DNA of 64,000 nt from assembly GCF_026341515.1 (NCBI RefSeq), contig NZ_JAPEOK010000001.1, forward strand, positions 4,774,001 through 4,838,000. The letters are read 5' to 3'. The notes under the pieces are model-generated. The model made no database searches. It saw nothing but the letters and a program-made list of their open reading frames with translations, and was not told where the DNA came from. Positions 1 through 64,000 of the stretch are shown here, one piece after another (position 1 is the stretch's first letter; the number at the start of each line of letters is the position of its first letter). The DNA is from Streptomyces sp. NBC_00878. Lineage in GTDB: Bacteria > Actinomycetota > Actinomycetes > Streptomycetales > Streptomycetaceae. The position numbers and the translations under genes are program-made.

Positions 1-818
1 AACCGCATGGCCGTGGCGTCGTAGCCGCCGGGGCCCAGGTTGCTGTCGAGCACGATCCGGTCGCCGCGCTCCGGGAACATCGTCGTGTACACCGCGCCGA
101 GGTAGGAGCCGTAGGAGGCACCGAGGTACGAGAGCTTCGGCTCGCCCAGCGCCACCCGGATCCGGTCCATGTCGCGCGCGGTGTTCGCGGTGGTGGTGTG
201 CGGCAGCATCCACGCCGTCCGCGAGTCGGCGCACTGCCCGGCGACGGTCCGCGCCTTCCCCGCCTCCCGCGCGACATCGGCCGCGGTGTGCGCGTACGTC
301 GGGAAGTTGCCGCGTGCCTGCTGCTCCGGCGTCAGATCGCAGGTCACCGGCGTACTGCGGGCGACGCCACGCGGATCGAAGCCGATCACGTCGTAGGAGT
401 CCAACACCTCTTTCGGCAGCCCCGATTCGGCGAGCACGGCCGGCCAGCCGAGTGCCGTGATTCCCGGGCCGCCCGGATTGGTCAGCAGCACGCCACGCCG
501 CCGCGACGGTTCCTCACTCACCAGCCGGGAGATCGCGATCTCGATCTGCCGCCCGTCCGGATCCCGGTAGTCCAGCGGGACTTCGAGCGTCGAGCACTCA
601 AGACGAGGTGCGGCGACCTTCTCCGGGCACGGCCCCCACCGCACGGTGTCCGGCACCGCCGCCGCCGACACCCCCGAATTCACGGTCACGGCCACCACGG
701 CGGTGACGGTGAGGGCGAGAGCGAGGGACAGGGCTCTACGCGTCCGACGCATCCGCTGCGTCAGACGCATCAGACTTTCAGGGTCGATGACGGGTTGGGT
801 GACGGGTGTTGAGGTCAT
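1..818 (-). CDS. secreted alpha/beta hydrolase, tripeptidyl-aminopeptidase-like (3' end outside window)
   Basis: The first 272 codons of an exported serine hydrolase; the C-terminus lies beyond base 1. A basic N-terminus (RMRRTRR) and a hydrophobic stretch at residues 29-50 form a signal peptide. The mature part has the oxyanion-type motif NPGGPG near 114-119, DPRG near 148-151 and the nucleophile elbow GASYGS with Ser235. This order is that of the Streptomyces tripeptidyl aminopeptidase / SlpD-E family, which removes N-terminal peptides outside the cell. The catalytic Asp and His would lie in the missing part. The ATG at 816-818 follows an AGGTGG ribosome site. Family is sure; substrate is not. 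Confidence 0.85.
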   Translation of the reverse strand, partial: MTSTPVTQPVIDPESLMRLTQRMRRTRRALSLALALTVTAVVAVTVNSGVSAAAVPDTVRWGPCPEKVAAPRLECSTLEVPLDYRDPDGRQIEIAISRLVSEEPSRRRGVLLTNPGGPGITALGWPAVLAESGLPKEVLDSYDVIGFDPRGVARSTPVTCDLTPEQQARGNFPTYAHTAADVAREAGKARTVAGQCADSRTAWMLPHTTTANTARDMDRIRVALGEPKLSYLGASYGSYLGAVYTTMFPERGDRIVLDSNLGPGGYDATAMR

Positions 819-910
819 GTATCCACCTCAGCCGCCCTCGCACGCCATTCGCAGGGCGCGGTGTCACCACTTCACCGTGACATTCGTCAGGCCAGAACCC
901 TGACGCGGCG

Positions 911-1111
911 TCATGGCAACCGCCCGTCCTGGTTGATCTGCCGCACCCGAGCCCGCAGCACCTCCCCCACCGTGGCCTCGCCCACCGCCTCCGGCGGACA
1001 GTCCCACTCCCGCCCACCACCCACGGGCCGCAACTGTACGTAACCGCCGACGCGCCCCATGACCTGCCCGACCCGCCCGTCGCGTACGTCGACCGCGTAC
1101 TCCCCGCTCAC
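911..1111 (-). CDS. small conserved-looking protein, unknown function
   Basis: A 66-residue protein starting at a GTG that overlaps the TGA stop of the upstream gene (GTGA), so it is probably translationally coupled to it. The sequence is beta-rich in appearance (GEYAVDVRDGRVGQVMGR, then GGGREWDCPPEAV) and ends in a basic LRARVRQINQDGRLP tail. I recognise this type as a small protein found beside DUF5753/DUF397 regulators in Streptomyces, but I know no function. It has no signal peptide or membrane segment. Confidence 0.6.
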   Translation of the reverse strand: MSGEYAVDVRDGRVGQVMGRVGGYVQLRPVGGGREWDCPPEAVGEATVGEVLRARVRQINQDGRLP

Positions 1112-1329
1112 GCGTCCCCGCCCGCCCCGCGCAGCGCGTCGGCCAGCCGAACCGCCGTACGTACGTTGCACCGCCCCAACTCCACCAGTGCGTACGGTTC
1201 GCCGGTCGCCGCCGTGACCTGGTCAACGCCCAGCGAGGGCAGCGCGACGCCCGCCTCCTCCAGGGCCGCCCGAAGGCACTCCACCGCCTCCTCAGTCGAC
1301 CGCACCCGCTCACCAGACGTCGTCTCCAT
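1108..1329 (-). CDS. small unknown protein, coupled to the next gene
   Basis: A 73-residue protein beginning METTSGERVRSTEE. It is mostly amphipathic helix (EEAVECLRAALEEAGVALP) followed by a short strand/helix part. The ATG at 1327-1329 has a GGAGG ribosome site about 10 bases upstream. The stop overlaps the GTG start of the following gene, so the two form a mini-operon diverging from the regulator at 1445. Function unknown; the pair may belong to the regulator locus. Confidence 0.6.
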   Translation of the reverse strand: METTSGERVRSTEEAVECLRAALEEAGVALPSLGVDQVTAATGEPYALVELGRCNVRTAVRLADALRGAGGDA

Positions 1330-1444
1330 CGCGCCCTGCCTCCACTCTGAGTGTTCCCGTTCACCACACAGCGTGGCCAACAGCGCTCTAACCTGGCCAG
1401 AGACGGCGCCCCAACAACCCCTCCTGTGTAACAGGGAGTTGCGC

Positions 1445-2287
1445 ATGCCAGGACCGAAGAAACTCGACCCGTCCTCCTCACCTCGCGCCCTGATCGGCGC
1501 CGAGTTGCGTCTCGCCCGCGAGAGGAAGGGCCTCAGCCAGACCGAACTGGGCGAGCTGTTGTTCGTCAGCGGCTCGTTCATCGGCCAGTTGGAGGCCGGG
1601 ACACGACGCCTCCACCTCGAATACGCCGTCCAGTTAGACGAGATCCTCGGCACGAACGACTTCTTCGAGCGGAATTGCAAGGCTCTCGCCAAGTCCAAGT
1701 ACCCCAACCACTTCGCGGAGGCGGCGGAGGCCGAGGCAGTTGCTACGGCGATCAGGCACTACCTCCCGCTACTGATCCCCGGCCTGTTGCAGACCCCGGC
1801 GTACGCGGCAGCGCTGTTCCGCTCCTACCGGCCGATGGTCTCGGACGCCGAGATCGAAGAGCTGGTGGCGACCCGAATGGAACGTGCCCACCTCCTCAGC
1901 GATCCAACAACCCCGCTGTTTTGGGTGATCCTCGACGAGGCCGCGCTCCGGCGACCGGTCGGCGGAGCGGCAGTGATGGCAGAGGCCCTACGCCATGTGG
2001 CAGACCTGGCGCGTCGCCACCGGATCATCATGCAGGTACTGCCGTTTGCCGCCGGAGTACATGCCGGAATGGGCGGCCCCTTGAAACTGATGGAGTTCGC
2101 AGACGCCCCGCCGCTCTGTTTCGTCGAGGGGCTGGACATGGGCAAACTGCTGGACGACCCCGCCACGGTCGCCCGGCACGCCCTCACGTTCAATCTCCTC
2201 CAGGCGGCAGCACTTCTACCTCAGGGTTCACTGGCCCTGATGGAGTCAGTGGCGCAGGATTACGAGCATGAAGTCCAGCACCCGTGA
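1445..2287 (+). CDS. XRE-family regulator with DUF5753 domain (Scr1-type)
   Basis: A 280-residue cytoplasmic DNA-binding protein. The N-terminal helix-turn-helix (about residues 20-75) shows the XRE pattern LRLARERKGLSQTELGELL followed by SGSFIGQLEAGTRR. The C-terminal two thirds is the DUF5753 ligand-like domain with the hallmark LLIPGLLQTPAYAAALF, the RMERAHLL helix and IIMQVLPF. Such proteins pair with DUF397 genes, and one overlaps its 3' end here by 20 bp. The start has GGGAG nearby. A TTA codon at 1634-1636 suggests bldA-dependent translation. Paralogues sit at 32.5-35.9 kb. Confidence 0.9.
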   Translation: MPGPKKLDPSSSPRALIGAELRLARERKGLSQTELGELLFVSGSFIGQLEAGTRRLHLEYAVQLDEILGTNDFFERNCKALAKSKYPNHFAEAAEAEAVATAIRHYLPLLIPGLLQTPAYAAALFRSYRPMVSDAEIEELVATRMERAHLLSDPTTPLFWVILDEAALRRPVGGAAVMAEALRHVADLARRHRIIMQVLPFAAGVHAGMGGPLKLMEFADAPPLCFVEGLDMGKLLDDPATVARHALTFNLLQAAALLPQGSLALMESVAQDYEHEVQHP

Positions 2288-2477
2288 GTACGACCTGCCC
2301 TCCAGCACCTGGTTCAAGTCCAGCTACAGCGCCGGTGACGGCGGCGACTGCCTGGAAGTCGCCGACGGCCACGCCACCTTCATCCCGGTCCGCGACTCCA
2401 AGACCCCCCTCGGCCCGAAGCTCAAGTTCCGGGCCGAGGCGTGGTCAGCGTTCGTCGAAAACCTCAAGCAGAACTAA
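2268..2477 (+). CDS. DUF397 domain protein
   Basis: A 69-residue partner of the preceding regulator, overlapping it by 20 bp in another frame. The diagnostic DUF397 features are present: WFKSSYS, GGDCLEVA, the basic/acidic VRDSK, and a C-terminal W-x-x-F-V in AWSAFVENLK. DUF397 proteins are small soluble proteins nearly always encoded next to DUF5753 regulators; BldB is a related developmental protein. The pair is often annotated as toxin-antitoxin-like, but toxicity is not shown by the sequence. Confidence 0.9.
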   Translation: MKSSTREYDLPSSTWFKSSYSAGDGGDCLEVADGHATFIPVRDSKTPLGPKLKFRAEAWSAFVENLKQN

Positions 2478-2536
2478 CCGGCAGCCGCCCCGAAGCTCAA
2501 GCGCCGAGCTCCGAGCCCTGCTTCTGAGGATTGGGT

Positions 2537-2554
2537 GGTGGGTTTCAACCCACC
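2537..2554 (+). terminator. short hairpin after the DUF397 gene
   Basis: Arms GGTGGGTT and AACCCACC are perfectly complementary over 8 bp with a 2-base loop, 60 bp after the stop. No T-run follows. Weak terminator candidate. Confidence 0.35.
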
Positions 2555-2633
2555 CACCCTCCCTGTGAGTTGACTCGACGCAACCGGTTTGCCACAGACA
2601 GTCACATGGGCTTAGCGTGCCCAAATAGCAAAC

Positions 2634-2671
2634 AGCCCCCGCTCGGTGCATGAGAGGCACCTGCGGGGGCT
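2634..2671 (+). terminator. strong GC hairpin before the helix-turn-helix gene
   Basis: AGCCCCCGC at 2634-2642 pairs with GCGGGGGCT at 2663-2671, and GGTGC/GCACC pair inside it. It ends 30 bp before the GTG of the next gene, so it could end upstream transcription or act as an attenuator in that gene's leader. Confidence 0.5.
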
Positions 2672-2701
2672 TGACCAACAAGATCGAATGAGAGTCGATC
2701 C

Positions 2702-3619
2702 GTGGCTGACGCCAAGCCTAGTCCTGCCTTCCTGCCCGCGCACGCGACCCCGCCGCACCCGATGGCCAATCCGGGTTACGGAAAACGCGACGCCCCGGAC
2801 CAACTCCCTCGCACGGCCCACGACTTCGCCCACCTCCCACCCCGCGAAGCCGCAGTCGCCGCATACATCGACCGGCTCCCCGGCGGCGCCGACATCTCCG
2901 TAAAGACGCTGGCCAAGACGCTCCCGTACGGCCAGTGCGCCCTCCGCACGGCCCTCAACAACCTCCAGCGGGCAGGCCACTTGCGCCGGGGCCGCGAACA
3001 CCTGGCCGACTCGGGCAGCGCCCGCTGGATCACCCGAACGTGGTTCTCGCGAACGGCACGGGACGACGACTGGTGGGCGGCGTTCACGAGGGGCGACGTA
3101 CCGAAGGAGTCACCGGAACCGGAAACTCCTGTCAGGCAGGGCGGCCCGACCCGCTCCCGCGCGTACATCCTGCTCGCGGCGCTCGGCCGTACGGCCCCGG
3201 CGCTCTCCCTGTCCGCCAGGGCGTGCGAGGACCTCGCCCCGCTCGTCACGGAGTGGTTCGCGAGGGGCGCGAGCGACGAACACGTACTCCAGTCCCTGAC
3301 GGCAGGCCTCCCGACCCCGGTCCACAGCCCGACGGCCCTCGTCCGCCGCCGCCTGACCACCAAGCTCCCACCGGAACCGGAACCGGAATCGGAACCGGTA
3401 CAAGAGCCCGCCCCACGCCCACCCCTCCGCGTACTGGAGTGCGCGAAGTGCGGCACACCGGGCCGCCCGGAGGCCCTGCCGGGCGGCATCTGCGGGCTGT
3501 GCCGGGGCGAGGCCGGGCCCGCCCGGCACTCCACCCCGCTGACATCCACCGCAGTCCACGCCCACGCCGCCGCAGCCCGCGCGGCGATGGTCGACCGACG
3601 AGAAAGGCCACGCGTATGA
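2702..3619 (+). CDS. winged-helix protein with C-terminal zinc-ribbon-like motif
   Basis: A 305-residue protein. Residues about 45-105 (LPPREAAVAAYIDRLPGG, KTLAKTLPYGQCALRTALN, NLQRAGHLRRGRE) form a winged helix-turn-helix like replication-initiator or MarR-type domains. A Pro/Glu-rich linker (PEPEPESEPVQEPAP) leads to a CxxC...CxxC pair (ECAKCG and GICGLCRG) near the end that could bind zinc. The GTG at 2702 has only a weak GAGAG ahead of it, and an in-frame ATG at 2762 is a possible alternative. This is a common Streptomyces gene of unknown target. It lies 62 bp ahead of the Uma2 gene. Confidence 0.75.
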   Translation: MADAKPSPAFLPAHATPPHPMANPGYGKRDAPDQLPRTAHDFAHLPPREAAVAAYIDRLPGGADISVKTLAKTLPYGQCALRTALNNLQRAGHLRRGREHLADSGSARWITRTWFSRTARDDDWWAAFTRGDVPKESPEPETPVRQGGPTRSRAYILLAALGRTAPALSLSARACEDLAPLVTEWFARGASDEHVLQSLTAGLPTPVHSPTALVRRRLTTKLPPEPEPESEPVQEPAPRPPLRVLECAKCGTPGRPEALPGGICGLCRGEAGPARHSTPLTSTAVHAHAAAARAAMVDRRERPRV

Positions 3620-3681
3620 CCGCTCCAACAGTCCGAAGGCACCAAGCCGGGGCACCATGGTGGGAAGGAGGCGACACCACC

Positions 3682-4356
3682 ATGACCTTTGGCACCAGGC
3701 GCCCGCAGATGTCCATGGAGGACTTCGAAGAGCTGGCCAGTAAGGCTCCGGAAAACGTGCGGCTCGAATTCCTCGATGGACGGCTGTACGTCAAGGGCGA
3801 CCACATCGAGGTCGAGGACTTCGAAGAGCTCGCCCGCAGGGCCCCAGAGGGCGTCAAGCTCGAACTCATCGACGGGAAGCTAGAGGTCAAGCCGTTGCCG
3901 GACAATCGTCACAGGGCCATCGTGATGTGGCTCATCCGGCTGTTCCTGCAACTGCGCCCTGAGCTGGCCCTGTACCCCGAACAGGACCTCAAGATCGGTA
4001 CCTATCGCAAAGGGAACGCCACTGCGGACGCCGCGTTGGCGCCACTGGATCACTTCATCGCCCAGGAAGACGACTGGGCCGACCCGAAGGGCATCCTCAT
4101 GGTCGTCGAAGTCACCTCCCACGACCGCGACACCAACCGGCGCGACCGCATCGACAAGGTCCGCGGCTACGCGGAAGCAGGCATCCCCATCTACCTCCTC
4201 ATCGACCGGGACAACGACACCCTCGTCGTTTACAACGATGTGAGGAACGGGACGTACCAGCAGAGCCCCTCGTACCCGTACGGAGCCGTCGTCGAGCTTC
4301 CCGCCCCCGTCGGCATCACCCTGGAAACCGAGAAGCTCATGGACTACGCGGACTGA
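3682..4356 (+). CDS. Uma2-family PD-(D/E)XK nuclease-like protein with duplicated N-terminus
   Basis: A 224-residue protein of the Uma2 (DUF820) family, a restriction-nuclease fold common in Actinobacteria and Cyanobacteria. It shows the family pattern LELIDGKLEVKP, then KIGTYRKGNATADAALAP, the core VVEVTSHDRDTNRRDRIDK, and the helix/strand RGYAEAGIPIYLLID. The first 60 residues contain the entry motif twice (EDFEELASKAPENVRLEFLDG and EDFEELARRAPEGVKLELIDG), 33 codons apart. Chosen start is the ATG at 3682, with AAGGAGG about 10 bases upstream. Role unknown; no partner methylase is nearby. Confidence 0.85.
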   Translation: MTFGTRRPQMSMEDFEELASKAPENVRLEFLDGRLYVKGDHIEVEDFEELARRAPEGVKLELIDGKLEVKPLPDNRHRAIVMWLIRLFLQLRPELALYPEQDLKIGTYRKGNATADAALAPLDHFIAQEDDWADPKGILMVVEVTSHDRDTNRRDRIDKVRGYAEAGIPIYLLIDRDNDTLVVYNDVRNGTYQQSPSYPYGAVVELPAPVGITLETEKLMDYAD

Positions 4357-4386
4357 CAGCCGACGCATCAGCGGAAGAGCAGCCAA

Positions 4387-4695
4387 GTGAACCAACCGCG
4401 CACACCCGCCGGTGAGTACGGCAAGCCCGCCGCCGCACCCATCCCAACAAGCGAACCGGAAGAGCCGCAGCGGTTGCGGGACGACGCGGACATCGCCGAA
4501 GCGCGGGCCCGTGAGGCGGCTCCGGCCGGGGCAGCCATGTCCCACGACGAGTTCATGGCCCGGCTGGAGGAAGAGGACCGCCGGGAGACCGCCGCATCGG
4601 CGCCTGGCGGGCGTCGCCACCGTCCATGTGCTGAAGGTCGGCCGCAGCGCGTGGCCCACCCCCGCAACGCCCGAGGGCGACACCCCCGCAATTGA
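4387..4695 (+). CDS. small unknown protein, possibly frame-disrupted 3' end
   Basis: The GTG at 4387 opens a 102-codon frame 30 bp after the Uma2 gene. The first 65 residues look genuine, ending in the helix MSHDEFMARLEEEDRRET, a pattern like small antitoxin-type or Uma2-associated proteins. After that the composition changes abruptly to Arg/His/Pro-rich (GGRRHRPCAEGRPQRVAHP), as expected when the reading frame slips in high-GC DNA. The C-terminus is therefore doubtful. Function unknown. Confidence 0.45.
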   Translation: MNQPRTPAGEYGKPAAAPIPTSEPEEPQRLRDDADIAEARAREAAPAGAAMSHDEFMARLEEEDRRETAASAPGGRRHRPCAEGRPQRVAHPRNARGRHPRN

Positions 4696-4712
4696 GGCTG
4701 CCGCCCTCGGCG
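4669..4712. terminator. bidirectional terminator between convergent genes
   Basis: GCCCGAGGGCG at 4669-4679 pairs with CGCCCTCGGC at 4702-4711 around a 22-base loop. It lies between the convergent ends of the small gene (+) and the broken oxidoreductase (-). A similar CGAGGGCG hairpin lies on the other side of that gene at 6105-6138. Confidence 0.5.
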
Positions 4713-4738
4713 TACAACAGCGGTCAGTGGTGGTCGGC

Positions 4739-6071
4739 TCAGCTCAGTGACCCCAGCGCCGTAGCGTCAAACGCCCCCAGCTCACCGAACCGCCCGCCCA
4801 GGACCTTCGCGGCCCGCTGCGGGTCCTGGAGCAGTGCGCGGCCGACCGCGATCAGGTCGAACTCCTCGGCCTCCAGGCGGTCGAGGAGGTCGTCGATGCC
4901 CTTGACCGGGGCGCCCTCGCCCTGGAAACCCTTGAGGAAGTCGCCGTCCAGGCCGACCGAGCCGACGGTGATCGCGGGCTTGCCGGGTCTTCGAAGTTGA
5001 GCGGTGCGCAGCGGCGAGGCCGCCCGCCCAGGGCGACGTTTGGAAGGTTCGGGACAGTTCTGACGGCTGCCACCAGGCCTTACGGAGGCCGCGAGTGTCC
5101 CAAATCTTCCAGTTACCTGACGGGCCCACCGCTCAACTTCGAAGACCCGGCTTGCCGGTGAGCTTCTTCGTCCAGCCCGCGAGGTTCAGGTCGGAGCCGT
5201 CGAACTCCGGCAGCCAGTAGCGGCGCGTCGACGCGTGGAAGGCGTCCACGCCCGCCGAGGCGAGCGGGGCCAGCAGGGCCTCCAGCTCCTCCGGCGTCTC
5301 CGCCAGGCGCGCCTTGTACACGTCCTGCTTCCACTGCGAGTAGCGGAAGAGGACAGGGAAGGTCGGCGAGACCGCCGCCCGCACCGCGGCCACGATCTCG
5401 GCGGCGAACTTCGTCCGGGCGACGAGATTCCCCCCGTACGCGTCCGTACGGCGGTTCGTGCCCGACCACAGGAACTGGTCGATCAAGTAGCCGTGCGCGC
5501 CGTGCAGTTCGACCCCGTCGAAGCCGATCCGTTCGGCGGCGGCCGCGGCCTCGGCGAAGGCCCGGATGACGTCGTCCAGGTCGGCCTGGGTCATGGCCGT
5601 GCCCTGGCCCTCGGTGCCGTCGAGGCGCAGGCCGGACGGGTCGACCGCGGGCGCGTCCGCGAACGGCGGCTGCCCGGCGGACCGCACCATGCCGATGTGC
5701 CAGAGCTACGGCACGATCCTGCCGCCCGCCGCGTGCACCGCCTCGGCGACCTTCGCCCACCCCGCGAGCTGCTCCTCCCCGTGGAACCGCGGAATCCGGT
5801 CACTCTGCCCGGCCGACTCATGACCCACGTACGTGCCCTCGGTGACGATCAGGCCGACCCCGGCGGCGGCACGGCGCGCGTAGTACGACGCCACGTCCTC
5901 CCCCGGAACACCGCCCGGCGAGAACTGCCGGGTCATCGGCGCCATCATGATCCGGTTCGGCACGGTCAGGCCGTTTAGGGCAACGGGCAGGGAGAGGATC
6001 TCGGCCGCGCGGGAGGCGGAGGCGGAGGCGGAAACGGAGGTAGACGCGGGAGCAGAGGCGGCGACAGCCAC
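4739..6071 (-). pseudogene. NADH:flavin oxidoreductase (Old Yellow Enzyme family), inactivated twice
   Basis: Joined across its lesions this is a 386-residue FMN ene-reductase. The N-terminal part has LNGLTVPNRIMMAPMTR and GLIVTEGTYV, the middle HGAHGYLIDQFLW and TDAYGGNLVARTKFAAEIV, and the end ITVGSVGLDG with VGRALLQDP. Lesion 1: a TAG at 5706-5708 replaces the expected Gln codon in the PQLWH motif, at about residue 122. Lesion 2: a 164-bp element with an 8-bp target duplication sits at 4985-5156. Removing these 172 bp restores 387 codons in one frame, so no other shift exists. The GTG at 6069-6071 is the best start. The protein cannot be full length. Confidence 0.93.
4985..5148. mobile_element. 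164-bp MITE with ISL3-like ends
   Basis: The two ends are perfect 22-bp inverted repeats (4985-5006 and 5127-5148), starting GGGTCTTCGAAGTTGAG. The element is flanked by the 8-bp direct repeat GGCTTGCC (4977-4984 and 5149-5156), which occurs once in the reconstructed target gene. There is no transposase gene inside. Ends of the form GGnTCTTC with 8-bp duplications are typical of the ISL3 family, so I infer a non-autonomous derivative mobilised by such an element elsewhere. Confidence 0.92.
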
Positions 6072-6104
6072 GTCCCGGTCACGTCCATGACCCCGGACAC
6101 GCCC

Positions 6105-6138
6105 GAGGGCGGCACCCCTGGAGTGAGGTACCGCCCTC
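6105..6138. terminator. hairpin between groEL2 and the oxidoreductase pseudogene
   Basis: GAGGGCGG at 6105-6112 pairs with CCGCCCTC at 6131-6138. It lies downstream of groEL2 (-) and just upstream of the pseudogene start. Between it and groEL2 there are short GTACTG/GAACTG repeats. Confidence 0.45.
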
Positions 6139-6223
6139 GTTCACGTACTGGTACTGCCTGGTACTGCGATGTACTACCGGGAACTGCCGAGAACTACCGA
6201 GCCTGGGCTGCTTGCGCCTGGGC

Positions 6224-8044
<1,821 letters not shown>

Positions 8045-8162
8045 TCAGGATGATCCGCAGGTGAGAGCCGGTGGGGGGAGAGGGCAGGAGGAGGACGGGA
8101 GGGGGCAGGAGGTGGGGAGGAGAGGGGGAGCCTGCCGCCGTGAGGGCGTCACGCGGACATAC

Positions 8163-8196
8163 CGAAGGGCCCGCACCCGGAGGTACGAGCCCTTCG
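8163..8196 (-). terminator. hairpin after the cold-shock gene
   Basis: CGAAGGGC at 8163-8170 pairs with GCCCTTCG at 8189-8196. It starts 37 bp after the cold-shock stop and separates that gene from groEL2. Confidence 0.5.
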
Positions 8197-8232
8197 AAAG
8201 AAGAACGTCGCTGCAGTAAGTCGGCGCGTGCT

Positions 8233-8439
8233 TCAGCCGGTCGCCAGTCGGACCATGTCCGCCTGCGGCCCCTTCTGGCCTTGCGAGATCTCAAAATCGA
8301 CCCGCTGACCCTCTTCCAGGGTGCGGTAGCCGTCCATCTGAATCGCGCTGTAGTGGACGAAAACATCCGCACCACCGTCGACCGCGATGAAGCCGTACCC
8401 CTTCTCCGCGTTGAACCATTTGACGGTGCCCTGAGCCAT
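8233..8439 (-). CDS. cold-shock domain protein
   Basis: A 68-residue CspA-family RNA/DNA-binding protein. The start [18 protein letters not shown] holds RNP1 (KGYGFI) and VFVHYSAI holds RNP2; the whole is one five-stranded OB fold. Such proteins melt mRNA structure, and Streptomyces has many paralogues (scoF/SC-type). The ATG at 8437-8439 was chosen over an in-frame ATG ten codons upstream because the family starts exactly here and AGTTAGG lies ahead of it. A long untranslated leader precedes it. Confidence 0.97.
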
Positions 8440-8895
8440 GCCTAACTCCCCTATTACTGGCCCTTGCACAGACCCGCACTTCGCGGATCCGGGTCAGACC
8501 TCACCCCCCAACGGTTGGGGGTGTGCGCCGGAACGCGTCGACCGCGGCCGAATGTATCCGTCCAACTGCCCTCTGCAACAGGTCAATCCGACGAGAATTC
8601 CGGGCGTGACCGATCGGGAATATGCGAAGAATTCACGAAGATTCAGGGCAAGTCGGGCCCCATAAATGCCATAAACGGCTCAAAAAGGCGGGGCACTTTG
8701 GCTACTTCTTGTCGGGCTTCGGGCGGGAACTTATATGCGCCTGGCATGCGGATCGAAGCAGCTTCCCCAACTGTACCCCGCTCAACCATACAGAATTGCC
8801 CCTTCCGCTTCTCTTACGGAGGGGGCAATTCGGTGAACTCTCAGTAATCACAGTTACCGACGGTAATGATCAGTCATCGGCACCGCGCCCGCTGG
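8440..8895. other. 456-bp gap: cold-shock leader and terminator of the thrC-cysO unit
   Basis: No gene seen. A hairpin at 8502-8523 (CACCCCC and GGGGGTG around AACGGTT) lies 63 bp before the cold-shock ATG and could be a structured leader. The rest is unusually AT-rich for this genome, as in promoters. A strong stem at 8793-8831 is listed separately. Confidence 0.5.
8793..8831 (-). terminator. strong terminator hairpin after cysO-like gene
   Basis: GAATTGCCCCTTCCG (8793-8807) pairs over 15 positions with CGGAGGGGGCAATTC (8817-8831), with one G-U pair and a 9-base loop. It lies 65 bp after the end of the sulfur-carrier gene. Confidence 0.8.
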
Positions 8896-9171
8896 TCAGC
8901 CGCCGGCGACGGCGGGGATGATCGACACCCCGACCCCGTCCGGCGTGGCCGTCTCCAGCCCCTGCTCGAAGCGGACGTCGTCGTCGTTCACGTACACGTT
9001 GACGAACCGCCGCAGCTGCCCCTGGTCGTCCAGAACCCGGGCCGCGATCCCGGCGTGGTTCTTCTCCAGATCGGCGATGACCGCGCCGAGAGTCCCACCC
9101 TCGGCAGAAACCTCGGCCTTGCCGCCCGTGTAGGTACGCAGAATGGTGGGGATACGAACGTTGACGCTCAT
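8896..9171 (-). CDS. cysO: MoaD/ThiS-type sulfur carrier protein, CysO-like
   Basis: A 91-residue ubiquitin-fold sulfur carrier ending in the Gly-Gly needed for thiocarboxylate formation (PAVAGG). Its sequence follows mycobacterial CysO closely: start SVNVRIPTILRTYTGG, middle TLGAVIADLEKN, end RFVNVYVNDDDVRF. CysO delivers sulfide to a CysM-type synthase for cysteine synthesis; the Mec hydrolase and CysM partners are not in this window. It lies 122 bp downstream of thrC on the same strand and probably shares its transcript. Assignment to CysO rather than MoaD of molybdopterin synthesis is from recalled similarity. Confidence 0.85.
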   Translation of the reverse strand: MSVNVRIPTILRTYTGGKAEVSAEGGTLGAVIADLEKNHAGIAARVLDDQGQLRRFVNVYVNDDDVRFEQGLETATPDGVGVSIIPAVAGG

Positions 9172-9207
9172 GGGGTTAGACCTCCGTCGGAGTGGGTGGC
9201 CCCTTCA

Positions 9208-9280
9208 GGGGCGCGGGGAACTGCGCAGTCTTTTTTGGGGGCGCGGGGAACTGCGCGACCAGCCCCCACGCGCCCGCAGC
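9208..9280. repeat. dispersed GC-rich repeat, two copies
   Basis: Two adjacent copies of the core GGGGCGCGGGGAACTGCGC, at 9208-9226 and 9237-9255, the second followed by the usual tail GACCAGCCCCCACG and CCCGCAG. The same unit occurs at 25.3-25.5, 48.3 and 53.8 kb, and variants at 11.9, 13.5 and 22.9 kb. Confidence 0.9.
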
Positions 9281-9293
9281 GAAGGAACAACGA

Positions 9294-10598
9294 CTAGCCG
9301 AGCCCAGCTTCACGGAAGGAATCCAGGTTCGGCCGGATCGTCGCGGTCAGCCCCGTGTCGGAAGCGACCGCGTCCAAGGTCTTCAGACCATCCCCGGTAT
9401 TGAGGACGACAGTCGTCAGACTCGGATCCAGCAGCCCATTCTCGATCAGCTTCTTCGCCACCCCCACCGTCACACCACCAGCGGTCTCCGCAAAGATCCC
9501 CTCGGTCCGCGCCAGCAACTTGATCGCGTCGACCACCTGCTCGTCGTTCACGTCCTCGACGGCCCCACCCGTACGCCGGGCGATATCGAGAACGTAAGGA
9601 CCATCCGCCGGGTTTCCGATCGCGAGCGACTTCGCGATCGTGTTCGGCTTCTGCGGCCGTACGACGTCGTGCCCGGCCTTGTACGCCACGGACACCGGCG
9701 AGCAGCCCTCGGCCTGCGCACCGAAGATCTTGTACGGCTTGTCCTCGACGAGCCCGAGCTTGATCAGCTCCTGGAGCCCCTTGTCGATCTTCGTGAGCTG
9801 CGAGCCGGAGGCGATCGGCACGACCAGCTGGTCCGGCAGCTGCCAGCCGAGCTGCTCACAGATCTCGTACGCCAGGGTCTTGGACCCCTCCGCGTAGTAC
9901 GGCCGCAGGTTGACGTTGACGAAGCCCCAGCCCTCGCCGGCCGGGTCGCCGATCAGCTCGGAGCAGAAACGGTTCACGTCGTCGTAGTTGCCCTCGATGC
10001 CGACGAGCTCGCCGCCGTAGACCGCGGCCATGACGACCTTGCCCTGCTCCAGGTCGTGCGGGATGAACACGCAGGACCGGAAACCGGCGCGCGCGGCGGC
10101 GGCGCCCACCGCGCCGGCGAGGTTGCCGGTGGAGGAGCAGGAGAGGGTGGTGAAGCCGAAGGCACGCGCGGCCTCCAGCGCCTGGGCGACGACCCGGTCC
10201 TTGAAGGAGTGCGTCGGGTTGCCGGAGTCGTCCTTGACGAAGAGCTTGCCGGCCTCGACACCCAGCTCGCGCGCCAGGTTGTCGGCCTGGACGAGCTTGG
10301 TCCAGCCGGGGTTGATGTTGGGCTTGTCGGCCACGTCCGCGGGGACGGGCAGCAGCGGCGCGTACCGCCAGATGTTCGCGGGTCCCGCTTCGATCCGCTT
10401 GCGGAGCTCCTCGGTGTCGTACGCCGAGAAGTCGTACGCGATCTCCAGCGGGCCGAAACACTCCTCGCAGGCGAAGACCGGACCGAGCGGCACGCGGTGG
10501 CCGCATTCGCGGCAGGAAAGCGCGGCAGCCGGGCCCAGGTCGACGGAGTTCGCGGCGGGGGTGGAGTTCGTGGTGCTTGCAACTGTCTGCGCAGCCAT
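9294..10598 (-). CDS. thrC: threonine synthase
   Basis: A 434-residue PLP enzyme that converts O-phosphohomoserine to threonine. The PLP lysine sits in SGNPTHSFKDR, with the phosphate loop SSTGNLAGAVGAAA and the ASGSQL segment. Residues about 25-50 carry a CxxC...CxxC zinc-ribbon-like N-terminus (CRECGH and CEECFG), seen in the class II enzymes of Actinobacteria and plants. The ATG at 10596-10598 gives MAAQTVAST; an upstream in-frame start is less likely because a purine-rich GAGGAGAAAGG lies just before. Probably co-transcribed with the sulfur carrier. Confidence 0.97.
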   Translation of the reverse strand: MAAQTVASTTNSTPAANSVDLGPAAALSCRECGHRVPLGPVFACEECFGPLEIAYDFSAYDTEELRKRIEAGPANIWRYAPLLPVPADVADKPNINPGWTKLVQADNLARELGVEAGKLFVKDDSGNPTHSFKDRVVAQALEAARAFGFTTLSCSSTGNLAGAVGAAAARAGFRSCVFIPHDLEQGKVVMAAVYGGELVGIEGNYDDVNRFCSELIGDPAGEGWGFVNVNLRPYYAEGSKTLAYEICEQLGWQLPDQLVVPIASGSQLTKIDKGLQELIKLGLVEDKPYKIFGAQAEGCSPVSVAYKAGHDVVRPQKPNTIAKSLAIGNPADGPYVLDIARRTGGAVEDVNDEQVVDAIKLLARTEGIFAETAGGVTVGVAKKLIENGLLDPSLTTVVLNTGDGLKTLDAVASDTGLTATIRPNLDSFREAGLG

Positions 10599-10975
10599 GG
10601 AGGCGAGGCCCTTTCTCCTCATCTTCCTCACGACGCACTTCGCCGTGAGACGGATTTGGCACCTTCCCTAGCCGGGAGCCTCGCTGCGCTGATCGACGAT
10701 GATCAGGACGAGACCGGCTGGAGGGTTGCCGGGGCTTCAACGGGCCGTATCCCTCTGCCCCTCTGGATGAGCGGTATTCAGTTGTGGTTCTGGCTCTGGT
10801 TTTGGTTGTGCACGCAACGACCCCCGACATGCGATGGTCATCAGCGTTGTTCAAGACTGTAACCGAAGGCCTGGATGGTGGAGAGAGCCGTCCGAACCGC
10901 GAGATGACAGTGACGCACCCGACAGTGCCTCGCGCCGGGCACACGCATCCCAAAGAACGCAAGGGAGAGCCGCAC
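10599..10975. other. divergent promoter region thrC / gpgS
   Basis: No gene seen in 377 bp between two outward-facing genes. It holds a T/G-rich stretch near 10780-10815 (repeats of TGGTTCTGG type) that may be promoter DNA. I cannot place -10 or -35 boxes with confidence. Confidence 0.4.
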
Positions 10976-11923
10976 GTGCTGGAAGACGTCGAGCGCTGGC
11001 TGAGCACGCGCTCCTGGTCCGTCGAGGACCGCCCGCTCAAGCAACTCATCGCCGCGAAGCGTGCCAATGGCTCCACGGTGAGTGTCGTACTGCCCGCGCT
11101 CAACGAGGAGGAGACCGTCGGCGAGATCGTCGCGATCATCCGCCGTGAGCTGATGACCAGGAAGGTGCCGCTCGTCGACGAGATCGTGGTGATCGACTCG
11201 GGCTCGACGGACCGTACCTCCGAGGTCGCCGCCGACGCGGGTGCCCGTGTCGTGCACCGGGACGAGATCCTGCCCCGGCTGCCGGCCGTCCCCGGCAAGG
11301 GCGAGGTGCTGTGGCGCTCGCTCCTCGTCACCAGCGGGGACATCGTCGCCTTCGTCGACGCGGACCTGAAGGAGTTCTCGGCCGACTTCGTCTCCGGGAT
11401 CGTCGGCCCGCTGCTGACCGACCCGGGCGTGGACCTCGTCAAGGCGATGTACGACCGACCGCTGGGCTCCGCCGCAGGTCAGGGGGGTCGGGTGACGGAA
11501 CTCATGGCCCGTCCGATCCTGAACATGCACTGGCCGCAGCTGGCCGGCTTCGTCCAGCCGCTGGGCGGGGAGTACGCGGCCCGCCGCTCCCTCCTCGAAC
11601 AGCTCCCGTTCCCCGTCGGATACGGCGTGGAGCTGGGCATGCTGGTCGACGCGCTGCACCTGGTGGGCCTGGACGCCCTGGCCCAGGTCGACGTCGGCGT
11701 CCGCAAACACCGCCACCAGGACGGCCAGGCCCTGGGCCGCATGTCCGCCGCGATCTACCGCACGGCCCAGCTCCGCCTGGCCCGCGGCCACATGATCCGC
11801 CCGTCCCTGACCCAGTTCGAACGCGGCGAGCACGGCTTCGAGCCGCGCACGTACTCGGTGGACATGGAGGAGAGGCCGCCGATGGCGGAGATCGAGGAGT
11901 ACGTGGAACGGAAGGCGGCGTAG
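10976..11923 (+). CDS. gpgS: glucosyl-3-phosphoglycerate synthase
   Basis: A 315-residue family GT81 glycosyltransferase that moves glucose from NDP-glucose to 3-phosphoglycerate, the first step to glucosylglycerate and, in mycobacteria, methylglucose polysaccharide. It has the Rossmann start VSVVLPALNEEETVGEIV, IDSGSTDRT, and the metal-binding DAD of AFVDADLKEF (Asp128-Asp130). Acceptor loop HWPQLAGFVQPLGGEYAAR is typical. The GTG at 10976 follows AAGGGAG by 8 bases. Neighbouring otsA/otsB make trehalose, so this is a compatible-solute region. Confidence 0.92.
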   Translation: MLEDVERWLSTRSWSVEDRPLKQLIAAKRANGSTVSVVLPALNEEETVGEIVAIIRRELMTRKVPLVDEIVVIDSGSTDRTSEVAADAGARVVHRDEILPRLPAVPGKGEVLWRSLLVTSGDIVAFVDADLKEFSADFVSGIVGPLLTDPGVDLVKAMYDRPLGSAAGQGGRVTELMARPILNMHWPQLAGFVQPLGGEYAARRSLLEQLPFPVGYGVELGMLVDALHLVGLDALAQVDVGVRKHRHQDGQALGRMSAAIYRTAQLRLARGHMIRPSLTQFERGEHGFEPRTYSVDMEERPPMAEIEEYVERKAA

Positions 11924-11932
11924 GCCTTTTCG

Positions 11933-11978
11933 GGGGCGCGGGGCTGTGACATTCACCGCTCCGCCGCGGGGCGGGACC
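11933..11978. repeat. dispersed repeat variant, left of otsA
   Basis: A 46-bp unit starting GGGGCGCGGGGCTGTGACATT and ending in CTCCGCCGCGGGGCG. An inverted near-copy lies at 13527-13572, so the two flank otsA in opposite orientation. Confidence 0.85.
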
Positions 11979-12069
11979 GGCTCCCACCGGCGGTCGGGCG
12001 GCGTACAGCCTCCCGTATACGGCGGGTGGGAACGTTTGAGCGTTTCCGCCGGGGGCTAGATTTCGAGGC

Positions 12070-13479
12070 ATGGTCTCCACCCGCGGCACCCACACCATCC
12101 TGGTCGCCTCCAATCGCGGCCCGGTCTCGTACACCCAGGACGAGACCGGGGCGCTCACCGCCAAGCGCGGCGGCGGCGGCCTCGTGTCCGGTCTCTCCGC
12201 GATCGGCCCGGACGCGGGCGCCCTGTGGGTGTGCTCGGCCCTCGGCGACGGCGACCGCGAGGCGGTACGACGCGGGGTGGGCGAAGACGGCGTACGCATG
12301 CTCGACATCGACGCCGACACGCATGCCGCCGCGTACAACGGCATCGCCAACTCCGCGCTGTGGTTCGTCCACCACATGCTCTACCAGACCCCCCTGGAGC
12401 CGGTCTTCGACGCCGAGTTCCGGCGGCAGTGGGCGGCGTTCGAGACGTACAACCACGCCTTCGCCGAAGCGCTCGCCGAGGAGGCGGCGGAGGGCGCGGC
12501 CGTCCTCGTACAGGACTACCACCTGACCCTCGTCCCGCGGATGCTCCGCGAACTCCGCCCCGACCTGCGGATCGGGCACTTCTCGCACACGCCGTGGGCG
12601 CCACCGGAGTACTTCCGGCTGCTGCCGGACGACATCGCGGCGAAGGTACTCGGCGGGATCCTCGGGGCCGACCGGGCCGCGTTCCTCACCCAGCGGTGGG
12701 CGGACGCGTTCACGGACTGCTGTCACGCCGTACTGGGTCCGGGGATTCCGTCCGGGACCCGCATCGGGGTGCACGGCCTCGGGGTCGACGCGGACTTCCT
12801 GCGCGAGCGCTCGCACCGGCCCGACGTGGACGAGCGGATGGCGACCCTGCGGGAGCAGATCGGCACGGACCCCGACGGCCGCGCCCGCCGGACGATCGTG
12901 CGGGTGGACCGGACCGAGCTGTCCAAGAACATCGTGCGCGGGCTGCTGGCGTACCGGGAACTGCTGGCGGACCGGCCGGAGTTGCGCGAGCGCGTGGTGC
13001 ATGTCGCCTTCGCGTACCCGTCGCGCCAGGACCTGGCGGTCTACCGCGACTACATGGCCGAGGTGCAGCGCGTCACCGACGAGATCAACTCCCAGTACGG
13101 GACGCCGGGTTGGACCCCGGTCCTGCTGAACCTCAAGGACGACTTCGCCCGCTCCCTCGCGGCCTACCGGCTGGCGGACGTGGCCCTGGTGAACCCCATC
13201 CGGGACGGCATGAACCTCGTCGCCAAGGAGATGCCGCTCGTGTCGGACGACGGGTGCGTGCTGGTGCTGTCCCGGGAGGCGGGGGCGTACGAGGAACTGG
13301 GCGAGGACGCGATCGTGGTGAACCCGTACGACGTGTCGGGCACGGCGGACGCGTTGTACGCGGCGCTGGCCATGCCGGTGAGTGAGCGGGCCGAGAGGGC
13401 GAAGCGGTTGGCTGTCGCCGGGACGGCTTTGCCTCCGGCGCAGTGGTTCTTGGACCAGCTTCAGGCGCTGGAGGCGTAG
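12070..13479 (+). CDS. otsA: alpha,alpha-trehalose-phosphate synthase (UDP-forming type)
   Basis: A 469-residue GT20 enzyme making trehalose 6-phosphate from NDP-glucose and glucose 6-phosphate. It shows the N-terminal ASNRGPVSY, glycine loop [35 protein letters not shown], the phosphate-binding [10 protein letters not shown], and the C-terminal [10 protein letters not shown]. The standard family arginine loop is intact. The phosphatase otsB lies convergently 100 bp downstream rather than in the same operon. Trehalose is a spore and stress solute in Streptomyces. Confidence 0.96.
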
Positions 13480-13526
13480 CGCTGCGCTGCCGCGGGTTGC
13501 TCGGACCGTGCGGGTCCGTTGTGGCT

Positions 13527-13572
13527 GGTCGCGCCCCGCGGCGGAGCCGCAAATGTCACAGCCCCGCGCCCC
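13527..13572. repeat. dispersed repeat variant, right of otsA (inverted)
   Basis: Its reverse complement matches 11933-11978 at about 42 of 46 positions. It lies between the convergent ends of otsA and otsB, where its self-pairing CGCGGCGGAGCCGC could help terminate transcription. Confidence 0.85.
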
Positions 13573-13580
13573 TCAAAAGC

Positions 13581-14435
13581 TCACGGGGCCAGCTTCGTCG
13601 CCAGTGCCGCCAGTAGGCGTACCACCCCCTCCGGGCCGTCCACCACCAAGTCCGCTCGGTCGGACAGTTCCGTCACCTCGTTGCTGCCGCTGCATACGAG
13701 GACGCCCGGTACGCCCTCGGTGCGGAGTTTTTCGACGGCGGCGAAGGCGGGGAGGTCGCCGAGGTCGTCGCCGCAGTACATGACCGACTCGGCGCCGACG
13801 TCCCGTACGTACTCGCTGAGGGCGACGCCCTTGTCCATGCCGGGCGGGCGCAGTTCCAGCACCATTCTCCCCGGCTCGACGATCAGACCGTGGCGGGTGG
13901 CGAGCTCGGCGAGGGGTTCGCGGAGGGCCTCGAACGCGGCCTGGGGGTCCTGGGCGCGGCGCGTGTGAACGGCGACGGCCCGGCCCTTCTCCTCGATCCA
14001 CGTGCCCTGCCAGGCGCCGATGGCGTCGAGGAATCCGGGGAGTTCGGCGCGGGCTTCGGCGACGCCGGGGTGGGGGGCGGGGGCCTGGACGGTGCCGGTG
14101 ACGGCGTCCCAGCGTTCGGCCCCGTAGTGGCCGAGTACGACGAGGTGTTCCAGGCCGGGGACTCCGTCGAAGCCGCCGTGGCGGACGGCGACGGCGGCGG
14201 GCCTGCCGGTGACGACGGCGACCGAGGCGACCCTCGGGGCGAGGGCCGCGAGGGCGGGTACGGCGTCCGGGTGGGCGCGGGCCTGTTCCGGGTCGGGGAC
14301 GATCGGGGCGAGGGTGCCGTCGAAGTCGAAGGCGAGTACGGCCCTGGCGGGCCGCGCGATGATGGCGTCGAGTCCGTCTCGGCCCGCCGGGGTCACGGGG
14401 ATCGGCATCGACGATGAGTCGGGGTGACTGGCCAT
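13581..14435 (-). CDS. otsB: trehalose-6-phosphate phosphatase
   Basis: A 284-residue HAD-superfamily phosphatase that converts trehalose 6-phosphate to trehalose. The catalytic motif DFDGTLAP places the nucleophile at Asp37 and the acid at Asp39. Later motifs are AVVTGRP (motif II), the Lys of GMDKGVAL, and YCGDDLGDLPAF (motif IV). It is convergent with otsA, so the two steps are transcribed separately. ATG at 14433-14435 is the only good start. Confidence 0.95.
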   Translation of the reverse strand: MASHPDSSSMPIPVTPAGRDGLDAIIARPARAVLAFDFDGTLAPIVPDPEQARAHPDAVPALAALAPRVASVAVVTGRPAAVAVRHGGFDGVPGLEHLVVLGHYGAERWDAVTGTVQAPAPHPGVAEARAELPGFLDAIGAWQGTWIEEKGRAVAVHTRRAQDPQAAFEALREPLAELATRHGLIVEPGRMVLELRPPGMDKGVALSEYVRDVGAESVMYCGDDLGDLPAFAAVEKLRTEGVPGVLVCSGSNEVTELSDRADLVVDGPEGVVRLLAALATKLAP

Positions 14436-14487
14436 GCTGTGACCCTATCCGCGGGGGCGAGAAAAACCTCCCCCTCGTCCCTCCCCC

Positions 14488-14727
14488 TCACCCCTCCCTC
14501 TCAGCCCGCCGTACATCCCTCACCCGCCGCAACCGGTTGACCGTGACGGGATCGTGGGCAAGGGCCCGCGGCGCGTCCAGGAGGGCGTTGAGCAGCTGGT
14601 AGTAGCGAACCGGGGCCAGCCCCAGTTCCTCCCGTATCGCCCGCTCCTTGGCCCCCGGCGTGGACCACCCCCGCCGCTCCAGCGCAAGCACCGCATGCTC
14701 CTGCGCGGTCAGCTCCTCGTCGTCCAT
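14488..14727 (-). CDS. DUF3263 family protein
   Basis: A 79-residue basic protein: ELTAQEHAVLALERRGWSTPGAKERAIREELGL followed by YYQLLNALLD and a C-terminal NRLRRVRDVRRAERE. This is the actinobacterial DUF3263 pattern, which looks like a small helix-turn-helix. Start chosen as MDDEE at 14727; an in-frame ATG 14 codons upstream is possible. Function unknown. It lies next to otsB in the same orientation, 52 bp upstream. Confidence 0.85.
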   Translation of the reverse strand: MDDEELTAQEHAVLALERRGWSTPGAKERAIREELGLAPVRYYQLLNALLDAPRALAHDPVTVNRLRRVRDVRRAEREG

Positions 14728-14844
14728 GCCCGGCACGGTAGCGGAGTCCGGCCGGGGCACCCCCTGCACGCCGAGCGTGGGTGCACGAGCTTGCCAGGAA
14801 GGCCGTCGTCACTTTCCGAGCAAACGGGAACCTGATCAGTCCTG

Positions 14845-14874
14845 TTTCGCTCATTTTTCGCTCGCTTTTCGCTC
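14845..14874 (+). promoter_or_regulatory. three 11-bp-phased direct repeats upstream of the TIR gene
   Basis: TTTCGCTC occurs at 14845, 14856 and 14867, exactly 11 bp apart, in an AT-rich stretch 141-170 bp before the TIR-NB-ARC start. Repeats on one face of the helix with 11-bp spacing are typical of SARP/AfsR- and PhoP-type binding sites. The regulator is unknown. Confidence 0.55.
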
Positions 14875-15014
14875 GTTTCAGTGATCAACGCTCTCGCGGT
14901 CTTGTGACGGCGCCCGGATTCCGATGGGATGCGTCCAGCCCGCTGGGGGTGGGTGTCCGGGGACGCGGCGTGATGGTGCCCCGGCAGCCGTCGCGATGAG
15001 CCCGAGGACCCCAA

Positions 15015-17504
15015 GTGACCGAGCACCGAGGTGGCGCTGTTCCAGGCCCGGATTCCCTGTACGACGTCTTCATCTGCTACACGTGGGCGGACGGCAAGGA
15101 ATGGGCCGACGCCATGTACGCGGCCCTGAGCGCCAGGGGACTGGTGGTCTTCCAGGACGACCTGTCGGTGCCCGAGTGGGACGACGACGAAATGCTGCCG
15201 TCGGTGAAGGCGGCCCTCCTCGGCTCACGGGTTCTCCTTCCCCTGCTCACCCCGTGCTTCGACGAAAGCGACCACTGCTGGTCCGAATTGCACCTCGCCC
15301 TGTCCTGCGCGAAGGCTCTGGGCGGGACCGCGATGCGCCGGATCATGCCGCTGACCTGGAAGGTGCCGCCCGCGAAGGTCAGGCCCAAGGCGGTCAAGCG
15401 GCGCAAGCTCACCCGGGAGGGCCGCTCGGTCGAGGAACTGGCGGACCATGTCGCAGGTGTGGTCCGCGAGGTGGCGGAAGCCGACGGCCGGCGCTTCGGC
15501 GACGCGATGACCGACAGGCCGAGCTGGATCGTCGATGAACTGATCGGCGAGTCCGGATTCGTCGGACGGCGCAAGGAACTCTGGGCCCTGCACGACGCAC
15601 TGCAGGAGCGCGGCGGAACACTCGACAGCGGTGCACCCATCGTTTCCGTACGAGGACTGGGAGGCTCGGGCAAGACCACCCTGGCCAGGCAGTACGGCCG
15701 TTGGGCGGCCCAGGACCATCCCGGCGGCGTCTTCGTCGTCGAGCTGTCCGGCAGTGACCCCCTGGGCCGGGACGACTCCGGCGCCGTCCAGGCCGGCTTC
15801 GACACGGCGATGCGGCGTATCGCGACAGGTCTCTCCATCCCCGATCTCTCGCTGCCCGATCTCTCCCTGCCCGAACGCGCGGGCACCAGCGAAGAGTTAC
15901 GGCATGCAGTCGGCCGCCATCTGAGAGATCTGCCGTCCTATCTCTGGATCGTCGACGACCTCCCCGCCTCCGTGAGCCTGCGCGAGCACCCGTACCTGCT
16001 CGCCCCCAGCCCCAACGGCAGGACACTCGTCACCACCCGCGGCACTGTCCGCGGCACGAGCCGCACCGACATCGTTCTGTCCCGCCTGGGCCCGAGACCA
16101 GGACTGAGTCTGCTGACCGCACACCGCAGGCCGGTCCGGGAGGACATCGACGAACGCAACGCCGCTCGCGGCATCGTGGCGGACCTGCGGGAGCACCCCC
16201 TCGCTCTGCGGATCACCGCCGGGCTGACGACTACAGAGGGATTCACCGGCTACCGCTCCCTCCTCGCGGACCTGCGCGAGGATCCCAAGCCCGTGCTCGA
16301 ACTCGCGGAACACCTGGGCCACGACCTGCCCGCGGAGACCGCCCGCCCGCTCAGCGGAGTCCTGCTGCGCGCGTTCGACGCCCTGCCCGCCCCTGCTTCC
16401 CGCCTGCTCGCCGGCGCGAGCGTACTCGCCGCAGCGCCCATCCCTCACGACCTCCTGGCGGGCGCACTCCGCGGTACGGACGAGGACCCGGACGCCGCCG
16501 AGACAGCGGTGACGGACGGCATCCGCGCTCTTGAGGGCCGAGGACTCGTCGAGGCGGCCCAGGATGTCTCCGGCGCCACCTACTTCGTCCACGCGCTGGT
16601 CGGTCGCGCGGCACGCGTCCTGCTGCGCGACGCGACGCGGCGGCAGGTCTCCCACCGGGCGGTGCGCACGCTGGCCGACCTCCTCGACCGGACGGAAGTC
16701 GACGCCGCGTCGAGGCTCCGTACGCTCGGCCTGCTGGCACACGTCCAGGCCGCGGCGAATCTGGCGGCCCCGGAAGGCTGGGGCGTCGACAACGGCCAGT
16801 GGTCCCTCGTCGCGCAGTCCGGGCGTCTTCGCTCGCAGCTGGGCGACAGCGCGGGCGCCGTCGACGACTTCCAGGCCCTGTACGCCTCGTGCCGTGCTTC
16901 GCCGCTCTGCGACCCGTACACCACGCTGTGCGCGCTGGTCGGACTCGGAGCCGTGCTCCAGGAGAACGGAGCACTCACACAAGCGCGCGAACTCCAGGAG
17001 CGGGCCGTCGAGGAACTCGACGCACTGCACGGCCGCGACGGGTTCGGCCGCCCCCATCCCGACACCCTGTGGGCGATGAACAATCTCGCCAACACCCACC
17101 AGGCGCTCGGCGACCACCGGACGGCCCGCACGCTGCTGCGGGAGACCTACCGTGGCTGGCACGGACGCCTCGGCCCGTCCGCTCCGCAAACCCTGACGGC
17201 CCTCAACAACCTGGCGATAGCGATCGGCCGAGGACCCGGCCGTTACGCGGCGCCCACCGCGCTGCGCATCGCCGCCTTCGCCCACGAACGATGGGCCAAC
17301 ACGGCCGGACGCGACGCCCGGGGCACGGTGGACAGCCTGTTCAGCATCGGCGCCAACCACCTCCGCCTCGGTGACGCCGCGACGGCGCTCACCGCGTTCG
17401 AGGAGGTCTGGCGGCGACGCCGGGCCCACCTGGGCGACGACCACCCCGACACCCTCGACGCTCGCGAGAACATCATCACCGCACGCAGGAGGACCGCCTC
17501 GTGA
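15015..17504 (+). CDS. TIR-NB-ARC-TPR protein (NLR-like STAND ATPase)
   Basis: An 829-residue three-part signalling protein. Residues 14-110 are a TIR domain: YDVFICYTWADGKEWADAMY, FQDDLSV, LLPLLTPCF and CWSELHLAL, where Glu91 is in the place of the NADase glutamate. Residues 180-470 are a STAND/NB-ARC ATPase with Walker A GLGGSGKTT (214-222), Walker B YLWIVDD (309-315), a TTRGTVRG sensor and EHPLALRI. The remainder is TPR-like (HPDTLWAMNNLANTHQALGDH repeated as HPDTLDAREN). In known TIR-NLR immune proteins the sensor triggers NAD+ cleavage. Codon 295 is TTA (15897-15899). The last four bases overlap the next gene (GTGA). Confidence 0.9.
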   Translation: MTEHRGGAVPGPDSLYDVFICYTWADGKEWADAMYAALSARGLVVFQDDLSVPEWDDDEMLPSVKAALLGSRVLLPLLTPCFDESDHCWSELHLALSCAKALGGTAMRRIMPLTWKVPPAKVRPKAVKRRKLTREGRSVEELADHVAGVVREVAEADGRRFGDAMTDRPSWIVDELIGESGFVGRRKELWALHDALQERGGTLDSGAPIVSVRGLGGSGKTTLARQYGRWAAQDHPGGVFVVELSGSDPLGRDDSGAVQAGFDTAMRRIATGLSIPDLSLPDLSLPERAGTSEELRHAVGRHLRDLPSYLWIVDDLPASVSLREHPYLLAPSPNGRTLVTTRGTVRGTSRTDIVLSRLGPRPGLSLLTAHRRPVREDIDERNAARGIVADLREHPLALRITAGLTTTEGFTGYRSLLADLREDPKPVLELAEHLGHDLPAETARPLSGVLLRAFDALPAPASRLLAGASVLAAAPIPHDLLAGALRGTDEDPDAAETAVTDGIRALEGRGLVEAAQDVSGATYFVHALVGRAARVLLRDATRRQVSHRAVRTLADLLDRTEVDAASRLRTLGLLAHVQAAANLAAPEGWGVDNGQWSLVAQSGRLRSQLGDSAGAVDDFQALYASCRASPLCDPYTTLCALVGLGAVLQENGALTQARELQERAVEELDALHGRDGFGRPHPDTLWAMNNLANTHQALGDHRTARTLLRETYRGWHGRLGPSAPQTLTALNNLAIAIGRGPGRYAAPTALRIAAFAHERWANTAGRDARGTVDSLFSIGANHLRLGDAATALTAFEEVWRRRRAHLGDDHPDTLDARENIITARRRTAS

Positions 17505-18025
17505 CCACTGCTCCCGACGACTGGAGCCACTACGCCCTCTACGCGGACCGGCTGCGGGTGCAGGGGCCCGAGCATCTCGCCACCGTGACGACCCTCTGGG
17601 CCCTGCTGCACGGAGGTCTCACGGACTTTCCGCTGCCGGAGGGCGCCGGCATTACCGTCGGCGAGCCGAGCGATCTGCCCGACGGCGTCGGCCCCGAAGA
17701 CGTCCATCTGGAAGGCGACCACGACGAACTGCTCTCCGAACTCCTGGTCGCCGCGGTCGATTTCCAGGAACGGCAGGTCGCACGGCACGGCCCGGACGCC
17801 CCCGAGACACTGCGCGCGACCCTGGGCCTCGCCCACGCGATGGCCGCGGCCAATCAGTACGAAGGGCAGCGCGACCACGCCCTGATCCTGGCGCAGGACG
17901 CCCGGGAGGGCATCGACGACTGGGCGGCACGGTCACCCGAGGCCGTCGGTGCCAGGGACCAGGAGGTTGCCCGGACCCTGCACCACTGGGTCCTCGACCG
18001 GCTGGGCGAGGACCCCACCTACTGA
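17501..18025 (+). CDS. small TPR-like partner of the TIR-NB-ARC protein
   Basis: A 174-residue protein whose GTG overlaps the stop of the TIR gene, so the two are made together. Its C-terminal half (APETLRATLGLAHAMAAANQYEGQ then DHALILAQDAREG) resembles the TPR units of that gene; the N-terminal half is acidic with no recognised domain. I find no catalytic motif, signal peptide or membrane segment. It ends inside a 36-bp tandem repeat and overlaps the 3' end of the convergent NB-ARC gene by 93 bp. An adaptor or regulator role is inferred from position only. Confidence 0.8.
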   Translation: MTTAPDDWSHYALYADRLRVQGPEHLATVTTLWALLHGGLTDFPLPEGAGITVGEPSDLPDGVGPEDVHLEGDHDELLSELLVAAVDFQERQVARHGPDAPETLRATLGLAHAMAAANQYEGQRDHALILAQDAREGIDDWAARSPEAVGARDQEVARTLHHWVLDRLGEDPTY

Positions 18026-20269
18026 GCCGGGCCGCCCGTCACCGAGGTCCCCGCCTACTGAGCCGGGCCGCCCGTCACCGAGGTCCCCGCCTACTGAGCC
18101 GGGCCGCCCGTCACCGAGGTCCGCCAACCGCGCGGCCACCGCATCGGCATCCGACGCGCCCAGCGACGTGAACAGCTCCAGCGCCGCCTGCCACCGGTCA
18201 CGGGCCGCGTCGACATGCCCCGCGGTGGCGTACACGGAGCCGAGCTGCCGCAGGGCCCGTGCCTCCTCGTATCGGCTTCCGGCTCCGCGGGCGAACTCGA
18301 TGGCCTGTTCATAGGCCCGGGCGGCGGACACACCGTCGCCGTCCCGCTCCAGGGCCATACCGAGCGTGTACGCGGACTGGGCGACGTCGAGGCCGAGGCC
18401 CAGCGCGGAGAACAGGGTCATCGCCTCGGTGGCGTGGCCCGTCGCGTCGGCGGTGCGGCCCAGCGCGGTCTCGGCCTTGGCCATGCTGCGCAGAGTGATG
18501 CCGACCTTCCGCATCGCCCCGGTCCTGCGATAGACGTCCAGGGCACGCTGCTGAAGGTCCAGCGCCTCGGCGTACGCGCCCTGCCGCCGACGGACGGAGG
18601 CGAGGTTGGCCAGGGCGTCACTGAGGCCGTGCCCGTCGTCGAGTTCCGCGAACCGGTCGTGCGCCAGCCGGTACTGGCGGGCCGCCTCCTCCACGCTGCC
18701 CGCTTCCAGCAGAGCGCGCCCGAGGTTGTTGCGCGTCATGGCCTCGGCACGGCGGTCGCCCAGGCGTTCACATCCGGCCAATGCCAGGTAGTGGCTCTCC
18801 GACCAGCCGTCCAGGTGCTTGGCCAGGTAGAAGTAGTCGCGCAGGGTGTAGGCCAGTTGCCAACGGCGCACGTCGAAGACGGGGTCGTCCAGTCGGCAGA
18901 GCGCCACCAGGGTGCGCCACTCGGCGTCCATCCAGCACAGTGCGTCGGCCCTGCTCGCCATCGGCGGCTCGACCGCGATCGGACGCCCTCCGGTCGCCAG
19001 GGCGAAGCGGTAGCGGTACGGCATGATGACGCGTCCGGCCCGGTCCGCCATGGACAGGTAGTAGTCGTACAGGCCGTCGAGCGGGTGCGGGTCGTGCGGG
19101 TGCGGGTCGTGCGCCGACGTGCCGACGGCCGTGTGCAGTTCGCGCCCGTAGGCGCGCATCAGATCGTGCATCGCGAACCGGTCGCCCCTGTCGTCCACGA
19201 GGTGCGAGTCGGACAGCCGGCGCAGCAGACGGACCGCCTCGTCGCCCGGCGTTCCGAGCAGCGCCGCGGCCGAGGGGAGGTCGAACGTGTCGCCGGGGTG
19301 CAGCGCGAGGAGTACGAAGGCTTCGCGTACGGCCGTCGGCAGGCTTCGGTAGGACCAGGAGAACACACTGCGCAGGGTGGAACGGGTGTCGTCGTCCGCG
19401 TCGAAGTCGAAGAGGTCGAGCCCGGTGCCGATGCCGTTCAGCTCGCTGACGAGCGAGGCGATGCTGCGTGTGGGACGTACGGCGACTTTCTGCGCCGCGA
19501 TGCGCAGGGCCAGCGGAAGGCCGGCGCAGTGGGCGGCGAGTCGGCCGACGCTCTTCTTCTCGGCGGCCGCCCGCTCCCCGATCGCGGCATTGAGCAGCGT
19601 GATGCTCTCGGCACCGCCGAGGACGCCGAGCGCCACGGTCCGTACCGCGTGGTGCACACTCAGTCCGCTCAGCTTCCGTCGACTGGTGACCACCACGGCG
19701 CAGGTGTCCGAGCCCGGCAGGAGGGGGCGGATCTGGTCGGTGGAGGAGGCGTTGTCGAGGAGGACGAGCACCCGGCGACCGCTCAGCGCCGTACGGAAGG
19801 TGGCCGCCCGTTCCTCCAGTGGCCCGCTCTCGGCGGCGAGCGACCGCCCCAGGGCGCGCAGAAAGCCGCTGAGAACGGTGAGCGGCGACAGCGGTTCCTC
19901 CGGACCGAAACCCCTCAGGTCCACGTAGAGCTGGCCGTCCGGGAAGTGGGGGGCGGCCCGGTGTCCCCAGAATGCGGCCAGTGCCGTCTTACCCGTGGCG
20001 GCGGCGCCGGAGAGCAGCACGATTCTCGGTTGCCCGGCCGTGGGCGGCTGGAGCAGACTTCCCAGTTCCTCCAGTTCCGCGGCGCGCCCCACGAACAGGC
20101 CCCCGCTCACCGGAAGCTGACGCGGTATCTCGGTTCCCGGCGCGCCGCCGGTCACCTGGATCCCACCGTCGATCCGGCCCGCCTGAACCACCACACCGGC
20201 CGAGGCGTTGACCGCGTTGGTGATCTCGTGATCTCGGAGGCGGACGGGACGGTGCAGGTGATCGGCCAT
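17933..20269 (-). CDS. AfsR-like NB-ARC/TPR protein without a DNA-binding domain
   Basis: A 778-residue STAND ATPase. The N-terminus holds the peptide VVVQAGRIDGGIQVTGG, a short conserved lead found in many Streptomyces NTPases. The NB-ARC part has FVGRAAELEEL, Walker A SGAAATGKTAL (about 87-97), LYVDLRGF, Walker B RRVLVLLDNA, VTSRRKL and AGLPLALRIAA. A winged helix follows (DLMRAYGREL), then about eight TPR-like helices (MTRNNLGRALLEAGSVEEAARQ style). The SARP domain of AfsR is absent. The last 60 residues are read antisense to the partner gene and include three DLGDGRPGSVGG units. ATG at 20267-20269 follows GGGGG. Confidence 0.88.
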   Translation of the reverse strand: MADHLHRPVRLRDHEITNAVNASAGVVVQAGRIDGGIQVTGGAPGTEIPRQLPVSGGLFVGRAAELEELGSLLQPPTAGQPRIVLLSGAAATGKTALAAFWGHRAAPHFPDGQLYVDLRGFGPEEPLSPLTVLSGFLRALGRSLAAESGPLEERAATFRTALSGRRVLVLLDNASSTDQIRPLLPGSDTCAVVVTSRRKLSGLSVHHAVRTVALGVLGGAESITLLNAAIGERAAAEKKSVGRLAAHCAGLPLALRIAAQKVAVRPTRSIASLVSELNGIGTGLDLFDFDADDDTRSTLRSVFSWSYRSLPTAVREAFVLLALHPGDTFDLPSAAALLGTPGDEAVRLLRRLSDSHLVDDRGDRFAMHDLMRAYGRELHTAVGTSAHDPHPHDPHPLDGLYDYYLSMADRAGRVIMPYRYRFALATGGRPIAVEPPMASRADALCWMDAEWRTLVALCRLDDPVFDVRRWQLAYTLRDYFYLAKHLDGWSESHYLALAGCERLGDRRAEAMTRNNLGRALLEAGSVEEAARQYRLAHDRFAELDDGHGLSDALANLASVRRRQGAYAEALDLQQRALDVYRRTGAMRKVGITLRSMAKAETALGRTADATGHATEAMTLFSALGLGLDVAQSAYTLGMALERDGDGVSAARAYEQAIEFARGAGSRYEEARALRQLGSVYATAGHVDAARDRWQAALELFTSLGASDADAVAARLADLGDGRPGSVGGDLGDGRPGSVGGDLGDGRPGSVGGVLAQPVEDPVVQGPGNLLVPGTDGLG
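18018..18122. repeat. 36-bp tandem repeat, 2.9 copies, at convergent gene ends
   Basis: Units begin at 18018, 18054 and 18090 with CCTACTGAGC. Each carries the TAC-TGA that ends the + strand gene, and on the - strand each encodes DLGDGRPGSVGG. The array lies inside both overlapping genes' 3' ends. Confidence 0.95.
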
Positions 20270-20469
20270 GCGGTTCCCCCTCGGCACACACACGCGCGCG
20301 TATCGCCTCTTTCCCGAGAGTAGCCACCACCGGCCGCCACGGACACCGTGCCTCGACCGCGACGAGCCGGTGGAACGGCCTTGAGAGCGCGGGACCGTGT
20401 CGACGCACGGCTCCGCCACGTGGGGGCGACAAGCCCCCGCGACCGGCACCCGACACACCACCGACAGCG

Positions 20470-21765
20470 CTACGACGCGCTCTCCTCCGCGACAGCGGTC
20501 CGCTGGAGCCGGCCCAGGATTGCCGACGGGTTGCCCTTCGGGCTCACGGCCTTGCCTATGCGCTGCTTGATGGCCGCGCTCACCGACGCCCAGGACGTCT
20601 TCGCCGCGGGGTACAGCTCGGCATTGGGCAACTCGCCGAGGAAGTCGACGAGATCCGCGTCGGACCTGTCCGCCGCCATCGTCTCGGACGCCGACGTGGT
20701 CACCGGCAGCAGGTCGTACTCGCGCGAGAACGCGAGCACGTTCTTGTCGCTGTACACGTAGTCGAGGAAGTCCCCGACCTGCTCGGCGTGCCCGGGCTTC
20801 CTGAACGCCGTCATCCAGTCGGCGACGCCCATCGTGGCCTTGGACCGCCCGTTGATGCCGGGCACCGGCACCATGCCGAACTCCACGCCCTTCGCCGCGG
20901 CGGCCTTCATCAGCGTGGGGTGGCCGTTCAGCATGCCGACCTCGCCGCGTGTGAACGCCTCGAAGGCCTGTGCGCGGTTGAGATTCGCGGGCGCGACGGG
21001 TCCGGTGAGTCCCTTCTCGACCAGTTCCTCCTTCAGCCAGGTGAAGGTCTCGACGTTCTGGTCGGAGTCGATGCCGTACGACCCGACCGTGTCGGTGTAG
21101 CCGTCACCGCCGCTCAGCAGCCACATCATCGTCTCGGCCTGCGCCTCCTCGGGCCCCAGCGGCAGCGCGTACGGGTACGTGACGCCACGCGACTTGAGGA
21201 CCTGGGCGTCGGCGGCGAGCCGGCTCCAGCTCCGCGGCGGGGTGAGGCCCGCGTCGGCGAAGAGCTTCTTGTTGTAGAAGAGCAGCCGCGTCGAGGAGGC
21301 GAACGGCATGCCGTACTGGGTCCGGTCCAGCTCCCCCGCCTCGGTGAGCCGGCCCACGAAGTCGGCCTGGGTGTCGATGGAGAGCAGGTCGTCGGCCTCG
21401 TAGAGCTGCCCCTTCGCGGCGTAGTCGGCGTACGCGCCGATCTGTGCCATGTCGGGCGCGTGACCGTCGGCGACCATTTTCTTGACCTTGGCGTCGACGT
21501 CGTTCCAGGAGTAGACGCTCACCTCGACCTTGACCCCGGGGTTCTTCGCCTCGTACGCCTTGGTCAGTCGGTCCCAGTACTTCTGGGAGCTGTTCGCCTC
21601 GGAGTCGCCGTAGTCGGCCGCGACCAGCCTCAGCGTGACGCCCCCGGACCCGGACGCGCCCCCTTCTCCATCCCCGTCCCCGGACAAACTGGCGCAGCCT
21701 CCGATGACCGCCGTCATGCCCAGCGCGGACACCATCGCGATCAGACCTGTCACTCGCCGCTGCAC
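20470..21765 (-). CDS. extracellular sugar-binding lipoprotein of an ABC importer
   Basis: A 431-residue solute-binding protein anchored by a lipid: signal MQRRVTGLIAMVSALGMTAV with lipobox IGGC (Cys24). The mature protein is the bacterial extracellular family 1 type, with YGDSEANSSQKYWDRLTKAYE, VEVSVYSW, APDMAQIGAYA, FNKKLF-like FYNKKLFADAGL and GVADWMTAF. No permease genes adjoin it. It diverges from nagK across dre-like sites, so an amino-sugar ligand is inferred. Energy may come from MsiK, encoded at 46.4 kb. The start is GTG with a weak GGGG. Confidence 0.92.
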   Translation of the reverse strand: MQRRVTGLIAMVSALGMTAVIGGCASLSGDGDGEGGASGSGGVTLRLVAADYGDSEANSSQKYWDRLTKAYEAKNPGVKVEVSVYSWNDVDAKVKKMVADGHAPDMAQIGAYADYAAKGQLYEADDLLSIDTQADFVGRLTEAGELDRTQYGMPFASSTRLLFYNKKLFADAGLTPPRSWSRLAADAQVLKSRGVTYPYALPLGPEEAQAETMMWLLSGGDGYTDTVGSYGIDSDQNVETFTWLKEELVEKGLTGPVAPANLNRAQAFEAFTRGEVGMLNGHPTLMKAAAAKGVEFGMVPVPGINGRSKATMGVADWMTAFRKPGHAEQVGDFLDYVYSDKNVLAFSREYDLLPVTTSASETMAADRSDADLVDFLGELPNAELYPAAKTSWASVSAAIKQRIGKAVSPKGNPSAILGRLQRTAVAEESAS

Positions 21766-21858
21766 TGCTGTCGCCCCACTCTTGACTCGTCCGCACGGCC
21801 GATCGAAACGGCCGATTCACACGTGCGATCCAATTTATTTCGATTCGCAATTTCGCCC

Positions 21859-21892
21859 TAAGGTCTACACCACGTGAGTGGACTAGACCTCT
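21859..21892. promoter_or_regulatory. two dre-like sites (DasR operators) between lipoprotein and nagK
   Basis: AGTGGACTAGACCTCT (21877-21892) matches the DasR consensus AGTGGTCTAGACCACT at 14 of 16. TAAGGTCTACACCACG (21859-21874) matches at 11 of 16. DasR is the GntR repressor released by glucosamine 6-phosphate. The sites lie 27-60 bp before nagK and 94-127 bp before the divergent lipoprotein gene. Confidence 0.85.
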
Positions 21893-21919
21893 CACGGGGT
21901 AAGGGGCGACACTGTCCTC

Positions 21920-22912
21920 GTGAGACATGTCATCGCCCTCGACGTGGGCGGCACCGGGATGAAGGCCGCCCTCGTGGGGGCGGCCGATGCCATGCGCTCC
22001 GAGGGGTCACCCCCGGCGCCACCCCCCGTGCTGCACCAGGCCCGCCGCGCCACCGGCCGCGAGCACGGGCCGGACGCCGTGGTCGAGTCGATCCTCGCCT
22101 TCGCGGCCGACCTGCGCGCGTACGGCGAGCGCCACCTCGGCGAGCCCGCGGCGGCCGTCGGCGTCGCCGTACCCGGCATCGTGGACGCCGACCGCGGCAT
22201 CGCCGCCTACTCGGCCAACCTCGGCTGGCGCGACGTACCCCTGCGGGACCTGCTCAGCGAGCGGCTGGACGGGATCCCGGTCGCCCTCGGCCACGACGTG
22301 CGCACCGGCGGACTCGCGGAGGGCCGGATCGGCGCGGGCCAGGGGGCCGACCGCTTTCTGTTCGTGCCGCTGGGCACCGGCATCGCGGGCGCGATCGGCA
22401 TCGACGGCCGGGTGGAGGCGGGCGCGCACGGCTTCGCGGGCGAGATCGGCCACATCGTCGTACGCCCCGGTGGCGCCCCCTGTCCGTGCGGCCAGCGCGG
22501 CTGTCTGGAACGGTTCGCGTCCGCGGCGGCGGTCAGCGAGGCCTGGGCCGAGGCGTCCGGCGACCCGGAGGCGGACGCGGCGGACTGCGCGAAGGCCGTC
22601 GAGTCCGGGGACCCCCGGGCACGGGTGGTCTGGCAGGAAGCCGTGGACGCCCTCGCCGACGGACTCGTCACGGCGCTCACCCTGCTGGACCCGCGCACCC
22701 TGATCATCGGTGGCGGTCTCGCCGAGGCAGGGGAAACCTTGTTCACACCGCTACGGGCCGCGGTCGAGCAACGCGTCACGTTCCAGAAGCTGCCCGCCAT
22801 CGTCCCCGCGGCACTGGGGGACACGGCCGGCTGCCTGGGCGCGGGCCTCCTGGCCTGGGACCTGCTGGGTACCCCTTCCCCTTCCAACCCCGCTTCGGAG
22901 GTAACCCCCTGA
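21920..22912 (+). CDS. nagK: N-acetylglucosamine kinase (ROK family)
   Basis: A 330-residue cytoplasmic ROK sugar kinase. ATP-binding start IALDVGGTGMKAALVG, VGVAVPGIVD, LGHDVRTGG, the catalytic loop FVPLGTGIAGAI, and the ROK zinc signature GAPCPCGQRGCLE are all present. Placed directly before nagA with TGATG overlap and a DasR site in front, it matches the nagKA operon of S. coelicolor, in which this kinase phosphorylates intracellular GlcNAc. GTG start at 21920, with GGGTAAGGGG ahead. Confidence 0.92.
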   Translation: MRHVIALDVGGTGMKAALVGAADAMRSEGSPPAPPPVLHQARRATGREHGPDAVVESILAFAADLRAYGERHLGEPAAAVGVAVPGIVDADRGIAAYSANLGWRDVPLRDLLSERLDGIPVALGHDVRTGGLAEGRIGAGQGADRFLFVPLGTGIAGAIGIDGRVEAGAHGFAGEIGHIVVRPGGAPCPCGQRGCLERFASAAAVSEAWAEASGDPEADAADCAKAVESGDPRARVVWQEAVDALADGLVTALTLLDPRTLIIGGGLAEAGETLFTPLRAAVEQRVTFQKLPAIVPAALGDTAGCLGAGLLAWDLLGTPSPSNPASEVTP

Positions 22913-24150
22913 TGACCATGAACCGGGTGCACGACAGCGCCCCGCAAGGGGCGCGGGGCGAGACATCACGCGGCTCCGCCGCGTGGGCGCGACCAGCCCC
23001 CACCGACCCGCACATCGTGGTCCTCTCAGGTGCCGACGTCGTACTCCCCACCGGGACGGTGAACGGCGGCCGCGTAATCGTCGAGGGCACGCGCATCGCC
23101 GGAAGCGCTCCCGCGGGCGCACCCACGGTGGACCTGCGCAACCACTGGGTGGTCCCGGGCTTCGTCGACATGCACAACCACGGCGGCGGCGGAGCCTCCT
23201 TCACCTCCGGCACGGTCGAGGAGATCCTCAAGGGCATCCACACCCACCGCCTGCACGGCACGACGACCCTCGTCGCCTCCACCGTCACCGGTGACATGGA
23301 CGGCCTCGCCCAGCGCGCCGGACTGCTCTCCGAGCTGGCCGAGCAGGACGACATCGCGGGCATCCACTTCGAGGGCCCGTTCATCTCCCCGTGCCGCAAG
23401 GGCGCCCACTCCGAGGAGCTGCTGCGCGACCCGGACCCGGCGGAGGTCCGCAAGCTGATCGACGCGGCCCGCGGCCGGGCCACCATGGTCACGCTCGCCA
23501 CCGAACTGCCGGGCGGCATCGACTCCGTACGCCTCCTCGCCGAACACGGCGTCATCGCGGCGATCGGGCACACGGACGCGACGTACGAGCAGACGGTGGA
23601 GGCCATCGACGCGGGCGCGACCGTGGCGACGCACCTCTACAACGCGATGCCCACGCTCGGGCACCGCTCCCCCGGTCCGATCGCCGCCCTCCTGGAGGAC
23701 GAGCGGATCACGGTCGAGCTGATCAACGACGGCGTGCATCTGCACCCGGCCTCGCTCCAGCTGGCGTTCCATCACGCGGGCGGCGACCGGGTGGCGTTCA
23801 TCACGGACGCGATGGACGCGGCGGGCTTCGGCGACGGGCGCTACATGCTCGGCCCGCTGGAGGTCGAGGTCAGTGAGGGTGTGGCGCGGCTGGTGGAGGG
23901 CGGTTCGATCGCGGGCTCGACGCTCACGCTGGACCGGGCGTTCAGGCGGGCGGTGACCGTGGACCGGCTGCCGGTCGAGGACGTCGTCGCGGCCATCTCG
24001 GCCAATCCGGCCAGGCTGCTCGGCCTGTACGACCGGGTGGGCTCGCTGGAGCCGGGCAAGGACGCGGACCTGGTGGTGCTGGACTCCGACTTCGAGGTCA
24101 AGGGCGTGATGCGCCGGGGCGCATGGGTGGTGGAACCGCGGCTGGGGTGA
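22912..24150 (+). CDS. nagA: N-acetylglucosamine-6-phosphate deacetylase
   Basis: A 412-residue amidohydrolase giving glucosamine 6-phosphate and acetate; the product is the DasR effector. Metal motif DMHNHGGGGASF, HFEGPFIS, AIGHTDATYEQ, THLYNAMP and the catalytic FITDAMDAAG are in order, ending PGKDADLVVLD. The ATG overlaps the nagK stop by one base. Odd: residues about 12-34 (SAPQGARGETSRGSAAWARP) are encoded by a dispersed intergenic repeat, giving a tail of about 35 residues before the normal beta-strand start IVVLSGADVVLPTG. Confidence 0.93.
   Translation: MTMNRVHDSAPQGARGETSRGSAAWARPAPTDPHIVVLSGADVVLPTGTVNGGRVIVEGTRIAGSAPAGAPTVDLRNHWVVPGFVDMHNHGGGGASFTSGTVEEILKGIHTHRLHGTTTLVASTVTGDMDGLAQRAGLLSELAEQDDIAGIHFEGPFISPCRKGAHSEELLRDPDPAEVRKLIDAARGRATMVTLATELPGGIDSVRLLAEHGVIAAIGHTDATYEQTVEAIDAGATVATHLYNAMPTLGHRSPGPIAALLEDERITVELINDGVHLHPASLQLAFHHAGGDRVAFITDAMDAAGFGDGRYMLGPLEVEVSEGVARLVEGGSIAGSTLTLDRAFRRAVTVDRLPVEDVVAAISANPARLLGLYDRVGSLEPGKDADLVVLDSDFEVKGVMRRGAWVVEPRLG
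22947..23012. repeat. dispersed repeat inside the 5' end of nagA
   Basis: GGGGCGCGGGG at the left, then ACGCGGCTCCGCCGCGTG hairpin and the tail GCGACCAGCCCCCACCGACC, as in the intergenic copies. It is in frame and free of stops, so it is translated. Confidence 0.88.
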
Positions 24151-24272
24151 CGCAATCCCCTGTTGCCGTACGGCGGTTGGCCCGCAGGACTGGGCCGACC
24201 GCCGTTCCCTTTGACATGATCGGGTCTCCGGGACGGCCGGCAAGCGCGTTCTGGGTGTCCGCTTGATGAATC

Positions 24273-24298
24273 TCTTTGACGAACGTCTTTGACGAACG
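24273..24298 (+). repeat. 13-bp tandem repeat upstream of the PfkB kinase
   Basis: TCTTTGACGAACG occurs twice without a gap, flanked by related GAATCTCTTTGA copies. Placed 47-72 bp before the gene, it may be an operator for a DeoR- or LacI-type regulator. Confidence 0.6.
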
Positions 24299-24344
24299 TC
24301 CTTGAATCTCTTTGATCAATCTCTTCGAGGGAGGCCGGGCCCAG

Positions 24345-25274
24345 GTGATCCTCACGGTCACGCTGAACACCGCTCTCGACATCACCTATCGCGTACGGGG
24401 GCTGCGCCCGCACACCTCGCACCGCGTCACCGAGGTGACCGAACGGCCCGGCGGCAAGGGCCTGAACGTGGCCCGGGTGCTCGCCGCCCTCGGCCACGAG
24501 GTGACGGCGACGGGCTTCGCGGGCGGGGCGACCGGGCGGGCCGTCCAGGAGCAACTCACGTACACACCAGGTGTCGTGGACGCGCTGGTCCCGGTGGCGG
24601 GCGCGACCCGTCGCACGATCGCGGTGGCCGACACGACGACCGGTGACACGACTCAACTCAACGAGCCTGGCCCGTCGATCACTTCGGCCGAGTGGTCCGC
24701 CTTCAAGGAGGCGTACGAGCATCTGCTGCGGTCCTCCTCGGCGGTGGCGCTGTGCGGCAGTCTGCCGCCCGGGGTGCCGGTGGGGGCGTACGCCCAACTC
24801 GTCCGCGCGGCAAGGGCGTTGGCGGTGCCGGTGCTGCTCGACACCAGCGGGGAGCCGCTGCGGCGCGGGGTGGCCGCGCGCCCCGACGTCGTGAAGCCGA
24901 ACGCCGACGAACTGGCCGAACTCACCGGCGCGCACGAGCCGTCGCAGGCGACGCGGGATGCGCGTCGGCGTGGCGCGCACGCGGTGGTGGCCTCGCTGGG
25001 CGCGGAGGGCCTCCTGGCCCGTACGCCCGACGGCGACTGGCGGGCCGTCCCGCCCGGGCCGGTCCGCGGGAACCCGACGGGCGCGGGTGACTCCGTGGTC
25101 GCGGGCCTGCTATCGGGGCTGGTCGAACACTTACCGTGGCCGGACCGCCTGGCCCGGGCGGTGGCGCTGTCCGCGGCGACCGTACTGACCCCGGTGGCGG
25201 GGGAGTTCGACCGGTCGGCGTACGAGGAGTTGGTGGGGCGGGTGACTGTGACGGGGGAGGTGACCGCGGCGTGA
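24345..25274 (+). CDS. PfkB-family sugar kinase, 1-phosphofructokinase/tagatose-6-P kinase type
   Basis: A 309-residue ribokinase-fold kinase. It starts VILTVTLNTALDITY, has the sugar-binding RPGGKGLNVARVLAALGHEV, LCGSLPPGVP, VKPNADELAELTG and the catalytic NPTGAGDSVVAGLLSG, where the Asp is the base. The sequence best fits 1-phosphofructokinase-like enzymes acting on phosphorylated hexoses. The GTG at 24345 has GAGGGAGG 11 bases upstream, better than the in-frame ATG at 24312. It follows nagA by 194 bp. A TTA codon at 25131-25133 implies bldA dependence. Confidence 0.88.
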   Translation: MILTVTLNTALDITYRVRGLRPHTSHRVTEVTERPGGKGLNVARVLAALGHEVTATGFAGGATGRAVQEQLTYTPGVVDALVPVAGATRRTIAVADTTTGDTTQLNEPGPSITSAEWSAFKEAYEHLLRSSSAVALCGSLPPGVPVGAYAQLVRAARALAVPVLLDTSGEPLRRGVAARPDVVKPNADELAELTGAHEPSQATRDARRRGAHAVVASLGAEGLLARTPDGDWRAVPPGPVRGNPTGAGDSVVAGLLSGLVEHLPWPDRLARAVALSAATVLTPVAGEFDRSAYEELVGRVTVTGEVTAA

Positions 25275-25320
25275 GCGCCCCGCTTGGCCGCGGAAGCGCT
25301 CCGCTTGGCTGCGGAATGTT

Positions 25321-25455
25321 CGGCTGCGGGTGGGTGGGGGTTGCTCGCGCAGTTCCCCGCGCCCCTTATGAGGCAGAGTGTCGGCTGCGGGTGGGTGGGG
25401 GCTGGTCGCGCCGTTCCCCGCGCCCCTAAAAGACTGCGCCGTTCCCCGCGCCCCC
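25321..25455. repeat. three copies of the dispersed GC-rich repeat (reverse orientation)
   Basis: Copies at 25321-25367, 25381-25427 and a partial at 25432-25455, each containing GTTCCCCGCGCCCC, the first two preceded by CGGCTGCGGGTGGGTGGGGG. They fill the gap between the convergent PfkB kinase and carbohydrate-binding genes. Confidence 0.92.
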
Positions 25456-25468
25456 AAAAAAACCTGCC

Positions 25469-26440
25469 CTAGCGCTTGACCTGGCCCGCCTTCAGGCTCA
25501 GTTGGTCCAGGAGTACGTCGCACTTGTCGCCGGTCTGGCAGGAGAGGGAGATCGTGTTGGTGCCCTTGTTGAGGGTCGGCCACGCGTAGGTCTGCGTCCA
25601 GCCCTTCTCGAACTCGCCCGCCCCGGCCTTCGCGAAGTTGCCGAGGTTCAGCTTGTTGCCGAACGGCTTGCCGTTGACGGTGAGGGTCATCTCCTGGTCG
25701 TCGCCGGCGGCGCTGTATACCGCGAAGAGGGTGTAGACACCGCCCTCAGGGATCCCGCTGACGGACCAGGTGACCTCGGAGCCGACCGTGTTGAGGCCCG
25801 TCACATAGATCCCGCCCGCGGAGCTCGCGCCGTCGACGTCCGACGCCGTCGTCACGCCGGAGCCCAGTTTCAGGGCCTTCGCGTCGATCGTCGGGAGGTC
25901 GGCCGGGGCCTCGCTCTCCTTCGTCGGCTCCGCGCTCGGCTCGACGCTCTGGCCGGGCGGCGGGGTCGAGCCCGTCGCGTCGCCGCCCTTGTCGTCGTCC
26001 GAGTCGCCGCCGAGCATCGCGATGCCGATGCCGATCACGACGGCGGCCACGACGGCGACGGCACCGATCAGCAGACCCTTGGTGTTGGGACCGCGGCCCC
26101 GGCCGCCACCGCCACCGCTACCGGCGTAGTCGGGCAGCGGCTCGTACGTGGTGGGCGCGCCGCCGGGGAAGGCCTCGGGCGCCGAGTAGTTCGCGTTCGG
26201 CTGGCCGTACGTCCCCTGCTGCGGGGGCACCTGCCCGTACTGCGCGGTGGGGGCTGTCGGCGCGGCGGGCTGGCCGTACTGGCGTTCACCGACCGGCCGC
26301 GACCTGTTGACCGAGCCGGGGTAGCCGTAGCCACCGCCGCCGCTCGGCGGCTGGGCTCCGGCGGCCTGACCGTCGGCGTACAGATAGCCGAACGGGTCGT
26401 CGTCCTCGGGCGTGCTCGCGCCGTTGTTGCCGGGCGTCAT
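25469..26440 (-). CDS. membrane-anchored carbohydrate-binding (CBM35-like) protein
   Basis: A 323-residue single-pass membrane protein. Residues 1-118 are a disordered Gly/Pro/Gln/Tyr-rich cytoplasmic part (YGQPAAPTAPTAQYGQVPPQ). A transmembrane segment follows at about 124-144 (LLIGAVAVVAAVVIGIGIA). After an acidic Ser/Pro/Glu linker comes an outside beta-sandwich (GGIYVTGLNTVGSEVTWSV, MTLTVNGKPFGNKLNLGNF, INTISLSCQ-like NTISLSCQTG) of the CBM35/CBM6 type. It likely binds a cell-wall or extracellular glycan. Two cysteines in SCQTGDKCD may form a disulfide. Confidence 0.8.
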   Translation of the reverse strand: MTPGNNGASTPEDDDPFGYLYADGQAAGAQPPSGGGGYGYPGSVNRSRPVGERQYGQPAAPTAPTAQYGQVPPQQGTYGQPNANYSAPEAFPGGAPTTYEPLPDYAGSGGGGGRGRGPNTKGLLIGAVAVVAAVVIGIGIAMLGGDSDDDKGGDATGSTPPPGQSVEPSAEPTKESEAPADLPTIDAKALKLGSGVTTASDVDGASSAGGIYVTGLNTVGSEVTWSVSGIPEGGVYTLFAVYSAAGDDQEMTLTVNGKPFGNKLNLGNFAKAGAGEFEKGWTQTYAWPTLNKGTNTISLSCQTGDKCDVLLDQLSLKAGQVKR

Positions 26441-26594
26441 CCCTAGGTCTCCTAGCGGGTGCGGTTCAGATGCGGTACGGGGGATCGAAAGGCGAGCCTA
26501 CCCTCCCCCAGTCTCGGATTCACTCGACCGGGGGGACCCCCATCCGGTGCCCCAAACGGGTGACTCGGCTCGCCTCGCATCGCTGACCTGCGGA

Positions 26595-28286
26595 TCAGCC
26601 CGCACGCCTGTGCGCTTTGGGACGAGACCGTTTCTCTACGTACATCCGCTCGTCGGCGGACTGCAGGACCTCGTCCGCCGTCATGCCGCAGTGTGCCCAC
26701 CCGATACCGAAGCTGGCACCGACCCGCACGGCCCGGCCGTCGACCCTGATGGGCTGGATGATCTCGTTCCGCAGCCGTACCGCGAGGTCCTGCGCGTCGG
26801 CGCGGCCGAGGCCGTCGGCGAGCACCACGAACTCGTCGCCGCCGAGCCGCGCGACCGTGTCCCCGTCGCGCACCGCGCCGCCGAGGCGCCGGGCCACCTC
26901 GATCAGCACCGCGTCGCCGGCGTTGTGCCCGAACCGGTCGTTGATCGACTTGAAGCCGTCGAGGTCGCAGAAGAGCACCGCGAGCCCCTTCGTCCCGTCG
27001 TCCACGTCGCCCTCCGGGGCGACGGTGTGCACATGGTGGTCGTAGGCGGCGAACCCGTCGTGGCCCGGCCGGTAGTCGAAGCCGTGCCCGTTCGCGTCGT
27101 ACACGCCGACCGCACCGGCCGTGTCGTGCTCGGCCGGCGGGTGCCCGTACGCCGCGTCGATCGTGTCGACCACGCCGGGCTCCGTCGCCGCGGGCTTCGC
27201 GCACAGCCGGGAGCCGAGCCGGGCGCGCAGTTCGGCCGAGTTGGGCAGGCCGGTGAGCGAGTCGTGCGAGGCGCGGTGGGCGAGCTGCAACTCGCGGCGC
27301 TTGCGCTCCTCGATGTCCTCGACGTGGGTGAGCAGGAACCGCGGCCCGTCGGCGGCGTCCGCGACCACGCTGTTGCGCAGCGACACCCACAGGTACGTAC
27401 CGTCGCGGCGACAGAGTCTGAGTTCGGCCCGCCCGCCCTCGGCGGAGGTCCGCAGCAGCGTGCCGATGTCCTCGGGGTGGACGAGGTCGGAGAAGGAGTA
27501 GCGGCGCATCGAGGAGGCGGGCCGGCCCAGGAGGCGGCACAGGGCGTCGTTCGTACGCAGGATCCGGCCGTGCTCTTCGCCGCCCATCTCGGCGATGGCC
27601 ATGCCGGACGGGGCGTACTCGAAGGCCTGCCGAAAGCTCTCTTCGCTGGCGCGCAGCGCCTGTTGCTCCCGCTCCAGGCGGACCAGCGCGCGCTGCATAT
27701 TGGCACGTAGACGCGCGTTGCTGATGGCGATGGCGGCCTGGAACGCGTACATCTGCAGGGCCTCGCGGCCCCAGGCGCCGGGGTGCCGTCCGTTGCGCGG
27801 GCGGTCCACGGACAGCACGCCGATCAGTTCGCCGCGGGAGCCGCCAGGGACTCCCGGGGTGTACATGGGCGCGAAGAGCCGGTCCGCGGGGTGCCACTCG
27901 TCCTCGAAGCGCGGAGCGGGCCCGTCGGTGTACCACTGCGGGACGTCGTCCTCGTCGAGGACCCAGCCCTCCGTGTGCGGTATGAAGCGCAGATCGCCCC
28001 ACGACTCGCCCATGGTGAGCCGACGGTCCCAGGAGGCGCGGGAGCCGGCCCGTCCGGCGATGAGCGCCTCGGCGGCGGAGTTCCCGGCGAGGGCGGCGAC
28101 CACGAGGTCGCCGTCGGGGCGTACGAGGTTGACGCAGGCAAGTTCGTAGCCGAGGCCGGTCACGACTCCGTCGGCGACGGTCTGCAGCGTGTCGGCCAGG
28201 CTGCGGGCCGTGTTCATGTCCGCCATGACCTGATGCAGCTGCCGCAGGGTCGCAAGACGGACGTACGGCTCCGACTCGGTCTCCAT
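26595..28286 (-). CDS. cdgB: diguanylate cyclase CdgB (GAF-PAS-GGDEF)
   Basis: A 563-residue cytoplasmic sensor that makes cyclic di-GMP, the signal that holds BldD on DNA and delays sporulation. A GAF domain (about 20-195), a coiled linker, a PAS/PAC domain (about 205-330, FRQAFEYAPSGMAIAEM) and a GGDEF domain follow in order. The active site GGDEF is at 482-486, and the inhibitory I-site RDGD is at 473-476, five residues before it, so product inhibition is likely. Between GLPN and LAVLFCDLDGF are 86 residues where about 25 are usual; the insert is rich in His, Asp, Gly and Tyr. Confidence 0.93.
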   Translation of the reverse strand: METESEPYVRLATLRQLHQVMADMNTARSLADTLQTVADGVVTGLGYELACVNLVRPDGDLVVAALAGNSAAEALIAGRAGSRASWDRRLTMGESWGDLRFIPHTEGWVLDEDDVPQWYTDGPAPRFEDEWHPADRLFAPMYTPGVPGGSRGELIGVLSVDRPRNGRHPGAWGREALQMYAFQAAIAISNARLRANMQRALVRLEREQQALRASEESFRQAFEYAPSGMAIAEMGGEEHGRILRTNDALCRLLGRPASSMRRYSFSDLVHPEDIGTLLRTSAEGGRAELRLCRRDGTYLWVSLRNSVVADAADGPRFLLTHVEDIEERKRRELQLAHRASHDSLTGLPNSAELRARLGSRLCAKPAATEPGVVDTIDAAYGHPPAEHDTAGAVGVYDANGHGFDYRPGHDGFAAYDHHVHTVAPEGDVDDGTKGLAVLFCDLDGFKSINDRFGHNAGDAVLIEVARRLGGAVRDGDTVARLGGDEFVVLADGLGRADAQDLAVRLRNEIIQPIRVDGRAVRVGASFGIGWAHCGMTADEVLQSADERMYVEKRSRPKAHRRAG

Positions 28287-28468
28287 GCTCGCTCTCCCCG
28301 AGACCTCGACAGCAACTCCAGAGTTATCCAGGCTTCTCGTCTGTACTCATCGCCTACTGATCGCCAACTGATCATCCACCGGCCACTCGACCCACTCAAC
28401 GGCCGGTCCCACTGATCGCCTACTGCTCACAGCGTCCCCGCCACTGAATCACAGCGCGCTGCCCACTC

Positions 28469-28514
28469 GGTACACAGGGTCAACAAAATATGGCACCTGT
28501 GACTCAAGTCACAG
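28469..28514 (-). promoter_or_regulatory. BldD-like box and palindrome upstream of cdgB
   Basis: On the minus strand, TTGACCCTGTGTACC (28469-28483) fits the BldD consensus nTnACnC(A/T)GnGTnAn with one mismatch. Next to it CTGTGACTCAAGTCACAG (28497-28514) is a palindrome with 8-bp arms. cdgB is a known BldD target in S. coelicolor. The rest of the 428-bp gap to the flavin reductase (28287-28714) shows no gene and is AT-rich, as promoters are. Confidence 0.6.
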
Positions 28515-28714
28515 ATTAAGATGAACAATTGAGTAGAGTTTCTGTGTTTTCGCGGTGCGTTTACTGACCGCAAATTTGTGGGATGTGTGCGCGCTCCAGA
28601 TAGGAGGCACAAGTCACACTCCTCTCCCCGACCGCAAGCCAGTCGCAAGACCTAGGACTCGACTCGGCCCTTGGCCCGATGTGCCGCACGGACGCCGGAG
28701 AATAGCGTCTTTCC

Positions 28715-29278
28715 GTGCTGAACACTCCCTCTGCCGCTCCGCCCGCCCCGCCCGTGCATGCTGAGGGGGTGAGCAACGACGAGTTCCGCGCCGCCATGTC
28801 CCGGCTGGCCGCGGGCGTGGTCCTGGTGACCGCGCACGAGCCGCAGCCGGACCCGGACGGCCCGAGCGGCGAAGACGTCGGCATGACGGCGACCTCGTTC
28901 ATGTCCGTGTCCCTGGACCCGCCCCTCGTCCTCCTCAGCCTGCGCGAGGGCTCCCGCATGGACGACCTGCTCGACGAACAGCCCCTGTGGGCGGTCTCCG
29001 TCCTCACCGAGACCCAGCGTCAGATCGCGGGCCGCTTCGCCATGAAGGGCCGCATCTCGGACCGCCTCCTCTTCGAGGACATCTCGTGGGTACGCGGCGA
29101 GGCGTCCGGCGCCCCGCTGGTCGGCGGGGCGCTCGCGACCCTGGAGTGCCGGACCGAACAGCGGGTGACGGCGGGCGATCACACGCTGGTCATCGGCCGG
29201 GTCCTGACGTCGTCGGTACCGAACACGGAGAGCGGCCCGCTGACGCACTTCCGGGGCCGGTACCGGCCGTTGGGGTAG
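28715..29278 (+). CDS. flavin reductase-like FMN-binding protein
   Basis: A 187-residue protein of the flavin reductase (HpaC-like) family with a split-barrel fold. It contains FRAAMSRLAAGVVLVTA, the FMN-binding GMTATSFMSVSLDPPLVLLSL, then WAVSVLTETQRQIAGRFA and the late THFRGRYRPL. Such proteins reduce flavin with NAD(P)H for a monooxygenase, or act as flavoproteins themselves. No monooxygenase gene adjoins it. The GTG at 28715 was taken; an internal GTG at 28769 (VSNDEFRAAM) is also possible. Confidence 0.9.
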   Translation: MLNTPSAAPPAPPVHAEGVSNDEFRAAMSRLAAGVVLVTAHEPQPDPDGPSGEDVGMTATSFMSVSLDPPLVLLSLREGSRMDDLLDEQPLWAVSVLTETQRQIAGRFAMKGRISDRLLFEDISWVRGEASGAPLVGGALATLECRTEQRVTAGDHTLVIGRVLTSSVPNTESGPLTHFRGRYRPLG

Positions 29279-29356
29279 GTGACGTACTCCGCCGGGGCCG
29301 GGAGCGGGGGCAGCGGGGGCAGTTGACGACAGTCGGGGTGGTGGCGGCGATCCGCC

Positions 29357-30427
29357 TCACCGATCCAGGTAAGTGATGTCGAGGCAGGTGGTGTCGAGCC
29401 CGGCCCCGACTGGCCACTCCGCCTCCCGGACGATGTCGATCACCGCGATCCGGCCGCGTACGAAGGTGAAGGTCAGCACGCTGACCAGGCGTCCCTCCAT
29501 GAAGCCCACGATGCCCGTGGCTCCGTTGACGAGGGCGGGCCGCCCGGCGCCGGCGAGCCGCCCGAACGTGATCGCGCCGGACGCCACGGCCGCCGCGCCG
29601 GTCGTGACAGCGGCCCCGGACCGTGCGACCACATCGGGATCGAGCACCGCGACGAGCCCGTCGAAGTCCCCGTCCCGCGCGGCGGCCAGGAAGGCGCCGA
29701 CGACCTCCCGCTGCCGTTCGAGATCGGCATCGGACGTCGGAGTACCTCCCTGGACCCGGCGCCGGGCTCGGCTGGCGAGCTGACGGGCCGCGGCCGGCGT
29801 ACGCCCCACGACGGTCGCGACCTCCTCGAAGGGCACGGCGAACAGGTCGTGCAGCACGAAGGCGAGCCGCTCGGCCGGACTCAGCGTCTCCAGGACGACG
29901 AGCAGGGCGAGGCCGACGGAGTCGGCGAGCAGCGCCTCCTCCTCGGGATCGGCTCCGGCGCCGGCCCCGAGGACAGCGTCCGGCACCCGCCCGCCCGGCG
30001 CACCCACCCCACCGGGCCTGCTGTCCGGCTCGCCCAGGGGCTCCTCGCGGCGCGTCCGGCGGGAGCGCAGCATGTCGAGACAGACCCGGCCAACGACAGT
30101 CGTGAGCCAGCCGCCCAGGTTCTCGACCGCGCCGACGTCGGACCGGCTGAGCCGGAGCCAGGCCTCCTGAACGGCGTCGTCGGCCTCGGTGAGCGAGCCG
30201 AGCATGCGGTGGGCGACGGCATGCAGATGGGCGCGGTGCGCTTCGAATCGCAGGGCGAGCGTTTCCACGTCGAGCACGTTCTCGCGCCCGCGCGGACGAC
30301 GATCCTCACGACCGTCCCAAGAGCCGTTCCGACGATCGCCCTCACGACTGTTTTCTTTGTTTTCCGGCCCGCTCTCCGACTTTTCTTCGGCCTTTTCTTC
30401 CGACGAAAGGAATTCGTCCCCGCTCAT
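29357..30427 (-). CDS. ECF sigma factor with C-terminal SnoaL-like domain
   Basis: A 356-residue sigma factor. After a charged 50-residue lead come region 2 (FEAHRAHLHAVAHRMLGSLTEADDAVQEAWLRL) and region 4 (LSPAERLAFVLHDLFAVPFEEVATVVGRTPAAARQLASRARRR). Residues about 240-350 form a SnoaL-like fold (FLAAARDGDFDGLVAVLDPDVV) as in the SigJ/ECF41-ECF56 groups, where this domain tunes activity in place of an anti-sigma factor. The DGGGR motif of classical ECF41 is not seen. An alternative GTG start at 30277 would remove the charged lead. No cognate COE oxidoreductase lies next to it. Confidence 0.9.
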   Translation of the reverse strand: MSGDEFLSSEEKAEEKSESGPENKENSREGDRRNGSWDGREDRRPRGRENVLDVETLALRFEAHRAHLHAVAHRMLGSLTEADDAVQEAWLRLSRSDVGAVENLGGWLTTVVGRVCLDMLRSRRTRREEPLGEPDSRPGGVGAPGGRVPDAVLGAGAGADPEEEALLADSVGLALLVVLETLSPAERLAFVLHDLFAVPFEEVATVVGRTPAAARQLASRARRRVQGGTPTSDADLERQREVVGAFLAAARDGDFDGLVAVLDPDVVARSGAAVTTGAAAVASGAITFGRLAGAGRPALVNGATGIVGFMEGRLVSVLTFTFVRGRIAVIDIVREAEWPVGAGLDTTCLDITYLDR

Positions 30428-30544
30428 GCGCGCAGCATCTCCTCAGCCACCCATCGACCACACCTCGGCCACCCTCGGCCGCTGCTCCACCGCTTTCTTC
30501 CGCGTTCTTCCGCGGTCCGTCGGTAAGTTGACGTACCGGGGCGG

Positions 30545-30610
30545 CCGAATGTGACAGGGGCCGAATGTGACGAGGGACGAATGTGACGGGGGACGAATGT
30601 GACGGGAGGA
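30545..30610. repeat. 16-17-bp tandem repeat, four copies
   Basis: Four units of CGAATGTGACGGGGGA type (30545, 30561, 30578, 30594) in the gap between the sigma factor promoter side and the 3' end of arfB. Confidence 0.9.
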
Positions 30611-30619
30611 CGCGGCCCC

Positions 30620-31048
30620 TCAGGTCCAGTCGCGACCGGAGCGCCCGCGCTTCATATCTCCGCGCTGCTTCTTCTCGCGCAGCCGACGCTCGTTGATCCC
30701 GCGGGGAATCCGGGTGGCGCGACGGGGCCTCGGCGGCGGGGCGCTGGCCTCGGCGAGCAGCGAGGCGAGCCGGACGGCCGCGGTCTCGCGGTTGCGCCAC
30801 TGGGAACGGTGCTCGGAGGCGCGCACGCTGACGACGCCGTCGACGAGCCGCCCGGCCAGCTTGGCGAGGGCCCGCTCCTTCCACACCGGCGGCAGCGCCT
30901 CCGTCTTCGCCAGGTCGAAGCGCAGCTCGACCTGTGAGTCGGACGTGTTGACGTGCTGCCCGCCCGGCCCGGAGGAGCGCGAGAAACGCCACATGAGCTC
31001 GGCCTCGGGCAGCGAGACGGAGCCACGGATGACATAGGGACCGGACAT
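30620..31048 (-). CDS. arfB: alternative ribosome-rescue factor ArfB (YaeJ/ICT1-like)
   Basis: A 142-residue peptidyl-tRNA hydrolase that frees stalled ribosomes. The GGQ catalytic motif sits in FSRSSGPGGQHVNTSDSQVE. The C-terminal tail is very basic (PPPRPRRATRIPRGINERRLREKKQRGDMKRGRSGRD), as needed to enter the empty mRNA channel. It is short, lacking the codon-recognition domain of RF1/RF2. Start at 31048 (MSGPYVIRGS) has GGGGG ahead; an ATG three codons earlier is possible. Confidence 0.93.
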   Translation of the reverse strand: MSGPYVIRGSVSLPEAELMWRFSRSSGPGGQHVNTSDSQVELRFDLAKTEALPPVWKERALAKLAGRLVDGVVSVRASEHRSQWRNRETAAVRLASLLAEASAPPPRPRRATRIPRGINERRLREKKQRGDMKRGRSGRDWT

Positions 31049-31366
31049 AGCCCCCATGGTCCCCTGCCTGTCCGGTCCACGTCACGCGCTTTTCGACACG
31101 CCGGTCCCACCCCTCCGGGACGGGCGCCACCCCACCCCTCCGGGACGGGCGCCACCCCACCCTCCTCGACGACAGGTAAAGAAAGTAAAGAGGGGTGGAA
31201 CCCTGGGGACCCCCTTCGGCGTTCTTAGGGGTGCCGGTAGCTTCGTCCCGTACGAACCGTACGAAGCCCGGCGCGCAGGACAGCACCACCGCACCACCGC
31301 AGGACCGCAGGGCCGCAGGACCCGCAGGACCCGTACGTACGTCAAACGAGGGAAGGACTCCCAACA
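31049..31366. repeat. 318-bp divergent gap with 25-bp repeats
   Basis: Between arfB (-) and terD (+). CCCACCCCTCCGGGACGGGC repeats with 25-bp period from 31106 (2.4 copies), and short CCGCAGGAC repeats lie at 31295-31335. No gene seen. Promoters of both genes must be here, but I cannot place them. Confidence 0.8.
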
Positions 31367-31942
31367 ATGGCTGTAAGCCTGTCCAAGGGTGGCAACGTCT
31401 CGCTCACCAAGGAGGCTCCGGGCCTGACCGCCGTCACCGTGGGCCTCGGCTGGGACGTCCGCAGCACCACGGGTACCGACTTCGACCTGGACGCCTCGGC
31501 CATCGCGGTCAACCCCGCGGGCAAGGTCTACTCGGACGCCCACTTCGTCTTCTTCAACAACAAGCAGACCCCGGACCAGACGATCGTCCACACGGGCGAC
31601 AACCGCACGGGCGAGGGCGCCGGCGACGACGAGGCGATCAACGTCAACCTGGCCGGCCTCCCGGCCGACGTCGACAAGATCGTCTTCCCGGTCTCCATCT
31701 ACGACGCGGAGACCCGCTCGCAGAACTTCGGCCAGGTCCGCAACGCGTACATCCGCATCGTCAACCAGGCCGGCGGCACGGAGATCGCCCGCTACGACCT
31801 CTCGGAGGACGCGGCCACGGAGACGGCCATGGTCTTCGGCGAGCTGTACCGCAACGGCGCGGAGTGGAAGTTCCGCGCGGTGGGCCAAGGCTACGCCTCC
31901 GGCCTGACGGGCATCGCCCAGGACTTCGGCGTCAACGTCTGA
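31367..31942 (+). CDS. TerD-family stress protein
   Basis: A 191-residue TerD-domain protein, a calcium-binding beta-sandwich linked to tellurite and general stress responses and, in Streptomyces, to differentiation. It shows [38 protein letters not shown], the acidic calcium site [10 protein letters not shown] and [22 protein letters not shown]. Length is that of the family. It stands alone; Streptomyces carries many scattered paralogues. A strong terminator follows it. Confidence 0.95.
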
Positions 31943-31967
31943 CAGCCAAGTCCCGCCTGAACGGCAA

Positions 31968-32016
31968 TGACAGGGAGCCCCTGGTCCGGCACAGCCGGCC
32001 CAGGGGCTCCCTGTCA
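31968..32016 (+). terminator. terminator after terD
   Basis: TGACAGGGAGCCCCTGG (31968-31984) pairs perfectly with CCAGGGGCTCCCTGTCA (31999-32015) over 17 bp, loop 14 bases with its own CCGG pairing. Confidence 0.9.
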
Positions 32017-32463
32017 TCGCCCCGCCAACCCGGCGGGACACAACAACTCTGGCGACGCGCGATTGGGTGAGCAGGTGACCAGGGCGAGGGACAGGAACAG
32101 CGGATGGCCGAGGTAGAAGCCCAGCGACACGTCGCAGCCCCCGGTCAATCTCTCCGCGGCCGACGTGACCGTGTCCGCGATCCAAGCTGCGGACTGCTGG
32201 CGTCGGCCGCTGAACCGAGGTGCGTATTCGACGAGCCGCACCCCCAGCCACGCCGATGCGCCCTGGGGATTCCGCCACGTGCCCCGGATGTGCCCGGCCG
32301 GTTTCAACAGCCAGTGCGCGGTCTCGATCGGCGGCACTTCGGACACCGCGAACTCCGCGGCAGCGTGCCGGTGTCGTCGGACGCTGCTGACGATGCACAA
32401 AGCGTCAGGCCGGACGGCACAGCAGGCCAACGAACTTCTACACACTTGCGCCGGTTCACTCAA
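32014..32463 (-). CDS. unknown 149-residue protein coupled to a DUF5753 regulator
   Basis: The frame opens with TTG overlapping the last codons of the regulator upstream (TTGAGTGA). The protein reads as real coding sequence: PPIETAHWLLKPAGHIRGTW, ASAWLGVRLVEYAPRF, DTVTSAAERLTGGCDVSLGFYLGHPLFLSLALV. I recognise no domain. In sister loci this position is held by a DUF397 gene, so this may be a different type of partner. Its last codons overlap the terD terminator stem. Start is uncertain. Confidence 0.5.
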   Translation of the reverse strand: MSEPAQVCRSSLACCAVRPDALCIVSSVRRHRHAAAEFAVSEVPPIETAHWLLKPAGHIRGTWRNPQGASAWLGVRLVEYAPRFSGRRQQSAAWIADTVTSAAERLTGGCDVSLGFYLGHPLFLSLALVTCSPNRASPELLCPAGLAGR

Positions 32464-33310
32464 GCGCGTCGATGGCAGACGTGATCAGCTTCCGCGCCTG
32501 GGCTCCGTCGACCGCGATCCCCGCCAACTCGGCGAACGTCCGCACGTACTCGACAATCCCGACCGGTTGACGCACGTTGAGGTGCGCACTGACCAGCTCC
32601 ACGCCGACCTGGTCGTCATCGAAGATCGAGAACGACTCGGTCGGCCAGGCACGCCCGCGAGGAACACCCATCGGAATGACGCCGAGACTTACCGAGGGAA
32701 ATGAAGCGGTAGTAATGAGCCGACCCAGCTGAGCCGCCATGGTCTCGCTATTACCGATGACGGTACGAAGAACCCACTCTTCAACGAGGAATGCGAACCT
32801 ACGACCGGCAGAGTGGAGAATGTGCTGGCGTGCCATCCTCGCGGCCACGGCATCAGCAACGTCCCCTGGAGCCTCACGAAGAGAAGCGACGGTCTCCAGG
32901 ACCGAGCAGGTGTAGCCCGGCGTCTGCAACAACCCGGGGACGACCCACGACTGGTAGAAGCGGAACCGGTGCGTGCGCTCATAGAGCGGTAGAACGGACT
33001 CCTGCACATGCCTCAGGCCCGCACGCTCCAGGCGCCGCCAGTCGACATACATTTCCTCTATGCCGCGAGCCGTGGCGATCAGCTCTGGGACCTGATCCTC
33101 CGCACAGCACACTTCGGCCCAGACACGAATGTCGGTTTCTGAGGGGAGAGTTACTCCGTTCTCGATGCGCGAGGACTTGGACTCATGCCAGCCGGCACGG
33201 GCAGCGAGCGCCCGTGCCGTGGTGAATCCTGCCGCTTGGCGGATCTCCCGAAGCCGCTTGCCCAAAGTCCTGCGTGCTTCTTGGACGGCCGAGGACGCTG
33301 AAGAAGTCAC
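32456..33310 (-). CDS. XRE-family regulator with DUF5753 domain
   Basis: A 284-residue paralogue of the regulator at 1.4 kb. HTH: LGKRLREIRQAAGFTTARALAARAGWHESKSSRIENG. DUF5753: RFYQSWVVPGLLQTPGYTCSVLETV, ARMARQHILHSAGRRFAFLVEEWVLRTVIG, LGVIPMG and FSIFDDDQVGVELVSAHLNV. The GTG at 33310 gives the usual family length; an in-frame GTG at 33331 also exists. It is followed by an overlapping unknown gene rather than DUF397. Codon use is somewhat less GC-biased than its neighbours, suggesting recent arrival. Confidence 0.88.
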   Translation of the reverse strand: MTSSASSAVQEARRTLGKRLREIRQAAGFTTARALAARAGWHESKSSRIENGVTLPSETDIRVWAEVCCAEDQVPELIATARGIEEMYVDWRRLERAGLRHVQESVLPLYERTHRFRFYQSWVVPGLLQTPGYTCSVLETVASLREAPGDVADAVAARMARQHILHSAGRRFAFLVEEWVLRTVIGNSETMAAQLGRLITTASFPSVSLGVIPMGVPRGRAWPTESFSIFDDDQVGVELVSAHLNVRQPVGIVEYVRTFAELAGIAVDGAQARKLITSAIDALE

Positions 33311-33339
33311 TTGGAGTACTCGCCGCCACACTCAGTCAG

Positions 33340-33867
33340 TCAGGACAACCGGTATTCGTCATGCGGAACAGCGCGCTCCCAGACGGCTTCGAAGGCCTCG
33401 GCACACAGCCTGACCACGGCCTCATCCGACGTCCGTTCTTCATCACCCTCAGGTGAGAGTTCTCCGTCACCCGTGAAGTGCAGGAAGACGACGAGGCTGT
33501 CGTCGAACAGCCAGAAGTCGTTCCCCGGCAGCGCCAGATCCGAGGCCCGTCGCCGAGGAAGCCAGCGAACCTGTTCTCCCGCCTCGATGTTTCCAGCCGT
33601 CACGTGATGCTCGAAGCGAATGTAGTCAGTGACCGGCTCCGAGACGATCCGAGATCGTCGCACCACCACTCCTCGACCGGTGATCTCGCGCATCAGTGCA
33701 AGCCAGGAACTGGTCTCCTGATCGAGATAGCGGGACTTTTCGCGGGCCCCCTCGCGCCAGGCGACGTACTCCGGATCCGACTGCATGTAGCCGTCCCGCA
33801 TCTCAAGATGCACCGCAGACCGCTTGGCCAGCCGGAAAAGCTCGTCAAACGTGGGCTCCTCCGCCAC
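33340..33867 (-). CDS. DUF6879-like protein
   Basis: A 175-residue soluble protein: FDELFRLAKRSAVHLEMRDGYM, EYVAWREG, then VVVRRSRIVSEPVTDYIRFEHHVTAGNIEAGEQVRWLPRR and NDFWLFDDSLVVFLHFTGDGE. This is the DUF6879 pattern common beside DUF5753 regulators in Streptomyces. The GTG at 33867 has a full GGAGGTGA ribosome site and overlaps the end of the upstream small gene by 23 bp. Function unknown; it probably belongs to the regulator cassette. Confidence 0.8.
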   Translation of the reverse strand: MAEEPTFDELFRLAKRSAVHLEMRDGYMQSDPEYVAWREGAREKSRYLDQETSSWLALMREITGRGVVVRRSRIVSEPVTDYIRFEHHVTAGNIEAGEQVRWLPRRRASDLALPGNDFWLFDDSLVVFLHFTGDGELSPEGDEERTSDEAVVRLCAEAFEAVWERAVPHDEYRLS

Positions 33868-34084
33868 CGTTCACCTCCGGGAAGAACTGCATCATGCGTT
33901 TGGGGATCTCGACAACGGTCTCGTGATCCGGCAGGTCGAGCTGCGTCAGCCGCTCGCCGTCCAGGACCTTCCAGCCCTGGACCAGATAGTTGTCGGTCGC
34001 GTCGTCGTAGTACACCGTCGGGGACTTACCCTCCGGCGATTCAGGATCCTTGCCCAGCAGGTGCAGAGCCATGGCTTCCTCCAT
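33845..34084 (-). CDS. small unknown protein of the DUF6879 cassette
   Basis: A 79-residue acidic protein: ALHLLGKDPESPEGKSPTVY, YDDATDNYLVQGWKVLDGE, LTQLDLPDHETVVEIPKRMM. This type precedes DUF6879 genes in many Streptomyces. Start chosen at MEEAMALHL (34084); an upstream in-frame ATG at 34138 would intrude into the divergent promoter. The 3' end overlaps the next gene. Function unknown. Confidence 0.75.
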   Translation of the reverse strand: MEEAMALHLLGKDPESPEGKSPTVYYDDATDNYLVQGWKVLDGERLTQLDLPDHETVVEIPKRMMQFFPEVNGGGGAHV

Positions 34085-34210
34085 GCTTGTGGGCCAACGA
34101 TCTACGGATCCGAGCTTGCACGCAATTCTCCGATGCACGCACTGAACTTGCGGGCACTTGCACCGATTTAAGGTTCCCTCCGCCCTCGGTCATGGGCAGG
34201 CTTCCTGCCC

Positions 34211-34840
34211 ATGACGAAGCCAAGGCAGCCGCACGGCAAGTGGGACGAACTGCTCCACGAGGGAACCGGGCCGGTGCAGGACGAGTTCCTGGAACTGGTC
34301 CGCAGGACACAGGACTCCCGTCACTACTGCGCCAACATCGTTTGGGGCAACCTCCAGACCGCCGACTACGCCCGAGCCGTATTCCAGCGGGTCATCGATT
34401 TCCACGGGACCCCCGACGACGTCGAGGCCGGTGTGGCACGCCGGACGGCCCGCGCCCAGTTCATCGGGCAGGACGGCCGCACATACCGCACCCTGCTCGG
34501 CGAACAGGCTCTGCGTACGAACCTCGGCGGTACGGACGTGATGCGGGGCCAGCTCACCCACCTCCTGGAGGACCTCGAAATGCCGGGCCTGAAGCTGGGC
34601 GTCATCCCAGCACGGGCAGAAATCGACCTCTACCCAGGGAACTCGTTCTCGATCTTCGACGGAATCCAGGTGGAGGTCGAGACGTTCTCAGCCGGTCTCA
34701 CCATCACGGACAAGGACGAGGTGGCCGTCTACGAGAAGGCGTTCGGCTTGCTTGAACGGTCGGCGGTCTATGGGCAGGAGGCTCGCAACACACCGCAAAC
34801 AAGGGCCCTGATCGAGACGGAGTTGAGCTCCCTCTCCTGA
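34211..34840 (+). CDS. DUF5753-only protein, helix-turn-helix lost
   Basis: A 209-residue protein that begins where the ligand-like domain of DUF5753 regulators starts. It keeps VQDEFLELVRRTQDSRHYCANIVWGNLQTADYARAVF, RRTARAQFIGQDGRTYRTLLGEQALRTNLGG, LKLGVIPARAEIDLYPGNSFSIFDG and EKAFGLLERSAVYG. No XRE domain is encoded upstream: only 126 bp separate it from the divergent gene at 34084, and no HTH frame occurs there. It could act by binding a paralogue. The DUF397 gene behind it points the other way. Confidence 0.85.
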   Translation: MTKPRQPHGKWDELLHEGTGPVQDEFLELVRRTQDSRHYCANIVWGNLQTADYARAVFQRVIDFHGTPDDVEAGVARRTARAQFIGQDGRTYRTLLGEQALRTNLGGTDVMRGQLTHLLEDLEMPGLKLGVIPARAEIDLYPGNSFSIFDGIQVEVETFSAGLTITDKDEVAVYEKAFGLLERSAVYGQEARNTPQTRALIETELSSLS

Positions 34841-34849
34841 CGGGCCTCT

Positions 34850-35026
34850 CTACCGCTCGGCCTTCAAGGCCCCGAGCAGGGCTTGGAGTCGGGCCGGTAT
34901 GGCGGTGATGACCTTGTCCGGGGCGTCACTCTCGCGTATCAGGATCTGGCCCTCGTGATGGGCGAGCTCGACGCAATCTTCGGCGTCGATTCCCGAGAAG
35001 GAGGACTTCTGCCACTGGAGCGACAT
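34850..35026 (-). CDS. DUF397 domain protein
   Basis: A 58-residue DUF397 protein: SLQWQKSSFSGIDAEDCVELAHHEGQILIRESD and the C-terminal RLQALLGALKAE. ATG at 35026 has AGGGG 8 bases upstream; the frame extends to a GTG that overlaps the stop of the regulator upstream. It is the partner of the XRE gene that ends at 35038. Confidence 0.88.
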   Translation of the reverse strand: MSLQWQKSSFSGIDAEDCVELAHHEGQILIRESDAPDKVITAIPARLQALLGALKAER

Positions 35027-35037
35027 ACCGGTACCCC

Positions 35038-35889
35038 TCACAGCTCTCGTGCGATGTGGTGGATGAGTTGCCGGGACTCACCTTCGCTCAGTGCCGCGCC
35101 TTCGGCGAAGTCAAGCATCCCACCGAACCTGTTGAGACCGGCAGTGTCGGTGATGGGGACGCCGCCCACAGGGCTGTCCAGATGAACCGTGTCGAGCTGC
35201 GGCACAACTCCTACCGCGTACAACAGGGAGTGGGCTGCCTCGATGAAGTCCTCACAGGTGAACGGGATGACCCGCAATGTCACCGTCGGCCACTCGGACG
35301 CTTCCAGCAGGAATTCCAGTTGCCCCTTCGCCACCTTGCGTCCGCCGTACCGCATGCGCAGGGCTGCTTCGTGCACAAGGGCCACGAAAGGTGTGGGCGC
35401 AGCACACTCGAAGATGCTCCTCCGCTTCATCCGGAACTCCACACGTGCATCCAACTCGTCAGCGGGGAGTTCGGGAACGTAACTACTGTGAATCGCCCGT
35501 ACGTACTCCTCGCTCTGAAGGATTCCGGGCACGTTCACGATCTGGACACTGCGCAAGCAGGTGGCGTGTTGCTCCATCTCGGCGAGGTCCAGAAACCCAG
35601 GACGCAGGACACCTCGGTAGTCCTCCCACCACCTTTTGCCCCGCTCCTCCGCCATGGCGCACAACGCCTCGACCAACTTCTCGTCAGAGGCTGAGTACAA
35701 GGTGGCCAACCGCCTCACACGATCCGCGCTGACGCCCCAACGTCCCGCCTCGATATGGCTGATCTGCGCCTGGTTGCCGCCGAGGAAGGCCCCCACCTCG
35801 CGGGCCGGCATGCCTGCCACCTCCCGGAGCTTGCGCAATTCCGCGCCGAGCCGAGCCTGGCGTGCGGTGGGTTTACTCCTGGGCGGCAT
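35038..35889 (-). CDS. XRE-family regulator with DUF5753 domain
   Basis: A 283-residue regulator, third full member of its family here. HTH: LGAELRKLREVAGMPAREVGAFLGGNQAQISHIEAGRWG. DUF5753: WWEDYRGVLRPGFLDLAEMEQHATCLRSVQ, VNVPGILQSEEYVRAIHSSYV, RMKRRSIFECAAPTPFVALVHEAALRMRYGG and LRVIPFTCEDF. The ATG at 35889 starts MPPRSKPTARQ. The DUF397 partner follows within 12 bp. A palindromic GGCACAT operator about 80-110 bp upstream suggests autoregulation. Confidence 0.92.
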   Translation of the reverse strand: MPPRSKPTARQARLGAELRKLREVAGMPAREVGAFLGGNQAQISHIEAGRWGVSADRVRRLATLYSASDEKLVEALCAMAEERGKRWWEDYRGVLRPGFLDLAEMEQHATCLRSVQIVNVPGILQSEEYVRAIHSSYVPELPADELDARVEFRMKRRSIFECAAPTPFVALVHEAALRMRYGGRKVAKGQLEFLLEASEWPTVTLRVIPFTCEDFIEAAHSLLYAVGVVPQLDTVHLDSPVGGVPITDTAGLNRFGGMLDFAEGAALSEGESRQLIHHIAREL

Positions 35890-35966
35890 CCGTTCCTCTT
35901 CCTGGTCGAGCGATCCAAGTCTGCCGCGCACTCGTACGGCGGGTCCACTCGCACGGGTGCATTTTC

Positions 35967-35998
35967 GGCACATCCATGAGACGGCACATAGATGTGCC
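35967..35998. promoter_or_regulatory. palindromic operator upstream of the XRE gene
   Basis: GGCACATAGATGTGCC (35983-35998) is a palindrome with 7-bp arms. A further GGCACAT half-site lies at 35967, exactly 16 bp away. Its position between the regulator (-) and the ATPase gene (+) suits autoregulation. Confidence 0.5.
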
Positions 35999-36116
35999 CT
36001 ACTGCCTTACTCGCACCACACACCAATAACCCCACAGTGCAGCCAGGCCAGTTGGCGTGGCCGAGCCATGGCGGTGTGCAGCGCGAACCATCACGTACCG
36101 AACAGGGAGAGTCCGC

Positions 36117-36548
36117 ATGCCCTTCGCAGTACTCACCGAGGACCGCTCACACACCTACCGCCTCCGCGCCCCGAACGCTTCCTCCAGCCCAAAGGTCTGC
36201 CGAGACACGATCGCCCTCCTCCTCCAAACCACCGGCCACCCCGAACTCGCGGAAACGGCCCGCCTGCTGGTGTCCGAAGCCGTGACGAACGTCAACCTCC
36301 ACACCACCGCATCCGCCGTCCATCTCGAAGCGGTGGTCCGCCACGACCGCGTACTCGTCTCCGTGCACGACGACGATCCGAGCGCCGGCCGTCCCCACCT
36401 GCGAGCCGCGGACGGTCAGTCCGAGAACGGCCGCGGTTTAGCACTCCTCGCCGGACTCGCCCACGACTGGGGAGTGACCTGGACCGACGGCTACCACACC
36501 ACCGGCAAACGCGTCTGGTTCGAACTGCGAAGCAACACCGGCGGCTAA
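36117..36548 (+). CDS. anti-sigma-type ATP-binding protein (RsbW-like HATPase)
   Basis: A 143-residue histidine-kinase-like ATPase domain without a kinase part. N box: LLVSEAVTNVNLHT; G1: LVSVHDDDPSAG; G2: NGRGLALLAGLAHDWGV. Streptomyces has dozens of these, some acting as anti-sigma factors; they are frequent beside DUF5753/DUF397 genes. ATG at 36117 follows CAGGGAGAG. A TTA codon lies at 36438-36440. The GNAT gene starts 10 bp after it, so the two are probably co-transcribed. Confidence 0.9.
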   Translation: MPFAVLTEDRSHTYRLRAPNASSSPKVCRDTIALLLQTTGHPELAETARLLVSEAVTNVNLHTTASAVHLEAVVRHDRVLVSVHDDDPSAGRPHLRAADGQSENGRGLALLAGLAHDWGVTWTDGYHTTGKRVWFELRSNTGG

Positions 36549-36558
36549 CCTGCCCCGA

Positions 36559-37074
36559 GTGATCATCGAACCCCTAGCCCTCACACCCGACCACGACCTC
36601 CCGGGCCCCCTCCTCACCGAACTCACCGCGCTGTACGCGTCGAACCACGAGTTCTACGCCCTGAGCGGCGACTTCCCGGACCCCCACGACATCCGCCCGG
36701 ACCAAGTGGCGACGGCACTGGCCGACGAGCTGGCCAACCCGGACGTGGACGTCTTACTGGCGCGCGGTGCCGGGCGCCTCGTCGCCGTCGCGATCACCCT
36801 CACGCACCACCCCGACCCGGCCGACCCGGACCCGTGGATCGGCCTGCTGCTGGTGGACGCGGAACAGCAGGGCAAGGGGTACGGCCGGCGGCTGGCGACC
36901 CACATCGAGGAACGCTTCCGCGGTGCGGGCCGGGACGCGGTACGCCTCGCCGCCCTCGACAACAACCCCCAGGCCCTCGCCTTCTGGACGACCATCGGCT
37001 ACGAGATCATCGGCCACCGCAAGGACCGCCAACTGGGCCGCCCCTGCGCGGTATTGCGCAAGATCCTCCGATAG
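36559..37074 (+). CDS. GNAT-family N-acetyltransferase
   Basis: A 171-residue acetyltransferase using acetyl-CoA. The core motif A is WIGLLLVDAEQQGKGYGRRLATHIEERF, with the pyrophosphate loop QGKGYGR, and motif B is AALDNNPQALAFWTTIGYEIIGHRKD. Start is GTG at 36559, just after the ATPase stop. The TTA codon at 36754-36756 suggests bldA-controlled translation. Substrate unknown. Confidence 0.9.
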   Translation: MIIEPLALTPDHDLPGPLLTELTALYASNHEFYALSGDFPDPHDIRPDQVATALADELANPDVDVLLARGAGRLVAVAITLTHHPDPADPDPWIGLLLVDAEQQGKGYGRRLATHIEERFRGAGRDAVRLAALDNNPQALAFWTTIGYEIIGHRKDRQLGRPCAVLRKILR

Positions 37075-37099
37075 CCCAGCCCTTGCCCCTCCCCTGGCC

Positions 37100-38521
37100 T
37101 CAGGGCCTGTCCGGCTTTCCGTCCCCGTACAGCCAGTCCTTCCAGATCCCCGAGAAGTCCACGCCCGGCGCCTTCTTCTCCACGTATGCCGTGAAGTCGG
37201 CCGTGTCCGCGTTGCCGTGCCGATGAGCGGCGGCCCAGCCCTGAACGATGTCGTAGAAGGTGTCATCGCCGACCGACTGGCGGATCTTGTGCAGCACCAT
37301 CCCGCCCCGCTGGTACACGGGACTGTCGGAGATACGAGCCGCACTCGGCGGCTTCGCGGGCGGAAAGGCCCAGACGGCGTCACTGGCTTCCCTGGTGTCG
37401 TAGTAGGCGTCCCTGTAGAGGGCGTCGAAGACGTCCTGGGCCGAGTCACCGCCGTGGTCCTCCGCCCACAGCCACTCGGCGTACGTCGCGAAGCCCTCGT
37501 TCAGCCACATGTCCCGCCACGTCTTAGGGGTGACGGAGTTCCCGTACCACTGGTGGGCCAGTTCATGGACCAACAGCTCGACACTCGGGGCACCCGGAAA
37601 GACGGGCCGGTTCTGCGTCTCCAGCGCATACCCCGCATCGTCCTCCCGCTCGACGATCGCCCCCACCGACGAGAACGGATACGGCCCGAAATTCAACTCG
37701 GCCCACTTCATCACCTCGGGAATGCGAGCGAGCACCGAGCGGCTCTCCTTCACCTGACTCGGATCGACGGCCGTGTACACCGGCGGCACACCCTCGCCCT
37801 TCGACCGACGCACCTCGTACTCCCCCACCGCGACCGTCGCCACGTACGACGCCATCGGCTCCCCCACATGCCAGGCGAACGAAGTCCGCCCCCGCTTCGT
37901 CACTTCACTCCGCAACTCCCCGTTCGACACGGCCCTCAGCCCCTCGGGCACGGTGACCGTGATGTCGTACGTCGCCTTGTCGCTCGGGTGGTGGTTCCCG
38001 GGGAACCAGGCCATCGACCCGGTCGGCTCGCCCAGCCCGAGAGCCCCGTCCGCGGTCCGCAGCCAGCCCTCCTCCGAACCGTCCGGATCGGTGATCGTCT
38101 CCGGGGACCCGGAGTAGCGAACCACCGCGGTGAACACAGCACCCTCATCAAGATCGTCACGAGGCCGGACGGTCAGTTCCTGCCCCTCCTGCCCCCCACC
38201 GCGACTGAATCGCGCGGCCTCCCCCGCCACCTCCACCGACTCGACGTCCATCCCCTTGAGATCGAGATTGAACGCACTCAGATCCCGCTCCGCCCGCGCC
38301 GTGATCTCCGCCTCCCCCGACAGCCGACGCGCTTCGGGGTCATAACCAACCGTCAGCCCATAGTGCGTAACGTCGTATCCCCCGTTCCCCGCCTTCGGAA
38401 AGTACGGATCCCGCACACCAGCGGCACCCGCCACACCCCGCCGTACCTCGCCGTCACAAGCGGCGAGAGCGAGCACGAGGAGCACGGCGACAGCGCGGGC
38501 AACCGGCACAGATCGGGGCAC
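37100..38521 (-). CDS. M1-family zinc metallopeptidase, lipoprotein
   Basis: A 473-residue secreted aminopeptidase-like enzyme. Signal peptide VPVARAVAVLLVLALAAC ends in a lipobox cysteine. The zinc site is HELAHQW with the third ligand Glu in WLNEGFATYAEW, 18 residues on (HExxH-x18-E). The usual GAMEN substrate loop appears as ALETQNRPVF, so exopeptidase specificity may differ. The GTG at 38521 has AGGA 8 bases upstream; a longer start would collide with the divergent gene 37 bp away. Confidence 0.92.
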   Translation of the reverse strand: MPRSVPVARAVAVLLVLALAACDGEVRRGVAGAAGVRDPYFPKAGNGGYDVTHYGLTVGYDPEARRLSGEAEITARAERDLSAFNLDLKGMDVESVEVAGEAARFSRGGGQEGQELTVRPRDDLDEGAVFTAVVRYSGSPETITDPDGSEEGWLRTADGALGLGEPTGSMAWFPGNHHPSDKATYDITVTVPEGLRAVSNGELRSEVTKRGRTSFAWHVGEPMASYVATVAVGEYEVRRSKGEGVPPVYTAVDPSQVKESRSVLARIPEVMKWAELNFGPYPFSSVGAIVEREDDAGYALETQNRPVFPGAPSVELLVHELAHQWYGNSVTPKTWRDMWLNEGFATYAEWLWAEDHGGDSAQDVFDALYRDAYYDTREASDAVWAFPPAKPPSAARISDSPVYQRGGMVLHKIRQSVGDDTFYDIVQGWAAAHRHGNADTADFTAYVEKKAPGVDFSGIWKDWLYGDGKPDRP

Positions 38522-38557
38522 GACGGTGATCCTAAGACGACATGACACCATCACCAC

Positions 38558-39058
38558 GTGCTCGACATCGGCTACGCCCTCTCCGCCCGCTTCCCGGACC
38601 CCCCGCAGACCGACTACCGCCGCGCGGACGTCCACACCCTCCGCCACGACCTGTTCTGCGGAGACGTCTACCTCGCCGACACGAAGGAAGACCGCGAGCT
38701 GTCCACAGCCTGGGGATGGGTGCCCGTACTCGACTTCGCCTGGGCCCTGTGCGACATCGTCGAGCAACTCGACCAGGACCCCCTCGGCAGCCGCGCCGCC
38801 CGCCCCCAGCACGCCGAACTCGACTTCACCGAGTCCACCGACCGCATGCTCTTCGAGCGCCGCTTCGGCTGGGTCGACATCGAGTCCGACTGGATGCCCG
38901 GCGACGAGCCCCCGCTCACCTTCTCCCACGCGGAACTGCGCCGCGAGGCCCGCGACTTCCTCCACGACCTCCTGGCGGACCTGACCGACCTCCACGAAGC
39001 GCTCCGCGAAAACCCGGCCATCTGGAGCCTTGAGGCCCGCTTTCCCCGCCTCCCCTGA
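38558..39058 (+). CDS. unknown acidic protein
   Basis: A 166-residue acidic soluble protein, divergent from the M1 peptidase. It is rich in Asp, Glu and Trp: RRADVHTLRHDLFCGDVYLAD, ELSTAWGWVPVLDFAWALCDIVEQLDQDP, MLFERRFGWVDIESDWMPGDE and a helical ARDFLHDLLADLTDLHEAL. This looks like a Streptomyces conserved protein, but I assign no function. The GTG start has no ribosome site, so it may be leaderless. Confidence 0.7.
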   Translation: MLDIGYALSARFPDPPQTDYRRADVHTLRHDLFCGDVYLADTKEDRELSTAWGWVPVLDFAWALCDIVEQLDQDPLGSRAARPQHAELDFTESTDRMLFERRFGWVDIESDWMPGDEPPLTFSHAELRREARDFLHDLLADLTDLHEALRENPAIWSLEARFPRLP

Positions 39059-39327
39059 GCCAGCGCAACCGCCCGGGGGACTCCGCCCCCAGACCCCCGC
39101 ATCGGCCTGAACGGCCTCGTCCTCAAAGGCCGGACGGGCTGAATAGACCAGCCACACCCGAACGCGCCGGACGGGCTGAATAGACCGGCCACGCCGGAAC
39201 ACGCCGGACGGGCTGAATGGAACCATCCGCGCCCCGAACGCGCCGGACAGGTGAGTGAGCCCAACCACGCCACCCCCAAGCCGAGTCGGCGGACGAGAAC
39301 GCACCCGCAGACGCCAGACCCACGGGA
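39059..39327. repeat. tandem GCCGGACGGGCTGAAT repeat region
   Basis: Four copies of GCCGGACGGGCTGAATAGACC type with period near 37 bp, at 39128, 39165, 39202 and a truncated one at 39240. The first is preceded by CCTCAAAG, as in the single copy at 53798-53822. No gene seen. Confidence 0.85.
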
Positions 39328-39444
39328 GCGGGCCGTGCCGGTACGTCGAAGCCCGCCGCGTAGGGCTCCTCCAGAACACAGCACCCTCAAAACCGCAGCC
39401 GTATACCCGGAAAGCGGCGGGCTCGACGTACCGGCACGGCCCGC
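39328..39444. repeat. 117-bp inverted-repeat element
   Basis: Left arm 39328-39359 (GCGGGCCGTGCCGGTACGTC...) and right arm 39414-39444 are reverse complements over 31 bp, with one extra A in the left arm. The 54-base spacer has no gene. It lies between convergent genes and may be a large bidirectional terminator or a degenerate mobile element; no target duplication was found. Confidence 0.85.
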
Positions 39445-39489
39445 GCCCCCACCCACCAGCAGGCGCCCAACGCGGCACGGCCCCCACCC

Positions 39490-40197
39490 TCACACGTCCA
39501 CCCCCACCACCCGAACCCCCAGCTCCGCCGCGAACACCCCCGCCAGATCCACCAACTGAGCCGGACTGATCACGGCCCCCGCCAGCCGATCAACCCCCCG
39601 CGTGAACCCCACCTCAGCCGCCCGCCGCAGATCGACATCCACCAGCGACACCCCGCTGAAGTCCGCCCCCTTCAGCACACAGTCCACAAACTCAACCCGC
39701 TCCAGCCGAGCACCCCCGAAGTCCGGCTCCACGAGCACACACCCCTCGAACACGACATCCCGAAGCCGAGCCTCCCGCAGATTCAGGTAGTCGATCTTCC
39801 CCCCACGCACCACCACCCGCTCCAGCACAGCCCCGTGCAACTGAACCCCACCCAGCCGAGCATCAACAACCTCCACGTCCCGAAAGGTCGAAGATCCAAG
39901 ATCCGTACCCACCCCCCGAATCCCGCTCAGCACGGAGTCCAGCACCCGCGCCCCATGCAGCCGCGTCTCATCCACCGCACACCCCGTCAGCGCACAGTCC
40001 ATGAACCGCGCACCCCCACCGTCCTGCCCCCCGAAGTCCACATCACTGAACCGCAGCCCGTCATAGTCCCCGTCCGGCTCCAGCCCCCCACCCCCATACG
40101 ACTCAAGCGGCGGCAACCGCACCTCAGGCCGCCGAGCCCCCTTGACCGCCGCCCCCGCCCCTGCCCGCACGCCCGCCTTCACCACTTTCCTCGCCAT
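39490..40197 (-). CDS. pentapeptide-repeat protein
   Basis: A 235-residue protein with about 20 A(D/N)LxX-type units in a row, such as LRFSDVDFGGQD, FMDCALTGCAVDETRLHGARVLDS, STFRDVEVVDARLGGVQLHGAVLER and LKGADFSGVSLVDVDLR. These fold into a right-handed four-sided helix. Some family members mimic DNA and protect gyrase, but most have no known role. ATG at 40197 gives MARKVVKAG. Confidence 0.9.
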   Translation of the reverse strand: MARKVVKAGVRAGAGAAVKGARRPEVRLPPLESYGGGGLEPDGDYDGLRFSDVDFGGQDGGGARFMDCALTGCAVDETRLHGARVLDSVLSGIRGVGTDLGSSTFRDVEVVDARLGGVQLHGAVLERVVVRGGKIDYLNLREARLRDVVFEGCVLVEPDFGGARLERVEFVDCVLKGADFSGVSLVDVDLRRAAEVGFTRGVDRLAGAVISPAQLVDLAGVFAAELGVRVVGVDV

Positions 40198-40337
40198 GCC
40201 CCCATCCTGCACCCACCCACTGACAACACCTCTGACCAGCCAAAACTCCCCCGATGTCACATTCCGAGCCCCCCAGAGAGTCATACAGGAGACGCGCACC
40301 GGACCACAGGCCCCGGACCAGAGGGAGACCCAAGCCC

Positions 40338-41567
40338 ATGCACCGCATCACCATCATCGGCGGCGGCTTCGCCGGCCTCATCGCGGCCATCACCGCCGCG
40401 GAGGCAGGCGCCAAGGTCACCGTGTACGAAGCCCACCACACCCTCGGCGGCCGAGCCCGCACCGCCGAAGGCCCCTACCGCACGAACGAGGGCCCCCACG
40501 CCCTCTACAAGGGCGGCCCCCACTGGACCTGGCTCAGGCAGCGCGACCTGATCGGCGAACTCGCCCCACTGCCACCCCTCGAAGCCGCCCGACTCCGCCT
40601 CCGCCACAAGGGCGCCCTCCGCCGCACCCCACCGTTCGCGATGCTCAAACTCCTCCGCCGTACGGCCGAACAGGCCCCCGTGGACCAGGATTTCAAGACC
40701 TGGGCCACGAACATCGCAGGCGAGGAAGGCGCGACCGCGGCAGCCCACTACTCCGCGGTCGCCCTGTTCCACCACGACCCGGGCACCCTCTCCGCCGCTT
40801 TCGTACAGGAACGCCTGCGCCGCGCGACGAAACTGCCCCCCGAGGCGCACTACCCGCGCGGCGGCTGGGCGAGGGTGATCGACAGGATGGCGGCCCGCGC
40901 CTGGAACCTGGGCGTACGCGTAGAAACCCTCACCCGCGTCTACGCACTCCCCAACCTCCCCTCCAGCATCCCCTCCGGCGCCCCCGCCGACCTCCCCTCC
41001 AGCCTCCCCACCGACCGCGGCCCCGTCATCGTCGCCACCTCCCTCGACGCGGCCCGCACCCTCCTCAGAGACAGCTCCCTGACCTGGACGAGCGGCCGCA
41101 CGGCCCTGCTCGACCTGGCGCTCCGCACACGCAGGGGCGACGCGTTCGCCGTCTCCGACCTGGACGCGCCGGGCTGGATCGAACGGTTCACGGCCCAGGA
41201 CCGCACACTCGCCCCGGCCGGCGAACAACTCCTCCAGGGCCAGATCCCGATCGCACCGCACGAGTCGCGCGCGGACGGCATCACCCGTGCCGAGGAACTC
41301 CTCGACCTGGCCTTCCCGGCCTGGCGGGACCGCGTGACGTACCGCCGCGAGGCGCTCGCCAACGGCCGGACCGGCGCGGTGGACCTCCCCGGGACGAGCT
41401 GGCGCGACCGCCCGCGCATCGACCGGGGCGACGGCGTGTATCTGGCGGGCGACCAGGTCGCGGCACCGGGCGTGCTCTCCGAGGTGTCGTTCAACAGCGC
41501 GCTGGAAGCGGTGTCGCTGGCACTGGGCACGCGAACCAGGCAGAGCGTCGACCTGAAGCACGCGTGA
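40338..41567 (+). CDS. FAD-dependent oxidoreductase (phytoene-desaturase/amine-oxidase type)
   Basis: A 409-residue flavoprotein. The dinucleotide fold is at the N-terminus: ITIIGGGFAGLIAAITAAEAGAKVTVYEAHHTLGGRART, with the GG-doublet that continues into TNEGPHALYKGG. A C-terminal FAD motif is GVYLAGDQVAAPGVLSEVSFNSALEA. The ATG follows GAGGGAG. No carotenoid genes are near, so the substrate is open. Confidence 0.88.
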   Translation: MHRITIIGGGFAGLIAAITAAEAGAKVTVYEAHHTLGGRARTAEGPYRTNEGPHALYKGGPHWTWLRQRDLIGELAPLPPLEAARLRLRHKGALRRTPPFAMLKLLRRTAEQAPVDQDFKTWATNIAGEEGATAAAHYSAVALFHHDPGTLSAAFVQERLRRATKLPPEAHYPRGGWARVIDRMAARAWNLGVRVETLTRVYALPNLPSSIPSGAPADLPSSLPTDRGPVIVATSLDAARTLLRDSSLTWTSGRTALLDLALRTRRGDAFAVSDLDAPGWIERFTAQDRTLAPAGEQLLQGQIPIAPHESRADGITRAEELLDLAFPAWRDRVTYRREALANGRTGAVDLPGTSWRDRPRIDRGDGVYLAGDQVAAPGVLSEVSFNSALEAVSLALGTRTRQSVDLKHA

Positions 41568-41887
41568 GCCGCGCTCAGCGCCCGAACATGGACCACATGC
41601 CCACCCCCGAACCAACGGCGGCGGTAACGGCCGTGACAAGCCGAGCGGGAAAGTGATCGGCGGTCACTCGAAACCCACCGATACGGAGTTCGAAGTACGG
41701 ACGTGACTCGGAATGCGGACGTGACGGCTTGGGCACGGAGATCCCCCGGCTCGTGTGTCAGTGAGTGAGCACGGATCACTCTGCCGCGATGCCCACCCCC
41801 GCCAAAGCACCGAAAGCGGGCCAAGTCAGTTATAGGACGAACGGCTTGTCCTCGCCACAACGCTCGACATAGCGCTCAACGTCAACG
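41568..41887. other. 320-bp gap, no gene seen
   Basis: Between the convergent ends of the flavoprotein (+) and an acetyltransferase (-). It contains short repeats of GACGTGAC type near 41710-41730 and a tiny minus-strand frame of 14 codons, which I do not support as a gene. Confidence 0.4.
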
Positions 41888-42403
41888 CTAGCCGACCGAG
41901 CCCACGCGATCCCCCAGACCGCCCAGGCCGCCCAGGCCGCCCAGGTCCCTCAACGCATCATCCGTGAGCCGATACACCGTCCACTCATCCTGCGGCCGAG
42001 CCCCCAACGCCTCGTAGAAGTCGATCGACGGCTTGTTCCAGTCGAGCACGGACCACTCCAGCCGCTCGTACCCCCGCTCCACGCAGATCCGGGCCAGCTC
42101 CCCGAGCAGCGCCTTCCCGTGGCCGCCACCGCGCGCCTGCGGCCGTACGTACAGGTCCTCCAGGTAGATCCCGTGCACCCCGCGCCACGTCGAGAAGTTG
42201 AGGAACCACAGCGCGAACCCGACCGGCTCACCCTCCGCCGACTCCGCGATGTGCGCGAACGCCGCCGGCCGTGCCCCGAAGAGCGCCTCGCGCAGCTGCT
42301 CCTCGGTGGCCCTGGCCTCCTCCAACGCTTTCTCGTACTCGGCCAGTTCACGAACCATGGAGTGGATCACGGGCACATCTGCGGGAGTAGCCATACGAAT
42401 CAT
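41888..42403 (-). CDS. GNAT-family N-acetyltransferase (diamine-acetyltransferase-like)
   Basis: A 171-residue acetyltransferase resembling spermidine/diamine acetyltransferases: HSMVRELAEYEKALEEARATEEQLREALFG, GFALWFLNFSTWRGVHGIYLEDLYVRPQARGGGHGKALL and RLEWSVLDWNKPSIDFYEALGA. The acetyl-CoA loop is QARGGGHGK. The last residues form a GGL tripeptide run (GGLGGLGGLG) coded by a 9-bp tandem repeat, likely disordered. The gene stands alone. Confidence 0.92.
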   Translation of the reverse strand: MIRMATPADVPVIHSMVRELAEYEKALEEARATEEQLREALFGARPAAFAHIAESAEGEPVGFALWFLNFSTWRGVHGIYLEDLYVRPQARGGGHGKALLGELARICVERGYERLEWSVLDWNKPSIDFYEALGARPQDEWTVYRLTDDALRDLGGLGGLGGLGDRVGSVG

Positions 42404-42463
42404 GCGGGCAGGCTACGACAGCGTTGAGGCACCCCAGGATCAAGCCCAAGCCACCTGCCACGG

Positions 42464-42532
42464 GCCACCAGCCACCAGCCACCAGCCACCAGCCACCAGC
42501 CACCAGCCACCAGCCACCAGCCACCAGCCACC
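42464..42532. repeat. heptanucleotide tandem repeat (GCCACCA), 9.9 copies
   Basis: GCCACCA repeats without a single change over 69 bp, ending one base before the stop of the kinase gene that follows on the minus strand. Confidence 0.97.
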
Positions 42533-42533
42533 G

Positions 42534-43379
42534 TCAACGCCCAAGCAGCCACCGAGCAATGGCCATCTGCTCGGCATCCAGCGCCTCCCCGTCCCCACCC
42601 CCCTCCTCCACCCGCCACAAGGAGTTCTGCAACACCCGCCCGAGCGTCCAGGCCCGCGCCCGCTCGCGCTCCAACCCCACAACCCCCGTCAGCAGATCGA
42701 AGCGCCGCGCCAACCGCCCCTCCTCGAACCGGTTCCACAGCGCCGGCAGCAGCTCGAACCCCGGGTCTCCCCCGAGCGGCTTCGGATCGATGACCAGCCA
42801 CGGTTCGCGCTCGGCCGCGAGGACGTTCTCGAAGTGCAGGTCCCAGTGGAGCAGCCGGTCCCCCGGCTCCCCCGCGACCTCCCCCACCGCGGCGGCGCAG
42901 TCCTTCAGCAGCCGCCGGTCCGCCTCGTCGGCGCCCTCCTCCTCAAGCGACTTGAGGACAGCCGGCAGCCGCTCGAACATGCCCACGACGACCCCGTCCA
43001 GCCGCCGCAACCCCTCCGGCGCCGGCACCGCCGTCAGCCGCGCCAGCAACCCGGCGAGGATCCGGGTGGCCTCGATCACATCCTCCACGACCGCCAACGG
43101 CCGCGCCTCGTCGAGCCGTTCGAGCAGCAACGTGCCCGTCTCCGCGTCCTCGGCCAGCAGCCGTACGACCCCGTCGCCGCCCCAGGTCCGCAGCGCGAGC
43201 CCCTCGCCGACGGTCTCCTCGTCGACGTCCTGGAGCTTCAGCGCGGCCCGCGTCCCGTCCCCGCACACCACCGGGAGCACAACCGAGACCCGCCCGCTCA
43301 TGGGCGCCCCGTCCTGCCGCAGCCCCCACCGCTCCAGGAACTCCTCGCCCCGCTTCAGCAGCCGTGCGTACCGAACCAT
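42534..43379 (-). CDS. aminoglycoside/hydroxyurea phosphotransferase-like kinase
   Basis: A 281-residue kinase of the APH(6)/hydroxyurea-resistance type. It has AALKLQDVDEETVGEGLALRTWGGDGVVRLL, the catalytic loop LLHWDLHFENVL and the metal motif WLVIDPKPLGGDPGFELLPAL. Members phosphorylate streptomycin or other small molecules; resistance is not proven by sequence alone. ATG at 43379 has GAGGTG 7 bases upstream and beats the ATG two codons earlier. The 3' end abuts a microsatellite. Confidence 0.9.
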   Translation of the reverse strand: MVRYARLLKRGEEFLERWGLRQDGAPMSGRVSVVLPVVCGDGTRAALKLQDVDEETVGEGLALRTWGGDGVVRLLAEDAETGTLLLERLDEARPLAVVEDVIEATRILAGLLARLTAVPAPEGLRRLDGVVVGMFERLPAVLKSLEEEGADEADRRLLKDCAAAVGEVAGEPGDRLLHWDLHFENVLAAEREPWLVIDPKPLGGDPGFELLPALWNRFEEGRLARRFDLLTGVVGLERERARAWTLGRVLQNSLWRVEEGGGDGEALDAEQMAIARWLLGR

Positions 43380-43449
43380 GACCATCACCTCACGAAACCA
43401 TGGAATCCGAAGGAGACACCCGCCACCCCGAGAAGCTAACGTCCCGCGC

Positions 43450-44964
43450 ATGAGCAGCACGGAGAACGCGGACCGCGCGGCCGACGCGCCCCGCGAGACC
43501 GCAGCGACCCCCACGGCCCCAGCAGCCGCAGTGGCCCCCGAGGCCCCCACACCCGCAGCAGCCATGGCGGCGCCACGCACCGTAATCAACGGCGGCATAT
43601 CGTTCTGGTACGCCCAGGACGGCCTCCCCGCGCCCCGCGAACCCCTCCCCGGGGACGCGAGCGCCGACGTGGTGATCGTGGGCGGCGGCTACACCGGCCT
43701 GTGGACCGCGTACTACCTCAAGAAGGCCGCGCCCTTCCTGCGGGTCACCGTCCTGGAGCAGAAGTTCTGCGGCTACGGAGCCTCCGGCCGCAACGGCGGC
43801 TGGCTCTACAACGGCATCGCGGGCCGCGACCGCTACGCGCGCCTGCACGGCCACGAGGCCGCCGTACGCCTCCAGGAGGCCATGAACGCCACGGTCGCCG
43901 AGGTCGTACGGGTCGCCGGAGAAGAGCACATCGACGCGGACATCCACCAGGGCGGCGTACTCGAAGTCGCCTACACCCCGGCCCAACTGGCCCGCCTCAA
44001 GGCCTTCCACGCGACGGAACTCTCGTACGGCGAAAAGGACCGCGAGCTGTACGGCGCGCGCGAGACCGCCGACCGTATCCGGGTCGCGGACGCCGTCGGC
44101 TCGTCCTGGACCCCGCACGGCGCCCGCCTGCACCCCGTCAAGCTGCTCAAGGGCCTGGCCGCCGCCGTCGAGGCGCTCGGCGTCACGATCCACGAGTCGA
44201 CACCCGTCACCGAGATCAGACCCCAGCACGCCGTCACCCCGTACGGCACGGTCCGCGCCCCCTACGTCCTGCGCTGCACGGAAGGCTTCACCGCCTCCCT
44301 CAAGGGCCAGAAGCGAACCTGGCTCCCCATGAACTCCTCCATGATCGCCACCGAGCCCCTCACCCCCGAGCAGTGGGCCTCGGTCGGCTGGGAGGGCCGC
44401 GAGACCCTCGGCGACATGGCGCACGCCTACATGTACGCCCAGCGCACCGCCGACGACCGCATCGCACTCGGCGGCCGCGGCATCCCGTACCGCTTCGGCT
44501 CACGCACGGACAACGACGGCCGTACGCAGGCGTCGACGGTCCTCGCGCTGCGAGAGGTCCTCGTCCGGTTCTTCCCCCAGCTCGCCTCCGTCGCCGTGGC
44601 CCACGCCTGGTCGGGTGTCCTCGGCGTCCCGCGCGACTGGTGCGCCACGGTCACCCTCGACCGCACCACGGGCCTCGGCTGGGCCGGCGGCTACGTGGGC
44701 TCCGGCGTCGCCACCGCCAACCTCGCCGCCCGCACCCTCCGGGACCTCGTACAGCGGGATTCCGGCCAATCGGGAGCCACCGACCTCACCGCCCTCCCCT
44801 GGGTCGAACACAAGGTCCGCAAGTGGGAACCCGAGCCTTTCCGCTGGCTCGGGGTACACGGCATGTACGCGACGTATCGAGCCGCCGACCGCCGCGAACT
44901 CACCACCCATGCCGCACAGTCGTCCCGGATCGCGCGTATCGCCGACCGGGTCGCGGGCCGCTGA
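43450..44964 (+). CDS. FAD-dependent amine/amino-acid oxidoreductase (DadA/PuuB-like)
   Basis: A 504-residue flavoenzyme. After a 45-residue Ala/Pro-rich tail comes SFWYAQDGLP and the FAD fold VVIVGGGYTGLWTAYYLKK (74-92). YGASGRNGGWLYNGIAGRD is typical of gamma-glutamylputrescine oxidase-like enzymes, as are GGRGIPYRFGS and GVLGVPRDWCATVTLDRTTGLGWAGGYVGSGVATANLA. The alpha/beta hydrolase gene starts 16 bp later, so they likely share a transcript. Amine or amino-acid substrate is inferred. Confidence 0.9.
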   Translation: MSSTENADRAADAPRETAATPTAPAAAVAPEAPTPAAAMAAPRTVINGGISFWYAQDGLPAPREPLPGDASADVVIVGGGYTGLWTAYYLKKAAPFLRVTVLEQKFCGYGASGRNGGWLYNGIAGRDRYARLHGHEAAVRLQEAMNATVAEVVRVAGEEHIDADIHQGGVLEVAYTPAQLARLKAFHATELSYGEKDRELYGARETADRIRVADAVGSSWTPHGARLHPVKLLKGLAAAVEALGVTIHESTPVTEIRPQHAVTPYGTVRAPYVLRCTEGFTASLKGQKRTWLPMNSSMIATEPLTPEQWASVGWEGRETLGDMAHAYMYAQRTADDRIALGGRGIPYRFGSRTDNDGRTQASTVLALREVLVRFFPQLASVAVAHAWSGVLGVPRDWCATVTLDRTTGLGWAGGYVGSGVATANLAARTLRDLVQRDSGQSGATDLTALPWVEHKVRKWEPEPFRWLGVHGMYATYRAADRRELTTHAAQSSRIARIADRVAGR

Positions 44965-44979
44965 GACAAGGGGAACCCC

Positions 44980-45708
44980 ATGAGCACCGCAGTCATGGAC
45001 ACGGTCCGTTACTCCTCCGACGGTCAACTCCTCGACATCCATCGCGCCGCCGCCCCGGACGCCCCGACGGTCCTGCTCTGGCACGGGCGCGGCCCGGCCG
45101 AGCGGGACGTCCTGGGCGCCCTGGCCGCGGAAGTGGCCCGCCTCGGCGCCACCGTCATAGTCCCCGACTGGCACCCGGACGCCGCCGACGGCGGCCGCCC
45201 GCACCTCGAAGCGTCCCTCCGCTTCACCTGGGACTTCGTACGGGACCCGGCCCAGGTCGTCCTCGTCGGCTGGTCGCTCGGCGGCCGGGCCGCGATGGCC
45301 ACCGCCCTGCGCCCCGACCCGCCGGAGGGCTGGCGCCCCGCCGCCGTGGTCGGCATCGCCGCCCGCTACAACCAGCCAGAGCCACTGCTGGGCCTGCCCT
45401 CCCCCATGGCCGTCTGCGCCACCGCCCCGCCGCTGCCCATCCACCTGGTGCACGGCACGGCGGACCGAGTCTGCGACTTCGCCAACGCCCACGCCTTCCA
45501 GGCGGTCCTGGCCGCCTGCGGCCGCCCCGCACCGCTCACCGTGCTCTCCACGGACCACTCGGGCGCGGTCATGGCCGAGTACGCCGCCGAACTGGGCCGC
45601 TGCCGCCCCGCCCACTCCGGATCCGCCCACCGCGAGGGCCTGCGCACGGCCCGCGTCATCGCGGAGGCGGCGGGCCTGCCCATGGAAAAGGCCCAAGTCA
45701 ACGGCTGA
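44980..45708 (+). CDS. alpha/beta hydrolase, dienelactone-hydrolase-like
   Basis: A 242-residue cytoplasmic hydrolase. Oxyanion loop LLWHGRGPAERDVL, nucleophile elbow VGWSLGGRA with Ser99, the acid in VHGTADRVCDF and the histidine in STDHSGAV complete a triad. It follows the flavoenzyme by 16 bp on the same strand. Substrate unknown. Confidence 0.88.
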   Translation: MSTAVMDTVRYSSDGQLLDIHRAAAPDAPTVLLWHGRGPAERDVLGALAAEVARLGATVIVPDWHPDAADGGRPHLEASLRFTWDFVRDPAQVVLVGWSLGGRAAMATALRPDPPEGWRPAAVVGIAARYNQPEPLLGLPSPMAVCATAPPLPIHLVHGTADRVCDFANAHAFQAVLAACGRPAPLTVLSTDHSGAVMAEYAAELGRCRPAHSGSAHREGLRTARVIAEAAGLPMEKAQVNG

Positions 45709-45752
45709 CATGAGCTTCTCGGCCCTTCGCCTGTAGCCCTTCCGAAGCCTAG

Positions 45753-45795
45753 AGCCTCTGCCGGATTCGAACCGACGACCTTCGCTTTACAGGTC
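45753..45795 (-). pseudogene. tRNA 3'-half remnant, possible attachment site
   Basis: The stretch is similar to the 3' half of the intact tRNA-Thr 200 bp away, sharing a perfect 20-bp core (45762-45781 versus 45978-45997) over the T-arm. The 5' half of a tRNA is absent. Between the two lies a short frame reading LEAHGLEISSRGHGTVVRQ, like the wing of a GntR regulator. This is the picture expected of a decayed integrative element. Confidence 0.6.
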
Positions 45796-45919
45796 TTCCT
45801 GACACCCTTGAGAGGGGGCGCCTGCTGACGCACCACGGTGCCGTGGCCGCGCGATGAGATCTCCAGCCCGTGAGCTTCCAGCGGCACGCGCCTGACGCCG
45901 TCGCCGCCTCCGCTGAACC

Positions 45920-45952
45920 AAAAAACCCAGCTCAGACACTGTCTGGGCTGGG
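45920..45952 (-). terminator. intrinsic terminator after tRNA-Thr
   Basis: On the minus strand CCCAGCCCAGACA pairs with TGTCTGAGCTGGG (one G-U pair), followed by TTTTTT (45920-45925). It begins 13 bp past the tRNA 3' end. Confidence 0.9.
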
Positions 45953-45964
45953 CTGGGCTTGGAG

Positions 45965-46042
45965 TGGAGCCCCCTGTCGGATTCGAACCGACGACCTACG
46001 CATTACAAGTGCGGCGCTCTGGCCGAGCTGAGCTAAGGGGGC
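45965..46042 (-). tRNA. tRNA-Thr (anticodon UGU)
   Basis: The minus strand gives acceptor GCCCCCU/AGGGGGC, D-arm GCUC...GAGC, anticodon loop CUUGUAA and T-arm GUCGG UUCGAAU CCGAC, with CCA encoded. Loop positions 34-36 are UGU, decoding ACA. The first base pair of the anticodon stem is a C-U mismatch. A terminator follows. Confidence 0.95.
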
Positions 46043-46295
46043 ATCGCGCACTACAACGCCGTACGCGAAGGCGGGTCCACTGTACACAGACCCCCTCATC
46101 CCAAACCACGCGGTTGCCCTGACAGCGGACTCGGGGTAGCCCGTTGTCCGTCGGCAGCGGCCGTGAAGCGGGAAGCCTCGGCAAGGTCAAAAGTGATCTG
46201 TTCTTCCACGATCGCAAATTTCCTCGAACTTCATCGCCCACGGAGTACTGACAGAACGTGTGAACGCGGGGTAGCGTCCTGACCCAGTTCGCTCA

Positions 46296-46311
46296 CGTGG
46301 ACTACACCAGT
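46296..46311 (+). promoter_or_regulatory. dre-like site and hairpin in the msiK leader
   Basis: CGTGGACTACACCAGT matches the DasR consensus at 12 of 16, 90 bp before msiK. A 7-bp inverted repeat CCGCTAC...GTAGCGG follows at 46315-46338. The whole 358-bp gap from the tRNA shows no gene. Confidence 0.6.
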
Positions 46312-46400
46312 ACGCCGCTACGGAATGTTTTGTAGCGGCACACCACCTTCCACTACGGATCGTCCGGCACGTTCCTGCCGGTGAAGGGGGCCTACGACCC

Positions 46401-47537
<1,137 letters not shown>

Positions 47538-47552
47538 TTCCACCCGGGTTGA

Positions 47553-47590
47553 CGAAGAAGGCCCCGCAGGCTGCTGCGGGGCCTTCTTCG
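47553..47590 (+). terminator. terminator after msiK
   Basis: CGAAGAAGGCCCCGCAG (47553-47569) pairs over 17 bp with CTGCGGGGCCTTCTTCG (47574-47590), followed by TTGT. Confidence 0.95.
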
Positions 47591-47727
47591 TTGTCGACAA
47601 ATACCCCGGCAGACCGGTCATTTCGATACCCGTACGTCAACATCAAACTCGAAAACGACGGTTTACCCGTCCCCCGAACTGATTACTAAATGTCTCCAAA
47701 TCATCACCCCGCGCTACCCTCACTCGC

Positions 47728-48210
47728 GTGAAGCACTCCACTAACCACTCGACGCGACATGGCCGTGGTCCCGCCGGCCGACCGACCTCGCACGGCCGCG
47801 GTCCGGCCCACCGGATCGGCCGCACTCTCGCCCTCGTTCTGCCCGTCGTCCTGGTGCTCTCCGGGACGCTGGCGGTCACCCGAGTCAACTGGTCGGGAAA
47901 CAGTTCCTCGACATCGGTGCTCGCCGCATCCGCCGAGGACGTCTCCCGGCGTGCCACGTACCGCGCCCCGCAGGAGGTGCTGCGCGACAAGCTCCTGCTC
48001 GAACTCCAGGAGAAGAACCCCGGCGTGGCCCTCACCCACCTCCAGGAGACAGTGAACGCCCGTCCGTCGCTCGCCAAGCACTGCGCGTCCATCGCCCGCG
48101 CCCTGGGTCGCGCCGCGGTCCGCGCGTACGGCCCGGCCCGCGCCCAGTCGTTCGCCCGCCCGGTCTGCGACACGTCCTTCGCCACGGGCGTGGCAGCCCA
48201 GCACACCTGA
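47728..48210 (+). CDS. membrane-anchored unknown protein
   Basis: A 160-residue protein with a His/Arg/Gly-rich N-terminus (HSTNHSTRHGRGPAGRPT) and one membrane segment at about 32-50 (TLALVLPVVLVLSGTLAV). The outer part is helical (QEVLRDKLLLELQEKNPGVALTHLQE) and ends with two cysteines (KHCAS, PVCDTS) that could pair. GTG start at 47728. Between msiK and a nucleotidyltransferase; function unknown. Confidence 0.75.
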   Translation: MKHSTNHSTRHGRGPAGRPTSHGRGPAHRIGRTLALVLPVVLVLSGTLAVTRVNWSGNSSSTSVLAASAEDVSRRATYRAPQEVLRDKLLLELQEKNPGVALTHLQETVNARPSLAKHCASIARALGRAAVRAYGPARAQSFARPVCDTSFATGVAAQHT

Positions 48211-48272
48211 GCCGCCAGGAGGGCCCCTCGGGCCCTCTGAAGGACAAAAGCCGGGGCGCAGCCCCGCTTTCA

Positions 48273-48314
48273 GGGGCGCGGGGAACTGCGCGACCAGCGC
48301 CCACGGACCCGCAG
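48273..48314. repeat. dispersed GC-rich repeat, single copy
   Basis: GGGGCGCGGGGAACTGCGCGA followed by the tail CCAGCGCCCACGGACCCGCAG. Same family as the copies at 9.2, 25.3 and 53.8 kb. Confidence 0.92.
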
Positions 48315-48384
48315 CTCCCCACCCCGCGCAGCCCCGCAGACGCCCACCCGCAAAACCCGCGGGGCGCCACGTACAGTTCGGGTC

Positions 48385-49116
48385 ATGACCGATCCGAACG
48401 CCGCGTCGCGCCCCGTTCAAGCCGTCGTCCTGGCCGGCGGCCAGGGCTCCCGGCTGCGTCCCTACACCGACGACCGTCCCAAGCCGATGGTCGAGATTCC
48501 CGGCACCGGGACCCCGATCATCGGCCACCAGCTGGCCTGGCTCGCCGAGGAGGGCGTCACCGACGTCGTCGTCTCGTGCGGCCATCTCGCCGAGGTGCTC
48601 CAGGAGTGGCTGGACTCGGCCGAGCTGCCCGTCTCCGTGACGACCGTGGTCGAGACGGAGCCCCTGGGCCGCGGTGGCGGCCTCAAGTTCGCCGCCAAGC
48701 ACCTGCCCCACCCGGACCGCCCCTGGTATGCGACGAACGGCGACATCTGGACGCGTTTCTCGCTGCGTGAGATGGCGGACTTCCACACCGAGCGCGACGC
48801 GGTGGCCACTCTCGCGCTGGCCCGCCCCCGCATCCCGTGGGGCGCCGTCGAGACCGACGACTTCGGCCACATCACGGACTTCATCGAGTCCCCGCCGACC
48901 GCGTACGGCATCAACGCGGGTGTGTACGTCTTCTCCCCCGACTTCGCCGCTCTGCTGCCCGACCTCGGTGACCACGAGCGCTCCACGTTCCCCCGCCTGG
49001 CCCGTGAGCGCCGCCTGGCCGGCTATCCGATCCCGCAGGGCGCGTACTGGCGCGCCATCGACACCGCGAAGGACCTCACGGAGGCCGCCAAGGAACTGGC
49101 GGCCTTGGGACGTTGA
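48385..49116 (+). CDS. NDP-sugar nucleotidyltransferase
   Basis: A 243-residue nucleotidyltransferase with the signature AVVLAGGQGSRLRPYTDDRPKPMVEIPGTGTPI, where Arg and Lys bind the NTP. ETEPLGRGGGLKFAAKHL and the metal Asp in ATNGDIWTRF follow. It ends PIPQGAYWRAIDTAKDLTEA. It couples a sugar 1-phosphate to a nucleotide; which sugar is unknown, and no glycosyltransferase adjoins it. Confidence 0.9.
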   Translation: MTDPNAASRPVQAVVLAGGQGSRLRPYTDDRPKPMVEIPGTGTPIIGHQLAWLAEEGVTDVVVSCGHLAEVLQEWLDSAELPVSVTTVVETEPLGRGGGLKFAAKHLPHPDRPWYATNGDIWTRFSLREMADFHTERDAVATLALARPRIPWGAVETDDFGHITDFIESPPTAYGINAGVYVFSPDFAALLPDLGDHERSTFPRLARERRLAGYPIPQGAYWRAIDTAKDLTEAAKELAALGR

Positions 49117-49181
49117 GGAAGCGTTGACGGACTTACCCCGCCCCACACAGACAACAGACAGAAGCAGTACGCACAAGCAAC

Positions 49182-49216
49182 ACGCAGCACGCAGCACGCA
49201 GCACGCAGCACGCAGC
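49182..49216. repeat. heptanucleotide tandem repeat (ACGCAGC), five copies
   Basis: Five perfect copies of ACGCAGC, between the nucleotidyltransferase and its terminator. Confidence 0.95.
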
Positions 49217-49230
49217 AGCAGTACGTACGT

Positions 49231-49269
49231 CGATGGGGCCCGGCACCTGAGTTGGTGCGGGCCCCATCG
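49231..49269. terminator. bidirectional terminator
   Basis: CGATGGGGCCCGGCACC pairs with GGTGCGGGCCCCATCG (one bulge), loop TGAGTT. It lies between the convergent nucleotidyltransferase (+) and DoxX (-) genes. Confidence 0.88.
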
Positions 49270-49336
49270 TCGTACGGTCTTGGCGCCGCCGTAAGTGGCT
49301 TGGCCTGGCCGCCCCTGTCGGCGGCGGCGGGCGGTC

Positions 49337-51019
49337 TCAGCCCAGCAGGCCGCCCACGAGTCCGGAGCTGCCGCCGGAACCGCTGCCACCGCCGTTGCCA
49401 CCGCCGCCCGTGCTTCCGCCGGAGCCGGTGGTGCCGCCGGAGCCGCCGCCCGAGCCCGTGCCGCCGGTGGTGCCGCCCGAGGAGGACGGCCCGGCGCTGG
49501 TGCTGGGGGCCTGCGGTGCGGCGGACTGCTGGGGCGGGGCCTGACCGGTGCCCTGCGTCTGGCTGGGCTGGCCGGCAGTGGCGCCGGCGGTCTCGCGGGT
49601 CGCGCCCGGGGTGGTCGCGGCGGCCTCGCCCGAGGGGCTCGCCGAAGTGGCGCCCTGGGTGGGCGAGTTGGACGCCGAGGGGCTTTCCTTGTGACGGCGG
49701 CGCTCGCCGGGTTCCTTCGGGAGAGGGGAGCCGGGCAGTTCGTTGCGCGGGGCCTCGCCGGGGCCGGGGACGACCACCCGGTCGGCGTCCCGGACGGCAC
49801 CGCCGAGCAACGAGCCGATGAGCAGGGTGAGTCCGACGACGATGGTCGAGACGATCGCGCCCCGGCGCAGGACGCGGCTGCGCAGTTCCCAGATGTCGGC
49901 GCGCGGCCCGAGCCTGCGCCAGGCTTCTCCGGCGAGGCGGCTGTCGATGGAGTAGACGGGGGCGCCCGCGATGATCAGCGGGGACCAGGCGGCGAGGTAG
50001 ATGATGTCCGGCGCGTCGTAGGCGGGGACGGACTTCCAGCTGACGGTGAGGAGCAGCGCCGCCGACAGCAGCGCGCCGACGACCGCGGCGACCCGCTGCC
50101 ACAGGCCCAGCACGGTGAGGACGCCGACGATCACCTGGAAGAAGGCGATGAGGAGTCCGGCACCGACGGGGTGTTCGAGCGCGAACTGGCGCAGTGGCTC
50201 GGCGAGTTCCCAGGGATGCAGGGAGTTCAGCCACTTGACCATGGAGCCGCGTTTGCCGCCGTCGAAGTAGACGGGGTCGCAGAGCTTGCCCATGCCGGCG
50301 TAGATGGAGATGAAGCCGAGGAAGACGCGCAGCGGGAGCAGGACGACGCCGAGGTTCATCCGGCGGCCGGGGTAGTACCCGTGCCGTACGGGAGTGGCGC
50401 CGTGCCGCCTGAGCTCGCCGTCCTCGTCCCGGTACTCGTCGGCATCGGTGTCGGCGTCCGCGTCGTACGCGTCGTCTCCGAACTCGCCCTCCGCGTACGG
50501 GCGTTCGTCGATTTCGTCGTACGCGCTGCCCGCGCTGCGCATCTGGGGCAGAAGGGGGGTCTCGGGGCGGACGGCCGGTGCCTCGACGGTGGCGTCGATG
50601 TCGAGGCCGGCGGTGCGGCCCTCGCCGACGCGCGGGATGACCTGGGTGGAGCCGTCGGCCGCCGGGGCGCCGGCGCCGTGCCTCAGACTCGTGCTCCGCA
50701 CCGCCTGCAACAGCCGGGTGGCGCCGGTGTCGTCGGGGGCGGACTTCCCGCTCCAGACGACGGGCGCGCGGCGGCGGGTGCCCGAGGTGGTTCCGACGAC
50801 GGGGATGCGCGCGGTGTCCTCGCCCGAGCTCAAGTGCCGCGCGGTGCGCGGGGACTGGGCCCGCGGGGCGGTGTTCAGCAGCACGCGGAAACTCGCATGA
50901 TTGACGATGACCTGCGCCGGATCGCTCGGCACCTTCACCATGCTCAGCGCGGGAGCGTCGTCGAATCCCAACGAGCGGTCCCCCGTGGGTGTGCGGGGTG
51001 TTCTGGTGTCCACACTCAT
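49337..51019 (-). CDS. DoxX-family membrane protein with long disordered ends
   Basis: A 560-residue membrane protein. Residues 1-215 are disordered and acidic (DDAYDADADTDADEYRDEDGE). The DoxX core of four helices spans about 220-400: LGVVLLPLRVFLGFISIYAGMGK, GAGLLIAFFQVIVGVLTVLGLW, VAAVVGALLSAALLLTVSW and IVVGLTLLIGSLLG. The last 130 residues are Ser/Pro/Gly-rich (GGTTGGTGSGGGSGGTTG), probably outside. DoxX proteins are linked to quinone or thiol oxidation. RlmB lies upstream. Confidence 0.88.
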   Translation of the reverse strand: MSVDTRTPRTPTGDRSLGFDDAPALSMVKVPSDPAQVIVNHASFRVLLNTAPRAQSPRTARHLSSGEDTARIPVVGTTSGTRRRAPVVWSGKSAPDDTGATRLLQAVRSTSLRHGAGAPAADGSTQVIPRVGEGRTAGLDIDATVEAPAVRPETPLLPQMRSAGSAYDEIDERPYAEGEFGDDAYDADADTDADEYRDEDGELRRHGATPVRHGYYPGRRMNLGVVLLPLRVFLGFISIYAGMGKLCDPVYFDGGKRGSMVKWLNSLHPWELAEPLRQFALEHPVGAGLLIAFFQVIVGVLTVLGLWQRVAAVVGALLSAALLLTVSWKSVPAYDAPDIIYLAAWSPLIIAGAPVYSIDSRLAGEAWRRLGPRADIWELRSRVLRRGAIVSTIVVGLTLLIGSLLGGAVRDADRVVVPGPGEAPRNELPGSPLPKEPGERRRHKESPSASNSPTQGATSASPSGEAAATTPGATRETAGATAGQPSQTQGTGQAPPQQSAAPQAPSTSAGPSSSGGTTGGTGSGGGSGGTTGSGGSTGGGGNGGGSGSGGSSGLVGGLLG

Positions 51020-51130
51020 CTAACCGAGTGACGTGCCGTTAGGACACTGCTTTGACCGGCCCGATCTGTCCGGACCGCGTCAAGATCAACGAGCCCGCTC
51101 GAATCGCCCTACGGGGACGGCGTTTCCGAC

Positions 51131-51158
51131 CGCCCCCGCCCCCGCCCCCGCCCCCGCC
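51131..51158. repeat. hexanucleotide CGCCCC tandem repeat
   Basis: About 4.7 perfect copies of CGCCCC in the 148-bp gap between DoxX and rlmB, ten bases beyond the rlmB stop. Confidence 0.95.
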
Positions 51159-51167
51159 GAAAGCCCC

Positions 51168-52124
51168 TCAGACCCGTCGCCGCGAGGCCTCGTACAGCAC
51201 AACTCCCGCGGCCACACCGGCATTCAGCGACTCGGTGCCGCCGGGCATGGGGATCCGTACCCGGAAGTCGCAGGTCTCGCCGACGAGTCGCGACAGCCCC
51301 TTGCCCTCGCTGCCGACGACGATGACGACGGGGCCGCCGAGGGCCTCCAGTTCGCCGACCTCGGCCTCGCCGTCCGCGGCGAGGCCGACCACGATGAGGC
51401 CCGCCTTTTTGTAGGCCTCAAGGGCCCGCGTCAGGTTGGACGCACGGGCAACCGGCGTACGCGCCGCGGCACCCGCGGACGTCTTCCACGCACCGGCGGT
51501 CATCCCGGCCGCGCGGCGCTCGGGCACGACCACACCGTGACCGCCGAACGCGGAGACGGACCGGACGACGGCACCGAGGTTGCGCGGGTCGGTCACGCCG
51601 TCGAGCGCGACGATCAGCGGGTCCACACCCTCGTCGTACGCGGCGCCCGCGAGGTCCTCCGGATGCGCGTACTCGTACGGCGGGACCTGGAGGACGAGCC
51701 CCTGGTGGTTGAGGCCGTTGGTCATGCGGTCGAGCTCGGGGCGGGGGGCTTCCATGAGGTGGATGCCGCCGCGGTCCGCGGCGAGCTGGAGCGCCTCGCG
51801 CACCCGCTCGTCGTTGTCGATGAACTGCTGTACGTAGAGCATCGACGCCGGGACGCCCTCGCGCAGCGCCTCGACGACGGAGTTGCGGCCGACGACCATC
51901 TCGGACGTGCCCTTGCCGCCCCGGCCGCCGCGCGGCGAGGGCCGACGCACGGTCTGCTTCGCATTCGTCCTGGCGTTGGCGTTGGCGATGCGGTTCTTCT
52001 TGTGCCCCTTGCGCGCTTCGGCGGGCGGGGTCGGTCCCTTGCCTTCCAGGCCCCGGCGTCGCTGGCCGCCACTGCCGACCTGCGCGCCCTTCTTGCCGGA
52101 CATGCGGCGGTTGTTAGCGGCCAT
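51168..52124 (-). CDS. rlmB: 23S rRNA 2'-O-methyltransferase RlmB (SpoU/TrmH family)
   Basis: A 318-residue knotted methyltransferase modifying 23S rRNA. A basic N-terminal tail ([22 protein letters not shown]) precedes the substrate domain [26 protein letters not shown] motifs: motif 1 [17 protein letters not shown], motif 2 [16 protein letters not shown] and motif 3 [22 protein letters not shown]. It is 142 bp downstream of cysS in the same direction, an arrangement typical of Actinobacteria. Confidence 0.95.
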
Positions 52125-52224
52125 GACCTACCTGTCTGTCTGTGTGAGGGCGCACGTCCGTACGCCTCTGCGAAGTGTCGTCGTCTATGAGTGTGCCGCC
52201 CGGAGACCCGAGCGGCACAATCGA

Positions 52225-52271
52225 TCAAGGAAACAGAAAACGTTCAGCCAAGGAAACAGGAAACGTTCAGC
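52225..52271. repeat. 23-bp direct repeat at the cysS stop
   Basis: Two near-identical copies of CAAGGAAACAGGAAACGTTC; the second overlaps the last bases of cysS. Recent tandem duplication. Confidence 0.9.
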
Positions 52272-53667
52272 GCGGTCCGAGCGTCCAGCGCGGCCCCTGC
52301 GGGCCGTCCTCGATCACGAGCCCGGACTGGTTGAGCTGGTCCCGGATGGCGTCGGCGGTGGCCCAGTCCTTACGGACCCGGGCGGACTCGCGCTGCTGCA
52401 GCACCAGCCGTACGAGCGTGTCGACGACCCCGTGCAGGTCCTCGCCGCGGTCGGTCTCGCCCGCCCAGTGCGGGTCGAGCGGGTCGAGGCCGAGGACGCC
52501 GAGCATGGCCCGCACCTCGGCGAGCCGCGCGACCGCCGCTTCCTTGTCGTCGGCGGCCAGTGCGCTGTTGCCCTGCCGGACCGTGGTGTGCACGACGGCG
52601 AGGGCCTGCGGGACGCCCAGGTCGTCGTCCATCGCGTCGGCGAACGTCGGCGGCACCTCGGCCGCGGGCTCGACGACTCCCCCGGCCTTCTCCACCACGC
52701 GCTGTACGAAGCCCTCGATCCGCGCGAACGCGGACTCGGCCTCGCGCAGTGCCTCTTCGCTGTACTCGATGGTGGAGCGGTAGTGCGGGGTACCGAGGTA
52801 GTAGCGCAGCACGATGGGCCGCCAGGCCTTGACCATCTCGCTCACGAGCACGGAGTTGCCGAGCGACTTGGACATCTTCTCGCCGCTCATGGTGACCCAC
52901 GAGTTGTGCACCCAGTAGTGCGCGAACTCGTCGCCGAAGCCCCTGGCCTGGGCGATCTCGTTCTCGTGGTGCGGGAAGATCAGGTCGATCCCGCCGCCGT
53001 GGATGTCGAAGGCGGAGCCCAGGTACTTGTGGGCCATGGCACTGCACTCCAGGTGCCAGCCGGGCCGCCCCCGGCCCCAGGGCGTCTCCCAGCTCGGCTC
53101 ACCGGGCTTGACGGCCTTCCACATGGCGAAGTCCCGGGGGTCCCGCTTCCCGGTCTCGCCGTCCTCGGCCGGCTGCCGCAGATCGTCGAGGTCCTGGTTC
53201 GACAGCGACAGATACCCGGGCAGGGAGCGCACGTCGAAGTACACGTTCCCCTCGGCCTCGTACGCGTGCCCGCGCTCGATGAGCGTGCGCATCATCTCGA
53301 CCATCTCGGTGACATGGCCGGTCGCGCGCGGCTCGTACGTCGGCGGCAGGCAGCCCAGTGACGTGTAGCCGTCGTTGAACGCCCGCTCGTTCTCGTAACC
53401 GATCGACCACCACGGCCTGTTCTGTTCGGCGGCCTTCCTGATGATCTTGTCGTCGATGTCGGTGACATTCCGGATGAACGTCACGTCATAGCCGCGGTGC
53501 TCGAACCAGCGGCGCATGATGTCGAAGTTGAGCCCGGACCGGATGTGCCCGATGTGCGGGGCCGCCTGCACGGTGGCGCCACAGAGGTAGATCGAGACAC
53601 AACCCGGCGTGATCGGGATGAAGTCACGGATCTGCCGGGCGCTGGTGTCGTACAGGCGAATAGTCAC
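52267..53667 (-). CDS. cysS: cysteinyl-tRNA synthetase
   Basis: A 466-residue class I aminoacyl-tRNA synthetase joining cysteine to tRNA-Cys. HIGH motif is [10 protein letters not shown] (38-41), KMSKS is [10 protein letters not shown], and the zinc ligands are Cys29, the Cys of LECSAM and the His of HHENE. The C-terminal anticodon part has [22 protein letters not shown]. The GTG at 53667 ([12 protein letters not shown]) is preferred, with GGAG ahead. It is followed by rlmB. Confidence 0.98.
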
Positions 53668-53789
53668 CACTCCAGGGTAGTGGGCGGCAGCCAGTGCCCC
53701 GAGACCCTTCCGACACATGACTCACGATTCGTGACATCCACGCGGGGCGGGCGCGGGACCGGGGCTTTCGCCCGGGGGCCGGCCCCCGA

Positions 53790-53888
53790 ACCCCCGCTCC
53801 TCAAACGCCGGAGAGGCTGAGATATCTAGGGGGCGAGATACCCAAGGGGCGCGGGGAACTGCGCGACAAGCCACAGCGGGCCCGCACC
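53790..53888. repeat. two dispersed repeats side by side
   Basis: The CTCAAACGCCGGA-GGCTGA type at 53798-53822 (as near 39.1 kb) and the GGGGCGCGGGGAACTGCGCGAC type at 53845-53888. Both lie between cysS and ispF. Confidence 0.88.
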
Positions 53889-53958
53889 CAACAACGGGGT
53901 CTGGGGCGGAGCCCCAGAAGGATGGGACGGGTAGGGGCGGCGGGGGCGAGAGAAACCC

Positions 53959-54489
53959 TCACCCCACCCGAGCCACCAACGCCGTGGCCACCGCCATCAA
54001 CCCCTCACCCCGCCCGGGAAAGCCCAGCCCATCCGTCGTGGCACCGGACACCGAAACCGGCGCCCCCACCGCCTCCGACAGAATCTTCTGCGCCTCGTCA
54101 CGCCGCTTGCCGATCTTCGGACGAGGACCCACCACCTGCACGGCCACGTTGCCGATGGTGAAACCGCCGGCGCGAACGATCCGCGCAGCCTCCGTCAGCA
54201 GCACAACCCCCGAGGCCCCGGCCCACTCGGCCCGCCCCGTACCGAAGTGCTGCCCCAGGTCACCCATCCCGGCCGCGGAGAAGAGCGCGTTGCACGCGGC
54301 ATGCGCGACAACATCGGCATCGGAGTGCCCAGCCAGCCCAGGCCCCTCCCTCTCCCACTTCAACCCCGCACACCACAACTCACGCCCTTCCTCGAAGGCG
54401 TGAATGTCGGTACCAATACCAACGAGCGGCAGCACAAGCCCTCCAGAAGCCCCCGCCCCCTCAAACCCCTCAGGCCCCTCAGAACCCAT
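53959..54489 (-). CDS. ispF: 2-C-methyl-D-erythritol 2,4-cyclodiphosphate synthase
   Basis: A 176-residue MEP-pathway enzyme forming MEcPP. Metal ligands: GTDIHAF (Asp28, His30) and [11 protein letters not shown] (His55). The CDP site is [11 protein letters not shown] and the late motif [15 protein letters not shown]. The N-terminal 20 residues are a Glu/Gly/Ser extension partly overlapping ispD by 11 bp, so the two are translated together. Confidence 0.95.
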
Positions 54490-55231
54490 CGTTCAACCTC
54501 CGCCGCGCCAAAACGGCCTCCGCCAGCACCAGGTCCAAGGGACGCGTCACCTTGAACGCCTCCTCGTGCCCGGGCACAACCACCACCCGAAGCCCGAGCT
54601 GCTCGACCATGCTCGCGTCATCGGTGACGTTCTCGGTGACGGTCTCGTGGGCGCGTACGAGCGTGTCGCGGTCGAACCCCTGCGGAGTCTGCACGGCCCG
54701 AAGCCGCGCCCGCTCCGGCGTGGCGACGACCGGCTCGGGCTCCCCGGCCACCCCCGCGGGCTCGACCTGCTTGACGGTGTCCGCGAGCGGCAGCGCGGGC
54801 ACGACGGCGGGAGCCCCGTCCCGCACGGCCTCGATCACGGCATCGACCGTGTCGACGGGCACCAGCGGACGCGCCGCGTCGTGCACGAGCACGATGTCGA
54901 TCCCGGGCGGCAGCGCGTCCAGTCCTATCCGTACGGACTCCTGCCGGCTGTCTCCCCCGGGTACGACGAGGAAGTCGGTGCGCTCGGGCAGGGCGTGCGC
55001 GTCGAGAAGCGTCTTCACCTCGGCCGCCCCGTCGGGCGGCGCCACGACGACGACCAGGGAGACGGCACGGGACGCGGCCATGGCGCGTACCGCGTGGATG
55101 AGCATGGGGGTGCCATTCAGCGCGCGAAGTGCTTTGGGGGCACCCGGACCAAGGCGTACGCCCCGGCCGGCGGCCGGAATCACGGCCGCTGTACGGGCCC
55201 CCGAAGGCGAAGGGCGCGAATCGTCAGACAT
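54479..55231 (-). CDS. ispD: 2-C-methyl-D-erythritol 4-phosphate cytidylyltransferase
   Basis: A 250-residue enzyme adding CMP to MEP. The CTP loop is [21 protein letters not shown], then the Asp of [11 protein letters not shown], and [10 protein letters not shown] near the end with the late [10 protein letters not shown]. It precedes and overlaps ispF, the usual order for isoprenoid genes. carD lies 362 bp upstream. Confidence 0.96.
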
Positions 55232-55593
55232 CGGTTCCTGTCAGGTTTGTGTGCTCGGCCGACATGGGTATGGCCACAGCGTGCCGGGCGCGACGCCTTG
55301 ACCGGGGACCCTTCCGTGACATCTGGTCGAGCCAGCTGCCCGGGCCCGGCACGCCAAGTATCGGACCCGTGAATTCTTGGGGTCACCGACCGCGGGGTGG
55401 CGGCACGGCATCCGGGTGCGAACATGCCGCAGCGCCCGGCGACAATGGATACGTCATCGGGCACCGCGGCATTTCATTGCGCCGAACCGCTCGTTTCGCC
55501 TCTGGCCAGAAAGCGATCTGGTCCAGAAAATCCGGTCAGAAGAACTGGTCGGAAAGCAGAACTGGTCAGAAAACGATCAGAGCGTGACGGGCG
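55232..55593. repeat. 362-bp gap with imperfect CTGGTCAGAAA repeats
   Basis: At 55502-55573 five copies of CTGGTCNGAAA type occur with 13-17-bp spacing, just behind the carD stop. No gene seen in the rest, which must hold the ispD promoter. Confidence 0.7.
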
Positions 55594-56076
55594 TCAGGAC
55601 GCGAGGACCTCGTCGAGCAGGGCCTCGGCCTTGTCCTCGTTCGTGTTCTCCGCGAGGGCGAGCTCGCTCACCAGGATCTGGCGGGCCTTGGCGAGCATGC
55701 GCTTCTCGCCGGCGGAGAGTCCACGCTCGCGCTCACGACGCCACAGGTCACGGACCACTTCCGCGACCTTGATGACATCGCCGGAGGCGAGCTTCTCCAG
55801 ATTTGCCTTGTAACGACGCGACCAGTTCGTGGGCTCCTCGGCATACGGCGCGCGCAGCACCTCGAAGACCCGGTCCAGTCCGTCCTGACCGACCACATCA
55901 CGCACGCCGACGAACTCCGCATTGTCCGCTGGCACACGCACCGTCAGGTCGCCCTGAGCGACCTTCAGCACCAAGTAGGTCTTGTCCACGCCTTTGATCT
56001 GGCGAGTTTCGATGGCCTCGATCAGCGCGGCCCCGTGATGGGGATAGACCACGGTGTCGCCAACCTTGAACGTCAT
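55594..56076 (-). CDS. carD: CarD-family RNA-polymerase-binding regulator
   Basis: A 160-residue global regulator that binds the RNA polymerase beta lobe and stabilises open complexes, needed at rRNA promoters. The Tudor-like part starts [21 protein letters not shown] and the DNA-binding helices contain the conserved Trp in [17 protein letters not shown]. It ends [19 protein letters not shown]. Start is plain ATG. Upstream is the largest gap in the window. Confidence 0.97.
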
Positions 56077-56931
56077 GTGACAGGTACCCCTTCCGTGGCT
56101 ATCCAGGGTAACACGGAAACCGCGTGTTCTGAATGGCGTTTTCGCAGGTCAGGGCGCATCTCGGGGCTTGACAATCGCAACAGGAACGTGCTGCGACGGG
56201 CGAGCGGAGGAGGGTATTCGCAGGTCGGAGCGGCTCTCCGGGCGAGGAGAAACGCGCACGTTACAACACCCGGAGACCCCGCCCACACGCCTGAACGTCC
56301 GTATTTGTCGGGTTCCGAGGGCCCATGTTTCGCTACTCCGTTCGGTGACCGGAGTCGAGTACGAGGCGAATCCGGAATTGATCACGGCGACCGTAGCCCG
56401 GTCGAAGATCAGCAGCCGATCCGCTGCGGATCCGCAGCGGATCCTCAATGGACCAGAAGAAGGCCGACGGAAGGCAGGCGGAAGACCAATGGAACATCGA
56501 CCGAAGATCACCAGAAGGCGAGCAGAAGATCAGGAGAAGCTCGGCAGAAGATCGACGGAAGATCGATTTCCGGGATCTCCCTGCATTCCCCGCACGAAAT
56601 CCGCAAGACCCGGCCGGGTGACTTACTGAGGCTTCCCGAGGCTTCTTATGTGAATGGCGGACCAGTGTGCGCCGCGCCCAATGGAACACCGAGTGCAGTT
56701 GAGCGGCGGACGACCGGGGGACGGCGAGCGACCGAGCGACCGAGTGACCGAGGGGAGGCCTCGACCGGGGCGGCCTCGACCGGAGCCGGAAAGCACCCAC
56801 CAGCCCCAAGAGGCGGGTCGGGTGCGAAGGCGCGGGAACGTCTCGGTAACCTAAGGCGCCTGACTGATCCTTAGGGCGGCTTTACACAGGAGCCGTCCTG
56901 CTTCGCCCACGTTCAAGGAGTTGCCGCCGCC
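56077..56931. other. 855-bp gap with a 26-bp palindrome and AGAAGATC-rich repeats
   Basis: No convincing gene on either strand. A perfect 26-bp palindrome lies at 56418-56443 (GATCCGCTGCGGATCCGCAG...). Around it GAAGATC/GGAAGATC recurs many times (56400-56570). A perfect -35-like TTGACA is at 56168-56173 on the + strand. The DNA may hold a non-coding RNA or a decayed gene. Confidence 0.5.
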
Positions 56932-57627
56932 GTGAGCAGCAGCCTTCGACGCGGCGCCCTCGCCGCCGCCGCCATCGCGTTCTCGGTCGCCTCGCTCGCC
57001 GCGTGCGGTGCCGGCAACAAGGCCCAGACGCTGGAGATCAAGCCGGACAACGCCGCCACCAGCGTCGGCGACATCAAGATCCAGAATGCTGTCGTCGTCA
57101 CCCAGCCCGAGCTGGAGTCGACGGGCCCCGCCGTGGTCTCCGCGACCTTGTTCAACGAGGGCGGCACCGCCCAGACGCTGGACTCGATCACCGTGGAGGG
57201 CATCAGCGAGCCCGCCGAGCTCAAGCCCGCGAAGGGCTCGGGGGCGCTGACCATCCCCGCGGGCGGTTCGGTGATCATCGGCGGCAAGGGCAACGCCTCC
57301 GCCGTACTGGAGAGCAGCCGTGAGGCCTTCAAGGACGGCGACGCCCAGCCGGTCACCTTCGCCTTCAGCAAGACCGGTGACGTGACGCTGGACGCGTTCG
57401 TCGTACCCGCCGAGAGCTATTTCTCCGAGTGGGGTCCGACCGAGGTCCCGACGCCCACGGAGCCCTCCCCGTCGGAGTCGGCGACCGGCTCGGCGACCGG
57501 GTTGCCCTCGGGCTCGCCGTCCGGGACCGCGACGGGTGAGGCCGGTGCGGCGGGCTCCGAGCCCAGCGACACCGCGGCCTCGGCGAGCGCGACGTCCTCG
57601 GCATCAGGCGAGGCAGAGGGCCACTGA
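56932..57627 (+). CDS. secreted lipoprotein with Ser/Gly-rich tail
   Basis: A 231-residue lipoprotein: signal SLRRGALAAAAIAFSVASL with lipobox LAAC. The folded part (about 30-165) is a beta-sandwich resembling copper-chaperone PCuAC/DUF461 domains (IKIQNAVVVTQPE, PAVVSATLFNEGGTAQTLDSI, LTIPAGGSVIIGGKG), but the Met/His copper ligands are not evident. The last 60 residues are a Ser/Thr/Pro/Ala tail. Convergent with phoP and separated by a strong terminator. Confidence 0.85.
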   Translation: MSSSLRRGALAAAAIAFSVASLAACGAGNKAQTLEIKPDNAATSVGDIKIQNAVVVTQPELESTGPAVVSATLFNEGGTAQTLDSITVEGISEPAELKPAKGSGALTIPAGGSVIIGGKGNASAVLESSREAFKDGDAQPVTFAFSKTGDVTLDAFVVPAESYFSEWGPTEVPTPTEPSPSESATGSATGLPSGSPSGTATGEAGAAGSEPSDTAASASATSSASGEAEGH

Positions 57628-57643
57628 GGCCCACCCACGCCCA

Positions 57644-57690
57644 CGACGAAAGGGCGGGCCCCCTCTTGGAGGGGGCCCGCCCTTTCGTCG
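57644..57690. terminator. strong bidirectional terminator
   Basis: CGACGAAAGGGCGGGCCCCC (57644-57663) pairs perfectly over 20 bp with the stretch ending CCCTTTCGTCG at 57690, loop near TCTTGGA. It separates the lipoprotein and phoP. Confidence 0.96.
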
Positions 57691-57770
57691 CACTCGTACG
57701 CGAACCGCGAACTCGTACCCGTACGGGTACTCGGACTCGTACGCGAACTCTCCGTACCCAGGTACCCGGT

Positions 57771-58451
57771 TTACGGCTCGAACTTGTAGCCGAGCCCGCG
57801 GACCGTGACCAGGTAGCGAGGGGCACCCGGGTCCGGCTCGATCTTCGCGCGGAGGCGCTTGACGTGGACGTCCAGGGTTTTGGTGTCGCCCACGTAGTCG
57901 GCGCCCCATACCCGGTCGATGAGCTGCATACGCGTCAGAACGCGGCCCGCGTTGCGGAGCAGCATCTCCAGCAGGTCGAACTCCTTGAGGGGGAGGTCGA
58001 CCTTGGAGCCGGAGACGGTGACCACGTGGCGGTCGACGTCCATACGGACCGGGCCAGCTTCCAGAGCCGCCGGGGTGACTTCCTCGGGCTCGCCGCGGCG
58101 GCGCAGGACGGCCCGGATACGGGCGACCAGTTCGCGGGACGAGAAGGGCTTGGTGACATAGTCATCGGCTCCTATTTCGAGCCCCACGACCTTGTCGATC
58201 TCGCTGTCCTTGGCGGTGACCATGATCACCGGGACGTTCGATCGGCTGCGCAGCTGGCGGCACACCTCGGTGCCGGGCAGTCCGGGCAGCATCAGGTCGA
58301 GGAGGACGAGGTCGGCGCCGTTGCGCTCGAACTCGTCGAGTCCGTCGGGCCCGGTGGTCGCGATGGCGACCTCGAAACCCTCTTTGCGGAGCATGTAGGA
58401 CAGAGCGTCGCTGAAGGACTCCTCGTCCTCGACGACGAGCACTCGGGTCAC
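57771..58451 (-). CDS. phoP: phosphate response regulator PhoP
   Basis: A 226-residue OmpR-type regulator. The receiver domain has the acidic pair in VVEDE, phospho-acceptor Asp52 in LLDLMLPG, and KPF with Lys at the end of DDYVTKPF. The C-terminal winged helix (LKEFDLLEMLLRNAGRVLTRMQLID, KTLDVHVKRLRAKIE) binds PHO boxes. It overlaps phoR by 4 bp. PhoP represses antibiotic genes and activates phosphate scavenging in Streptomyces. Confidence 0.97.
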   Translation of the reverse strand: MTRVLVVEDEESFSDALSYMLRKEGFEVAIATTGPDGLDEFERNGADLVLLDLMLPGLPGTEVCRQLRSRSNVPVIMVTAKDSEIDKVVGLEIGADDYVTKPFSSRELVARIRAVLRRRGEPEEVTPAALEAGPVRMDVDRHVVTVSGSKVDLPLKEFDLLEMLLRNAGRVLTRMQLIDRVWGADYVGDTKTLDVHVKRLRAKIEPDPGAPRYLVTVRGLGYKFEP

Positions 58452-59725
58452 GGAAGGACCTCCGGGGCAGAAAAGGGTTCGTACGGGGATGAGACGGTGG
58501 TCGTCCCGTCGGTCTCACCGGTCTCGTCGTCTTCGTCGAGGCCGGGTGTCTGGTCGTCGGTCGCGCGGTCGCGGGCCGCGCCCGCCTCCGGCAGCCTCAG
58601 GGTGAAGGTGGAGCCCTGACCCTCGGAGCTCCACACCGTGACCTCCCCGCTGTGCGAGGCGGCCACGTGCTTGACGATCGCGAGCCCGAGTCCCGTACCG
58701 CCTGTGGCGCGGGAGCGGGCCGGATCCACACGATAGAAGCGCTCGAAGACGCGCTCCTTGTCCTTGTCGGAGATGCCGATGCCCTGGTCGGTCACGGCGA
58801 TCTCGATGAGGTCTCCGCCGGGCGCGGTGACCCGGCGCGCGGCTATGCCCACCCGAGTGCGGGCGGGCGAGTAGTTGACGGCGTTCTCCACGAGGTTGCC
58901 CAGCGCGGCGGCCAGCTGACCCCGGTTGCCCCAGATACTCAGGTCGGCGGTACCGCCGGCGGCCATGGTGATCTGCTTCGTACCGGCCTGGTGGCGGCAG
59001 CGGTCGATCGCCTCGGCGACCAGTTCGTCGACGCCAACGGGCTCGGCGTCCTCCAGGGGATCGTCGTTCTGGACCCGGGAGAGGTCGATGAGCTCCTGGA
59101 CGAGGTTGGTGAGGCGGGTGGCCTCTATCTGCATCCGCCCGGCGAAGCGTTCCACCGCTTCCGGGTCGTCGGAGGCGCCCATGACGGCCTCGGAGAGGAG
59201 CGAGAGCGCGCCGACGGGGGTCTTGAGCTCATGGCTGACGTTGGCGACGAAGTCGCGTCGTACGGCCTCGATCCGGCGGGCCTCGGTGAGGTCCTCGACG
59301 AGGAGCAGTACGAGCCGGGAGCCGAGCGGCGCCACCCGGGCGGACACGGCGAGTGCCTCGCCACGGCCGGTGCCCCGCCGGGGCAGGTCCAGCTCGACCT
59401 GCCGTATCTCCCCGTCCCTGCGCGTGTCGCGAGCCATCTGGAGCATCGGCTCGACGGCCAGTTTTCCACCCCGGACGAGACCGAGGGCGTACGCTGCCGA
59501 GCTCGCCTTGACCACGGCGTCGGCCTCGTCGAGGACGACCGCGGAGGAGCGGAGCACGGACAGGACCGTGTCCACGCCCGGCGGAAGCACCGGGTCCGTG
59601 TGCAGGGAGGTGCGGGTGGGGCGTTTCTGTTCCCGCTCGCTCCAGCGGAACGCCAGCATGGCGATGACACCGGTGAGCACACCGGCGATCGCTGCCGCTG
59701 CGGCGACCGCCGCGTTCACGTCCAT
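58448..59725 (-). CDS. phoR: phosphate sensor kinase PhoR
   Basis: A 425-residue membrane histidine kinase. A single membrane helix at about 5-25 (AAVAAAAAIAGVLTGVIAMLA) anchors it. A PAS-like part precedes the dimerisation helix with His165 in FVANVSHELKTPVGAL. ATP-binding boxes: NLVENAVNYSPART (N), VTDQGIGISD (G1), FERFYRVDPAR (F) and GGTGLGLAIVKHV (G2). The last 45 residues are acidic and disordered. The stop overlaps the phoP start, so they are coupled. Confidence 0.97.
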   Translation of the reverse strand: MDVNAAVAAAAAIAGVLTGVIAMLAFRWSEREQKRPTRTSLHTDPVLPPGVDTVLSVLRSSAVVLDEADAVVKASSAAYALGLVRGGKLAVEPMLQMARDTRRDGEIRQVELDLPRRGTGRGEALAVSARVAPLGSRLVLLLVEDLTEARRIEAVRRDFVANVSHELKTPVGALSLLSEAVMGASDDPEAVERFAGRMQIEATRLTNLVQELIDLSRVQNDDPLEDAEPVGVDELVAEAIDRCRHQAGTKQITMAAGGTADLSIWGNRGQLAAALGNLVENAVNYSPARTRVGIAARRVTAPGGDLIEIAVTDQGIGISDKDKERVFERFYRVDPARSRATGGTGLGLAIVKHVAASHSGEVTVWSSEGQGSTFTLRLPEAGAARDRATDDQTPGLDEDDETGETDGTTTVSSPYEPFSAPEVLP

Positions 59726-59798
59726 GGCCCCAGGTTAGGCACGCTGTACGCCCGGGTCACAGCCGTCCGAGGGTGGACTCGAACACTCGTCGCTCAGA

Positions 59799-59831
59799 GT
59801 TCACTCTGGAGACCGTGTCGGTTCACTTCGT
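59799..59831. promoter_or_regulatory. PHO-box repeats between phoR and phoU
   Basis: GTTCACTCTGG (59799) and GTTCACTTCGT (59821) lie 22 bp apart with a degenerate 11-mer between, giving three 11-bp PhoP units. A further GGTTCATTTGAG lies at 59907. The sites are in the 288-bp divergent promoter region and can serve both directions. Confidence 0.85.
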
Positions 59832-60013
59832 ACGAACGGGAGACGCGAGCCTTCCACCAGCGAGAAGAGGCGGTGTCGCCCAGAATTAACCTGGGTGCCG
59901 GTGACGGTTCATTTGAGGGGGCGGAAACCGACGCGTTCAGGCCGGACCGTGGGAGCGTGGGGTTCTAGAGCCCCCTGAACCCCCCGATTGCAGACGTAGA
60001 GAGGGACATCCTG

Positions 60014-60691
60014 ATGCGGGACGCGTACCACGAGGAACTTGACTCGATCGGCGAGGGCCTGGTTGAGATGGCCCGTCTCGTCGGCTCGGCGATCGGTCGC
60101 GCGACGACGGCGATCCTCGACTCCGATCTGAAGCTGGCGGAGAGCGTGATCGCGGGCGACCAGAAGGTCGACGATCTCCAGCACGACCTCGAAGCACGGG
60201 CGATAGCACTGCTGGCCCGGCAGCAGCCCGTGGCCACCGACCTGCGGATCGTCGTCACCTCGCTCCGTATGTCCGCCGACCTGGAGCGCTCCGGCGACCT
60301 CGCCCAGCATGTGGCGAAGCTCGCCCGGCTCCGCTTCCCGGAGCGCGCGATCCCGCACGACCTGCACGCCACGATCCTGGAGATGGGCCAGCTCGCGCAG
60401 CGCCTGATGGCGAAGGCCGCGGAGGTCATCATCACCAACGACGTCGACCTCGCGCTGCAGCTGGAGCAGGACGACGACGCGATGGACCTCCTCCACCGCA
60501 CGCTCTTCCAGCACCTGCTGGACGACCGCTGGAAGCACGGCATCGAGACGGCGGTGGACGTCACGCTGCTCGGCCGCTACTACGAACGCTTCGCCGACCA
60601 CGCGGTGTCCGTGGCGAACCGGGTGGTGTACCTGGTGACGGGCGAACACGCGGACGAACTGCAGGCGGCGCCGCAGGTGGAAGGGGCGTAA
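60014..60691 (+). CDS. phoU: phosphate-signalling protein PhoU
   Basis: A 225-residue all-helical metal-binding protein that links the Pst transporter to PhoR. It carries the two PhoU repeats: DLQHDLEARAIALLARQQPVATDLRIVVTSLRMSADLERSGDLAQHVAKLA and HLLDDRWKHGIETAVDVTLLGRYYERFADHAVSVANRVVYLVTG, both with the acidic ExxxD metal motif. Divergent from phoR. In S. coelicolor it is PhoP-dependent and dampens the regulon. A minisatellite lies between it and the next gene. Confidence 0.97.
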   Translation: MRDAYHEELDSIGEGLVEMARLVGSAIGRATTAILDSDLKLAESVIAGDQKVDDLQHDLEARAIALLARQQPVATDLRIVVTSLRMSADLERSGDLAQHVAKLARLRFPERAIPHDLHATILEMGQLAQRLMAKAAEVIITNDVDLALQLEQDDDAMDLLHRTLFQHLLDDRWKHGIETAVDVTLLGRYYERFADHAVSVANRVVYLVTGEHADELQAAPQVEGA

Positions 60692-61001
60692 GCCCGCCCA
60701 CGGTGGCGGGCTGCTCCCTGGGCATTTGGGCTTGCGCGGGCGTGTGGGCTTGCGCGGGCGTGTGGGCTGCGCGGGCGTGTGGGCTGCGCGGGCAGGTGGG
60801 CTGCGCGGGCAGGTGAGCTCGCATGGGCAGGTGAGCTCGCATGGGCAGGTGAGCTCGCATGGGCAGGTGAGCTGGCATGGGCTGGGCGCATCGATTCGTT
60901 GTGGTCGTTGTGGGAGCGCGCGAGCCTCTGTGCGCCGTTGATGCGCCCGACCGGGTGGGCGTGCAATGGGTGTAGGCACACAAGCCTTCGAGGAGGGACC
61001 C
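60692..61001. repeat. minisatellite (17-18 bp, nine units) between phoU and the metallothionein-like gene
   Basis: From 60727 to 60885 nine units of TGGGCTGCGCGGGCGTG / TGAGCTCGCATGGGCAGG follow without gaps. The variants are ordered in blocks: two, then one, two, three and one. The remaining bases hold no gene. Confidence 0.95.
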
Positions 61002-61154
61002 ATGGCCGAATCCCCCACCACGCCCAACCCGACCCAGGACCGCGAGACCGAGCAGCCCACCGAGATCAAGAGCCTGCCGCTCATCGCCGCCTGCGGCTGC
61101 GGCTCGGGCTGCGGCTGCGGGTGCCAGTCCGGCAATCCGTGCCAGTGCGGTTGA
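61002..61154 (+). CDS. mtpA: metallothionein-like cysteine-rich peptide
   Basis: A 50-residue peptide. The first 30 residues are polar (MAESPTTPNPTQDRETEQP), the end CGCGSGCGCGCQSGNPCQCG packs seven cysteines into 20 residues. This suits binding of zinc or copper as thiolate clusters. GAGGAGGGACCC precedes the ATG. I recall the S. coelicolor gene downstream of phoU as mtpA, described as metallothionein-like and PhoP-dependent. It is likely read with phoU. Confidence 0.85.
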   Translation: MAESPTTPNPTQDRETEQPTEIKSLPLIAACGCGSGCGCGCQSGNPCQCG

Positions 61155-61316
61155 TGCACCTGGCGGCTGATCGCGCCGGGGCGGTTTGTTCACTCCGGGG
61201 CGATTGAGACTCCGGGGCGGATGACGCGCCGGCGCGGATGATAAGTCGACCCGGTTGACCATCGACTCTGTCGGCGCGCCTGCGCTCCTGATCACGTACG
61301 ACCTAGGACTGCGGAC

Positions 61317-61344
61317 GGGCCCCACTTCAGGTGTGGGGCCCTTT
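61317..61344 (+). terminator. terminator after mtpA
   Basis: GGGCCCCAC pairs with GTGGGGCCC around TTCAGGT, followed by TTT. Confidence 0.88.
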
Positions 61345-61575
61345 CGTACGTACGGTCGTCGCCCAGGTCAGCACCAGTTCACTACGGCGACGCGAAACGG
61401 GCGGCAGCGGCTGTGCAGGCAAACGGCGGCCGTCTGCCTGCCGATATGCCATGGCTCCAGGTCTGGCAGGCTCGTTCTTCGCGCCTGGTCAGTGGGCCGC
61501 GCACCCCAACTGACCTGCGGTCGGGCGGTCGTTGTCGGTTCCGCCTGGGAGGGCCCAGAGTGGGCCCAGGGCAAA

Positions 61576-61615
61576 CAAAGACCCCTGATCTGCTCCGTAG
61601 GTACAGATCAGGGGC
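61576..61615 (-). terminator. terminator after gpm
   Basis: On the minus strand GCCCCTGATCTG pairs with CAGATCAGGGGT, followed by a TCTTTGTTT tract. Confidence 0.9.
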
Positions 61616-61628
61616 ATGGTCGCCAAAC

Positions 61629-62390
61629 CTACTTCTTCTTGCCCTGGTTCTTGACAGCCTCGATCGCCGCCGCAGCCGCGTCCGGGTCCAGGTAAGTTCC
61701 GCCCGGGTTCAGCGGCTTGAAGGCCTCGTCCAGTTCGTATGCGAGTGGGATGCCCGTTGGGATGTTCAGGCCCGCGATGTCCGCGTCCGAGATGTTGTCG
61801 AGGTGCTTGACCAGGGCCCGGAGGCTGTTGCCGTGGGCCGCGACCAGGACCGTGCGGCCTGCCAGGAGGTCGGGGACGATGCCGTCGTACCAGTACGGGA
61901 GCATGCGGATGACGACGTCCTTCAGGCACTCCGTGCGCGGGCGGAGTTCCGGCGGGATCGTCGCGTAGCGCGGGTCGGCGGACTGGGAGAACTCCGTGCC
62001 GTCCTCCAGCGGGGGCGGCGGTGTGTCGTACGAGCGGCGCCACAGCATGAACTGCTCCTCGCCGAACTCCGCGAGGGTCTGCGCCTTGTCCTTGCCCTGG
62101 AGGGCGCCGTAGTGGCGCTCGTTCAGGCGCCAGCTGCGCTGGACCGGGATCCAGTGGCGGTCCGCGGATTCGAGGGCCAGTTGGGCCGTGCGGATCGCAC
62201 GCTTCTGGAGGGACGTGTGGACCACGTCGGGGAGAAGGTCGGCGTCCTTCAGGAGCTCGCCGCCGCGGACTGCCTCCTTCTCGCCCTTCTCGTTGAGGTT
62301 GACGTCCACCCAGCCGGTGAACAGGTTCTTGGCGTTCCATTCGCTCTCGCCGTGGCGGAGGAGGATCAGCTTGTACGGTGCGTCGGCCAT
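61629..62390 (-). CDS. gpm: 2,3-bisphosphoglycerate-dependent phosphoglycerate mutase
   Basis: A 253-residue glycolytic enzyme interconverting 3- and 2-phosphoglycerate. Catalytic [20 protein letters not shown] has the phospho-His; other active-site parts are [24 protein letters not shown] (the acid Glu) and [14 protein letters not shown] with the second His. Length is exactly that of the Streptomyces enzyme. ATG at 62390 was chosen because the family starts here. The MFS gene diverges 244 bp away. Confidence 0.97.
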
Positions 62391-62634
62391 GGCCCCGAGC
62401 GTAATCGAACCCCCGGATCGCCCGCTGCCCCGCCCGGAACCCGGACAGGGGAGGGCAGACGGGAGGCAAGCGGCACAGCCGGCGGCAGGGCGAACCGCGG
62501 GCGCGTGGCCGAGAGTTGGCGGCTTCTGCCAGCGGCTTCCGTTAATTGAGTGGACCCCGCCCGCTGCGTACTCGTAAGTTGCGCTCATTGCCTGAGCCGC
62601 TTACACGTCGCCCATGCGCACCCGGGGGTCATCG

Positions 62635-64000
62635 ATGCCACTCACGTCCCTGAGACGTGTCGCCCGCGAGACCGTGTCCGGGCTCCCCCGCGAGTTCTGG
62701 TGGCTGTGGACCAGCACGCTCGTCAACCGGCTCGGCGCGTTCGTCGCCGCCTTCATGGCGCTCTATCTCACCCTCGACCGCGGCTACTCCGCCTCGTACG
62801 CCGGACTCGTCGCCGCGCTCCACGGGCTCGGCGGTGTCATCTCCTCCCTCGGCGCGGGCGTCCTCACGGACCGGCTCGGGCGGCGGCCCACCCTCCTCAT
62901 CGCCCAGTCGTCGACCGCCGTCTGCGTCGCGCTGCTCGGCTTCGTGCACCACCCGATCACGATCGCCGCCGTCGCCTTCCTGGTGGGCATGGCCAGCAAT
63001 GCATCCCGGCCCGCCGTGCAGGCGATGATCGCCGACATCGTCCGGCCGGAAGACCGCGTGCGGGCCTTCTCCCTCAACTACTGGGCGATCAACCTCGGGT
63101 TCGCCATCTCCTCCGCGGCGGCCGGGTTCATCGCCGAGTACAGCTATCTCGCCGGGTTCCTTCTTGAGGCCGGGATGACGCTGGCCTGCGCGGTCGTCGT
63201 CTTCGCGAAGCTGCCCGAGTCACGGCCCGAGCGGGCGGCGAAGGAGGTCGGCGAACCCGAGGTCGGGCTCGGGACGGTGCTCCGCGACCGGCGTTTCATG
63301 GGCGTCGTCGGGCTGTCCTTCCTCATCGCGCTGATCATCCAGCAGGCGTTCGTGGGACTGCCCGTGGCGATGGGCCGGGCCGGGTTCACGCCCGCCGACT
63401 ACGGCATGGCGATCGCCGTCAACGGCGTCCTCATCGTCGTCCTCCAGATCCCGGTCACCCGTTTCATCGAGCACCGCGATCCGCGACGCCTGCTCGTCGT
63501 CTCCTCGCTCCTCGTCGGGTACGGATTCGGCCTCACCGCCTTCGCCGGCTCGGTCGGCGTCTTCGCCCTCACGGTCTGCGTCTGGACCCTCGGCGAGATC
63601 GTGAACGCGCCCACCCAGACGAGCCTCGTCGTTCGCCTGTCCCCGACGCATGGCCGCGGCCGGTACCAGGGCATGTACACCATGTCCTGGTCCGCGGCCG
63701 CCCTCGTCGCGCCCCTGATGTCCGGTCTCGTCATCGACCGGTACGGGGCGGAGTGGCTGTGGGCCGCGTGCGCGGTCGTCGGCACGGTGGCCGGTGTGGG
63801 GTATGGGGCGCTCATGCGGCAACTGCCGGAGCCGGATGCCCCGGACACCGTGAACGCTCCGGACACCCTGAACGCCCCGAACATCCCGAACATCCCGGCC
63901 GCCGCGGCCGTCCCGGAGGAGCCGGAGGAGCCGGAGGGCAAGGCCCCGGACGCCGCCGAGGCGTGTACTCCCGTACGTCTCAGGGATGCATCCTCGCCCC
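62635..64000 (+). CDS. MFS transporter (3' end outside window)
   Basis: At least 455 residues of a major-facilitator exporter. Some 10-12 membrane helices are visible (VNRLGAFVAAFMALYLTL, FLVGMASNASRPAVQAMI, GVVGLSFLIALIIQQAF, GMAIAVNGVLIVVLQIP). The intracellular loop motif A is GAGVLTDRLGRRPTLLIAQ. From about 400 on, the tail turns Pro/Asp/Ala/Glu-rich with NAPDTLNAPNIPNIP repeats, cytosolic and disordered. No stop occurs before the window ends. Drug efflux is a guess. Confidence 0.9.
   Translation, partial: MPLTSLRRVARETVSGLPREFWWLWTSTLVNRLGAFVAAFMALYLTLDRGYSASYAGLVAALHGLGGVISSLGAGVLTDRLGRRPTLLIAQSSTAVCVALLGFVHHPITIAAVAFLVGMASNASRPAVQAMIADIVRPEDRVRAFSLNYWAINLGFAISSAAAGFIAEYSYLAGFLLEAGMTLACAVVVFAKLPESRPERAAKEVGEPEVGLGTVLRDRRFMGVVGLSFLIALIIQQAFVGLPVAMGRAGFTPADYGMAIAVNGVLIVVLQIPVTRFIEHRDPRRLLVVSSLLVGYGFGLTAFAGSVGVFALTVCVWTLGEIVNAPTQTSLVVRLSPTHGRGRYQGMYTMSWSAAALVAPLMSGLVIDRYGAEWLWAACAVVGTVAGVGYGALMRQLPEPDAPDTVNAPDTLNAPNIPNIPAAAAVPEEPEEPEGKAPDAAEACTPVRLRDASSP

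Follow-up and report, generated by a model that had tools for sequence, protein, structure and literature searches.

A Streptomyces TIR-NB-ARC-TPR gene with a separate TPR segment and a facing NB-ARC/TPR gene: a candidate two-receptor immune module

The locus and its insertion

The window, a stretch of 64,000 nucleotides from Streptomyces sp. NBC_00878 (contig NZ_JAPEOK010000001.1, positions 4,774,001 to 4,838,000), harbours a gene encoding a TIR-NB-ARC-TPR protein (TIR-NLR), a 174-codon gene which overlaps it, and a second STAND gene (the partner) which faces both. The host genome measures 11.1 Mb. The features of the locus, in window positions, are as follows.

14770..20469, no strand: outer limits of the insertion, between the DUF3263 gene (14488-14769) and the solute-binding (sugar-binding-protein) gene (20470-21765)
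15015..17504, + strand: TIR-NB-ARC-TPR STAND gene, the proposed executor (GTG start, TGA stop, 829 aa)
15060..15464, + strand: TIR domain, residues ~16-150 (TIR_2, 2.1e-9; profile matching RPV1, RUN1 and AbTIR structures)
15285..15287, + strand: codon of Glu91, the proposed NADase residue (invariant in 14/14; aligned with the Glu of five TIR structures)
15654..15677, + strand: Walker A GLGGSGKT of the TIR-NLR, read from the sequence
17487..17492, + strand: AGGAGG ribosome-binding site, contained in the 3' end of the TIR-NLR gene and 8 nt upstream of the small-gene GTG
17501..18025, + strand: 174-aa ORF for the C-terminal TPR segment of the TIR-NLR, encoded separately (fused-C-termini profile, 2.4e-34; AlphaFold2; PDB profile)
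17933..20269, - strand: partner STAND gene with RHIM-like N-terminal motif, NB-ARC and TPR, 778 aa (nearest named families AfsR and HaaT)
18007..18122, no strand: 36-bp tandem repeat, 3.2 copies, spanning the stop of the small gene and the 3' end of the partner
18125..18742, - strand: TPR region of the partner (Pfam)
19475..20095, - strand: NB-ARC/AAA core of the partner (Pfam)
20153..20218, - strand: N-terminal NAVNASAGVVVQAGRIDGGIQV of the partner, a RHIM/BASS3-like motif, weak by profile (25/7,000 shuffles as high)

The three ORFs were found at the coordinates given in the first-pass annotation, and both the overlap of the TIR gene with the 174-codon gene, which amounts to 4 nt (GTGA), and the convergent orientation of the STAND gene were confirmed. 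The start of the partner was taken as the ATG at 20269, with the stop at 17933; the longest ORF would begin at 20461. The partner shares its last 93 bp with the end of the small gene, and an identical 93-bp overlap is present in 4/4 close orthologues. Copy number of the 36-bp repeat varies among the orthologues.

The DUF3263 gene lies near the solute-binding gene in 14 of the 16 other genomes that have the latter. The two alignments end 24-187 nt apart in 13 genomes, while in one they are about 0.4 kb apart and inverted; of the remaining two genomes, one reaches a contig end and the other has a non-syntenic paralogue only. The three-gene block is thus an insertion between genes that are neighbours elsewhere, as had been proposed from the interrupted gene order. 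Eight neighbours from the window were sought around the modules of loci L008, L009 and L011-L016 and none was present; their absence around the L008, L009 and L012 modules indicates that the module has occupied different places. The locus had also been called a candidate defence island, a description which the flanks do not bear out, since none of the genes checked (otsB, DUF3263, solute-binding protein and ROK kinase) is a defence gene.

Comparisons were made over 14 distinct loci, namely 12 from a peptide scan with the TIR-NLR, the window and L008. Pfam analysis of the TIR gene returned TPR_12 (1.1e-19) along with TIR_2 above the cut-off, and NB-ARC (21.1 bits, cut-off 23.5) and AAA_16 (25.8 bits, cut-off 32.6) just under it. 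Both the P-loop GLGGSGKT and a Walker B LWIVDD are in place. Glu91, within CWSE91L, coincides with the conserved Glu of TIR domains, which we take to be the catalytic residue, in agreement with the NADase position proposed for it earlier. Among plant TIR-NLR and other TIR structures, the TIR profile matched RPV1 (3.2e-15), RUN1 (1.5e-13) and AbTIR (2.1e-8). The profile of the full TIR-NLR aligned with Roq1 across TIR and NB-ARC, and its best PDB match was to kinesin-light-chain TPRs (1.2e-28) over the TPR part. Judged from sequence, NAD+ cleavage and anti-phage defence would be the expected activities of the module.

The TIR-NLR is rare. At least 4 of 295 same-genus genomes carry a relative at 1e-60, and at least 3 of 295 a close copy, the own genome being included in both counts. 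A search of the own genome for a second TIR-NLR of the family returned none, the other matches being to TPR regions, and a single one was present in each of 11/11 other genomes, the paired rows of G681 and G682 being pieces of one gene. PADLOC gave weak partial TIR and TPR matches only. No full-length match to the Thoeris ThsB family was obtained, the TIR part alone matching (best 4.5e-5). Phage and viral collections yielded no kin, and plasmids none apart from two weak matches on proteobacterial plasmids.

Nature of the small gene

The 174-codon gene had been regarded as a dedicated partner of unknown family. The C-terminus of a distant TIR-NLR of 983 aa (G227) matched the small protein (blastp 2e-05), and a corresponding segment was recognisable as a domain in 14/14 loci, in L014 and L017 by alignment only, these two having been missed by tblastn at 0.01. 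It is fused to the TIR-NLR in 8 distinct loci (L013, L014, L017, L018, L010 (=L019), L020, L021 and L022) and occurs as a separate ORF in 6 (window, L008, L009 (=L011), L012, L015 and L016). We built a profile from the 8 fused C-termini alone, that is, from other TIR-NLRs. It recovered all six separate ORFs at 115.7-141.6 bits; the small ORF of the window scored 115.7 bits (E as listed above), against 11.1 bits at most in 2,000 shuffles of its protein, a level that no other ORF of the window exceeded except the TIR gene itself (15.3 bits). Even when L013 was left out of the profile, the window ORF scored 88.3 bits. This match identifies the small ORF as a split-off C-terminal segment, and hence the small gene is, on sequence grounds, the terminal TPR segment that has been separated from the TIR protein, and not a member of an unknown family. 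The idea of a three-part system likewise does not stand: absence of the small gene beside most homologues had been named beforehand as the result that counts against it, and a separate small gene is missing beside 8/14.

The predicted structure agrees with this assignment. AlphaFold2, given 14 rows, modelled the small protein as six helices (pLDDT 79.9, pTM 0.75; weak at residues 1-6, 45-56 and 66-71), and at E 0.1 the profile of the small family matched only kinesin-light-chain TPRs in the PDB (best 1.2e-4). We also considered whether the small gene represents a new and widely distributed family and rejected this, as a search of 394 class genomes with profile A4 returned, among the matches listed, the window and three generic-looking TPR proteins.

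An SD-like sequence, read by eye, is present at 6/6 split junctions. In the four Streptomyces loci the SD-like sequence accompanies an RTGA overlap, and in L015/L016 it accompanies a 17-nt overlap in another frame. In the tree of TIR proteins both split groups have a fused locus as sister, L013 in one case (94/89) and L014 in the other (in a clade at 100/99); two fissions are therefore the simplest history, and the segment was apparently split off twice. A programmed frameshift giving one long protein was rejected, since no in-frame canonical slippery heptamer was seen by eye in the window overlap.

Ka/Ks values of the small gene against L008, L009 and L012 were 0.27, 0.36 and 0.32, respectively; the corresponding values were 0.47, 0.45 and 0.32 for the TIR gene, and 0.29, 0.37 and 0.32 for the partner minus its repeat tail. 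Selection is acting on the small gene. These values bear upon gene decay, by which a frameshift in the TIR-NLR would have left the small ORF as a remnant and the module would be on its way out. The splitting of the gene, with its change of frame, does suit decay, and locus L101, described below, shows that parts of the module do decay; however, the split has been kept in 4 loci with both the RTGA overlap and the SD, the small gene has Ka/Ks of only 0.27-0.36, and the second, differently framed split of L015/L016 has an SD too. We regard decay as a very improbable account.

The facing STAND gene as the constant neighbour

Pfam analysis of the partner returned NB-ARC (1.3e-7) and TPR_12 (1.1e-20). 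A homologue of it lies beside the TIR gene in 12/12 scan loci, with gaps of 400 nt or less, and in 14/14 distinct loci. In 10 of 11 whole genomes the adjacent partner ranked first among the matches listed, which numbered from at least 3 to 61 per genome; in L018 it ranked second (327 vs 344 bits). With random placement, adjacency would be expected by chance in about 0.3-3% per genome. No third gene family recurred in 3 or more of the 14 modules. The conserved second component of the module is therefore the facing NB-ARC/TPR gene and not the small gene.

A second sample of 297 genomes of another family gave at least 8 matches, of which one was the genome of L017 and 7 were new loci. Intact pairs were found in L102 and L104-L107, L101 had a truncated partner and L103 had none; in L101 most of the partner has been lost and the TIR gene is still open. 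In a class-wide sample of 394 genomes, at least 6 further matches were obtained, either from the TIR end (L047, L048 and L051) or in NB-ARC/TPR parts only (L049, L050 and L052), and beside none of them was a partner found at 1e-4. Pfam TPRs were found in 6/6 of L101, L102 and L104-L107 and in none of L047, L048, L051 and L103, and the partner was present in 0/4 of the latter. Since TPR-bearing TIR genes are paired, intact or truncated, and TPR-less ones are not, the partner goes with the complete TIR-NB-ARC-TPR type. Pairing thus holds in 14/14 distinct loci, and the 6 further TPR-bearing loci add 5 intact pairs and 1 with a truncated partner.

The 19 intact pairs comprise 8 convergent arrangements, 8 tandem ones with the partner upstream and 3 divergent ones; as the orientation varies, adjacency outlasts rearrangement. 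The genes overlap or are separated by up to 22 nt, except in five pairs with gaps of 53, 59, 400, 1005 and 1005 nt. The gap is 6-22 nt in 5/8 tandem pairs, the other three having -131, 1005 and 1005; the partner is 1 kb away from the TIR gene in both L106 and L107. A shared upstream operator was considered and rejected, as in four orthologues the regions upstream of the TIR gene align poorly (58% mean column identity) and those of the partner better (73%).

Trees of 14 rows for either gene contain the same clade of 8 convergent loci, with (window, L008, L009, L012) joined to L013 and L014 joined to (L015, L016). This clade spans Streptomyces, Pseudonocardiaceae, Kribbella and Nocardia, and cuts across taxonomy. 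Distances of TIR and partner proteins were correlated over the 14 rows (r=0.954, 0/20,000 permutations as high), but on removal of 5 near-duplicate rows the correlation fell to r=0.60 (47/20,000 permutations as high). In trees of 19 rows the two genes disagree outside the convergent clade. The partners of L106 and L107 nest with that of L017, while on the TIR side L106 and L107 group with L104 and L105 in a remote clade; partners have thus been exchanged there, and are replaceable.

The layout of the TIR protein is constant across loci and the N-terminus of the partner varies. It is RHIM-like in 8/19 partners (window, L008, L009, L012, L013, L014, L018 and L010), HTH_31 in another 8/19 (L017, L020, L021, L102 and L104-L107) and SARP/BTAD in 1/19 (L022), and in L015 and L016 it is unassigned sequence. 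Using a profile made from the C-termini of effectors, the RHIM-like motif scored 34.5 bits in L018, 26.0 in L010, 7.4 in L014 and 4.9 in L013. The scores were 1.1 in the window, 1.2 in L008, 1.1 in L012 and 0.0 in L009, where the assignment is made on position and the common VVQAG core.

At 3 of the 8 motif-bearing loci, L012, L014 and L018, an adjacent gene encodes a small protein that carries a RHIM-like motif at its C-terminus. These three supplied the effector queries, and hits at these loci are self-matches, with no hits at the other loci; the L012 query finds the L018 protein (2.4e-6), which is hence related to it, and the L014 protein is tied to both by motif and position alone. No Pfam model covers these proteins; their likeness to what has been published suggests that they may be Bell proteins. 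No effector with a matching C-terminal motif was found in the window by the three types of effector query or by motif. The own genome has two unlinked effector homologues, of which the first shares 62% identity with the L012 protein and the second is weaker (1.1e-4), and no partner or TIR-NLR matches were found in the 17-19 kb around either.

Proposed mechanism, alternatives and known systems

We propose that the locus encodes a mobile two-receptor (paired STAND/NLR) immune module, wherein the TIR STAND executes and the partner senses or licenses; we consider this probable. Upon infection the TIR-NLR (component A) would be activated, its NB-ARC would oligomerise and its TIR domains would be brought together, whereupon Glu91 would catalyse cleavage of NAD+ or formation of a cyclic ADP-ribose product and the infected cell would be stopped. 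In the lineage of the window, A would consist of two coupled polypeptides, the ribosome ending the 829-aa chain and re-starting on the GTGA. The small subunit, comprising the last TPR-like hairpins, may dock back on the TPR superhelix, and this C-terminal piece would be the ligand-facing end, where contact with the ligand or with the partner is to be expected. The facing NB-ARC/TPR protein (component B) could interact with A as the sensor or as a licensing receptor, its core being kept constant and its N-terminal module exchanged. In the window, the RHIM-like motif of B could template an amyloid-type effector encoded elsewhere in the genome, as a second output.

A bolder form of this proposal is offered tentatively and may well prove wrong. 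The locus would be a plant-like sensor/executor pair in which a constant TIR-NADase STAND is checked and licensed by a STAND with a swappable N-terminus (RHIM-like, HTH or SARP), NAD+ depletion would be combined with a second output, either amyloid killing or transcription, and the sensing end of the executor would be a coupled subunit in two lineages. If this is true, NAD+ depletion and RHIM-like amyloid signalling would be joined in one locus, and the plant-style question of mutual control in paired NLRs could be tested in a bacterium. That the final TPR segment has been split off repeatedly would offer a natural handle on the sensing end.

The TIR-NLR could instead be a self-sufficient defence receptor, with the second STAND gene merely a frequent neighbour owing to clustering of STANDs in variable regions. 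The large number of AfsR-like genes (the own genome has 19 matches, and others up to at least 61), the discordance between partners and TIR genes in the wider tree, and protection of E. coli by a TIR-NLR system, reported in the accessible text of PMC9122126, are all in line with such a receptor. However, a mere neighbour would hardly be adjacent in 14/14 loci and rank first in 10 of 11 genomes with at least 3-61 matches listed, share the tree of the convergent clade, lie within 6-22 nt in 5/8 tandem pairs, and be present in 0/4 of the TPR-less TIR relatives. Self-sufficiency is thus unlikely in our view.

A developmental or regulatory role, in which an AfsR/SARP-like partner works with a TIR domain that makes a signalling nucleotide during hyphal differentiation, appears more doubtful still. 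AfsR and HaaT are the top-scoring named families of the partner, its N-terminus is an HTH in 8/19 loci and a SARP domain in 1/19, and the hosts are actinobacteria, many of which are filamentous; the patchy occurrence (at least 3/295 same-genus genomes, own included) and the differing insertion sites nevertheless suit an accessory gene better. There is very little chance that the module belongs to the FxSxx-COOH peptide systems, which combine a TIR-AP-ATPase-TPR protein with a radical-SAM-modified peptide. The top NCBIfam match of the TIR gene is indeed the FxSxx TPR protein (153.8 bits), and TIR-AP-ATPases downstream of such systems are described in the accessible part of PMC7159879, but the score is about half of the 300-bit cut-off and no third family is common to 3 or more of the 14 modules. 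The paired immune module remains our preferred reading.

TIR-NLRs and amyloid-motif NLRs are already known. A TIR-NLR defence system of P4-like satellites, treated as a single system, protects E. coli from phages, according to the accessible text of PMC9122126; the likeness, a TIR fused to an NLR, is judged by name. Compared with that system, likened here by its description, the window has an adjacent second STAND gene and a separate ORF for the last TPRs. The accessible part of PMC9806590 reports numerous NB-ARC matches in actinobacteria, together with TIR-NB-TPR sequences from bacteria, and states that the cell death caused by a maize TNP requires both the NADase site and the P-loop. The domain order of these bacterial proteins and of plant TNPs is that of the window TIR gene, but that part of the account mentions neither a partner gene nor a split TPR segment.

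TIR-AP-ATPase-TPR proteins near FxSxx peptide systems, and the TIR-AP-ATPase of VMAP systems, are described in the accessible part of PMC7159879. The FxSxx-COOH TPR protein (NF040586) is the nearest named family of the TIR gene, with its best stretch at residues 285-827; in contrast to that family, the TIR gene scores below its cut-off, and no peptide-processing genes were seen to recur among the 14 modules. BASS3/RHIM-like amyloid motifs and NLRs with Bell effectors are covered in the accessible text of PMC8086366 and PMC7889193, the latter treating an amyloid NLR as one receptor with one small effector. The partner has the same motif-NB-ARC-TPR layout, and an adjacent small motif protein is present in L012, L014 and L018; by contrast, the window motif is weak, no effector adjoins it, and the constant neighbour is a TIR-NLR. 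In the open PMC literature, including the accessible part of PMC12881547, we found no description of a TIR-NLR/partner-STAND pair.

The core of the partner scored 322.9 bits with AfsR (NF053617) and 231.6 bits with HaaT (NF041717), the cut-offs being 1430 and 1125. Unlike AfsR, the window partner is without a SARP domain, as Pfam at E 1 matches nothing ahead of residue 59. Plant paired NLRs such as RPS4/RRS1 are encoded by adjacent NLR genes, one for a TIR executor and one for a receptor with an exchangeable extra domain, and it is to these that the window pair may be likened, purely by analogy.

Tandem repeats at the module

Two tandem repeats lie in the window:
18007-18122, a 36-bp tandem repeat running across the stop codon of the small gene and read in frame by the facing gene on the other strand, near its 3' end.
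14845-14878, an 11-bp tandem repeat, three copies of TTTCGCTCGTT, 5' of the TIR gene.

The extra copies of the 36-bp unit were absent from the comparison locus L008, and a shorter, different repeat unit occupied this position in L009. Upstream of the TIR gene, L008, L009 and L012 were all without extra copies of the 11-bp unit.

Partner loss and surroundings of related modules

The partner gene of L101 was cut down to an HTH and part of the NB-ARC domain (6772-7578), the HTH scoring 24.4 bits, below the cut-off. This remnant lies directly 5' of an open TIR-NLR gene; L101 is a partner-less module of natural origin.

The surroundings of the Kribbella module of L014 are defence-like: at 2153-7532 it is adjoined by a DUF4145 gene and a helicase gene (AAA_11/AAA_12 with a C-terminal MTES_1575 nuclease domain), followed by the small gene coding for a RHIM-like motif. 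In L012, an IS4/5-type transposase (DUF4096, DDE_Tnp_1; 14721-15338) was found less than 1 kb from the small gene of the AcH 505 module that encodes such a motif, and may have provided this module with a means of movement.

Receptor repertoires and orphan Bell-like proteins

The genomes carrying L013 (Kibdelosporangium) and L015 (Amycolatopsis) hold large receptor repertoires, with at least 61 and at least 45 AfsR-like STAND matches at 1e-30, respectively.

The window's own genome encodes two orphan proteins with RHIM-like stretches (NTISGGVQHGTVIQAHTVG; NLVSGGVTETLVQAGSIG), termed Bell-like by their likeness to the published description:
G000:C1:8228043-8228474 (L075 1501-1932), orphan Bell-like protein 1.
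Around G000:C1:4247645-4247872 (L083 1342-1881), orphan Bell-like protein 2.

No partner or TIR-NLR matches were obtained within the 17-19 kb surrounding them. Both Bell-like proteins, although unlinked to it, may be targets of the partner receptor encoded in the window.
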